From positions 1 to 37,398 of the forward strand of contig JAKQQP010000357.1 in the NCBI GenBank assembly GCA_029564115.1: a stretch of 37,398 bases of DNA, read 5' to 3'. The notes under the pieces are model-generated. The model was not told where the DNA came from. It ran no database searches and saw only the letters and a list, made by a program, of their open reading frames with translations. This document shows positions 1-37,398 of the stretch, in pieces. Source of the stretch: Candidatus Rifleibacteriota bacterium (GTDB lineage Bacteria; Riflebacteria; Ozemobacteria; Ozemobacterales; Ozemobacteraceae). Position 1 is the stretch's first letter; the number at the start of each line of letters is the position of its first letter. The translations under genes were made by a program, and so were the position numbers.

Positions 1-1
1 A

Positions 2-1654
2 CTGAGGCAGTTTCTCACCACACACATCACCGAACTGCTTTATGATAACGAAATACAGACAAAAAGAGCCATTACTTTCGCTTCAAACCGTGAAGTAACG
101 ATTCGCTGCATCGAAATACCCCCGGTAGTCGAAAAAGAGAAGCTGACAGATGCAGTAACTGCCGAAGCCAACAAGCAGATGCCATTTTCAATGGGCAACG
201 CGGTTCTCGGCTACCATGTTCAGGGCGACGTCGTCAAAGACGAAAAAGCCCTGACACAAATCATGGTCGCGGCTTTGCAGAAAGACATTATCGACTATGT
301 CAACGCTAACCTGAAAGGCGGCGGCCTCAGCAACGAAGGCATTCTCACTCTGCCGCAGTCTCTGGAACTGGCTCTCAGCAAGCAGATGGGTCCATACTCT
401 GAGGATGACAAGAAGGTCGGCATCATACATTGCGGCAACAGTACAACTTCGGTAATGATCTACAAAAACGGCAAAATTCAGTTTTTTCGTGACATCAACA
501 TGGCCGGGGCCAATATAACTGAAGCCATATATGCCGGCGGCGAAATAGATGGCCAGGAGATCAGATTCAAGCACTACGACCAGGCCGTCGAGCTCAAACA
601 TAAGATTGGAGTATTGCCTCCAGATGAGATGAAGGGTCTGAGCGGTGCCGAGAAATTCGCCGCGCAGAAAATTTTTGAAACGGTTGAAAAAATCTTTCAA
701 CACATTCAGCTTTCAATAAGTTTCTACGTTTCGCAATCAGGTGAAGCCGGTCTGGATAAAATAATTTTGACGGGTGGTTCTGCCGGCATGAGCAATTTCA
801 AAGATTTTATCGAAGAAAGCCTCGAGGTGCCCACAGTGCTTGGCAACCCCTTTATGAAGCTCAAAATCGGTGAGATCAAGTATGAAGAACAGAAACGCAC
901 CGCCGAAGCGCCTGCTCTTTGCCCGGTGCTCGGGGTTGCCTGCTATAGCGGTGAACCCGAAATAATCAATTTTATCGATATACTGTTCCCCAACCGAAAG
1001 AGCCAGAGCATCAATATCAGCAGTGTCAGCTCAAAATTTGGCGGGAATATCTCTGATAAACTTTTTCAGCTGGATGAAAACAAACTGCGCATCCTGACAG
1101 GGTTGTTGGCGGCATTGCTGATTTTGGCCGGACTTTACCCGGTTATAAAAATACGGCAACAGGTCACTACAACGAAAGACGATTATAAAAAACTGCAAAG
1201 AAAACTGGCGCAGCTAAGAAGCTCTCAGGGTGATGTCACGGCCATGCTTGACATCCAGAAACAACTTGAAGAAAACGAGAACTTCACAGACGACCTGCTT
1301 GCCTTCAAAATACAGAATTCACAAGTGCTCGTCGAGCTTGCTTCGCTGACACCGAAACAAATCTTCCTGACCAATGCAGAATTCAGCACTTTGAAAGCAG
1401 AGCCAGGTTTCAGACTTCAGGGCCATGCCGACAACTCAGACAGCGTCTTCGAATTTCTCAGTGAGCTGGGCAAGTCTGAACTTTTTCATTCTCCGATACT
1501 TGAAAGTTCTCAGGAAGTACCGATTGACGAAACCCGGTATTTTATCAGATTTGTACTGAACGGAAAAATCCACGGAAATAAACTGGTCAGTCAGCAAAAT
1601 TTTCATGAAAATAACCTGGAAGACGATGGCGCAATGGAGATAATACCGGACTGA
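2..1654 (+). CDS. Type IV pilus PilM-PilN fusion protein, 5' end missing
   Basis: The frame is open from the left edge (base 2), so the true start lies outside the window; the ATG at 179 is internal. About 550 residues are visible. The first ~340 form an actin-like PilM ATPase: the phosphate-binding strand IIHCGNSTTSVMIYKNGKI and the second ATP-binding loop ILTGGSAGMSNF can be seen. A membrane helix follows at about 362-384 (LRILTGLLAALLILAGL), then a short coiled coil and a PilN-like periplasmic ferredoxin-fold region. PilM and PilN are normally separate genes; here no stop separates them. Together they form the cytoplasmic ring and inner-membrane part of the pilus alignment complex. The stop overlaps the pilO start as TGATG. 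Family assignment is confident; the fusion is seen directly, apart from the missing N-terminus. Confidence 0.88.
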   Translation: MRQFLTTHITELLYDNEIQTKRAITFASNREVTIRCIEIPPVVEKEKLTDAVTAEANKQMPFSMGNAVLGYHVQGDVVKDEKALTQIMVAALQKDIIDYVNANLKGGGLSNEGILTLPQSLELALSKQMGPYSEDDKKVGIIHCGNSTTSVMIYKNGKIQFFRDINMAGANITEAIYAGGEIDGQEIRFKHYDQAVELKHKIGVLPPDEMKGLSGAEKFAAQKIFETVEKIFQHIQLSISFYVSQSGEAGLDKIILTGGSAGMSNFKDFIEESLEVPTVLGNPFMKLKIGEIKYEEQKRTAEAPALCPVLGVACYSGEPEIINFIDILFPNRKSQSINISSVSSKFGGNISDKLFQLDENKLRILTGLLAALLILAGLYPVIKIRQQVTTTKDDYKKLQRKLAQLRSSQGDVTAMLDIQKQLEENENFTDDLLAFKIQNSQVLVELASLTPKQIFLTNAEFSTLKAEPGFRLQGHADNSDSVFEFLSELGKSELFHSPILESSQEVPIDETRYFIRFVLNGKIHGNKLVSQQNFHENNLEDDGAMEIIPD

Positions 1655-2271
1655 TGGCAGAAGAAATCAGCATATCCAACTGGCTAAAAGAAGCAAAAGA
1701 AGACCCAAAAGTCGCTGTTCAGCCTTTGGTGATAGTTATAGCTCTGGCATTCATGGGCTATAAGTTTCTTTATGCGCCTAAAACAGTTGAACTCACCAAA
1801 GAATTGCGTAAAAACAAAAATGTTGAATCAGAAATCAAAACGGTTGAATCGGCAGTCGAAAATCTTGAAGAAATCAAACTGGACATCGCAGAGCGCAGGG
1901 CAAAATGGGCTGCTTCACACAAGCTGTGCTACAGAAAATCAGAAATGACCTCTTTTTTGCGACGAATAAGAGAAATCGCACAAAAAGCGGGAATCACGGT
2001 CAAGAGTGTTAACCCGCAAGCAATAACGCCGCTGCAGATAGGTAAGATTTCCATAGAAAAATTTCCGGTAACCTTTTATTACACTGGTAATCTTGCGCAG
2101 CTGGGCACATTTTTGCGTCTCATAGAGCTTGAAGACAAAATCACCTTCATGGAAATCCCGCCTCTGAGCGCTAACGCCAGCGGCGTATTTGAACTCGAAC
2201 TTACTCCCACCACGATTCTGCTTCCCGACCAGATGGTTTTAGAAGCCCAGGCAAAACTTGATGAACAGTAA
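1654..2271 (+). CDS. pilO: Type IV pilus alignment protein PilO
   Basis: A 205-residue bitopic protein with the PilO layout: a short cytoplasmic tail, one membrane helix at about 24-41 (PLVIVIALAFMGYKFLYA), a charged coiled coil at ~45-80 and a compact periplasmic domain at ~95-190. PilO pairs with PilN in the inner membrane and links the PilM ring to PilP and the secretin. The start ATG overlaps the pilMN stop by one base (TGATG), so translation is probably coupled. The call rests on topology, size and position between PilN and a PilP-like gene; sequence in this family is poorly conserved. Confidence 0.85.
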   Translation: MAEEISISNWLKEAKEDPKVAVQPLVIVIALAFMGYKFLYAPKTVELTKELRKNKNVESEIKTVESAVENLEEIKLDIAERRAKWAASHKLCYRKSEMTSFLRRIREIAQKAGITVKSVNPQAITPLQIGKISIEKFPVTFYYTGNLAQLGTFLRLIELEDKITFMEIPPLSANASGVFELELTPTTILLPDQMVLEAQAKLDEQ

Positions 2272-2941
2272 ACAATTATTTTTTTTCAGTCTGATCGTTT
2301 TATCTGTGGCCATGGGTATGCACTGGTTCAAAAACCGGCCCAAAACCAGACCACAGAAGAACAACCGCCCCAGGGTGGCCTTGAATTTAAGCGATCTTCA
2401 GCTTCAAGACGATGAAAACACAGTTGAAACCGGCGAAGACTCAGATGAAGAAACTGAAATTTCTGAAGAAGACGATTCAACAAACACAGAAAAAACAGAC
2501 GAAAACAATGCTTCTTCGACTGCAACAATCGCTTCTGATACCGCTGTCGCCTCAGACCCGATTCTTTCTGACCCTGTGATTCTCGCTTTCACTCAGTTAA
2601 GCCGTAATCCATTCGAACGCTCGCCATATGCTCAGCTTGTTGAGCAGCTGCGCATGGAAAGCGACATAAAAGACGAACCGGTCGAAAAAAAGACCGTAAC
2701 CGTCCTCAATGCCGAGTTCACTGCAACTATTCAGACTGCCAAAGAGCTTGTTGCGGTAATAGACAAAAGGCTGTTCCGCACAGGCGAAATGTTTCAGGAT
2801 AAAAAAATTACAGAAATCAAAACAGAGTATGTTTCGCTCGAAACCGGCAGCGGCATTTTCCTGATTCCGAAAACAGGCGTCACAATAAATGTGGCAGAAG
2901 ACGGCAGCTACCAGGTTAATGATACTTTCCACAAAAAATAA
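2261..2941 (+). CDS. PilP-like type IV pilus assembly protein
   Basis: A 226-residue protein starting at the ATG at 2261, 11 bases inside pilO; a TTG at 2258 is possible but less likely. A membrane helix or uncleaved signal lies at about 5-22, followed by a strongly acidic, low-complexity linker (~40-85), a RNPF motif like the RDPF seen in PilP, and a small C-terminal beta domain (~140-225) with the alternating pattern of the PilP/GspC homology region. PilP binds PilN/PilO and the periplasmic N0 domain of the secretin, which fits its place between pilO and pilQ. True PilP is usually a lipoprotein; no lipobox is visible here, so a GspC-like anchor is the alternative. Confidence 0.7.
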   Translation: MNSKQLFFFSLIVLSVAMGMHWFKNRPKTRPQKNNRPRVALNLSDLQLQDDENTVETGEDSDEETEISEEDDSTNTEKTDENNASSTATIASDTAVASDPILSDPVILAFTQLSRNPFERSPYAQLVEQLRMESDIKDEPVEKKTVTVLNAEFTATIQTAKELVAVIDKRLFRTGEMFQDKKITEIKTEYVSLETGSGIFLIPKTGVTINVAEDGSYQVNDTFHKK

Positions 2942-2985
2942 AAACAGAAGTCATTAAACCGCCGCAATTAACCGATACTGGTAAT

Positions 2986-3558
2986 ATGCGACGTTTGCTG
3001 AAACCAGTTTTATTTACATGTCTTCTTTGTGCCGCTGTTCTTCTGAACGGCTGCATCGACAAGACTTTGTATCCATCGTCAGAGCTTGTGGTAATTGCGG
3101 TTGAGCCATACATTCTGACCCCGGCCTCGACGGATCTCACTTCGCTGCCATCGACCAGTGTCACGGTGAACATAGCGAACAAGGTTCCCTGCCGGTTGAA
3201 AAGCTTCAGCGTTCAATACTTCACCCCTTCCGGGGAGCCGCTGCCACAGCTGGCAATCAACAAACAAAGTCAGGAAGGGATAATCAACATCAACCAGGGC
3301 AACCTGTCTGAAGTTCCAGAAGAGGCTAACACAAGTCAGCTCGGTCAGGCGGCCTTCACCGTCTATCCTTACTCGGTTGATTTATTCAATCTTTTCGAGC
3401 TTTCAACTTCAAACATATCTCCGGTCAAAGCTAGAATAACCCTGCACTTTCTCGATGTTAACGGCAACTGGATCGATCTCGACGCCCATTGCTTCTTAAA
3501 AAAGTTTGAACAGTCAGAATCAACAGAAGAAACTGCAGCAAACAGGAGAGCGAGATGA
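2986..3558 (+). CDS. Small lipoprotein of unknown function inside the pilus operon
   Basis: A 190-residue predicted lipoprotein. The signal ends in LLNGC, giving a lipidated Cys23. The rest is rich in beta-type sequence with Thr/Ser-Pro stretches and looks like one Ig-like sandwich of about 130 residues; I do not recognise a family. It lies between the pilP-like gene and pilQ, and its stop overlaps the pilQ start (ATGA). Lipoproteins encoded beside a secretin often act as pilotins, but known pilotins are helical or TPR-type, so a pilotin role here is inference from position only. Confidence 0.75.
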   Translation: MRRLLKPVLFTCLLCAAVLLNGCIDKTLYPSSELVVIAVEPYILTPASTDLTSLPSTSVTVNIANKVPCRLKSFSVQYFTPSGEPLPQLAINKQSQEGIININQGNLSEVPEEANTSQLGQAAFTVYPYSVDLFNLFELSTSNISPVKARITLHFLDVNGNWIDLDAHCFLKKFEQSESTEETAANRRAR

Positions 3559-5537
3559 AAAGCAATTTAAGATGGCTTTATCTTGCCGGTCTCGGCTGGG
3601 TATTGATTACCGGCCTGGCTTCACCCGTTGGCTTTGCACAGAATTCACAGGGCTGGCAGCCTTTACGCGGTTCTTTCAGAGGGGCAATCAGTCACCCCGC
3701 AGCGCCAGCAGCCGGCAGCGCATTTTATCCGACTATAAGAAACAACAATCGTCATGGCAGCGCCGAAGGCAGTGCCGCTCGCAGCAACGGCTGGGTCAAT
3801 CTGGGAAATGGCGCACGCATCAGACTGCCTGATGATCAAGGCGACAACAGCAACCGTCTTTCACCCGACGTTCTTGAGACTATCAGGCAGCTGAAAGAAC
3901 AGACGCAGGAAGCAAGATATCAGCTTGCGCCAAGGTCGCCGGTAACCGGCAACGTGCCGAACTCGCTCGAACCGCCAGACAGAGACAACACGGCGGAGAA
4001 CGCGCCAGTTCAAGGGCGGGCCAATGAAATCGGCCTGCAGAGTTCGTATCTCAGCTTTCCTAAAAACAAAAACATAAAAATTTCGTCTCTGGACTTCAGA
4101 CAGACTGATGTTACTGACGCCATGCGCTCTTTGGCTCAGCTGGTCGGCATCAACCTGATGCTTTCTCAGGGAATTACCGGCCAGGTAACCATACTTTTCA
4201 GCGATGTAACTATCGAAGAAGCTTTCAACACCCTGCTGCTCAACTTTGATCTGACCTTCGCCTGGGAAGGCAACATTTTACGCATTTTCCCCGAAAGGTC
4301 GGCACCGACGTTGACAAGGATTTTTGCGATCCAGCATACCAATGCCGCCGACATTCAACCGATAGTAAACAAAGTAATTACCCCCACGATAGGCAGCTGC
4401 GAAGTCGATGCACGCACAAATTCTCTGATGATCAAGGACACCGCTGCCAAACTCACAGAGATTCAAAATCTTTTGCCGCAGATAGACGTTAAAGAGTCAG
4501 CGGTTCAAATTACTTCAAGGCCGGTAACCGAGGTTTATTATCTCGACTATGCCGATGCCACAACTTTGTCGGCACCGATCAGAATGCTTTCTGAGAATGT
4601 AAAAATACAGGAATTTTCGTCGAGCCAGGCTTCACAGGCCGGTGCCGCCGGTGGGGCAACGACAGGTCGTATGGACATGATGATCGTAACCGATACTCAA
4701 AATAATCTTGAGCGCATCAGGGAGCTCATCGAAAAACTCGATGTGCCACCAATTCAGGTAACGATAGACGCTCACATTTATGAAATAGATAAAAACGAAG
4801 AAGAGCGCCTCGGGGTCAACTGGCAGAAATCTGTGCCGATTGCAGGAACCAGCGACAACCTTTTCGACATGTCAATTGCCCCTGAAACTGCTGATGCCGG
4901 CGGTACCGGAGTATTCCGCTTCGGCAGCCTCGACGTCAACCAGTTCAGAGCAATTCTGGCAATGCTGCAGACTCACAGTTTTGCCAAAGTCTTGAGCAAC
5001 CCGGTCATTACAACCCTCAACAACCGTCAGGCAACCATCTCGGTCGGCCAGGCAATACCTTATGTCTCTGCCTCTCAGGTCAATGCCGAAACCGGTCAGG
5101 TCACCAACACAATCGAGCAGGCCAATGCCAGCATCGAAATGATCGTTACCCCTTCGGTAACCGGCAACGATGAAGTTTTTCTCGATATCAGACCAACGAT
5201 CTCCAGCGTTCTTGGCTACACCGATCTGGGCGGCAACTCTACTCCCAACCTCAGCAGTCGAAGCGCGGTAACCCAGGTAATCTGCAAAAATAACAATACC
5301 ATTGTCATTGGCGGCATGATCAAAACCGACAAAAGCGAAAGCTTGAGCAAAGTGCCGTTTTTAGGCGATCTTCCCGGAATCGGCAAAATGTTTCAGAAAA
5401 AGACCTCGCGCGAGGTCAGAACAGAGTTGATCATTTTTATCACACCACACATCGTTCACCGCGATGCCAACCGTACTGTCGCCAGAAACAACAGCGGTAA
5501 AGCCGTTAATTCTCCAAGACTGACGCTGTCGCCGTAA
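3555..5537 (+). CDS. pilQ: Type IV pilus secretin PilQ
   Basis: A 660-residue outer-membrane secretin through which the pilus exits. A signal peptide covers residues ~1-29. It is followed by a disordered Gly/Asn/Pro-rich stretch (30-165), an N0/STN domain (~173-246), an N1-type domain (~252-313), a second N1-type domain carrying a Ser/Ala/Gly-rich loop (~325-398) and the secretin barrel (~400-635). The barrel holds the conserved segment VPFLGDLPGIGKMF followed by TELIIFITPHIV, the diagnostic C-terminal secretin signature. No AMIN domain is evident in the N-terminal region, unlike many proteobacterial PilQ proteins. The start overlaps the preceding lipoprotein stop. It would receive PilP and the PilM-N-O complex encoded just upstream. 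Confidence 0.95.
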   Translation: MKSNLRWLYLAGLGWVLITGLASPVGFAQNSQGWQPLRGSFRGAISHPAAPAAGSAFYPTIRNNNRHGSAEGSAARSNGWVNLGNGARIRLPDDQGDNSNRLSPDVLETIRQLKEQTQEARYQLAPRSPVTGNVPNSLEPPDRDNTAENAPVQGRANEIGLQSSYLSFPKNKNIKISSLDFRQTDVTDAMRSLAQLVGINLMLSQGITGQVTILFSDVTIEEAFNTLLLNFDLTFAWEGNILRIFPERSAPTLTRIFAIQHTNAADIQPIVNKVITPTIGSCEVDARTNSLMIKDTAAKLTEIQNLLPQIDVKESAVQITSRPVTEVYYLDYADATTLSAPIRMLSENVKIQEFSSSQASQAGAAGGATTGRMDMMIVTDTQNNLERIRELIEKLDVPPIQVTIDAHIYEIDKNEEERLGVNWQKSVPIAGTSDNLFDMSIAPETADAGGTGVFRFGSLDVNQFRAILAMLQTHSFAKVLSNPVITTLNNRQATISVGQAIPYVSASQVNAETGQVTNTIEQANASIEMIVTPSVTGNDEVFLDIRPTISSVLGYTDLGGNSTPNLSSRSAVTQVICKNNNTIVIGGMIKTDKSESLSKVPFLGDLPGIGKMFQKKTSREVRTELIIFITPHIVHRDANRTVARNNSGKAVNSPRLTLSP

Positions 5538-5573
5538 ATTTTTGTCTTGCAGTGCTTCGGGCAAATCTTTAGA

Positions 5574-7982
5574 ATGTCTAAAAACGACAAAAGTAGCAGG
5601 ATTCAATTGACCGGAGCAACCACAGAAAACGAGCTGATCGCTCAATTAAGCTCAGACAAGCGCAGTGTCAAAATACAGGCGATTGTCAAACTTACCAGAG
5701 TCGGCAAAACAGAGCAGGCTCTGCAGGCTCTGGCACCTTATGTCAACAGCTCAGACCGCGAAATTTCATTTTTTGCGGCGCAGGCAGCCGGCAAAATTGC
5801 CCAAAAAGCAAATCTCGACCTTGATACATTTCTGGAAAGTTCTGCCAGAACAGGCGAATCATCTGATGACTGGCGAACAACTGCCACCGCTTTTCTGTCG
5901 CCGGCGAAAGAGAAGGTTCCCGAGCTTCTCGAGCTTGTCCGCAAAAATTCAGACTCGATCCCGGAGAAGGCGCTGCCTGCTGTCGGTGTGTTTTTAAGTC
6001 GGCACGGAAACATCAGCGACGCAAAGTTTATCGAGCAACAACTGCTTAAAGACAGTTCAAATCTTGCCCTGCCTTTTATGAACGCAGCCGAAACCGTAGC
6101 CAGCGTCATATTGCCGCGTGTTCTGCCTGGATTGCTGGCGAGCCGTGAGCCTCTGGTAAGAAGCCGAGCCGTAAGCGCCCTGAGAAAAATAGACCCGGAA
6201 GAAGCCGAGCGACATTTTTCTGACCTGCTGGCCTCGCGAAACCCTGAAGACAGGCTCGCAGGCATAGGCATCGCTTTGCTGTTTCCCTTCGAGCGCGTCA
6301 AAAGATACCTGCTGTCAATATTAACCGAAGAAAAGGATCAGGAAGTTCTCGATGCCTGTCAGACCGTTCTGGCATCGAACCCGGAGATAGATATCGCTCT
6401 GAGCGTCCTGGACAGTATAGATTCGGTCGATGCAGAACAAAAAGCCAGATTATCAAAAGTTTTCAAGACCATCTGTCGTGCTATTGGCATTGCCGGCATT
6501 CTGCCACAGGAAAAGGCAACGCCTGAAAGTATGGTCGCTCTCTGGAAGCAACAAAGGCTACAGAGCTTTCTTTACGATCTCGAAATACAGCTGGCATGCA
6601 CCGAGGAGCCGCGAAAAAAAGCCATTATTGAATGGATTCAGAAAAACAGGCAGCATCCCAGAGTCGCTGAGCTGATCGAGAGGCTGGGCAAAAACCCTCA
6701 GACCGAAGACGTTTTCAGGCAGCTGAATATAAATGCGCCGAAAACTGCCGGCAAGACCGGAAAAGAATCGTCAACGGCTCCGCAGAACGACGAAGAGAAA
6801 CTGCGAATCTTAAAGAGTCTGCAAATAGATTCATTCGCTCAAAATCGCCCCTGGATAATGGCAGAGGCAACTCATGGCAACGCCAGAGTCAGAGCGGAAG
6901 CATTGAGCGCCATGTTGCGAGTCAAACCCGAGCACGGTCTTAAAGAACTGGGCAAAGCCGCCGTAAAAACAGAAGACAGCGAAGTCAGAATAGCCGGGTT
7001 TAAAATACTCGAGCGCCTGGAGCCAGACTTTTTAAAAGACATGATCTCCGATCTTCTGCTCGACAATGACCCAAACCTGCGCCTCAGGGCGATAAGATTC
7101 GGGCTGAAGTTTAACGAAAAAGAATCGATCGAAGCCCTTAAAAAAATCATAGCTTCGCCAGAATTGAATATGAGATCGAATGCCGTAGGGTGTTTGGCGC
7201 TCTGCCCTTTCAACCTGGTCTTCAAAATTCTGATGGATCAGCTTGACCGCGAGGACCACCCGGTAATTGCCAGACAGATAGCCAACATCCTTCTAAGCAA
7301 CCCGTCTAAATCTGCATTGAAAGCACTTGACAACATCACCAGAACCTCCAATCCGGCTGTTGCGATGGTCATTTCGCAAACAAGAAACGACCTTTTCGAA
7401 ATCGTGTCAGAAATGCCGGCCCCGCCAGAAAGCGAAGCGGGCGAAACAAAAATTGAAACTGCTGATAAGCCCTACTCTATCAGCAACGTTCGCGAAATTG
7501 CCCGTCGCAACCAGAACTGGAAGCCATCTTACAAGGCAAATGAAAAGCCGGCAGCAAAACAGCAGCAGCAGAAAATGGAAATCAACTGGCAGATGCTTAT
7601 TTCCGGGAGCGTGCTTCTGGTTTTTCTTGGTATGCTGCCGATGATGCTGCTATCAGAGAAAAAGACCACAGAAAGGCCTAGAAGCAGCGTAACCCAGGAT
7701 CAGCGGGTAAGCGAAAGAGTCAAACCTGTCAGCACACAGATTCCCGTAAAGTTTCGAATGAACAGAGCCTGCTCTTTAAGCGGCATTGTAGAAAAAATTG
7801 TTTCAGACACAAGCCTGGTAATGGTTCATGAAGGAAGCCAGCTGATGGTAAAATTTGAAACACCAGAAATAAAGCCTTTTAAGCAGGGTGATCAAATCAA
7901 AGTCACTCTGGTTCCGTATCGGGTCAACCCGAACGGAATAATTCTTTCGAGAGGGCAAAAAATTGAACCTGCGAAGGATTAA
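5574..7982 (+). CDS. Membrane-anchored HEAT-repeat protein
   Basis: I chose the ATG at 5574 (802 residues); an in-frame TTG lies at 5547 and neither has a strong ribosome site. Two long blocks of helical HEAT/armadillo-like repeats (~10-270 and ~400-600) are visible, with repeated patterns such as VRSRAVSALRKIDPE and LRLRAIRFGLKF. A charged linker leads to one membrane helix at about 671-692 (ISGSVLLVFLGMLPMMLL) and a C-terminal domain of ~80 residues with a beta pattern like an OB fold, ending near NPNGIILSRGQKI. No signal peptide precedes the repeats, so the solenoid should be cytoplasmic and the small domain periplasmic. HEAT solenoids are scaffolds. Its place after pilQ suggests a pilus or envelope assembly role, which is inference. 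Confidence 0.8.
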   Translation: MSKNDKSSRIQLTGATTENELIAQLSSDKRSVKIQAIVKLTRVGKTEQALQALAPYVNSSDREISFFAAQAAGKIAQKANLDLDTFLESSARTGESSDDWRTTATAFLSPAKEKVPELLELVRKNSDSIPEKALPAVGVFLSRHGNISDAKFIEQQLLKDSSNLALPFMNAAETVASVILPRVLPGLLASREPLVRSRAVSALRKIDPEEAERHFSDLLASRNPEDRLAGIGIALLFPFERVKRYLLSILTEEKDQEVLDACQTVLASNPEIDIALSVLDSIDSVDAEQKARLSKVFKTICRAIGIAGILPQEKATPESMVALWKQQRLQSFLYDLEIQLACTEEPRKKAIIEWIQKNRQHPRVAELIERLGKNPQTEDVFRQLNINAPKTAGKTGKESSTAPQNDEEKLRILKSLQIDSFAQNRPWIMAEATHGNARVRAEALSAMLRVKPEHGLKELGKAAVKTEDSEVRIAGFKILERLEPDFLKDMISDLLLDNDPNLRLRAIRFGLKFNEKESIEALKKIIASPELNMRSNAVGCLALCPFNLVFKILMDQLDREDHPVIARQIANILLSNPSKSALKALDNITRTSNPAVAMVISQTRNDLFEIVSEMPAPPESEAGETKIETADKPYSISNVREIARRNQNWKPSYKANEKPAAKQQQQKMEINWQMLISGSVLLVFLGMLPMMLLSEKKTTERPRSSVTQDQRVSERVKPVSTQIPVKFRMNRACSLSGIVEKIVSDTSLVMVHEGSQLMVKFETPEIKPFKQGDQIKVTLVPYRVNPNGIILSRGQKIEPAKD

Positions 7983-7984
7983 CA

Positions 7985-8794
7985 ATGAAATGGCTTGATA
8001 AATTAGAACCCAGATTCGGTCGTTTTGGCCTCGAAGGGCTGATGCGCTATATATCGATGCTGATGCTGACCATCTTTTTCCTTGATAGAAGCGGCATGCT
8101 GCCCTATCACATGCTGTATCTGCACCGTGATGCCATTCTGGACGGTGAGATATGGCGCCTGTTCACATTTTTGCTGATACCGGCCAGCACAAATTTTCTT
8201 TTTCTTATCTTTGAGCTTTCAATACTGGTAATGTGTGCCGACGGCCTCGAAGCTCGATGGGGCACTTTCAGGCTGACTGCCTATTACTTCATCGGCGCCA
8301 CATTAACCATAGTTGCAGCACTTTTTGTTCCGGGAGTCCAGTTTGGCAGCCACTTTATCTACCTCAGCCTTTTTTTGGGCTTCGCCACCCTGTATCCTGA
8401 CTACGAAATCCTGTTCATGTTCATAATTCCATTAAAAATGAAATTCATTGCCATGCTTTCGGCCGGCTTAATGCTTTATCGCCTCGCTTTCGCGCCGTGG
8501 CAGCTAAAAATAGCCATAATTCTGGCTTTGGGTAATTATCTGCTGTTTTTTGCCGACGAGGCAATCACCGTCATGCGCAGAAACCGGCGACAGGCTGAAA
8601 GAAGCAGAGAATTTGCAGCTGCTTCGGCACAACGCAGCGATTTCCGGCACAAATGTGCAGTCTGCGGCAAAACCGAGCAATCTCACCCTGAAGTGAATTT
8701 TCGCTACTGCACATGCCCGGAATGCGGCGAAAATGGCCGGGCCTTTTGCACCGAACACCTTAAAGAACACAAGGAATCAGGCAAACAAGGCTGA
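7985..8794 (+). CDS. Inactive rhomboid-like membrane protein with C-terminal zinc ribbon
   Basis: A 269-residue polytopic protein, start supported by AAGGA seven bases upstream and only two bases after the preceding stop. The rhomboid fold is suggested by the loop GEIWRLFTFLLIP and the spacing of six or so helices. The catalytic GxSG serine motif is replaced by YLSLFLGFATLYPD and no helix-6 histidine is seen, so it should be a pseudoprotease. Residues ~222-262 form a Cys/His cluster (CAVC, then YCTCPEC, then FCTEHLKEH) typical of a zinc-binding finger facing the cytoplasm. From memory, similar dead rhomboids with such tails occur in Clostridia. Role unknown; binding or chaperoning of membrane proteins is a reasonable guess. 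Confidence 0.75.
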   Translation: MKWLDKLEPRFGRFGLEGLMRYISMLMLTIFFLDRSGMLPYHMLYLHRDAILDGEIWRLFTFLLIPASTNFLFLIFELSILVMCADGLEARWGTFRLTAYYFIGATLTIVAALFVPGVQFGSHFIYLSLFLGFATLYPDYEILFMFIIPLKMKFIAMLSAGLMLYRLAFAPWQLKIAIILALGNYLLFFADEAITVMRRNRRQAERSREFAAASAQRSDFRHKCAVCGKTEQSHPEVNFRYCTCPECGENGRAFCTEHLKEHKESGKQG

Positions 8795-8911
8795 CCGTGC
8801 AATCTCTGAGTCTGATTATCGAAATTGCACCTGGCTTTTCTGGCCTTTTTTCAAGTTTCTTTCTATTCTTCAAGCCTTTACACCGCGCAAATTCTTCATT
8901 ATCATGCTCTG

Positions 8912-11851
8912 ATGAAGAATTGCAAAACTACGATTTTCTGTTTTTTTCTCTGCATTCTGGCTATCATAGCCGGCTGCAGCCTTTTGCCAGAAGAAACAAG
9001 ATATAGTGAAAGCAACAAATTTTCGGGTCTGGGGAAACTGCTGGCAGAGAGGCTGATTTCTCCGGCCAGTCGTGTCGAAATAGCTGCAGATGGCTTCAGC
9101 TTGAGCATTGCTTCGAATTCAGTAAATCAACCGGTAAGACTACAGATAATCAAATACCCGCCATATCTCGAAAAATTCCCATGGGAAGACAGTTTCAAGC
9201 CTGTTTCCAGCCTGTATCAGGTAACTCTTTCTCCGGAGTATGGAGTGCTCAGATGGCCGGCATCTCTGACATTTACTTTGTCTGAGCCGGTGACGGGCGA
9301 TGAGCGCATACTGATTGCCCGGCGCAACGCTGCGGCAGAATGGCATTTTCTCGAACCGGCGCTTATTTCTGACAGAAAAGTTGAGATAGCAGCTTACGAA
9401 TTTTCAGATTGGGTTCCGGTAAAAGACAAAACCGACAAAACCGGCGACGCCGTATCCATACAGATCTCGCCCACCCTTCTTATCGCCAGACCAGAAGCTT
9501 TCGACCCAGACTTTTTCAGTGCAGAGCTTCAATTTATCAACGCCAGCCAGCAGACAGAATCGAGCAGAACATTAATAATTTCCGGTGATGAAACATTTGA
9601 ACTTGATTGTTCGCACCCTGAAACCGGTGCCAAATCATCTTTTCGGGCCGACCAGCAGAACCAGCTGCGCATAAATCTATTCGACAGCCGCTTCATAATG
9701 CTGACAGAAGCAGGCAACATCGCCACTCACAGTACAAATATAAGTCTTAAAAAACCCGTTTCCGGCAAATTACCAACATTCTTACATTTCAGAGCAGAAA
9801 TGGCTTTCCCCTCCGGAATCAGATACGCGGCGACCCAAAACCTTAGAATCGAAGCAGAATCGGCTCAACCAACGGACACCACGACGGAAACTGAGACTGA
9901 GACTGCAACAGAAACGCAGACAGAAACCGTAACTGAGACCCAAACTGAGACTGCAACAGAAACGCAGACGCAAACTGGCACAGAATTTACAATTACAGGA
10001 GCCTTACCTGCTGCCGGAGCGACAAACGTTGCGGTCAGCCAGTCTGCGGAGTTTTATTTTTCGAATCCGGTGAATACGGGCACTCTGGCATTTTCTTTTT
10101 CGCCCGAGCCTCCTGCCGGCCTTTCGACAGCATGGTCAGACAACGACCGCACTCTGACGATCAGCCCTACTGACAGACTGGATTATGGCCAGCCTTATCA
10201 GATAACTGTATTCTCGCAAACTTCTGACATCTTCGGAAACCAGCTGCCACAAAATTATGTGACAAGTTTTACAACTCTGGCGGCAACCAGGCCTGTCGTC
10301 ACCTCTACGGTTCCCGTGGCCGGTTCCCTCGATGTAAACCCAGGGCAACTGCTGGAAATTAACTTTTCAAAGGCAATGCAGCAGACATCGGTCAATAACG
10401 CCATAACTCTCACCCCAGCTGCTGCAGGCAGTATGTCTTTCAGCTGGTATAACAACGACCAGACGCTCAGAATCAGCTTCTCACAGCCGCTGGCATATGC
10501 CACCTCTTACCAGCTGAAAATAGAAACAACAGCCAGAGACACTGAAGACCAGTCTCTGGAAACAGCTTATCTACTGTCTTTTCTGACTATTTCAAGACCG
10601 GTCGTGGTCACGGCAAGCAGCTTGCCTGCCCCTGACAGCAGCAACGTGCCGATAACAACAAACATAACAGTTCCCTTCTCGAAAACAATGAACCAAACCA
10701 GCGCGCAGACAGCCTTCAACCTGCAAAAAATTTCAGATTCATCAACGGTTTCAGGGACTTTTTCATGGAGTGACAACAGCATGATTTTCGACCCCGATGC
10801 CGATCTCGCATTCTACGAAAATTATCTGGTAAGTATTGCAGCGACAGCAAAAGACGCGAATGAAATCACTCTTGAATCTGAAGTCACATGGGTATTTAAA
10901 ACAGAGGCAGATGAAGGGCGTGTATGGCAAGCGGAACCGGTTCAGCCCGGCACCGTTTTTTCAGCAAGAAAAGATCACGTTATGATCAGTTTCAATAATC
11001 GCCTCTGGGTTATAGGCGGACAAGGCGAGACATTCATGAATGACGTCTGGAGTTCGGCAGACGGCGTCAGCTGGCGACAGGATGTTACCGATGGTAACAC
11101 AACTTATTTTGCACCAAGAGCCGGGCACGCCTGCGTGGTTTTCGACAACAAACTCTGGCTGACCGGCGGTTATTCAGAAAGTGTAACGGATTACACACTA
11201 TTCGACGATGTATGGGTATCGAGTGACGGAATCAGCTGGGAGCTGGTGACGGCTTCGGCTGATTACTACAGCCGAGCCTGGCACAGCATGGCCGTATTCG
11301 ACAACAAACTCTGGGTAATTGCAGGTGAGACGATGAATATGGAAGGAACCCCCGTATTGCTGGATGAATGCTGGAGCTCTTCGGATGGCATCAGCTGGAC
11401 TCTGCGATCGAACATTGCCAGCTTCTTTCCGAGAAAGCAGGCACGCAGCGCAGTATTGAACGGAAAACTCTGGATTTTTGGCGGCTATGGAACTGCAGGC
11501 TCTCTGAACGATGTCTGGTCTACAACAAATGGAGATTTGTGGAATTACGAGGCCGAACACGCTGCTTTTCCGGCCAGATGCGGCTTTGGGCTGACTTCGT
11601 TCAATGGCAGGCTCTGGCTTGCGGGCGGAGCTACCCACCCTGGCGTTTTCGACGCAGAGCTTTACAATGATGTATGGGTTTCAAACAATGGCTTAAACTG
11701 GATCGAGGTTGTCGTCAATTCACCAACTGGTTCTGACGAGCAGTTTTCGGCGCGAGCCTGGCATGACCTTGCCTCAACAGCAGACAAACTCTATTTAAGC
11801 GGCGGCGAAAACCGGCTGCAAAGCTTTAACGAGGTGTGGTCCACTCAATGA
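8912..11851 (+). CDS. Large surface lipoprotein with Ig-like (Big_5) and kelch repeats
   Basis: The ATG at 8912 is chosen because it gives a clean lipoprotein signal (lipobox IIAGC, Cys22) and 979 residues; the frame stays open to an ATG at 8825. In order: a ZU5-like beta domain (~35-190), an undefined beta region (~205-320), a Thr/Glu-rich linker (~323-357), three bacterial Ig-like domains of the Big_5/SbsA type (~360-457, 459-558, 562-660), and six kelch-like repeats (~683-979) with motifs such as NNRLWVIGG, DNKLWLTGG and NGKLWIFGG, each followed by NDVWSS-type strands. Six kelch units would close a beta propeller. Lipidated and extracytoplasmic, probably a binding or adhesive protein; ligand unknown. 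Its stop overlaps the next gene (ATGA). Confidence 0.85.
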   Translation: MKNCKTTIFCFFLCILAIIAGCSLLPEETRYSESNKFSGLGKLLAERLISPASRVEIAADGFSLSIASNSVNQPVRLQIIKYPPYLEKFPWEDSFKPVSSLYQVTLSPEYGVLRWPASLTFTLSEPVTGDERILIARRNAAAEWHFLEPALISDRKVEIAAYEFSDWVPVKDKTDKTGDAVSIQISPTLLIARPEAFDPDFFSAELQFINASQQTESSRTLIISGDETFELDCSHPETGAKSSFRADQQNQLRINLFDSRFIMLTEAGNIATHSTNISLKKPVSGKLPTFLHFRAEMAFPSGIRYAATQNLRIEAESAQPTDTTTETETETATETQTETVTETQTETATETQTQTGTEFTITGALPAAGATNVAVSQSAEFYFSNPVNTGTLAFSFSPEPPAGLSTAWSDNDRTLTISPTDRLDYGQPYQITVFSQTSDIFGNQLPQNYVTSFTTLAATRPVVTSTVPVAGSLDVNPGQLLEINFSKAMQQTSVNNAITLTPAAAGSMSFSWYNNDQTLRISFSQPLAYATSYQLKIETTARDTEDQSLETAYLLSFLTISRPVVVTASSLPAPDSSNVPITTNITVPFSKTMNQTSAQTAFNLQKISDSSTVSGTFSWSDNSMIFDPDADLAFYENYLVSIAATAKDANEITLESEVTWVFKTEADEGRVWQAEPVQPGTVFSARKDHVMISFNNRLWVIGGQGETFMNDVWSSADGVSWRQDVTDGNTTYFAPRAGHACVVFDNKLWLTGGYSESVTDYTLFDDVWVSSDGISWELVTASADYYSRAWHSMAVFDNKLWVIAGETMNMEGTPVLLDECWSSSDGISWTLRSNIASFFPRKQARSAVLNGKLWIFGGYGTAGSLNDVWSTTNGDLWNYEAEHAAFPARCGFGLTSFNGRLWLAGGATHPGVFDAELYNDVWVSNNGLNWIEVVVNSPTGSDEQFSARAWHDLASTADKLYLSGGENRLQSFNEVWSTQ
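9882..9980 (+). repeat. Imperfect tandem repeat encoding a Thr/Glu-rich linker
   Basis: Short ACTGAGAC/ACAGAAACGCAGAC-type units repeat here; two 26-base copies begin at 9896 and 9944, so the larger period is 48 bases (16 residues). The reading frame is kept and encodes TETET/ATETQTETV-type sequence joining the N-terminal region of the lipoprotein to its Ig-like domains. Such repeats expand and contract by slippage, which would vary the linker length. Confidence 0.8.
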
Positions 11852-13695
11852 ATTCTTCAGAATCACCCAAAGACTTATCATATGAACACGTTCTGACAGA
11901 TATTGAGCAGGCAGATGTCTCAACTTCGAACCCCACAAAGTTTGAGATTCTTGGCCAAAAATTTTCATCGTATGAACTGGGCTTTTTGTGGTTTTATCTC
12001 TGCTGTTTTCTCGCTGCTTACATTGTCTGTTATCTGGCTGGCATAACCTACGCCTCGCCCATACACGCCCGCATTCTTTACTCTGTATTTGTCCTGTTGA
12101 ACGTAACAGCCAGCGCCATCTGTTTTTTTGCCTGGGTGAAGATTCCCACGCGCAGTCTGGCCAGAGATGCGACACTGTTTTTCAATATGTCTCTTGCCAG
12201 TGCAGCGACAGGAAATGTAATCGATTTTCTGTTCTGGATTTTCAATTTAGCCGGCTTTAAACAAAGTGTTTTCGTTAACCTCTTTTTCGTTTTTGCCATT
12301 CTGTTTGCGTTACCCGGAGTTCATCTTCTGGGCAAAGTCTGCAAGGTAGAATTTGCCAGGCAGTCGATTTACTACTATCTGGGCATCATCGCAATATCTT
12401 TTGCGGTTCCATTTCTCATGAACCCTGACATATTACAGACTGGTAGCAATAATTCGAACCCGAAAGAGGTTTTATTCGGGCTTGCTTATGCAGTCGGTAT
12501 CGGTTACCTGGCCTCTGTCAGCCTGTATCTCTGGAAATCTGCCCAGGGAAGACTCTTTCACTCGGCACGACTGGTCAGCCTGGGTTGTTTTCTGTTGAGC
12601 ACTGGCTGCGCCATTTATGCCGGCCTGTTTGTCGGCGGAAATATTGAAGCGATTCCGTCTCACCCGGTCCACATTATTATAGCGCTGGGTTACATCTGCG
12701 TAGCCCTTGGAATCAGACATACCGAAATAATTATCAACACAATATTCGGCCTGCAGGATGACCTGCCCCCCTCTCTGCCGCTCATAGAAATTTTCGGGCC
12801 AAGTCAGGGCATGGTCGTGTATAAAAAGATGGAAGCCAGTATTAAAGCCACTCTGGAAGAGTTATTGCGTTCAAAGGCCGAGGGGGAGGTCAAGCAACGC
12901 ATCATCGGTGAACTGGAAGCAGAAGTGAAACTGCGCAAAGAAACTGAACGGGCGCTGATTCTAGAAAAAGAAAAAGCGGAAGATGCCAACAAAACCAAAT
13001 CGCAGTTTCTGGCAATGATGAGTCATGAACTGAAAACTCCATTGACCGCTATCAAAGGCTATGGGCAGATACTCAGCAGTACGACCGGCCCGGCTTCGAC
13101 CCTTTCCCCTGAGAAAGTTCACGAAATTTCGCAGCAGATCGTCATCAATTCAAATCATCTGCAAAATATGATTGACGGCATATTGAGATTTTCTCAGCTT
13201 GAGAATGGCAGCTTCATTTACAACGTCGAAGTCTTCAACCTCTCAGAGGTTCTTGCCTACATCGATGCCTTGCTGCTGCAACAGTTCTCCCTGGCAAACT
13301 TCACGGCCCGAATTCCGGAGCGCAATCTGCTGCTACGCTGCGATAAGCTTTCTGTACAGCATATCATTATCAACCTTCTGACCAACGCTTTCAAGTTCTG
13401 TCGTGACGGTCATATCGTTCTTGCCGTCAGGCGATCCGATGCAGATCTGTTCATTTCTGTGGAAGACGATGGCATTGGTATTGCGCCGGCGCATCTTGAA
13501 AATATTTTCGAGGCTTTTTATCAGATCAGTCATGGCAATAAAAGAAAATTTGGCGGTACTGGTCTTGGTCTGAGCATAGTAAAAAAACTCACAGAAGAAC
13601 TTAACGGCAAAATAACCGTTGTCAGCGAACCCGACAGGGGAAGCCGATTCGAAGTCATTCTGCCCGGCATAGTAATCGAAGGGAACCCGCAATGA
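11848..13695 (+). CDS. Membrane-bound sensor histidine kinase
   Basis: Starts at the ATG at 11848, which overlaps the lipoprotein stop as ATGA (615 residues). About eight membrane helices lie between residues 33 and 295 with no large periplasmic loop, then a coiled coil (~305-385), a HisKA dimerisation domain with the phospho-acceptor His393 ([14 protein letters not shown]), and a HATPase_c domain: N box [11 protein letters not shown]1 box DDGIGIAP, F region FEAFYQ and G2 box [13 protein letters not shown]. All residues needed for autophosphorylation are present. No receiver or PAS domain and no cognate response regulator gene adjoin it; the receiver protein at 34090 is the only one in the window. 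The many-helix sensor could read a membrane or lipophilic signal. Coupling to the kelch lipoprotein suggests joint surface sensing, an inference. Confidence 0.92.
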
Positions 13696-14156
13696 GTATG
13701 GATTGCAAACGCAAACAAGTTGAAATTTTTTCTGACGGTGCCTGCAGTGGCAACCCCGGCCCGGGTGGCTGGGGAGCGATATTGCGCTATAAAGGTTCTG
13801 AGAAGGAGCTTTCTGGCGGCGAAAAAGATACTACCAACAATCGCATGGAGCTGATGGGCGTTATTTCAGCTCTTGAAAGCCTGAAAGAACCCTGCCAGGT
13901 AAAGGTGTTTACTGACAGCCAGTATATCGCCAACGCTTTTACGCAGAAATGGCTGGAAAGCTGGCAAAAAAACGGCTGGAAAACGGCGGGCAAAAAACCG
14001 GTAAAAAACCGGGAACTGTGGGAGAGGCTGCTGAAGCAGGCCGAGGTTCACGAACTTGAATGGCAATGGATTAGAGGGCATTCTGGACACCCTGAGAATG
14101 AAAGGTGTGACCAGCTCGCAGTCGCGCAGCGCGACAAATTTTCCGGAAGAAACTGA
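13692..14156 (+). CDS. rnhA: Ribonuclease HI
   Basis: A 154-residue RNase HI that cuts the RNA strand of RNA-DNA hybrids. All catalytic residues are visible: Asp15 in [14 protein letters not shown], Glu53 in NRMELMG, Asp75 in FTDSQY, His130 in [10 protein letters not shown] and Asp140 in ERCDQLA. The length matches the E. coli-type single-domain enzyme, including the basic handle region near WQKNGWKT. The start ATG overlaps the kinase stop (ATGA); a second ATG six bases on is possible. Its place at the end of this envelope operon is probably incidental. Confidence 0.95.
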
Positions 14157-14244
14157 CGACATTCGCTGCTCGCTTCTAAGCTCTGACAAAGCGATTATCT
14201 GAAACTTTTGAAAGCGTGCTGACGTAATTCTGGCAAAGAAGCAT

Positions 14245-15687
14245 ATGACAAATAGATCAAGAACAGCTTCGGCGGCATGTCTGCTGATTTTTACGTTATG
14301 TTTTTCAGTCTATGCGGTTGAACCCGAAGAAGTTCTGCGCAATCTGCCGGCTCCGCAAGTAAACTATCCTCTCGAAGAGATACGTATCAAGAATGAAACT
14401 CCACCAGACTCAGCAGTAATCGTCAGCCCGGTTAACCCACCCCCGCCGGCACCACCGGAAGAAATAAAAAGGCTGGCCCGGAAAGCTGTAGAAACAAGCA
14501 AACTCCCTTTCATAAAGTCTGCACGCAAGCTTATCGACATTTTATCCAAACCGGTCGTGCTCGCGACAAACACGCCAGCAGTGACTTTGGCGACAAGCGT
14601 GCCAAAGGTCGCCACTTCATCGATCAAACTTGCTGCAAAGCCCGTTACCCGGGTCGTTGCAACTTCGACCAGAGTCATTTCAGCCTTCAAAACCCTTTCA
14701 GAGAACTCCGAGATCGCCAGAATACGAGCTAATATCGACTCTGAAGTGGCGTTTGCCAGTGATCTCTTCAACCTTTTTCTGAATGACGCACAAAATGTCG
14801 CTCAACCTGAAGAGCCGACACAGGATGAAGCAAAGTTCGATTCTGTCTTTGTCTCTGCCCAGGCAATGAAGCAAAGACAAAAATGGCCTGAATTAAAACG
14901 GCTGTTCGAAGACAATCCGGAAGCGGGCGAAACAGCGGATGGGCTTCGTTTTCAGATTGAAGCAGAGATTTATTCGAGCAAACCGAACTACATGACGGCG
15001 CAAAGATTTGCCAATCAGTTAAAAAAAGCTGAAGCTGATGACCCGCTTGCGGATTTTGCCACTGCTCTTTTTTACTATCACAGCAAAAAGCCCAACCTCG
15101 ACAAAGCAAAGCAGGCTCTGGAAAAAGCTTTAAAATCACCCAAAGTCCCGGAAGGTGCTTCAACGCTTTATTGGCAAATAATGGGCAAAAAATTCATGAT
15201 TCCGTTGCTGCTTCTTGTTGCGGGCGTATTTGCGGGCATTTCGCTTTTTATCAGAAAACGAAAAACTGCCATCACCCTTGACGGTTATGAACAATACGAT
15301 CCAGTTACAGAAGCAGAAACAAATACCAATCTGGCAAAATCGGCAGCATTCTTCAAAAATATTCTAGCCAGCCTTGTCGGCAGATTAAAAAAACAAAAAC
15401 CTGAAACTGAGACTACCGAAGTCTCAGAAGGTTATGCTGAGCCGCATTCTCTGCAACAATCGAACGAAAAAACAGCGGAAGATCTTGTCGATACTGTCGA
15501 CAGCCCTGATACAGAAGAAGAAAATGAAGAAGATGAAGACATGCGCGAACTTGAAGGTGAAGACTCAAAACTTATAATGGCCGGCGATGACGAAGACTCG
15601 CCTGAAGAAGATGAAGACGTCGAGTATGAAGAAATAGAAATAATCGAAGAAATCGAGATCGAAGAGGAAATCGAAGAAAAGCCATGA
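14245..15687 (+). CDS. Secreted/membrane-anchored protein with TPR-like middle and very acidic tail
   Basis: A 480-residue protein that I cannot assign to a family. A signal peptide covers ~1-24 (LLIFTLCFSVYA). A Pro/Ala/Val/Thr-rich low-complexity stretch follows to ~155. Residues ~200-310 look like two or three TPR-type helical hairpins (for example MTAQRFANQLKKAEADDPL and LDKAKQALEKALKSP). A membrane helix at ~318-335 (MIPLLLLVAGVFAGISLFI) is followed by basic residues and a long, highly acidic cytoplasmic tail (~395-480). The topology is therefore N-out, C-in, with the TPR region periplasmic. It starts 88 bases after rnhA, with no strong ribosome site (AAAGAA). It may be a scaffold, but the function is unknown. 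Confidence 0.75.
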   Translation: MTNRSRTASAACLLIFTLCFSVYAVEPEEVLRNLPAPQVNYPLEEIRIKNETPPDSAVIVSPVNPPPPAPPEEIKRLARKAVETSKLPFIKSARKLIDILSKPVVLATNTPAVTLATSVPKVATSSIKLAAKPVTRVVATSTRVISAFKTLSENSEIARIRANIDSEVAFASDLFNLFLNDAQNVAQPEEPTQDEAKFDSVFVSAQAMKQRQKWPELKRLFEDNPEAGETADGLRFQIEAEIYSSKPNYMTAQRFANQLKKAEADDPLADFATALFYYHSKKPNLDKAKQALEKALKSPKVPEGASTLYWQIMGKKFMIPLLLLVAGVFAGISLFIRKRKTAITLDGYEQYDPVTEAETNTNLAKSAAFFKNILASLVGRLKKQKPETETTEVSEGYAEPHSLQQSNEKTAEDLVDTVDSPDTEEENEEDEDMRELEGEDSKLIMAGDDEDSPEEDEDVEYEEIEIIEEIEIEEEIEEKP

Positions 15688-15708
15688 CTTGCCGTTTTTA
15701 ACGGTAAG
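15688..15708. terminator. Possible hairpin between convergent genes
   Basis: CTTGCCGTT and AACGGTAAG form a 9-base stem with one wobble pair around a three-T loop, placed exactly where the plus-strand acidic protein gene and the minus-strand phosphatase gene converge. The flanking T-run is poor, so it is a weak terminator candidate; it also overlaps the last codons of the phosphatase gene. Confidence 0.35.
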
Positions 15709-16363
15709 CTGACAAAATTTCGGGGTTTTCTCTGGCGACTTCTGGCCAGAAATAGAGCAACAGGTTCAAGTTCGCAGGGACTTTTTTAAAGCCGCCCAAT
15801 GGCCCGGCGTGTGAACCACCGCCAATAATGGCGGCAAAAGCCTGCGCCCCGGAGTATCCGCGTTTGAGCCGCAGATACTTGGCAATTATTGCCCCAGTAC
15901 GGTCACAGCCCCACATGCAATGCACGTATGCCCCGGCATCGATGAGGTTCATCAATCTGTCGGTCTGAGTGGCATCTGGAACTTCAGCAGAATTCATGCG
16001 CATCTTGACCAGATCGATTTTTTTTGTCGAGCAGATATCTGCAAGCCGGTCAGTGAATGAATCTTTCAGAGGAACATGCAGTAAAATAACGGACTTTGCG
16101 CCTTTTTCGCGCAAAAAATCGAGGTATTCTGCGACCAGGGCATCTGAATTATTCTTTTTTACCGGGTTGAAGAGATAGCCGCCAGCCATCAGCCTGTCAT
16201 CGATAATTCTGAAATTATATGGCACTTTGCCGCTGCCACCGGCGTCTTCAAATTTAACAACCTCTGCTCCGCTTTGTATAGCCAAGGCCAGACAGAGAAC
16301 CATCGCTAAAATAAAACTGCGCCCCAAAAGTGGGCGCAGGACAAAAATACAATCTGCTTTCAT
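15698..16363 (-). CDS. Secreted dual-specificity/tyrosine-type protein phosphatase
   Basis: A 221-residue protein with a signal peptide (hydrophobic core ~17-31, FILAMVLCLALAIQ) and a cysteine phosphatase loop HCMWGCDRTG, i.e. HCX5R with Cys149 and Arg155. An upstream Asp (D130, EVPDATQTDR) could be the general acid. Bacterial enzymes of this tyrosine/dual-specificity class hydrolyse phosphoesters via a cysteinyl-phosphate; export to the periplasm suggests a phosphoinositide, sugar phosphate or secreted phosphoprotein as substrate, which cannot be decided here. GAGG seven bases before the ATG supports the start. It follows the 58-residue gene after 114 bases and could share its transcript. 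Confidence 0.8.
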   Translation of the reverse strand: MKADCIFVLRPLLGRSFILAMVLCLALAIQSGAEVVKFEDAGGSGKVPYNFRIIDDRLMAGGYLFNPVKKNNSDALVAEYLDFLREKGAKSVILLHVPLKDSFTDRLADICSTKKIDLVKMRMNSAEVPDATQTDRLMNLIDAGAYVHCMWGCDRTGAIIAKYLRLKRGYSGAQAFAAIIGGGSHAGPLGGFKKVPANLNLLLYFWPEVARENPEILSAYR

Positions 16364-16477
16364 TGCATAACCTCACAAGTTCTTCTTACGACTCCGCATT
16401 ATTTATCGGCAACCGTTTGGAAAACCGCGATAGATTCGCAGCAACCTGGAAGGCTCTGAAAAAAGCAAAGCTATTGA

Positions 16478-16654
16478 TTATTTTTTGCGGTATACGTTGA
16501 GGCCTACTTTTTCTTCGCGGCCCGGAATAGCGTAGTTGCCTTCAGTAGAAGCGACTATAACTGATTTACCGGAAGAAGAAGTGCCAAATTCTTTGGAAAG
16601 GTCGACTTTGAGAGTCAGAATGTTGCCTTCAACAGTCATTTCAACGTTTTTCAT
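16478..16654 (-). CDS. Conserved-looking 58-residue protein
   Basis: A short gene with a perfect AGGAGG seven bases before the ATG. The product begins MKNVEMTVEGNILTLKVDLS and continues with a Gly/Ser-rich turn (FGTSSSGKSVIVASTEGN) and ends GLNVYRKK. The pattern suggests a small all-beta cytoplasmic protein; no signal or membrane helix. From memory, near-identical small proteins of unknown function occur in many unrelated bacteria, so I regard it as real although short. It lies about 100 bases downstream of the LysM-gene terminator and upstream of the phosphatase gene. Function unknown. Confidence 0.8.
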   Translation of the reverse strand: MKNVEMTVEGNILTLKVDLSKEFGTSSSGKSVIVASTEGNYAIPGREEKVGLNVYRKK

Positions 16655-16753
16655 TAATTTCCTCCTGTATTAAAACAGACAAATTTGCTGATTCAGCAGG
16701 GTATCACACACCCGCCTGCATTTCCAGCTTTTTATATCTGCAACAATAAAAAA

Positions 16754-16783
16754 GCAGCATTCTGCACAATATCAGAATGCTGC
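16754..16783 (-). terminator. Rho-independent terminator after the LysM gene
   Basis: GCAGCATTCTG and CAGAATGCTGC make a perfect 11-base stem with an 8-base loop. On the minus strand a run of six T follows at once. It sits 11 bases after the LysM gene stop. Confidence 0.9.
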
Positions 16784-16794
16784 CCGATTTTACC

Positions 16795-17469
16795 TCAAGG
16801 TATTCTCAGAGTCATACCAACTTTAAGAAGCTTCGGGTTAGAAATGCCGTTATGGTCAGCGATTTTTTTCCAGTCTGCTGAGGTGCCATAAACGTTTTTG
16901 CTGATTTTGCCGAGGGTGTCGCCGGATTTTACGACATACTGTCTTTCCTGGGCAACATCTGCATGGTCTTCGACCACTTCTTCTTCGTCATCATCGTATT
17001 CTTCTGTGTCGGCAATAACGGGAATCGGTTCGCTCTGGACTTCTTCAACAGTTTCTACCGGTTCGGGTTCGACATAGGGTTCGGGTTCGGCAACGGGTTC
17101 CACAACGGGTTCTGCGACCGGCTCATCAAGAACTATGGCCTGTTCGAGCACTTTAAAGTTTCTGACCTGCAAAGCACCGCTGGGATATTTCTGGTCGGGT
17201 TTAAAAACGTTACCAAAAACCCTGATCTTAACGCTGCGATTTTCGCCGACTTTGAGAGCCTGATCGCCTACCAGCAGCAGATTCTGACCATCGATTGTCT
17301 TGAACATCACTTTGTCTTCAGCGACTGAATCAACAACACCGGTGACAGTAGTCGAGCGGCTTTTTTTGCTGAACCAGCTGCCCGGTTTCCACCAGTCACC
17401 TTTTGCAAAAGCACCGGTCGGCAGTGCGAGCATACTCAGAATAACAACAAGAACCAGATTTTTTCTCAT
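16795..17469 (-). CDS. Periplasmic LysM-domain protein
   Basis: A 224-residue exported protein: signal peptide ~1-22 (VLVVILSMLALPTGAFA), a beta-rich domain of ~70 residues (~42-112) with an OB-like pattern (VTGVVDSVAEDKVMFKT), an acidic Pro/Glu/Val repeat linker (~116-172) and a C-terminal LysM domain (~177-223, YVVKSGDTLGKISKNVYG ... LLKVGMTLRIP). LysM binds the glycan of peptidoglycan, so the protein is probably tethered to the cell wall. No catalytic domain is seen. It has its own promoter (-35/-10 at 17511-17539) and a strong terminator, so it is a single-gene unit. The weak ribosome site is AGGGGGC. Confidence 0.85.
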   Translation of the reverse strand: MRKNLVLVVILSMLALPTGAFAKGDWWKPGSWFSKKSRSTTVTGVVDSVAEDKVMFKTIDGQNLLLVGDQALKVGENRSVKIRVFGNVFKPDQKYPSGALQVRNFKVLEQAIVLDEPVAEPVVEPVAEPEPYVEPEPVETVEEVQSEPIPVIADTEEYDDDEEEVVEDHADVAQERQYVVKSGDTLGKISKNVYGTSADWKKIADHNGISNPKLLKVGMTLRIP

Positions 17470-17510
17470 CTTAATAAAAGCCCCCTGTAAGAATTAGTTC
17501 ACAGAAGCAA

Positions 17511-17539
17511 TGTATATAACTTTCGGTGCACAATTTCAA
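17511..17539 (-). promoter_or_regulatory. Sigma-70-type promoter of the LysM gene
   Basis: Reading on the minus strand: -35 TTGAAA (17539-17534), a 17-base spacer, and -10 TATACA (17516-17511). This gives a leader of about 35 bases before the LysM gene start. Confidence 0.55.
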
Positions 17540-17634
17540 GTGGGTATTTTAAAGTTGTTGAGCGAGTTGAAGAAAATTTCTCGATATTTCATCAGTTTTT
17601 CTCGTTATTTCTCTGCCAATCGAAAACTGCTCGG

Positions 17635-19815
17635 CTAATTCAAAGAAAGGGTACTGACGGAACGATTCATGATCGCATTGTATGCCTCATCTTTTGCGGT
17701 GCCAATGAAGTATCTGAAAAGGTAAAGAATCTTATCATCAAAAACAAGATAATCTACGACAGACATTGGCCCGCCGCCAGCAGTGATCTGCCAGCGCACA
17801 CGATAGGTAGGGCGGGTCGCTGAAGCTACCAACTCAGGGCCTCTGGTCGAATTCAGCATCACATCTGAACTTTCTTCTATTTCTCGGGTTCTCTGATTGA
17901 CATACTCGAGCATAATTTTTTCAGCCGGTTCATCGCTGTTTCCAGCCAGCAATACTGTCAATTTTTCTTTAAATGGGCCTACCACCGTCATACCCGTGGC
18001 CGTTTCAGATTCCGGTTCGAGTTGCCACGACTCGGGAATCGCAAAATTCAGCCCGCTTATGGAATTACGACATTGTTTGAACTGAGAAACTCCGGCGGGA
18101 TAAAAATTCTGAGAATCGAGATTGTACATCTGCAGCAGACTGAAAAGACCTAAAAACACACAGAACCAGACAGAAAAAAAGCCTGCAAGCCGCTTCAAAA
18201 TATTTGAATTCATGACAGGTATCAGAGCAAATGCAAGAGCCGCGCCGGCGGCCAGTCCTCCCAGGTGGGCGCTGTTATCGACTATTTTTTCGACAGCTCC
18301 GATAACCAGATTGATTATCAGAATAAAAATCAGAGTAGAAAAATTGTTTCTCGATGCCAGTTTTTCAGACCCTTTCACTTTAAAAAGCTCGAAAATTATC
18401 GCAGCCGACAACAAGCCCAACACTGCAGCAGAAGCTCCGGCCGAAAGAGGCTGACCAGCATAAACAGCCGCCAAACCACCAACAACACCGCAGGTAAAAT
18501 AAATTCCGAGAAAAATTGGCCAGCCGGCAACAGTTTCGATCGGGGGGCCAAAAAACTTCAGAGCGACCAGATTCATCAGCAGATGCACCCAGCCAATGTG
18601 AACGAACTGATAAGTGAACAACCTGAAATATTCGCCGTTACTGACCAGAAAAGAGCTGTTCGCTCCGATTTTTACAAGGTCGATGACGTCTTCAACATTG
18701 TAAACCATCATCAAAGTAGCAGAGACAACCATCGTTAACCAGCCCAGAATGCTGGATGCGGTTTCTTTATAGACATTCACGGCAGCGGCATTCTCTTCTG
18801 ACCCGATTATAGTGACCAGCTCTTCTGCGTGTTTCTCGTGCAAACTTTTTAATTGCGGCAGCACACGACGATCGAAAAATTCACGGTTTTCGACGAGAGA
18901 AAAAAATCTTTTGCGCATAAAGGGCAACATGGCATCTTCTTCATCTTCGTCTGCAAGCCCCTTCATGACCTCTGCCATAATCTTTTCGCCCTCTTCGTAT
19001 CTGCCCGAGTTGAACAGGCAGACCCCGCGCCAGAAGACTCTAAGAGGTTCAGGCAGTCTAAAAATACCCATATCCTGGCGGCTCATGAGTTTTTCAAATT
19101 CATCTATCCAACCCAAAAAAGCGAGAAAGATCATCCGGCTGATCACCAGATTTGCGTGTTTATCAGGCGAAGCGTCATCACCCTCGTTTATTTTGCTTTC
19201 CAGAACTATCTGGGCCTTAACAGCCTCTTCGTATCTGGTGGTTTCGAGAAAAGCGCGTACCAGATACAGAAGCTCTTCGAACGAATGCTCTGCAAAATGA
19301 CGATCCTGTTCACGCAGATCGTTGATAATAGCTTCAAAATTACGGTTGTTAAAGTGAATCAACCCCAGAAAAATCCTGGTCATCGAATCGTATGGTTCAC
19401 CACGACTCAGCAAAGATCTTATTTCGGCCTCAAGACGATTATTATCTGATGAAAACTCGCTTGCCAAACGGGCAATCTCATGCATGTGAGCGTTCAACTC
19501 GCTCCAGGCAAGGTTTGCCTTCCAGCGGGCATAAGGCTCGATCTCATCGATGCGGTTTTCGGCCATCAGAGCATCGATACGGCGCTGCAAAAATATCGGC
19601 AGAAGAACGAGAATAAAAATACCCGTGAGAGACACAGACAAAGCCACACTTCCGCTGATATCACGAGCTACGAGCACAATCATCAGGCAAAGCAGAAAAA
19701 AAAGCTGCGAAATATAGCCGGAATAATGTCGAAAACCTCGCTTAAAAAGCGAGAAAATCATGTATCCAATGTTGGCAATCAAGATGTAAATGATGAAGCG
19801 ATATGCCAGTTCCAT
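17635..19815 (-). CDS. Rhomboid intramembrane serine protease with helical-repeat and PsbP/DcrB-like domains
   Basis: A 726-residue multidomain membrane protein. Two helices lie near the N-terminus (~7-24, 36-75). A cytoplasmic helical-repeat (TPR-like) region spans ~85-345. The rhomboid core (~355-560) keeps the catalytic residues: Ser462 in GASAAVLG, His517 in NSAHLGG and the oxyanion-helping HLLMN motif (His411, Asn415). The canonical GASG is GASA here. After the last helix, ~150 residues (FAIPESWQLEP ... LFRYFIGT) resemble the PsbP/Mog1/DcrB fold. It should cleave single-pass membrane proteins within the bilayer; the flanking domains may select substrates. The start follows the topoisomerase stop directly (TGAATG), so the two are co-translated. 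Confidence 0.88.
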   Translation of the reverse strand: MELAYRFIIYILIANIGYMIFSLFKRGFRHYSGYISQLFFLLCLMIVLVARDISGSVALSVSLTGIFILVLLPIFLQRRIDALMAENRIDEIEPYARWKANLAWSELNAHMHEIARLASEFSSDNNRLEAEIRSLLSRGEPYDSMTRIFLGLIHFNNRNFEAIINDLREQDRHFAEHSFEELLYLVRAFLETTRYEEAVKAQIVLESKINEGDDASPDKHANLVISRMIFLAFLGWIDEFEKLMSRQDMGIFRLPEPLRVFWRGVCLFNSGRYEEGEKIMAEVMKGLADEDEEDAMLPFMRKRFFSLVENREFFDRRVLPQLKSLHEKHAEELVTIIGSEENAAAVNVYKETASSILGWLTMVVSATLMMVYNVEDVIDLVKIGANSSFLVSNGEYFRLFTYQFVHIGWVHLLMNLVALKFFGPPIETVAGWPIFLGIYFTCGVVGGLAAVYAGQPLSAGASAAVLGLLSAAIIFELFKVKGSEKLASRNNFSTLIFILIINLVIGAVEKIVDNSAHLGGLAAGAALAFALIPVMNSNILKRLAGFFSVWFCVFLGLFSLLQMYNLDSQNFYPAGVSQFKQCRNSISGLNFAIPESWQLEPESETATGMTVVGPFKEKLTVLLAGNSDEPAEKIMLEYVNQRTREIEESSDVMLNSTRGPELVASATRPTYRVRWQITAGGGPMSVVDYLVFDDKILYLFRYFIGTAKDEAYNAIMNRSVSTLSLN

Positions 19816-22068
19816 TCAGTTTCCCCGCTTTTTCTTCGTTTCTTTTTCAGTTTCGACGACAAGCTCGATTCCGGTTTTATCAGCTTTCATCTGCAGACGA
19901 CCGGCAACCGTCGAACCGTCTTCCAGAACGAAACCCTTTATAGTTCGCGTCGCTTTGCCGGCAATCAAAGAGTCAATTGCCGCCTGAGTCAGCTTTTTCC
20001 CGTGGAATTCTTTCCAGACGACGTAGTGACAACCTTCTTTAAACCTGTTACAACCGAAACCACGGTTGCCCTCGATGATGCCGCCTTTTTCGCAGGCAGG
20101 ACACGGCGCCAGAACCTGGCGTGTCTGCCCGAGCGCCCCTGAAACGTTTCTGCCAGCAATTGGCCTGCCAGGTTGAGAAACAACGGTTTCAGACAGGGCA
20201 TTCTGGCGATTTACGGGAGGAGGAGCAGCGGCAGCGCGCAGAATTGCCGAAGATTTTATCTGCTGAACGATATTGCAGACAAACCCGGTAATACCCTGCA
20301 TAAAGTCAGAGTCGTCATCGCGGCCTCTGGAAATATCTGCCAGACGCTTTTCCCAGCTTCCAGTCAACTCAGGACTGGTAATCTCGGGAGCCGCAAGTTT
20401 TATCAACTGAATTCCCTTCGGGGTTGGAATCAGTTTTTTCTTGTCTCGCAACATATATTCAACCCTGATGAGTTTTTCGATAATTTCAGCGCGGGTCGCT
20501 GGTGTGCCCAGACCGCTGTCCTTCATTGCTTCACGCAGTTCATCGCTTTCGATCAACTTTCCGGCAGTTTCCATCGCCTGTAGAAGAGTCGACTCGGTAT
20601 AGGCAGCGGGTGGTTTGGTTTTTCGGGTAAACAGAGTGGCGTCTTCTATGGTGCGCCTGTCGCCTTTTTTGAGATCAGGCAATGACTGGTCGTTTTCTTC
20701 GTCTTCAGACAGAGACTGCCCGTCAGCAGCCTTTTCAGCCTGCTGCTTTTTGGCACTCGGGTAAAGCACACGCCAGCCCTCGTCGGTAACCACCTTGCCC
20801 GTTGCCTTGAAGTGGTCTTTATCGCACTTGATGATGATTGTGGTTGAAAGATACTGATGATCAGGGTAAAAAACAGCCAAAAACCGTCTTACCACAAGAT
20901 CATAAATATTTTTTTCGGCAGTGCTCCAGCCAGAAGTGTCGGTCACCCTTTTTTCTGTTGGAATTACAGCGTGGTGATCAGAAACTTTGGAATCATCAAA
21001 AACCTTTTTATTCTTTTTTGGCCGGTTATTTCTCAGCCATTGCAGGTATTCATCGTATTCGCCGGGCAGAGCGGCAAAACGTTTCTCGATAGTAGGAAAA
21101 ATGTCATCAGAAAGGTATCTGCTGTCTGTTCTAGGGTATGTAACAACCTTTTTCTTTTCGTATAGGTTCTGCAGAACAGCAAGCGTATCGGCAGCCGTCA
21201 TCGAATAACGGGAATTGGCGTCGCGCTGCAGAGTCGTCAAATCGTAGAGAGCCGGCGGCGCCTGCTTTTTCGCTGTTTTTTTGGCACTCTGCACGACAGC
21301 CTCACCCCCCCGCAACCGGTCGGCGAGCTGCTGTGCCCGTTCGACATCGTCTATGCGACTTGGGTATTCTGAAGCATCGGGATCGAACCACAGGGCGGTA
21401 AAATCAGCCAGGGCCGCGCTTACCTCCCAGTAATCCTTGGGCACGAAATTTTGAATTTCCAGGTGTCTCCTGACCACCATAGCCAGAGTCGGAGTTTGAA
21501 CTCTCCCAACTGTGAACATACTGTTCAATTTGCGGGTGTAAGCTCTGGTAAAATTCATGCCCACGAGCCAGTCGGCTCGACTGCGACACAAAGCGGCCCG
21601 GGCAAGCGGGTCGTATTTTTCCCCTGGCCTCAAATCTTCAAAACCCTTTTTGATGGCTTCATCAGTCATGCTCGAGATCCAGAGACGCTTGAACGGTTTG
21701 TTGCAACCGGCATGCTGGTAAACGAGCCTGAAAATCAACTCACCCTCTCGGCCGGCGTCGGCAGCATTAATTATCATGTCAACATCGGGGCGATTAAAAA
21801 GCCTGGCAACATTGTCAAATTGCTGTCTTGATGATGGCAAAACCGTGAGTTTCCAATCTTGGGGAAGCATAGGCAGGTTCTCCATGCTCCACTTTTTCCA
21901 CGACGGGTTCTGCTCTTCGGGGTGACCTATGGCCACCAGGTGCCCAAAGCCCCAGGTTACTATATAATCACTGCCTTCGAGAAAACCTTCACCTCGCCTG
22001 GTGGAGCCGAGGATCTTGCCAATATCTTTACCAACCGAAGGTTTTTCGGCAAATACGAGAATTTTCAT
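19816..22068 (-). CDS. topB: DNA topoisomerase III
   Basis: A 750-residue type IA topoisomerase. The Toprim domain starts with MKILVFAEKPSVGKDIGKIL and contains NAADAGREGELIF; the active-site tyrosine is Tyr311 in VVTYPRTDSRYL; strand-passage motifs GRVQTPTLAM and GLGTPATRAEIIEKL are present. The C-terminal ~120 residues include a Cys motif (CPAC ... CNRFKEGCHY) and a topo III C-terminal repeat ending KGFVLEDGS, typical of TopB rather than TopA. It decatenates and relaxes single-stranded regions during replication and recombination. No clear ribosome site precedes the ATG. It is followed without a gap by the rhomboid gene, an unusual partner. Confidence 0.95.
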   Translation of the reverse strand: MKILVFAEKPSVGKDIGKILGSTRRGEGFLEGSDYIVTWGFGHLVAIGHPEEQNPSWKKWSMENLPMLPQDWKLTVLPSSRQQFDNVARLFNRPDVDMIINAADAGREGELIFRLVYQHAGCNKPFKRLWISSMTDEAIKKGFEDLRPGEKYDPLARAALCRSRADWLVGMNFTRAYTRKLNSMFTVGRVQTPTLAMVVRRHLEIQNFVPKDYWEVSAALADFTALWFDPDASEYPSRIDDVERAQQLADRLRGGEAVVQSAKKTAKKQAPPALYDLTTLQRDANSRYSMTAADTLAVLQNLYEKKKVVTYPRTDSRYLSDDIFPTIEKRFAALPGEYDEYLQWLRNNRPKKNKKVFDDSKVSDHHAVIPTEKRVTDTSGWSTAEKNIYDLVVRRFLAVFYPDHQYLSTTIIIKCDKDHFKATGKVVTDEGWRVLYPSAKKQQAEKAADGQSLSEDEENDQSLPDLKKGDRRTIEDATLFTRKTKPPAAYTESTLLQAMETAGKLIESDELREAMKDSGLGTPATRAEIIEKLIRVEYMLRDKKKLIPTPKGIQLIKLAAPEITSPELTGSWEKRLADISRGRDDDSDFMQGITGFVCNIVQQIKSSAILRAAAAPPPVNRQNALSETVVSQPGRPIAGRNVSGALGQTRQVLAPCPACEKGGIIEGNRGFGCNRFKEGCHYVVWKEFHGKKLTQAAIDSLIAGKATRTIKGFVLEDGSTVAGRLQMKADKTGIELVVETEKETKKKRGN

Positions 22069-22205
22069 GCCAACATGCTACTGCATCAGCCTTTTTATGT
22101 CCAGTTGAAAGAGTTTTAACATCCGCCAAAGAATTCGGCTCAAAAATTTCTGCTATAAATCCGATGTGTAGTATGCTAAGATGTTGAGCGAGCTTGCGAA
22201 TTTCC

Positions 22206-22215
22206 GGGTATACCC
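22206..22215. promoter_or_regulatory. Perfect palindrome in the pilC upstream region
   Basis: GGGTATACCC is a 10-base palindrome, set inside a looser CCGGG...CCCGG inverted repeat, 47 bases before the pilC start. It could be an operator or a leader hairpin. No confident -35/-10 pair was found in the 194 bases between the divergent topB and pilC starts. Confidence 0.25.
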
Positions 22216-22262
22216 TGCCCGGCAGCGCGATGTTTGTATAAGTATGACAAGGAGGGTTTACG

Positions 22263-23468
22263 ATGGCGACCTTCAGCTACAAGGCCAGAAACTGGGATGG
22301 AAAAATCGTTTCTGCCGAAATGGAAGGCGAAAGCAAAGAAGTCTGTATCGCCAAGTTGCGCGAAAAAGGCTACTTTGTTACCAGTATTGCCGAGAAAAAA
22401 GGTTCAGGCGGGGTATCTTTCACTTTTCTTCAGAGAGGTGTCTCTTCTCAAGAAGTCTGTATCTTCGCCCGCCAGTTTGCGACCATGATCGGTTCAGGCG
22501 TGCCCCTTGTCAGATGTTTGACCATCCTGCAGGCTCAGGCCGAAAATCCGACTTTCAAAAAAATCATAACCCAGATCAGATCAGATGTTGAGGGTGGTAT
22601 GACCTTTTCCAAATCACTCGAAAAACACCCCAAAGTCTTCTCGGATCTCTTCTGCTCACTCGTCAAGGCAGGTGAAGTCGGCGGTATTCTCGACTCGATT
22701 CTGGAGCGCCTGGCCGACTACCTCGAAAGCTCAGAGAACCTCAAGTCCAAGGTCAAAGGTGCACTCACTTACCCGATCGTCGTTTTCGGCATCGCCGCCC
22801 TCGTCGTTCTGGCGCTGGTAATGTTCGTTCTGCCTCAGTTCAAAGAAATTTTCATGGGTATGAACGTCGAACTGCCAATGGTAACGCAAATGCTGCTGGC
22901 CACTTCCGACTTCATGATCTCGTGGTGGTTCATCATTCTACCTTCAGTCGTCGCTGTTCCGGTTCTGATCTGGAATTTCTTCCAGACTAAGAACGGAGCG
23001 AGAATCTTCGACACCAATATACTTCGCATGCCTGCCATCGGCATGATGATGAGAAAAGTTGCGGTAGCCAAGTTCACCAGAACCCTGGGCACACTTATCG
23101 CTTCAGGTGTTCCGATTCTACAGGCCCTGGAAGTTACCTCTCAGACTGCCGGTAATGTCGTTATCGCCGAAGCGGTCGATAAAACACGCATCTCGATCAA
23201 AGAAGGTGAATCTATCGCCGACCCGTTAAAGAACTCCGGAGTTTTCCCACCCATGGTCGTGCAGATGATTGCAGTCGGTGAAGAAACAGGTGAACTCGAC
23301 AAAATGCTGTCGAAAATCGCCGACTTCTACGACACTGAAGTCGACACTGCTGTCAAAGGCCTCACCTCAATCATCGAACCGATCGTTATCGTTTTTATGG
23401 GCGTCGTCATCGGCGGTATCGTTCTCGCCGTTTTCATGCCCATGCTCAAACTGGTTAACGCCACCTGA
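22263..23468 (+). CDS. pilC: Type IV pilus inner-membrane platform protein PilC
   Basis: A 401-residue member of the PilC/GspF family, the polytopic platform that couples the cytoplasmic assembly ATPases to the growing pilus. Two tandem GspF domains are visible: the first (~68-195) with FARQFATMIGSGVPLVRCL and LVKAGEVGGILD, the second (~272-395) with FTRTLGTLIASGVPILQAL and AVGEETGELDKML. Membrane helices lie near 170-195, 220-242 and 372-395. The short N-terminal region FSYKARNWDGKIV is the usual PilC start. GGAGG lies seven bases before the ATG, and a strong terminator follows, so the gene is monocistronic, far from pilMNOPQ. The ATPases (PilB/PilT) are not in the window. Confidence 0.95.
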   Translation: MATFSYKARNWDGKIVSAEMEGESKEVCIAKLREKGYFVTSIAEKKGSGGVSFTFLQRGVSSQEVCIFARQFATMIGSGVPLVRCLTILQAQAENPTFKKIITQIRSDVEGGMTFSKSLEKHPKVFSDLFCSLVKAGEVGGILDSILERLADYLESSENLKSKVKGALTYPIVVFGIAALVVLALVMFVLPQFKEIFMGMNVELPMVTQMLLATSDFMISWWFIILPSVVAVPVLIWNFFQTKNGARIFDTNILRMPAIGMMMRKVAVAKFTRTLGTLIASGVPILQALEVTSQTAGNVVIAEAVDKTRISIKEGESIADPLKNSGVFPPMVVQMIAVGEETGELDKMLSKIADFYDTEVDTAVKGLTSIIEPIVIVFMGVVIGGIVLAVFMPMLKLVNAT

Positions 23469-23482
23469 TACGCTTTCACGAA

Positions 23483-23515
23483 AAAGCCGCCCCACCCTCG
23501 GGGCGGCTTTTTTTT
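23483..23515 (+). terminator. Rho-independent terminator of pilC
   Basis: AAAGCCGCCCC and GGGGCGGCTTT form a perfect 11-base stem with a 6-base loop, followed by eight T. It starts 14 bases after the pilC stop. Confidence 0.93.
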
Positions 23516-23552
23516 CACCTTCAGGGTTTTATTATAGAGAAAGCGTGCCGAT

Positions 23553-23594
23553 AAAAAAGCCCCGTTTCACCTATCAACGGTGAAACGGGGCTTT
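23553..23594 (-). terminator. Rho-independent terminator of the PLP enzyme gene
   Basis: AAAGCCCCGTTTCACC pairs perfectly with GGTGAAACGGGGCTTT around a 7-base loop (stem 23556-23571 with 23579-23594). On the minus strand it ends in a run of six T, 11 bases after the stop of the PLP enzyme gene. With the pilC terminator it separates two convergent genes. Confidence 0.92.
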
Positions 23595-23605
23595 GATCAA
23601 TTCAT

Positions 23606-24790
23606 TTAAATTTTATCGAGCGCCTGCCAGAGATCTTTTTTGATATCTTCGTAATCTTCACAGCCGACCGAGAAGCGAATCAGACCGTCAGATATGCCTG
23701 CCTGAGCTCGAGAGGCGCTGCCCATGCTGGCATGAGTCATGCTTGCCGGATGCTGAATCAAACTTTCGATACCGCCCAAAGAAACGGCAAGAGTGCTGAG
23801 ACCGACTGAATCCATTACAGTTTTTCCGGCGGCGACCCCACCCTTAACTTCAAATGAAATCATGGCGCCAGGGCCGGCCATCTGCTTTTGAGCGAGTTCA
23901 TACTGAGGGTGAGACTTCAAGCCAGGATATTTGACCCACTCGATCTTCGGGTGTTTTTCGAGTTCAATCGCCAGCTTCATGGCATTTTCCTGGGCCACTT
24001 TAACACGCAAAGCAAGAGTTTTTACACCGCGGAGAACAAGCCAGGCCTGGTGCGGATCTATGGTTCCGCCCATCTGACAAAGAACTCTGTGCATATTCCG
24101 GAAAACTTCCTGATTGCTGGTAACAAGCATTCCGGCGACTACATCACTGTGGCCATTGAGAAACTTGGTCATACTGTGCAGAACGATATCAGCACCAAGC
24201 AGCAAAGGCTTCTGCAGCATCGGGCTGCAAAAAGTGTTGTCAACCACCAGAAGAGCGCCGGCATCATGAGCCACTTTTGCACAGGCGGCAATGTCGGTAA
24301 TGCTCAGAGTTGGGTTGGCGGGGGTTTCAATATAAACCAGGGTGGTATTGGGCTTGATCGCCTTTCTGACGTTTTCAGGGTCAGAGGTGTCAACAAAGCT
24401 GGATTCAACACCAAACCTCTTCAATTCATTTTCGAGAATAGTTCTTGTCGGCCCATAAACCGAACCGGTCGAAACGACATGCTTGCCGGCTCCGAGAAAT
24501 GTCATAAAAACCGTCGAGATAGCAGACATGCCAGTTGCGGTTGCCAGACCGAATTTGCCGCCTTCGAGTTCCGCAACACATCTTTCAAGGGCAGCATTTG
24601 TCGGGTTGCCAATACGGGTGTATTTATAACCGCTGTCTTTACCAGAAAACCTGGCAGCGCCCTGGTCAGCGTCTTCAAATGCGAAAGTCGAAGACTGATA
24701 AATGGGCACGCTTACCCCGCCAAAAAGTTTGTCGGGTTCCTGCCCGGCGTGGATACATGCTGTATCAAATTTTACTTCTGAATGCTTCAT
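23606..24790 (-). CDS. PLP-dependent trans-sulfuration enzyme (methionine gamma-lyase / cystathionine gamma-synthase family)
   Basis: The ATG at 24790 gives 394 residues with the family's usual start (DTACIHAGQEPD); the open frame extends to 24931 but that part lacks homology-like sequence. The PLP lysine is Lys209 in HSMTKFLNGHSDVVAG, with Asp184 (VVDNTFCSP) for the pyridine nitrogen and Tyr112 (GSVYGPT) stacking on the cofactor. The family covers cystathionine gamma-synthase, cystathionine gamma-lyase, methionine gamma-lyase and O-acetylhomoserine sulfhydrylase. The position after YG, which is Cys in classical methionine gamma-lyases, is Pro here, so the exact reaction is left open. AAGGA lies 12 bases upstream. 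Single-gene unit with its own terminator. Confidence 0.9.
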   Translation of the reverse strand: MKHSEVKFDTACIHAGQEPDKLFGGVSVPIYQSSTFAFEDADQGAARFSGKDSGYKYTRIGNPTNAALERCVAELEGGKFGLATATGMSAISTVFMTFLGAGKHVVSTGSVYGPTRTILENELKRFGVESSFVDTSDPENVRKAIKPNTTLVYIETPANPTLSITDIAACAKVAHDAGALLVVDNTFCSPMLQKPLLLGADIVLHSMTKFLNGHSDVVAGMLVTSNQEVFRNMHRVLCQMGGTIDPHQAWLVLRGVKTLALRVKVAQENAMKLAIELEKHPKIEWVKYPGLKSHPQYELAQKQMAGPGAMISFEVKGGVAAGKTVMDSVGLSTLAVSLGGIESLIQHPASMTHASMGSASRAQAGISDGLIRFSVGCEDYEDIKKDLWQALDKI

Positions 24791-24919
24791 CGATCTATCT
24801 GTTCCTTTCCCCTGGATGGTGAAATTTTCTGTCATGTTATGACTGTTTTTCGGGTTTGTCCAGCAACTTTTGCAATCTTGTAAGATTTTATAACACCGTA
24901 TGCAAAAACGAAGAAAATA

Positions 24920-24951
24920 AAAGACCGCCATCCGTTAAGATGGCGGTCTTT
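24920..24951 (-). terminator. Rho-independent terminator of the tRNA-Pro gene
   Basis: AAAGACCGCCATC and GATGGCGGTCTTT form a perfect 13-base stem with a 6-base loop beginning four bases after the tRNA 3' end on the minus strand, followed by TTTATTTTC. Confidence 0.92.
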
Positions 24952-24954
24952 GGG

Positions 24955-25027
24955 TCGGGGCGACTGGACTCGAACCAGCGACCACTTGAACCCCATTCAA
25001 GTACGCTACCAACTGCGCTACGCCCCG
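24955..25027 (-). tRNA. tRNA-Pro, anticodon GGG
   Basis: A 73-base cloverleaf folds on the minus strand: acceptor stem CGGGGCG/CGCCCCG, D arm GCGC-AGTTGGTA-GCGT, anticodon arm CTTGA-ATGGGGT-TCAAG giving anticodon GGG (reads CCC and CCU proline codons), variable loop TGGTC, T arm GCTGG-TTCGAGT-CCAGT and discriminator A. The 3' CCA is not encoded (CCCA follows), so CCA must be added after transcription. It is a lone tRNA gene with a promoter-like upstream region and its own terminator. Confidence 0.95.
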
Positions 25028-25069
25028 ATTGGCCCGGCTGTTAACAACAGCGTCGAAACCAGTTCGGTT

Positions 25070-25098
25070 ATATTAACAGAATTTACCTAAATAATCAA
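25070..25098 (-). promoter_or_regulatory. Probable promoter of the tRNA-Pro gene
   Basis: On the minus strand, -35 TTGATT (25098-25093) is separated by 17 bases from -10 TAATAT (25075-25070); an overlapping TATAAC at 25072-25067 is an alternative -10. A small hairpin GCTGTT-AAC-AACAGC lies in the leader at 25038-25052. Confidence 0.4.
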
Positions 25099-25148
25099 CA
25101 GAAATTTAGCGGCAAAAGTCAAATCAGGCCAGAAGCCAGAAATATCAC

Positions 25149-26333
25149 TCAAATAACGGACTGAGAGCGAAGCATTTCGATCTGCTCAGCTGAATAGCCG
25201 AGAACTGTCAGGATTTCTTCGTTGTGCTGGCCAAGAACCGGAGCGGGAGCATTGACCTCGGCAGGCGTTTCTGAAAGTTTAACCGGGCTGCCCGGTATTT
25301 TGATCAGACCGGCAACCGGGTGTGTCAGTTCGAGAAGCATCTTGCGAGCAATCACCTGCGGATCAGAAAGCACCTGACTGATGCTGTTGATCGGCCCGGC
25401 AGGAACGTGACCAGCCTCGAGCTTTTCAAGCCAGAAGGCCGAAGACTGCCCCGACATGGCCTCATTAAGCATGGGCAAAAGATCTGTCATGTGATCGCAG
25501 CGAGTGCGATTTGAAACAAATCTTGAATCAGAGACGAGGTCTGGGCGCCCGATGATTTCGCACAGTTTAGCCCAGAGCGCATCATTGCCGCAAGCAATAT
25601 TGATATAACCGTCAGCGGTCTTGACTGAAGTGAAGGGAGCGATCGACGGATGTCTGTTACCTATAGGCACAGGATCGACTCCAGAGCCGGTAAATCTGGC
25701 AATGGCATTTTCGAGAATAGCAACCATGCAATCGAGCATTGCCACGTCGACCATCTGGCCTTTTCCAGTCTGGGCGCGATTGTAAAGAGCGCTTAAAATA
25801 CCTATCACAGAGAAGACTCCAGCAAAAATATCGGCAATTGAACTGCCCACTTTTGTCGGCTGTGAAGCATCGGGGCCAGTTATGCTCATCAAACCGCCCA
25901 TACCCTGAATGATCAGGTCATAAGCCGGTCTGCTGCTATAAGGACCAGTCTGCCCAAACCCGGATGAAGCGCAATAAATAAGCTTAGGATTAATAACCCT
26001 GAGTTTATCGTAATCCAGCCCAAGTTTTTTCATGACGCCAGGTTTGAAATTCTCGACCAGGACATCGGCGTCTTTGATGAGCAGCAAAAATATTTCCCGC
26101 CCCTTTTCGCTTTTAAGATCAAGGGTAAGACTCTTTTTGCCACGATTTATGCTCATAAAATAAGCACTTTCGCCGTGCAGATGAGGGCCGAAAGCCCTTG
26201 AGTCATCGCCGGTACCCGGCTTTTCGATTTTGATTATTTCAGCGCCGAGGTCAGCGAGTGTCATTGTGCAAAATGGCCCGGCCAGCACTCTGGTCAGGTC
26301 GATGACTTTAATTCCCTGCAATGGTCCGGGCAT
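25149..26333 (-). CDS. Class III (CaiB/BaiF-type) CoA-transferase
   Basis: A 394-residue family III CoA-transferase. The N-terminal CoA-binding signature GIKVIDLTRVLAGPFCTMTLADLGAE is split here as GIKVIDLTRVLAGP then CTMTLADLGAEIIKIE; NRGKKSLTLDLK and SGFGQTGPYSSRPAYDL are also typical. The catalytic aspartate is Asp168 (GSSIADIFAG). These enzymes move CoA between carboxylic acids (formyl-/oxalyl-, succinyl-, carnitine, bile acid or other donors) by a ping-pong or ternary mechanism; the substrate cannot be read from sequence alone. It starts three bases after the nitrilase stop, with GGAG inside the nitrilase 3' end, so the pair is an operon and probably acts on the same acid. Confidence 0.9.
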   Translation of the reverse strand: MPGPLQGIKVIDLTRVLAGPFCTMTLADLGAEIIKIEKPGTGDDSRAFGPHLHGESAYFMSINRGKKSLTLDLKSEKGREIFLLLIKDADVLVENFKPGVMKKLGLDYDKLRVINPKLIYCASSGFGQTGPYSSRPAYDLIIQGMGGLMSITGPDASQPTKVGSSIADIFAGVFSVIGILSALYNRAQTGKGQMVDVAMLDCMVAILENAIARFTGSGVDPVPIGNRHPSIAPFTSVKTADGYINIACGNDALWAKLCEIIGRPDLVSDSRFVSNRTRCDHMTDLLPMLNEAMSGQSSAFWLEKLEAGHVPAGPINSISQVLSDPQVIARKMLLELTHPVAGLIKIPGSPVKLSETPAEVNAPAPVLGQHNEEILTVLGYSAEQIEMLRSQSVI

Positions 26334-26336
26334 TTT

Positions 26337-27233
26337 TTATCTCCAGCGTGTATTGTATGGGATTCTTCTGGCTGGCTCGAAAGAAGAGCGGCCCTGGTTG
26401 AGAATGCCCATATATGATGTGACATTTCTATCTTCGATATGGTCAAATATCTGCGGGGTTGAAGAATTTGGAACAACTGTTCTGATCGGGTCGGGATCGA
26501 GGTCAGCCCAGACGTATTCATCGCAGGCCCTGGCCTGAGACAACTTGACGCCGTTGGGGTGAACGATCATCGATGAGCCGAAAAAGTATGCACCACTGGC
26601 ATCGGGGCCGACACTGTTGGCTGCAATCCAGTATACGTGGTTGTCATAAGCTCTAGCACGGTTGGTTAATTCCCAGTGGTCGAAAGTTCGCATAAAAGCG
26701 GAGGGGCGGCAGATCACTTCGGCACCCTTCAAAGCAGTTACACGTGCCAGTTCGGGGAAATCGCCATCGTAGCAGATAACGATGCCGATTTTGCCGATCG
26801 GCGTTTCGATGCAGCAGGAATCATTGCCAGGAGTTGTCCAGCCGCCGCCTTCGAGGCGTTCGGTCGGGAACGGATGAGTTTTTCGATAAACGCCAAGAAC
26901 CCCTTCAGGGCCGATGAGAGCGGCGCTGTTAAAAACGATGCCTTTTTCAGGACCACGCTCGTAGGTTGGGAAGCAAATATAACAGTTGAATTCTTTTGCC
27001 CAGGCAACAGCACGATCAGTGAGACGCCCGGGAATCGTATCTACGGCATCCCAGAGGTCTTCTGCTTTGCCGCGCGGAGTGAAGCCGGTGGTAAAACTTT
27101 CCGGCAGAACGATCAAATTTGCATTTGAAGCTCTCGAACATTCAGAAATGAGCTCATAAGCCCTATTCATATTGCGTTCTACCGCCATCGGCTCGACAGA
27201 AAACTGCACTGCTGCGGCAACTATTTTTTGCAT
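26337..27233 (-). CDS. Nitrilase-superfamily carbon-nitrogen hydrolase
   Basis: A 298-residue enzyme with the complete catalytic triad of the nitrilase superfamily: Glu45 (LIVLPESFTTGF), Lys118 (GVYRKTHPF) and Cys154 (IVICYDGDFPELAR). The superfamily hydrolyses nitriles, aliphatic amides or carbamoyl groups; the CYDGDFPE elbow resembles aliphatic amidases and N-carbamoyl amino acid hydrolases rather than true nitrilases. The product would be a free acid that the downstream CoA-transferase could activate, which is inference from operon order. AAGGAG stands ten bases before the ATG. The end of the protein (from ~255) is unusually polar but otherwise the length is typical. Confidence 0.88.
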   Translation of the reverse strand: MQKIVAAAVQFSVEPMAVERNMNRAYELISECSRASNANLIVLPESFTTGFTPRGKAEDLWDAVDTIPGRLTDRAVAWAKEFNCYICFPTYERGPEKGIVFNSAALIGPEGVLGVYRKTHPFPTERLEGGGWTTPGNDSCCIETPIGKIGIVICYDGDFPELARVTALKGAEVICRPSAFMRTFDHWELTNRARAYDNHVYWIAANSVGPDASGAYFFGSSMIVHPNGVKLSQARACDEYVWADLDPDPIRTVVPNSSTPQIFDHIEDRNVTSYMGILNQGRSSFEPARRIPYNTRWR

Positions 27234-27389
27234 ACTTCACAAACTCCTTTGAACCATGCCTTAAAACTTAATGGATCAGCATACCATAATTTTCATTTTT
27301 TTGCACACGCGGCAAGACGCCGTCGGAGCAAAAGTTTGTCTGACTGACCTGGCCTTTACGGTGCAGACAGGTTAAAATCACTCTACTGG

Positions 27390-27419
27390 TTGAATTTGTT
27401 AGAGATTTTGGGGTATAAG
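27390..27419 (+). promoter_or_regulatory. Probable sigma-70 promoter of pgi
   Basis: TTGAAT (27390-27395) and TATAAG (27414-27419) are separated by 18 bases; transcription would begin near 27426, about 30 bases before the pgi ATG. The rest of the 222-base gap back to the divergent nitrilase gene holds AT-rich sequence without a clear second promoter. Confidence 0.5.
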
Positions 27420-27455
27420 GAACTGTTTTCAAGCAAACTTAATCGGAGGTTTTCG

Positions 27456-29150
27456 ATGCAATTCACTTCCAGAACAGACCAGCACATAAAAGCCGGCGGC
27501 AAACTTACCAATACAGCTGAGTGGCAGGCACTTTCGAATCATTATGACACTATAAAAACTCAGCACATGCGCGACATGTTTGCCGCTGACCCAGCCCGAT
27601 TCGAAAAATTTTCGCTTCAACTGGAAGACATTCTCGTCGATTATTCCAAACATCGGATTACAGAGGAAACGATGCGCCTGCTGTTCGATCTTGCAGCAGC
27701 TTCAGGGGTAAAAGAAGCTGCGGGGGCAATGTTTGCAGGCGAAAAAATCAACTGGACGGAAAATCGAGCCGTGTTGCACAGCGCATTGCGCTACCGTGGC
27801 GACAAAGCAATAATAGTTGACGGCGCTGATGTAATGCCTGAGGTAAGAGCTGTACTCGAAAAAATGAAAGCCTTCAGCCACAGAGTCAGAAATGGAGACT
27901 GGAAAGGCTTTACCGGCAAAAAGATCAGATACGTGGTCAACATCGGCATCGGAGGCTCGGATCTTGGTCCGGTTATGATATGTGAAGCGCTGAAACATTA
28001 CGCCGACGGCCCCGAAGTCAGGTTCGTATCAAACGTTGACGGTACCGACTTTGTTGAAAAAACCCGCAATCTTTCGCCCGACGAAACTCTTTTCATCGTG
28101 GCTTCTAAAACCTTCACCACCCAGGAAACAATGACAAACGCAGTCACCGCTAGAGACTGGCTTTTGAAAGCACTCGACGACCCGAAAGCGGTTGCTTCAC
28201 ATTTTGTTGCCCTTTCGACCAACAAAGAAGCAGTGGAAAGTTTTGGCATCGACCCGAAAAACATGTTCGAATTCTGGGACTGGGTTGGTGGCCGTTATTC
28301 TTCGTGGTCGGCAATTGGTCTTTCCATAGCTCTTTCAATCGGGTTTTCAGGATTCGAAGAACTGTTGTCGGGGGCTGCAGCTCTAGACAAACACTTTGCC
28401 GAAGCTCCTCTCGAAAAAAATCTGCCGGTCATCATGGCACTTCTGGGTATCTGGTATAACAATTTCTTTGGCGCAGAGAGCATGGCCATACTGCCTTACG
28501 ATCAGTATCTGCACCGTTTTGCGGCTTATTTCCAGCAGGGCGACATGGAAAGCAATGGTAAATCAGTTGATCGGGACGGCAATAAAGTCGACTATCAGAC
28601 AGGACCGATCATCTGGGGCGAACCCGGCACGAATGGGCAACACGCCTTTTATCAACTGATTCATCAGGGAAGCAAGCTGATTCCGGCTGATTTTATTGGA
28701 TTCATTCAAACCCACAACCCGATTGGCGATCACCACGTGAAACTTATGGCCAACTATTTTGCCCAGACAGAAGCGCTGATGAAGGGCAAAACCGCTGAAG
28801 AAGTACAAAAAGACTTCGAAAATGAAAAAATCAGCGGGGCAAAAGCTCAAATGCTTCTTCCGCACAAAGTTTTTAGCGGCAACCGCCCAACTACTTCTCT
28901 TTTGATCAAGAAGCTCACACCCTACAACCTTGGCATGCTTACCGCCCTGTATGAGATGAAAATTTTCGTACAGGGGGTTATCTGGCGCATAAACAGCTTT
29001 GACCAATGGGGGGTTGAACTTGGCAAAGTTCTGGCCAAAACCATCCTCAAAGAAGAAGAGGATCTTCTGCAGGGCAAAAAAATAGACCTTAGCCACCACG
29101 ACTCATCGACGGCAGGGCTTCTAAGGCATTTTGCCGCCAACATTCGCTGA
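27456..29150 (+). CDS. pgi: Glucose-6-phosphate isomerase
   Basis: Starts at the ATG at 27456, seven bases after a strong GGAGG (564 residues); an in-frame ATG at 27390 would overlap the promoter and is rejected. Recognisable PGI parts: the sugar-phosphate loop [12 protein letters not shown], the region FVASK-like [14 protein letters not shown], the signature [15 protein letters not shown] and the catalytic segment [13 protein letters not shown], with the C-terminal lysine block [10 protein letters not shown]. The length matches the long bacterial/eukaryotic type (~550). It interconverts glucose-6-phosphate and fructose-6-phosphate in glycolysis and gluconeogenesis. No good terminator was seen before the next gene. 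Confidence 0.97.
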
Positions 29151-29185
29151 TTGTAAAAGCAGCCCGCACAATGATTGTACAGCTA

Positions 29186-29214
29186 TTGCATTTTTTCTTG
29201 AAATTAATTATCTT
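29186..29214 (+). promoter_or_regulatory. Possible promoter of the small charged-protein gene
   Basis: TTGCAT (29186-29191), a 17-base spacer and TATCTT (29209-29214) precede the ATG at 29250. Both boxes match the consensus only partly. Confidence 0.3.
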
Positions 29215-29249
29215 TAGGTAAAGAGTTAAGTGAAAGGTGGCAACAACAT

Positions 29250-29519
29250 ATGTTTACAGGTAATGTGTCGGGTTATCGACCAAGACCGGTTGAATACAAT
29301 CGCGAACCAGAACCCAGGCAGGTAGAAAGAAACCAGCCAGAACCCAATCGGCCATCTGAAGAAGAAGTTCGTGCCGAAAAAGCAGCTGAGGCTCGCGAAC
29401 TCGACAAGCGACAGTTCGAACGGCAGCAAGCTCCCGAAAATTTGCGCGCCGAAAGAGCAGCAAGTCAGCCACAGCGCCCGCAACAGATTCTTGGCGGCAA
29501 CATAGACGTTTACGCCTGA
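29250..29519 (+). CDS. Small highly charged, probably disordered protein
   Basis: An 89-residue protein made mostly of Glu, Arg, Gln, Pro and Ala (for example EEEVRAEKAAEAREL), with no signal, membrane helix or folded core. The Arg/Gln/Glu region could form a single long helix. The C-terminus ends GGNIDVYA, an ending I recall on small proteins of unknown role in several Gram-negative bacteria. AAAGGTGG nine bases before the ATG and a strong terminator 24 bases after the stop support a real single gene. Function unknown. Confidence 0.65.
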   Translation: MFTGNVSGYRPRPVEYNREPEPRQVERNQPEPNRPSEEEVRAEKAAEARELDKRQFERQQAPENLRAERAASQPQRPQQILGGNIDVYA

Positions 29520-29543
29520 CCATCTTTTTTAGAGATACACCTG

Positions 29544-29576
29544 ACCGGCTCAAGCCCGTGCCTGAGCCGGTTTTTT
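29544..29576 (+). terminator. Rho-independent terminator
   Basis: ACCGGCTCA and TGAGCCGGT form a 9-base stem with a 10-base loop, followed by TTTTTT. It ends the small charged-protein gene and isolates the microcompartment operon downstream. The 145 bases between it and the next ATG are AT-rich; only weak promoter candidates are visible there. Confidence 0.88.
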
Positions 29577-29721
29577 GTTGCTGTTTTGTCTGTGGTTGCC
29601 GCAAAAAACGGATAAAACATTTTTTCAAGTTTTATTCAGTCGATCGCCGCAATAATGTTGCGCTCCGGCTGCGAATCTGATAGATTTCCTCTGTTGAATT
29701 TAATATTTCGAGGAATTGTGA

Positions 29722-29985
29722 ATGTATCTTGGAAAGGTGATCGGTCACGCTGTCTGCACTGCCAAAGACGGGCAACTGCAGGGCTTGAAACTGATCATAG
29801 TCACTAAAGTCGATAAAGACGGCAACTCCAAAGGCAAGCCTTTCATCGCCTGCGATTCCACCGGCGCAGGAGCCGGTGAAACAGTTTTTCTCTGCGGCGG
29901 CGGCGAAGCAGCTTTTCCGTTTGTCAAGGTGCGACCGCCATCTGATGCAACCATCCTCGGGATAATTGATAAGATTGAAGGCTGA
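29722..29985 (+). CDS. Bacterial microcompartment vertex protein (EutN/CcmL family), copy 1
   Basis: An 87-residue BMC-P (pentamer) protein, the family that caps the vertices of bacterial microcompartment shells. The family pattern is clear: MYLGKVIGHAVCTAKDG at the start, KLIIVTKVDKDG, then CDSTGAGAGETVFLCGGG and the C-terminal ATILGIIDKIEG strand. Length is typical (80-100). GAGGA seven bases before the ATG supports the start. It is first in a three-gene operon; the next gene begins two bases after its stop and also encodes a vertex protein. No hexameric shell (BMC-H/T) gene is present in the window. Confidence 0.92.
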   Translation: MYLGKVIGHAVCTAKDGQLQGLKLIIVTKVDKDGNSKGKPFIACDSTGAGAGETVFLCGGGEAAFPFVKVRPPSDATILGIIDKIEG

Positions 29986-29987
29986 AC

Positions 29988-30296
29988 ATGGAAATTGGCA
30001 AAGTAGTCAAACAAGTCGTTTCGACGGTAAAAAACGAGGCCTTTGTGGGTCGACCGTTGTTGCTGGTTCAGCCTCTCAAAATGAACTTCAGCCACAAGGG
30101 CTCAGAAGTCCTCTGCATAGACTTTACAGGGGCGAATATTGGTGAATTGGTTCTGATAATGAAGGAAGGCAGCTCGGTAAACGACCTGATGGGGCTTGAC
30201 GAAGCACCTGCCGATGCTGCTATCATTGCAATAGTTGATCAGATCGTTCTTAACGATCAAAAAATATTTGAAAAATCAGTTGCCGAAGCAGTTTAA
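29988..30296 (+). CDS. Bacterial microcompartment vertex protein (EutN/CcmL family), copy 2
   Basis: A 102-residue second BMC-P protein, clearly different from copy 1: MEIGKVVKQVVSTVKNEAF, LLLVQPLKMN, CIDFTGANIGELVLIM and AAIIAIVDQIVLND mark the same fold. The glycine-rich loop is less rich in Gly than in copy 1 and the C-terminus carries a ~12-residue helical extension after the last strand. GAAGG overlaps the end of copy 1. Divergence of the two copies argues for distinct vertex positions or mixed assembly rather than recent duplication; this is inference. Confidence 0.88.
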   Translation: MEIGKVVKQVVSTVKNEAFVGRPLLLVQPLKMNFSHKGSEVLCIDFTGANIGELVLIMKEGSSVNDLMGLDEAPADAAIIAIVDQIVLNDQKIFEKSVAEAV

Positions 30297-30313
30297 AGCA
30301 GGAGGCCCAATAG

Positions 30314-31837
30314 ATGGAATCGATTGTCGAACAGATTGCCAGAGAAGTTATGCTCAAGCTCAAATCAGACTCTGCCAACCGTGGCTCGTCTTACACCCCC
30401 CCACCCCGTCGTTCAGAAGGAGCTGATCAGAAACCAGCCCGAACAGCGGGACAACCCGCCGTTCTAGTTACCGCCAACTTCAAGGTAATCGACCAGGTTC
30501 TTGGGCAACTCAAAGCACTCGCCCCTGAAGGCAGCCGCCTGATTATTTCTTCGTACCTCTACGAAAATTTTGGCAAAGACAATATCGGCCGTGGTTTTCA
30601 GCTGGCTCATTCAGGCAGTGTCCCCAGTCATAAAGCTCTCGAAGGGGTTGACCAGCTGATCGTTCCTTCTTTGTCGATCAACAGCATGTCAAAAGCCGCC
30701 AATCTGATTGCCGATACTTATGCAACACGAGTCTTGTGTCATGCTCTTGGCGATGGCGTTAAAATAACCGTAACTGATGAATCGGTAATAGATGCTGCCA
30801 GGTATTTTCCGGCCGGTGTTGCCCGCAAAATTGACCAGCTCCGGCGCGAGCTCGAATCAATGGGAGTAATTTTTCAGCGCGGCAACATCAAAATCACTCC
30901 TAACCATAAATGTGAAGACTGCGCTGCCGGCAAATGCGCCGATTGCGTAACCTGCGCTCCCACAAAAACAGACAACAGCAAAAAACTTTCTGATCCGCCG
31001 CCGATAGCGTCAATCAGCAGCCGACCGAGCTCAAACTCCAGCTCATGTTCTGCTGAAAGCTGTTCAAGAAGCTATGGCAGCTGTGTTTCTGAGTGCGCCG
31101 AAAAAGTAAAAGAAGTGATCAAAGCTGGCGCCGAAAGAATCGAAAAGGGGTTGAACGCGCCAATTCCAGGCAGCGAGCTGGCCCGCTATATAGATCACAC
31201 ACTTCTCAAACCAAATGCGACCCGCGAAGAAATCGTAAAATTGTGCGAAGAAGCTCGTGAATACAAGTTTGCATCCGTATGTGTCAACCCGACGTATGTC
31301 GGTCTGTCAGCCAAGCTTCTCGAAGGTTCGCCGGTCAAAGTCTGCACAGTCATAGGCTTTCCTCTGGGGGCAACTTCTTCATTCGTTAAAGCCACAGAGA
31401 CACGCGATGCGGTAGCCAACGGCGCAACCGAAATCGACATGGTCATCAATGTTGGCGCTCTCAAATCAAAAGATTATGAGTTGGTCAAAAACGATATTGC
31501 CAGGGTAGTCGAAGCCGCCAGTGGCAACACCGTAAAAGTCATTCTTGAAACATCGCTTCTGACCGATGAAGAAAAAGTCAAAGCCTGTGAGTTGTCGAAA
31601 CTTGCCGGCGCCGACTTCGTAAAAACTTCCACAGGTTTCAGCACAGGTGGAGCGACGCTTGAAGACATATGTCTCATGCGCAAGACAGTCGGCCCCAACA
31701 TGGGAGTCAAAGCAAGTGGCGGAATACGCGATACCGAAACTGCAGTCAGAATGATCCAGATTGGCGCAACTCGCGTTGGCGCCAGCGCCTCTGTTGGTAT
31801 CGTCAAAGGCGAAAAACCTGCTGGCAAAGGCTATTGA
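30314..31837 (+). CDS. Deoxyribose-phosphate aldolase fused to an encapsulation-type helix, flavoprotein-like domain and Cys-rich linker
   Basis: A 507-residue fusion with AGGAGG eight bases upstream. Residues 1-16 ([16 protein letters not shown]) form an amphipathic helix like the encapsulation peptides of microcompartment enzymes, followed by a Ser/Pro/Arg linker. Residues ~45-195 resemble a flavoprotein (PPC decarboxylase-like) Rossmann domain ([20 protein letters not shown]). A linker holds nine cysteines: C200, C203, C208, C211, C214 and C245, C250, C257, C261. From ~290 a complete DeoC follows: [14 protein letters not shown], Asp375, Schiff-base Lys437 ([13 protein letters not shown]) and Lys466 ([10 protein letters not shown]). 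DeoC splits 2-deoxyribose-5-phosphate to glyceraldehyde-3-phosphate and acetaldehyde, an aldehyde such shells could retain. DeoC identity is certain; the other domains are by pattern. Confidence 0.9.
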
Positions 31838-31854
31838 AGCACAATAATCAATTT

Positions 31855-31897
31855 AAAAAAACCGGGGCCGTCAGAAACGACAGCCCCGGTTTTTTTT
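31855..31897. terminator. Bidirectional terminator after the microcompartment operon
   Basis: ACCGGGGC and GCCCCGGT pair (with an inner GTC/GAC), flanked by six A on the left and eight T on the right, so the hairpin can end transcription from both strands. It serves the aldolase gene on the plus strand and the micro-ORFs on the minus strand. Confidence 0.9.
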
Positions 31898-31970
31898 ATT
31901 GGATACATCCGGTAAGACTGAATGCCCAGAACATTGCCACGAGAGAATAGAGCAAAATTCTTTTAATCAC
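31896..31970 (-). CDS. Tiny predicted lipoprotein (24 residues)
   Basis: A GTG-start frame with AGGAGG six bases upstream encodes MIKRILLYSLVAMFWAFSLT followed by GCIQ and a stop. It has a basic start, a hydrophobic core and a lipobox LTGC, so the mature product would be a lipidated Cys22 with only two more residues. This is entericidin-like in plan but even shorter. The bidirectional terminator follows at once. The strong ribosome site and lipobox argue for a real gene; nothing is known of its function. Confidence 0.5.
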   Translation of the reverse strand: MIKRILLYSLVAMFWAFSLTGCIQ

Positions 31971-32031
31971 GAACGGCCTCCTTCAATAAAACCACCAGAA
32001 CCACTGCGGTTAAAAACCAGAAAAGCAGCAT
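31963..32031 (-). CDS. Possible 22-residue membrane peptide
   Basis: MLLFWFLTAVVLVVLLKEAV plus RD is a single hydrophobic helix with a charged end. GAGG lies seven bases before the ATG, and its last codons overlap the GTG start of the micro-lipoprotein, with the AGGAGG of that gene inside this frame, as expected for translational coupling. It could be a small membrane peptide or only a leader; low confidence. The rest of the gap up to 32117 shows no further gene. Confidence 0.3.
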   Translation of the reverse strand: MLLFWFLTAVVLVVLLKEAVRD

Positions 32032-32117
32032 TCCGAAACCTCGTAGATTTTGACATGCGTACCTGGTGATTATCGGCTGTTCATTACCAAAAAATTAAGG
32101 CTATGTCGGGTTAAAAA

Positions 32118-32894
32118 TTATTCCGGGGTCTCTAGCTCTTCAAGCTTCGGTTGCCGTTCTTCTTTGTCTTCTTTGTCTTCTTTTGAATCGTTAATTTCAA
32201 CTTCGTCTGGAGATGTTTTCTCGTCAGCTTCAGAAGAAGTATACTTTGCCGGTTCCAGCTTCGTTCTTGCAGTGGAAAAACTGCTGGGAGGCGCTGTCCA
32301 GAAGCTGCCAGCGGTTTCTTCGCGGGTTTGCCCGAATAGAGGGAAGTGCAACTGAGAACCGGGCTGCAAAACAAATACCCGTCTGTACATGTCTTTAAAC
32401 CAGGCATTTCCTTTGTCGCGCATAACAACAAAAGTTCCGGAATCAGGAGTAACTTCAAGTATTACATTGCCGTCAAGAATCTCGCCGGAATATTTTCCTG
32501 TGAGGATGCGCAATGGTTCAGAAGCCTCCCGGGAAATTATTTCGAGGCGTCCGAGAATAGGCGTTATCGCATCTGATAAAATTTTTAGCGTAGTACCGGG
32601 GTAACAGACGAGAGTATGACTTCCGATGAGGATGCGACTGTCAGTCGCCATGGGGTATTCTGCCGACGAGCGCACTGTCAGAATTGAATTTTTGGTCAGT
32701 GGCTCTTCATCATTGCTGCGGAGCAGAGAAAAACGAACCCCTGAGGGCCGGCGCAGGTAGAAATCACCGAGCAAACGCAGGTTTCCCATAAAAACGGAGG
32801 CGACCGCACCGCATGGCGTAAATAAAAACGCCAGAATGAGAAAGAGAGCTATCGGGGCAGAAAGTTCAGGCTTCAGTTTTTTTTGAGGATTCAT
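32118..32894 (-). CDS. Exported protein, possibly FecR-like, with acidic tail
   Basis: I chose the ATG at 32894 (258 residues), which overlaps the preceding gene by 29 bases and gives a signal peptide (hydrophobic core ~14-31, PIALFLILAFLFTPCGAVA); upstream codons in the frame look non-native because they lie over the preceding gene. Residues ~55-180 are beta-rich with short repeats (RILIGSHTLVCYPGTTLKIL, EILDGNVILEVTPDSGTFVV), reminiscent of FecR-type domains, but I cannot assign it firmly. The C-terminal ~55 residues are Glu/Lys/Asp-rich and probably disordered. It is last in a three-gene minus-strand cluster. Function unknown. Confidence 0.6.
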   Translation of the reverse strand: MNPQKKLKPELSAPIALFLILAFLFTPCGAVASVFMGNLRLLGDFYLRRPSGVRFSLLRSNDEEPLTKNSILTVRSSAEYPMATDSRILIGSHTLVCYPGTTLKILSDAITPILGRLEIISREASEPLRILTGKYSGEILDGNVILEVTPDSGTFVVMRDKGNAWFKDMYRRVFVLQPGSQLHFPLFGQTREETAGSFWTAPPSSFSTARTKLEPAKYTSSEADEKTSPDEVEINDSKEDKEDKEERQPKLEELETPE

Positions 32895-33537
32895 CTGCAT
32901 TCGCGGGTGTTGCATCTTTTGCCAGCATCTCCTGATTGCCATCTGTGCCGGTTTCGGCCAGATAATCGTCATAATCGCTCTTAATCTGTTCTGCATCATG
33001 ATCGTATTTTTCGAGCGACTGGCGCATGATAAGAACTTCATCGCGTATGGTCAGTATTTCATAGTAAAGCATCGTCATCATGAGGATGACACCCATGAAT
33101 GAGAGCACCGGGCTATTGACCCTGGGCACCTTCATGTAAACATAGGAAAAAATTGCCAGTGCAAAAACCACTGTAAAAATTTTACGAATTTTCTGACGGC
33201 GCAAAGTTGTTCTGTTAAAAAAAACATCGCGCCATTTTCGAGCCTCTCGCATACTGCCCTCGATCACCCAGAGGTGATCACGTATCACGAGAATCTCGAC
33301 ATAGACCATCACCATCAGCAGCATGAGCCCCATATAGGTCAGAACATTTCTATGGGCAGACATGTGCAGGTATACGTAGCCAAAGACCATCAAAGCGAAT
33401 AAAAGAGTAAAAATTTTATAAAAGATCTGTCGTTCGACGATGGAGCCCCAGACATTGCGCAGGAAGCCAGGCAAAGGCTTTTTAACAACAACTTTTTCAC
33501 TGGTTACAACAGATTTTTCGTTCTTTCCTGATTGCAT
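32866..33537 (-). CDS. Four-helix membrane protein with an internal duplication
   Basis: A 223-residue protein starting at the ATG at 33537, two bases after the preceding stop. Two copies of a ~55-residue unit, each with two membrane helices, are 78 residues apart: KIFTLLFALMVFGYVYLHM (41-59) matches KIFTVVFALAIFSYVYMKV (119-137), and VLTYMGLMLLMVMVYVEILV (65-84) matches VLSFMGVILMMTMLYYEILT (143-162); both are followed by IRD. The N-terminal 35 residues and a C-terminal acidic tail (~175-223) should be cytoplasmic. I do not recognise a family. The neighbours are an anchored protein and an exported protein, so the three may form a membrane complex. Confidence 0.7.
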   Translation of the reverse strand: MQSGKNEKSVVTSEKVVVKKPLPGFLRNVWGSIVERQIFYKIFTLLFALMVFGYVYLHMSAHRNVLTYMGLMLLMVMVYVEILVIRDHLWVIEGSMREARKWRDVFFNRTTLRRQKIRKIFTVVFALAIFSYVYMKVPRVNSPVLSFMGVILMMTMLYYEILTIRDEVLIMRQSLEKYDHDAEQIKSDYDDYLAETGTDGNQEMLAKDATPANADESSKKTEA

Positions 33538-33539
33538 AA

Positions 33540-33977
33540 TCAACTTTCAAAAGCCTCTCTGATAAGATCGGGACTGGATTCAAAAACCGCCAGAATCTCT
33601 GCGTCAAGCATAAAAGGTTCTGAGGCAAGACCTGAAACATGAAAAACATCTTCGACTTCGATATCGTAACCGAGCCTGAAAGCTTTCAACAGATTCATAG
33701 CCTGTTTCATCGAGGACTTGCGTGAGCGATAATAAATAAACCTGTCGATTATTTCCTGAAAATTACAGGGGGTCAGCGAAAGTTCGGCAAGGGCCGAAGA
33801 CAAGCGCTCCTGATCGTTGTCGATCCGATACTGTTTATATAACTGCAAACATTTTTCCATTCTGGAAGTTTCGACACTGCGGGCAGAAGGAAACGCCATC
33901 TTTGTGCCAAACCAGAAGCCAAGCACGGCGATCCAGAGCATCAGGGCGACCATGGAGATTTTTTTCAAAAAAGACAT
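33540..33977 (-). CDS. Small membrane-anchored protein of unknown function
   Basis: A 145-residue protein with one N-terminal membrane helix (~8-27, SMVALMLWIAVLGFWFGTK) preceded by Lys residues, and a ~115-residue mostly helical, soluble part outside the membrane (for example MEKCLQLYKQYRIDNDQERL and MKQAMNLLKAFRLGYDIEVE). No family recognised. It is first in the three-gene cluster. No ribosome site precedes the ATG, while a promoter-like pair lies directly upstream, so the message may be leaderless. Confidence 0.65.
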   Translation of the reverse strand: MSFLKKISMVALMLWIAVLGFWFGTKMAFPSARSVETSRMEKCLQLYKQYRIDNDQERLSSALAELSLTPCNFQEIIDRFIYYRSRKSSMKQAMNLLKAFRLGYDIEVEDVFHVSGLASEPFMLDAEILAVFESSPDLIREAFES

Positions 33978-33984
33978 ATGCTTT

Positions 33985-34014
33985 TGTATAACACTATAAC
34001 GCTCATACCGTCAA
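33985..34014 (-). promoter_or_regulatory. Promoter of the three-gene membrane cluster
   Basis: On the minus strand, -35 TTGACG (34014-34009) and -10 TATACA (33990-33985) with an 18-base spacer (TTATAC, one base earlier, gives 17). Transcription would begin at about 33977-33979, essentially at the start codon. Confidence 0.5.
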
Positions 34015-34089
34015 ATCAGACTCGCAATTATATTAAACTCGACTGACGGAGGGCAAAGAAACTTGAAAATTAATTCGAGATAGAATAAG

Positions 34090-34476
34090 ATGCGACTTGC
34101 AATGGAAGAAAACAACAAAACCATACTTGTAATCGATGATGAAGAAGCAATCGTGCTTCTCCTGGAAACCATCCTCGGGATTTATGGCTACCGCTGTGTT
34201 TCGTGTCATTCTCCCAGAAAAGCCATGGAAACAGCCAAAAATACCAGACCGGATCTAATAATTCTGGATATCGCAATGCCGGAAATAGATGGCTACGAAG
34301 TATGTCTGGGGCTAAAAAAAGATCCTGAAACGAAACAGATTCCCATTGTGATGGTAACGGCTCTGGCCCTGATTCAAGATAAAAAGAAAGGCCTGGAGTG
34401 CGGAGCAGACGGTTTTATTTTCAAACCGTTCGATCCGATGGTTGTTATCAACGAAATTGAAAGACTTCTGGCCTGA
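34090..34476 (+). CDS. Single-domain response regulator (CheY-like receiver)
   Basis: A 128-residue receiver domain with no output domain. The acidic pocket is ILVIDDEEA, the phospho-acceptor is Asp60 (LIILDIAMPEIDGYE), the switch threonine is in VMVTALA and the conserved lysine in FIFKPFDP. The start could be the ATG at 34090 or the one at 34102 (MEENNK), which lies closer to the conserved start; neither has a clear ribosome site. Such proteins relay phosphate or switch a partner by binding. The histidine kinase at 11848 lacks an adjacent regulator, but pairing the two is speculation. The nearby pyruvate phosphate dikinase gene has its own promoter. Confidence 0.9.
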   Translation: MRLAMEENNKTILVIDDEEAIVLLLETILGIYGYRCVSCHSPRKAMETAKNTRPDLIILDIAMPEIDGYEVCLGLKKDPETKQIPIVMVTALALIQDKKKGLECGADGFIFKPFDPMVVINEIERLLA

Positions 34477-34505
34477 AATTTATCTTCGCCCGGCCCTCAA
34501 GTCTC

Positions 34506-34534
34506 TTGCATCTATCGTTCCCCTGTGCTATTCT
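34506..34534 (+). promoter_or_regulatory. Possible promoter of ppdK
   Basis: TTGCAT (34506-34511), a 17-base spacer and TATTCT (34529-34534) precede the gene. The leader contains a small hairpin GTGGC-GAT-GCCAC (34548-34560) before the GGAGG ribosome site. Confidence 0.35.
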
Positions 34535-34588
34535 TACCCGGAAAAGTGTGGCGATGCCACTTATCTTCAATTTTTTTTGGAGGCACCG

Positions 34589-37372
34589 ATGACCAAATAC
34601 GTTTATACTTTCGGGGCTGGTAAGGCTGAAGGCCGAGCCGACATGAAAAACCTTCTCGGCGGAAAAGGCGCTAACCTGGCTGAAATGAACAGCATAGGCC
34701 TGCCAGTACCGGCTGGTTTCACCATTACCACAGAAATGTGTACCGTGTATTATGAAAACAATCGCAAATACCCGAAAGAACTCGAAAAACAGGTTGCTGA
34801 GGGTCTGAAGCATATCGAAAAAGTCATGGACGCCAAATTTGGCGACAAAAAGAATCCTCTGCTGGTTTCCGTGCGCTCTGGCGCCCGCGTTTCCATGCCC
34901 GGCATGATGGACACCGTCTTGAATCTTGGCCTGAACGACGAAACCGTTCAGGGGATAATTGCCAAAACTGGCAATGAACGCTTCGGCTGGGACTCATACC
35001 GCCGCTTCGTCCATATGTATGGCGATGTAGTTATGGGCATGAAACCCGAATCAAAAGATGAAGAAGATCCATTTGAAACCGTCATGGAAAAGCTGAAAAA
35101 AGAAAAGAAAATCAGCAAAGACACTGAAATGACTGCCGAAATCCTCAAAGAACTGACTCAGCGCTACAAAAAGCTGATCAAAGAAAGAACCGGCAAAGAT
35201 TTCCCAACTGATCCGATGGAGCAGCTCTGGGGCGGCATCAACGCCGTTTTCGGTTCATGGATGGGCGAACGCGCCATTATCTATCGCAAAAAAGAAGGCG
35301 TTCCTGAAAATTGGGGCACTGCAGTGAACATTCAGGCCATGGTTTATGGCAACATGGGCGACGATTGTGCCACCGGTGTTGCTTTCACCCGCAACCCCGC
35401 CACCGGCGAAAACGCTTTTTACGGTGAATACCTGATCAACGCTCAGGGCGAAGACGTCGTTGCCGGCATCAGAACTCCGCAGCAGGTAACCATCAAGGGT
35501 TCTAAAGAATGGGCTAAAGACAACAACGTCAGCGAAAAAGAACGCAAAGCTCATCACCCGTCTCTCGAAGAAACTATGCCTGAAGTCTACAAGCAGCTGG
35601 TCGACGTTTATCAGAAGCTCGAGCACCACTACAAAGACATGCAGGATATCGAATTCACCATCCAGCAGAACAAACTCTGGATGCTGCAGACCAGAAACGG
35701 CAAAAGAACAGCTGCCGCTGCTGTTAAAATCGCCGTTGACATGGTAAAAGAAAAGCTGATCACCGAAACCCAGGCACTCCTCAGAGTCAAACCCACCGAT
35801 CTCGATCAGCTCCTTCACCCCGTATTCGACCCCAAAGCCACTAAAAAGGTTCTGACCAAAGGTCTGCCGGCCTCCCCTGGCGCCAGCTCCGGTCGCGTTG
35901 TATTCAACGCTGAAGACGCAGAACACATGAAAGCCAAGGGCGAAAAAGTCATTCTGGTGCGCATTGAAACCAGCCCTGAAGATATCGGCGGTATGGACGC
36001 GGCCGTTGGTATTCTGACTTCTCGTGGCGGTATGACCTCACACGCAGCCGTTGTGGCCCGTGGTTGGGGCAAATGCTGCGTAGCCGGCGCCGGCGAAGTG
36101 ATAATCGATTACAAAAAACGTCAAATGACCATCAAGGGCACTGTCGTAAAAGAACACGAATGGATCAGCCTTGACGGTTCTACCGGCGAAGTAATGCTCG
36201 GCGAAGTTAAAACCATCGAGCCCAGCCTCTCCGGAGACTTCGGCACCATCATGAAATGGGCTGACAAAGTTCGTCAGATCGACGTCAGAACCAACGCCGA
36301 CACTCCTAAAGATTCTCTCGTGGCCCGCAAATTCGGAGCCCAGGGCATTGGCCTGTGCCGCACCGAGCATATGTTCTTCGAAGGCGACCGCATCGATTAT
36401 ATGCGCGAAATGATTCTCTCCGACGACGAAGCCGGTCGCCGCAAGGCCCTCAAGAAGCTTCTGAAGTTCCAGACCGACGACTTCTACGGCATTCTCAAAG
36501 CCATGGAAGGTTACCCGGTTACTATCAGAACTCTCGACCCGCCGCTTCACGAATTCGTACCGCACGAAGAAAAAGCCCAGAAGGAAATGGCCAAGAAACT
36601 TGGCATCACCGCCGAACAGGTCAAGAACAAAGTTGATTCGCTGCACGAATTCAATCCGATGCTTGGTCATCGCGGCTGCCGCCTTGGCGTTACCTACCCT
36701 GAAATCACTGAAATGCAGGCCGAAGCAATCTTTGAAGCAGCATGCAAGCTGACCAAAGAAGGCGCGAACGTTTACCCGGAAGTCATGATACCGCTCATCG
36801 GCACCATTGAAGAACTCAAGAATCAGAAAGCCATCGTGAAGAAAGTGGCCGAAGACACCACCAAAAAGCATGGCGTCGCCGGCAAACTGAAATATCTCAT
36901 CGGCACCATGATTGAAATTCCCCGCGCAGCCATCGTAGCTGATCAGATCGCCACCGAAGCCGAATTCTTCAGCTTCGGCACCAACGACCTGACTCAGATG
37001 ACCTTCGGCTACAGCCGCGATGACGCTGGCAAATTCCTGCAGGATTACTATGATAAGAAGATCCTGAAGCATGATCCTTTCCAGAGCATCGATCAAGAAG
37101 GCGTTGGTCAGCTGATGAAATGGGGCGTTGAACGTGGCCGCACCACCAGACCCGATCTCAAGATCGGCATTTGCGGCGAACACGGCGGCGAACCCGAATC
37201 AGTAATGTTCTGCCACAAACTCGGTTTCGACTATGTAAGCTGCTCACCGTTCCGCGTGCCGATAGCCAGACTGGCTGCCGCTCACGGTGCACTCAAGTAT
37301 GCCGAAGATCGCGACAAGAGCCTTAAAACTCAGAATCACAAACCCGTAAAAGCCAAAGCATCTGAAGCATAA
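34589..37372 (+). CDS. ppdK: Pyruvate, phosphate dikinase
   Basis: The ATG at 34589, five bases after TTTGGAGG, gives 927 residues; the frame is open to 34442 but that part overlaps the receiver gene. Order of domains: ATP-grasp nucleotide-binding (~1-350, with NLLGGKGANLAEM and VRSGARVSMPGMMDTVLNLG), phosphohistidine swivel (His485 in SRGGMTSHAAVVARG), and the PEP/pyruvate TIM barrel (~530-900) with GLCRTEHMFF, FGTNDLTQMTFG and the catalytic Cys862 in GICGEHGG. It interconverts pyruvate + ATP + Pi and PEP + AMP + PPi, used by PPi-dependent glycolysis or gluconeogenesis. It is longer than the ~874-residue clostridial enzyme, mainly from a short insert near EWAKDNNVSEKERK and a Lys-rich tail. 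Confidence 0.97.
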   Translation: MTKYVYTFGAGKAEGRADMKNLLGGKGANLAEMNSIGLPVPAGFTITTEMCTVYYENNRKYPKELEKQVAEGLKHIEKVMDAKFGDKKNPLLVSVRSGARVSMPGMMDTVLNLGLNDETVQGIIAKTGNERFGWDSYRRFVHMYGDVVMGMKPESKDEEDPFETVMEKLKKEKKISKDTEMTAEILKELTQRYKKLIKERTGKDFPTDPMEQLWGGINAVFGSWMGERAIIYRKKEGVPENWGTAVNIQAMVYGNMGDDCATGVAFTRNPATGENAFYGEYLINAQGEDVVAGIRTPQQVTIKGSKEWAKDNNVSEKERKAHHPSLEETMPEVYKQLVDVYQKLEHHYKDMQDIEFTIQQNKLWMLQTRNGKRTAAAAVKIAVDMVKEKLITETQALLRVKPTDLDQLLHPVFDPKATKKVLTKGLPASPGASSGRVVFNAEDAEHMKAKGEKVILVRIETSPEDIGGMDAAVGILTSRGGMTSHAAVVARGWGKCCVAGAGEVIIDYKKRQMTIKGTVVKEHEWISLDGSTGEVMLGEVKTIEPSLSGDFGTIMKWADKVRQIDVRTNADTPKDSLVARKFGAQGIGLCRTEHMFFEGDRIDYMREMILSDDEAGRRKALKKLLKFQTDDFYGILKAMEGYPVTIRTLDPPLHEFVPHEEKAQKEMAKKLGITAEQVKNKVDSLHEFNPMLGHRGCRLGVTYPEITEMQAEAIFEAACKLTKEGANVYPEVMIPLIGTIEELKNQKAIVKKVAEDTTKKHGVAGKLKYLIGTMIEIPRAAIVADQIATEAEFFSFGTNDLTQMTFGYSRDDAGKFLQDYYDKKILKHDPFQSIDQEGVGQLMKWGVERGRTTRPDLKIGICGEHGGEPESVMFCHKLGFDYVSCSPFRVPIARLAAAHGALKYAEDRDKSLKTQNHKPVKAKASEA

Positions 37373-37384
37373 GGAAACAAGACG

Positions 37385-37398
37385 ATGAATTCTCCCCG
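37385..37398 (+). CDS. Possible start of the next gene, cut by the right edge
   Basis: An ATG at 37385 follows AAGGA (37371-37375) after ppdK and reads MNSP before the window ends. Spacing and strand fit a co-transcribed gene, but four codons say nothing about its product. Confidence 0.3.

Follow-up and report, generated by a model that had tools for sequence, protein, structure and literature searches.

Two genes for bacterial microcompartment (BMC) vertex proteins followed by an aldolase gene, with no hexamer gene, raise the question of which shell, if any, their products serve. The operon concerned lies at 29722..31837 on the forward strand of a contig of a Candidatus Rifleibacteriota bacterium (JAKQQP010000357.1), all 37,398 nt of which were analysed and are referred to below as the window. 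It encodes a first BMC-P protein of 87 aa (BMC-P1; 29722..29985, +; PF03319, E 1.5e-24), a distinct paralogue of 102 aa (BMC-P2; 29988..30296, +; E 2e-23) and a 507-aa fusion protein (30314..31837, +) composed of a candidate encapsulation peptide (EP), a flavoprotein-like domain, a Cys-rich linker and a deoxyribose-phosphate aldolase (DeoC). The two BMC-P products reach 86.7 and 83.1 bits, respectively, against a PF03319 cut-off of 25 and cover positions 1-83 of 83. All three ORFs are intact and are separated by 2 and 17 bases; coordinates, PF03319 and TIGR00126 matches agree with the gene content given in the preliminary description, which had proposed either a satellite of a shell encoded elsewhere or a use of the vertex proteins outside a classical shell.

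The same description had placed strong terminators on both sides of the operon. Predicted intrinsic terminators with a run of T occur upstream at 29538..29582 (+; -19.9 kcal/mol, z -4.61), setting the operon apart from the preceding 89-aa gene and PGI, and 3' of the aldolase at 31855..31905 (+; -26.4 kcal/mol, z -5.95). Both fold better than 200 of 200 shuffles, and neither was listed by a simple consensus terminator scan of the + strand. The small charged 89-aa protein encoded between PGI and the operon (29250-29519, +) is 33-41% identical in six loci and has no Pfam match. The absence of BMC-H and aldehyde dehydrogenase from the window was also borne out. When nine main-locus proteins of one relative and four of a consolidated locus were used as tblastn queries against the whole window, E <= 1e-3 was obtained for BMC-P and DeoC alone, the next best value being 0.059 (RpiB), and no BMC-H, BMC-T, aldehyde dehydrogenase, PduL, PduS, RpiB or DeoB was detectable with these queries. 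Pfam searches of 24 window ORFs, the remaining and mostly smaller ones lying outside the scan, gave no PF00936, aldehyde dehydrogenase or PTAC.

The aldolase domain of the fusion (residues 286-500; 31169..31813, +) matches TIGR00126 over residues 288-496 with 298.8 bits against a cut-off of 117.3, and the best PDB match of the fusion model is 6d33 (TM to target 0.96, 69% identity). Residues K437, K466 and D375 are invariant in 93 of 93 aligned rows, and we take them to be the catalytic residues, with roles as in E. coli DeoC. A protein search in which the 7,998 candidates with the most words in common were scored listed 120 matches. At least 53 of these (P0001-P0053) are 58-93% identical to the fusion and span 99-100% of it; among the named records, P0029 belongs to Candidatus Rifleibacteriota, P0054, a partial sequence, to Candidatus Riflebacteria and P0022 to Clostridiales.

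Upstream of the aldolase, a helix predicted at residues 2-22 (30317..30379, +) is a candidate encapsulation peptide because of its position, its predicted structure and the likeness of the fusion N-terminus to those of the main-locus PduL and aldehyde dehydrogenase; its helical moment is weak and does not rise above shuffles, 18.6% of which do as well. The flavoprotein-like domain (residues 47-185; 30452..30868, +) scores 13.3 bits with PF02441 against a gathering score of 22.7, and 6 of the 93 aligned rows reach E 0.001 with this profile. Since the sequence match failed, the domain was folded alone from a 16-row alignment (mean pLDDT 78.2); the 50 PDB matches listed for the full-length model are all DeoC-type aldolases and uninformative on this other domain. 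The lone-domain model matches HFCD folds in a structure search, and on that basis the domain is designated as an HFCD-like fold only and not as a member of PF02441; that the aldolase fusion would carry a domain of UbiX/DmrB fold is a modest new point. The Cys-rich linker (30905..31096, +) contains two sets of cysteines. C200-x2-C203-x4-C208-x2-C211 is a feature of near relatives (38-40 of 41, against at most 1 of the 52 distant sequences), and of C245/C250/C257/C261, C245, C250 and C257 are kept in both groups (39-40/41 and 51-52/52). The linker could bind a metal or Fe-S.

Ten N-terminal pieces were aligned and used to scan genome contigs, which retrieved 19 loci, 14 of them labelled Riflebacteria, Rifleibacterium, Ozemobacter or Ozemobacteraceae. 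In 18 loci, the presence of thirteen window genes was examined, a series that starts with a Cys/Met-metabolism PLP enzyme, includes PGI and the operon and ends with PPDK: all 13 occur in order in L001, L002 and L005, 12 in L004 and L007, and fewer in short or more distant loci. Three records (L001, L008 and P0022) carry the satellite or its fusion yet are labelled, among them, Erysipelotrichia, Methylomirabilis and Clostridiales. The first two also have the flanking genes of the window, and their genomes (G008 and G001) belong to the Rifleibacteriota phylum set, which makes at least these two labels look wrong. A split of the satellite from a larger locus by assembly was rejected, as the same flanking genes occur in many relatives and as satellite and main locus are found 121 kb apart on a single contig (C7) of G009 (Ca. 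Ozemobacter sibiricus).

PF00936 was found in 17 and PF03319 in all 18 of the genomes behind the loci and, in a phylum set of 39 genomes, in 34 and 35, respectively. A strong PF00936 protein occurs in 32 of the 35 genomes with BMC-P, the exceptions being G003 and G007, in which the sole match is a weak stand-alone protein, and G016, which has none; PF00936 is likewise missing from the four genomes that lack BMC-P. DeoC matches to the family alignment were obtained in 33 of the 39 genomes, 31 of which have BMC-P. The number of BMC-P genes at most 2.5 kb from DeoC is two in 26 of these 31, one in four and zero in one (G030, with short contigs), while BMC-H occurs within 5 kb of DeoC in six. That the aldolase stays with a BMC-P pair and is seldom near BMC-H is also modestly new. 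Stand-alone DeoC-size ORFs of 234 and 254 aa occur in G027 and G028 (L108 and L107, respectively), in which no PF00936 or PF03319 match was found.

Of the twenty genomes that carry the satellite form, 16 encode a strong BMC-H at another site. The search for BMC-H beyond the locus, proposed in the preliminary description and run here in relatives, therefore points to a satellite locus, that is, shell proteins encoded alone or with enzymes away from the main cluster; the absence of a hexamer gene holds for the operon but not for most genomes that carry it. Vertex proteins and aldolase acting without a classical shell, for instance as a cytosolic pentamer-aldolase complex, would fit the lack of BMC-H in the window and the satellites of G003 and G007, which occur without any detected main-locus gene. 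In G003, no main-locus BMC-H, aldehyde dehydrogenase or PTAC was found, nor was UvrB, whose gene neighbours the main locus in G005; the same three main-locus genes were not found in G007, where UvrB is present on a contig that ends ca. 1.1 kb beyond it without any main-locus gene, and completeness values are not given for any of the genomes. In the two other satellite-type genomes without strong BMC-H, the main locus is cut at a contig end: G017 has BMC-T and aldehyde dehydrogenase on a 5.1-kb contig, and in G016, also without a UvrB match, PduL is encoded on a contig of 3,391 bp that breaks off next to this gene, where relatives have BMC-H. Together with the 16 genomes that encode BMC-H, and with the joint presence or absence of PF00936 and BMC-P across the phylum, this leaves a use without shell as highly improbable, and it was rejected. 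A stand-alone divergent BMC-domain protein (PF00936, 25-42 bits) was also noticed in 10 of the 39 genomes (e.g. L117:9030-9383 (-), 117 aa; L118:9598-9936 (-), 112 aa). In both loci its gene adjoins one for what is presumably, from its sequence, a NifU/IscU-like scaffold, with no other shell gene noticed, and the BMC fold may serve here in a role other than that of a shell protein.

In G005 (Ca. Rifleibacterium amylolyticum), Pfam searches identify a main locus with genes for a 356-aa protein, PTAC (PduL), BMC-H, BMC-P, aldehyde dehydrogenase, a PduS-like protein, a two-domain BMC-T (two PF00936), RpiB and a Metalloenzyme-superfamily protein. The PduS-like protein, with FMN, Fer4 and RnfC domains, is so named by inference from these domains, and the Metalloenzyme-superfamily protein after RpiB is probably DeoB. 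This gene order is repeated in L114 and L115 and, without the DeoB-like gene, in L120 (ORF reading). The protein of ca. 356 aa encoded first in the main locus (L110:8033-9103 (+); L122:1626-2717 (+)) has as sole Pfam match a weak, partial TIM hit of 23.9 bits, and a 32% identical relative is encoded beside PduL in G016.

A consolidated locus exists in G022, in which DeoB-like, aldehyde:ferredoxin oxidoreductase, 276-aa DeoC, BMC-H, two BMC-P, RpiB, a 350-aa protein, BMC-T, PduS-like, aldehyde dehydrogenase, a third BMC-P and a second BMC-H are encoded together. The oxidoreductase gene (L112:2958-5123 (-)), located between the DeoB-like gene and DeoC, suggests a second fate for acetaldehyde. 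G021 has a similar locus according to ORF reading and family matches, and in G038 DeoC, two BMC-P, RpiB and BMC-H occur together with BMC-T and the third BMC-P on other contigs. Had the same three genes been found in an ordinary BMC locus of close relatives, with the window copy merely displaced, the preliminary description would have fallen; the same kinds of genes do occur in one SPU-type locus in G021 and G022, but in closer relatives the distal position is real. The pairing of pfam01791 aldolase with pfam02502 RpiB that marks SPU-type loci was found in relatives: RpiB is in the main locus and DeoC in the satellite of G005, and both are in one locus in G022.

At 29658..29686 (+) there is a conserved promoter-like element, TTGCGC-17 nt-TAGATT, in which TCTG precedes the second hexamer; its first base is 64 bp before the start of the first BMC-P gene. 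With up to 2 mismatches, it occurs 50-86 bp upstream of the first BMC-P gene in 20 of 21 satellites (the window and 20 loci, one per satellite-type genome), the exception being L097, which has no match, and it was matched in 11 of 12 loci outside the set used to derive the motif. In five main loci, the 300 bp that precede the first gene of the main operon gave no match (for L116, this gene was taken from the ORF reading). Two-mismatch matches also exist elsewhere, for example at window position 21530, and in L114 and L115. A single promoter common to main and satellite operons was rejected, the element being missing before these five main operons, and the satellite's own putative promoter, itself a modest new point, suggests that the satellite is transcribed separately. 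This element, and the two distinct BMC-P paralogues that travel with the aldolase, could also mean that the satellite serves a BMC of another type than that of the main locus, with its own corners and an alternative substrate module. Such a second compartment is very unlikely given that each of the 16 satellite-type genomes has just one strong BMC-H gene, that the main locus keeps RpiB and the probable DeoB, the SPU partners of DeoC, and that G022 has nearly everything in one locus.

Three BMC-P genes are present in 25 of the 35 genomes that have any, and they fall into three separate clades in a tree of 73 distinct BMC-P cores obtained from fetched DNA, out of 95 phylum matches; with few columns, long branches and bootstraps that have not settled, the order of splits in this tree is unsure. 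Main-locus BMC-P form one clade of 17 rows (100/99), G021 and G022 included. BMC-P1 of the window groups with the first BMC-P of the 20 other satellites (99/95) and BMC-P2 with the second (100/99). Satellite BMC-P1 further groups with six members of the consolidated-locus pairs (99/94), while the second BMC-P of these loci shows no clean grouping with satellite BMC-P2 in this short, long-branched alignment. Most genes of a full locus are missing from the operon, as would be expected of a decaying remnant with no present role. The ORFs and active-site residues are intact, however, the promoter-like element and terminators are kept, DeoC has a BMC-P pair next to it in 26 of the 31 genomes and the three BMC-P genes recur across the phylum, all of which makes decay the least credible of the explanations considered.

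We therefore read the operon as a satellite of an SPU-type BMC in Ca. Rifleibacteriota whose shell is encoded elsewhere (probability ca. 0.92), because 16 of 20 satellite-type relatives have BMC-H elsewhere and both loci lie 121 kb apart in G009. Gene content, synteny, paralogy, linkage and the distal position in relatives come from the computational analysis itself, and from the genomes of these relatives a main locus can be expected in the window's own genome. Of the two readings first proposed, the satellite stands and the use without shell is not supported.

In the scheme that we infer for encapsulation, substrate, flux and promoter function, the DeoC fusion would enter the shell led by its N-terminal encapsulation peptide, while hexamers, trimers and the third pentamer would be supplied by a main cluster at another site, which also encodes PduL, aldehyde dehydrogenase, PduS and RpiB and often has a probable DeoB next to it. 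Acetaldehyde would be converted to acetyl-CoA by aldehyde dehydrogenase and then to acetyl-phosphate by PduL, with the electron carrier probably recycled by PduS. BMC-P1 and BMC-P2, as two of a three-member vertex set, would close or modify shell corners, and a separate promoter would set aldolase and corner composition apart from the core. For another vertex protein, PduN, tubular compartments have been reported upon its loss (PMC9243111). It is conceivable, though unlikely, that BMC-P1 and BMC-P2 are an aldolase-dedicated module, docking the EP-flavoprotein-DeoC fusion at vertices or forming a deoxyribose phosphate gate, with its own promoter turning a basal acetaldehyde shell into a DNA-sugar organelle; in this reading, the flavoprotein-like and Cys-rich part of the fusion may pass electrons between an internal cofactor pool and PduS.

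The arrangement itself, a satellite of an SPU/HO-like microcompartment, is already described in other bacteria. SPU loci were named by Axen et al. 2014 (PMC4207490), and according to Sutter et al. 2021 (PMC8217296) all SPU subtypes have pfam01791 and pfam02502 in common, with EP-like N-terminal extensions on some pfam01791 proteins. SPU loci, of which there are seven subtypes, contain genes for DeoC, RpiB, aldehyde dehydrogenase, PduL, PduS and the shell, and each of these is present in Rifleibacteriota genomes too; in the lineage of the window, however, DeoC has been separated from the rest together with two BMC-P. The satellite reported in Sutter et al. 2021 likewise consists of two BMC-P and an aldolase distal from the main locus, whereas the main locus associated with the Rifleibacteriota operon carries RpiB, an SPU mark, and the window aldolase adds the flavoprotein-like domain and the Cys-rich linker. 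The term 'riflebacteria' is absent from the main text of that paper, whose supplementary files may list such loci. Excerpts on the BMC of Ca. Atribacteria (PMC7542362) report syntenic contigs that carry genes for DERA, aldehyde dehydrogenase and the shell, as in Rifleibacteriota, and expression of the BMC genes in sediment; that BMC belongs to another phylum, and a BMC-P pair set apart with the aldolase is not mentioned in these excerpts. Both 'microcompartment' and a Rifleibacteriota-related name occur in PMC7602337 and PMC11382960. Modestly new is the phylum-wide view, in which aldolase and vertex pair stay together as a module from which the remaining genes of the locus have become separated.

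Sutter et al. (PMC8217296) describe a BMC-P triplet in which two paralogues (gray and orange clades) always co-occur, consider that this multiplicity hints at an additional role and ask why BMCs keep several vertex paralogues although 12 pentamers suffice. This question is touched by the finding that two of the three BMC-P paralogues are linked to DeoC. A seemingly hexamer-less microcompartment operon is thus best read as a satellite, and an SPU-type compartment, predicted from its genes, is documented in Ca. Rifleibacteriota.
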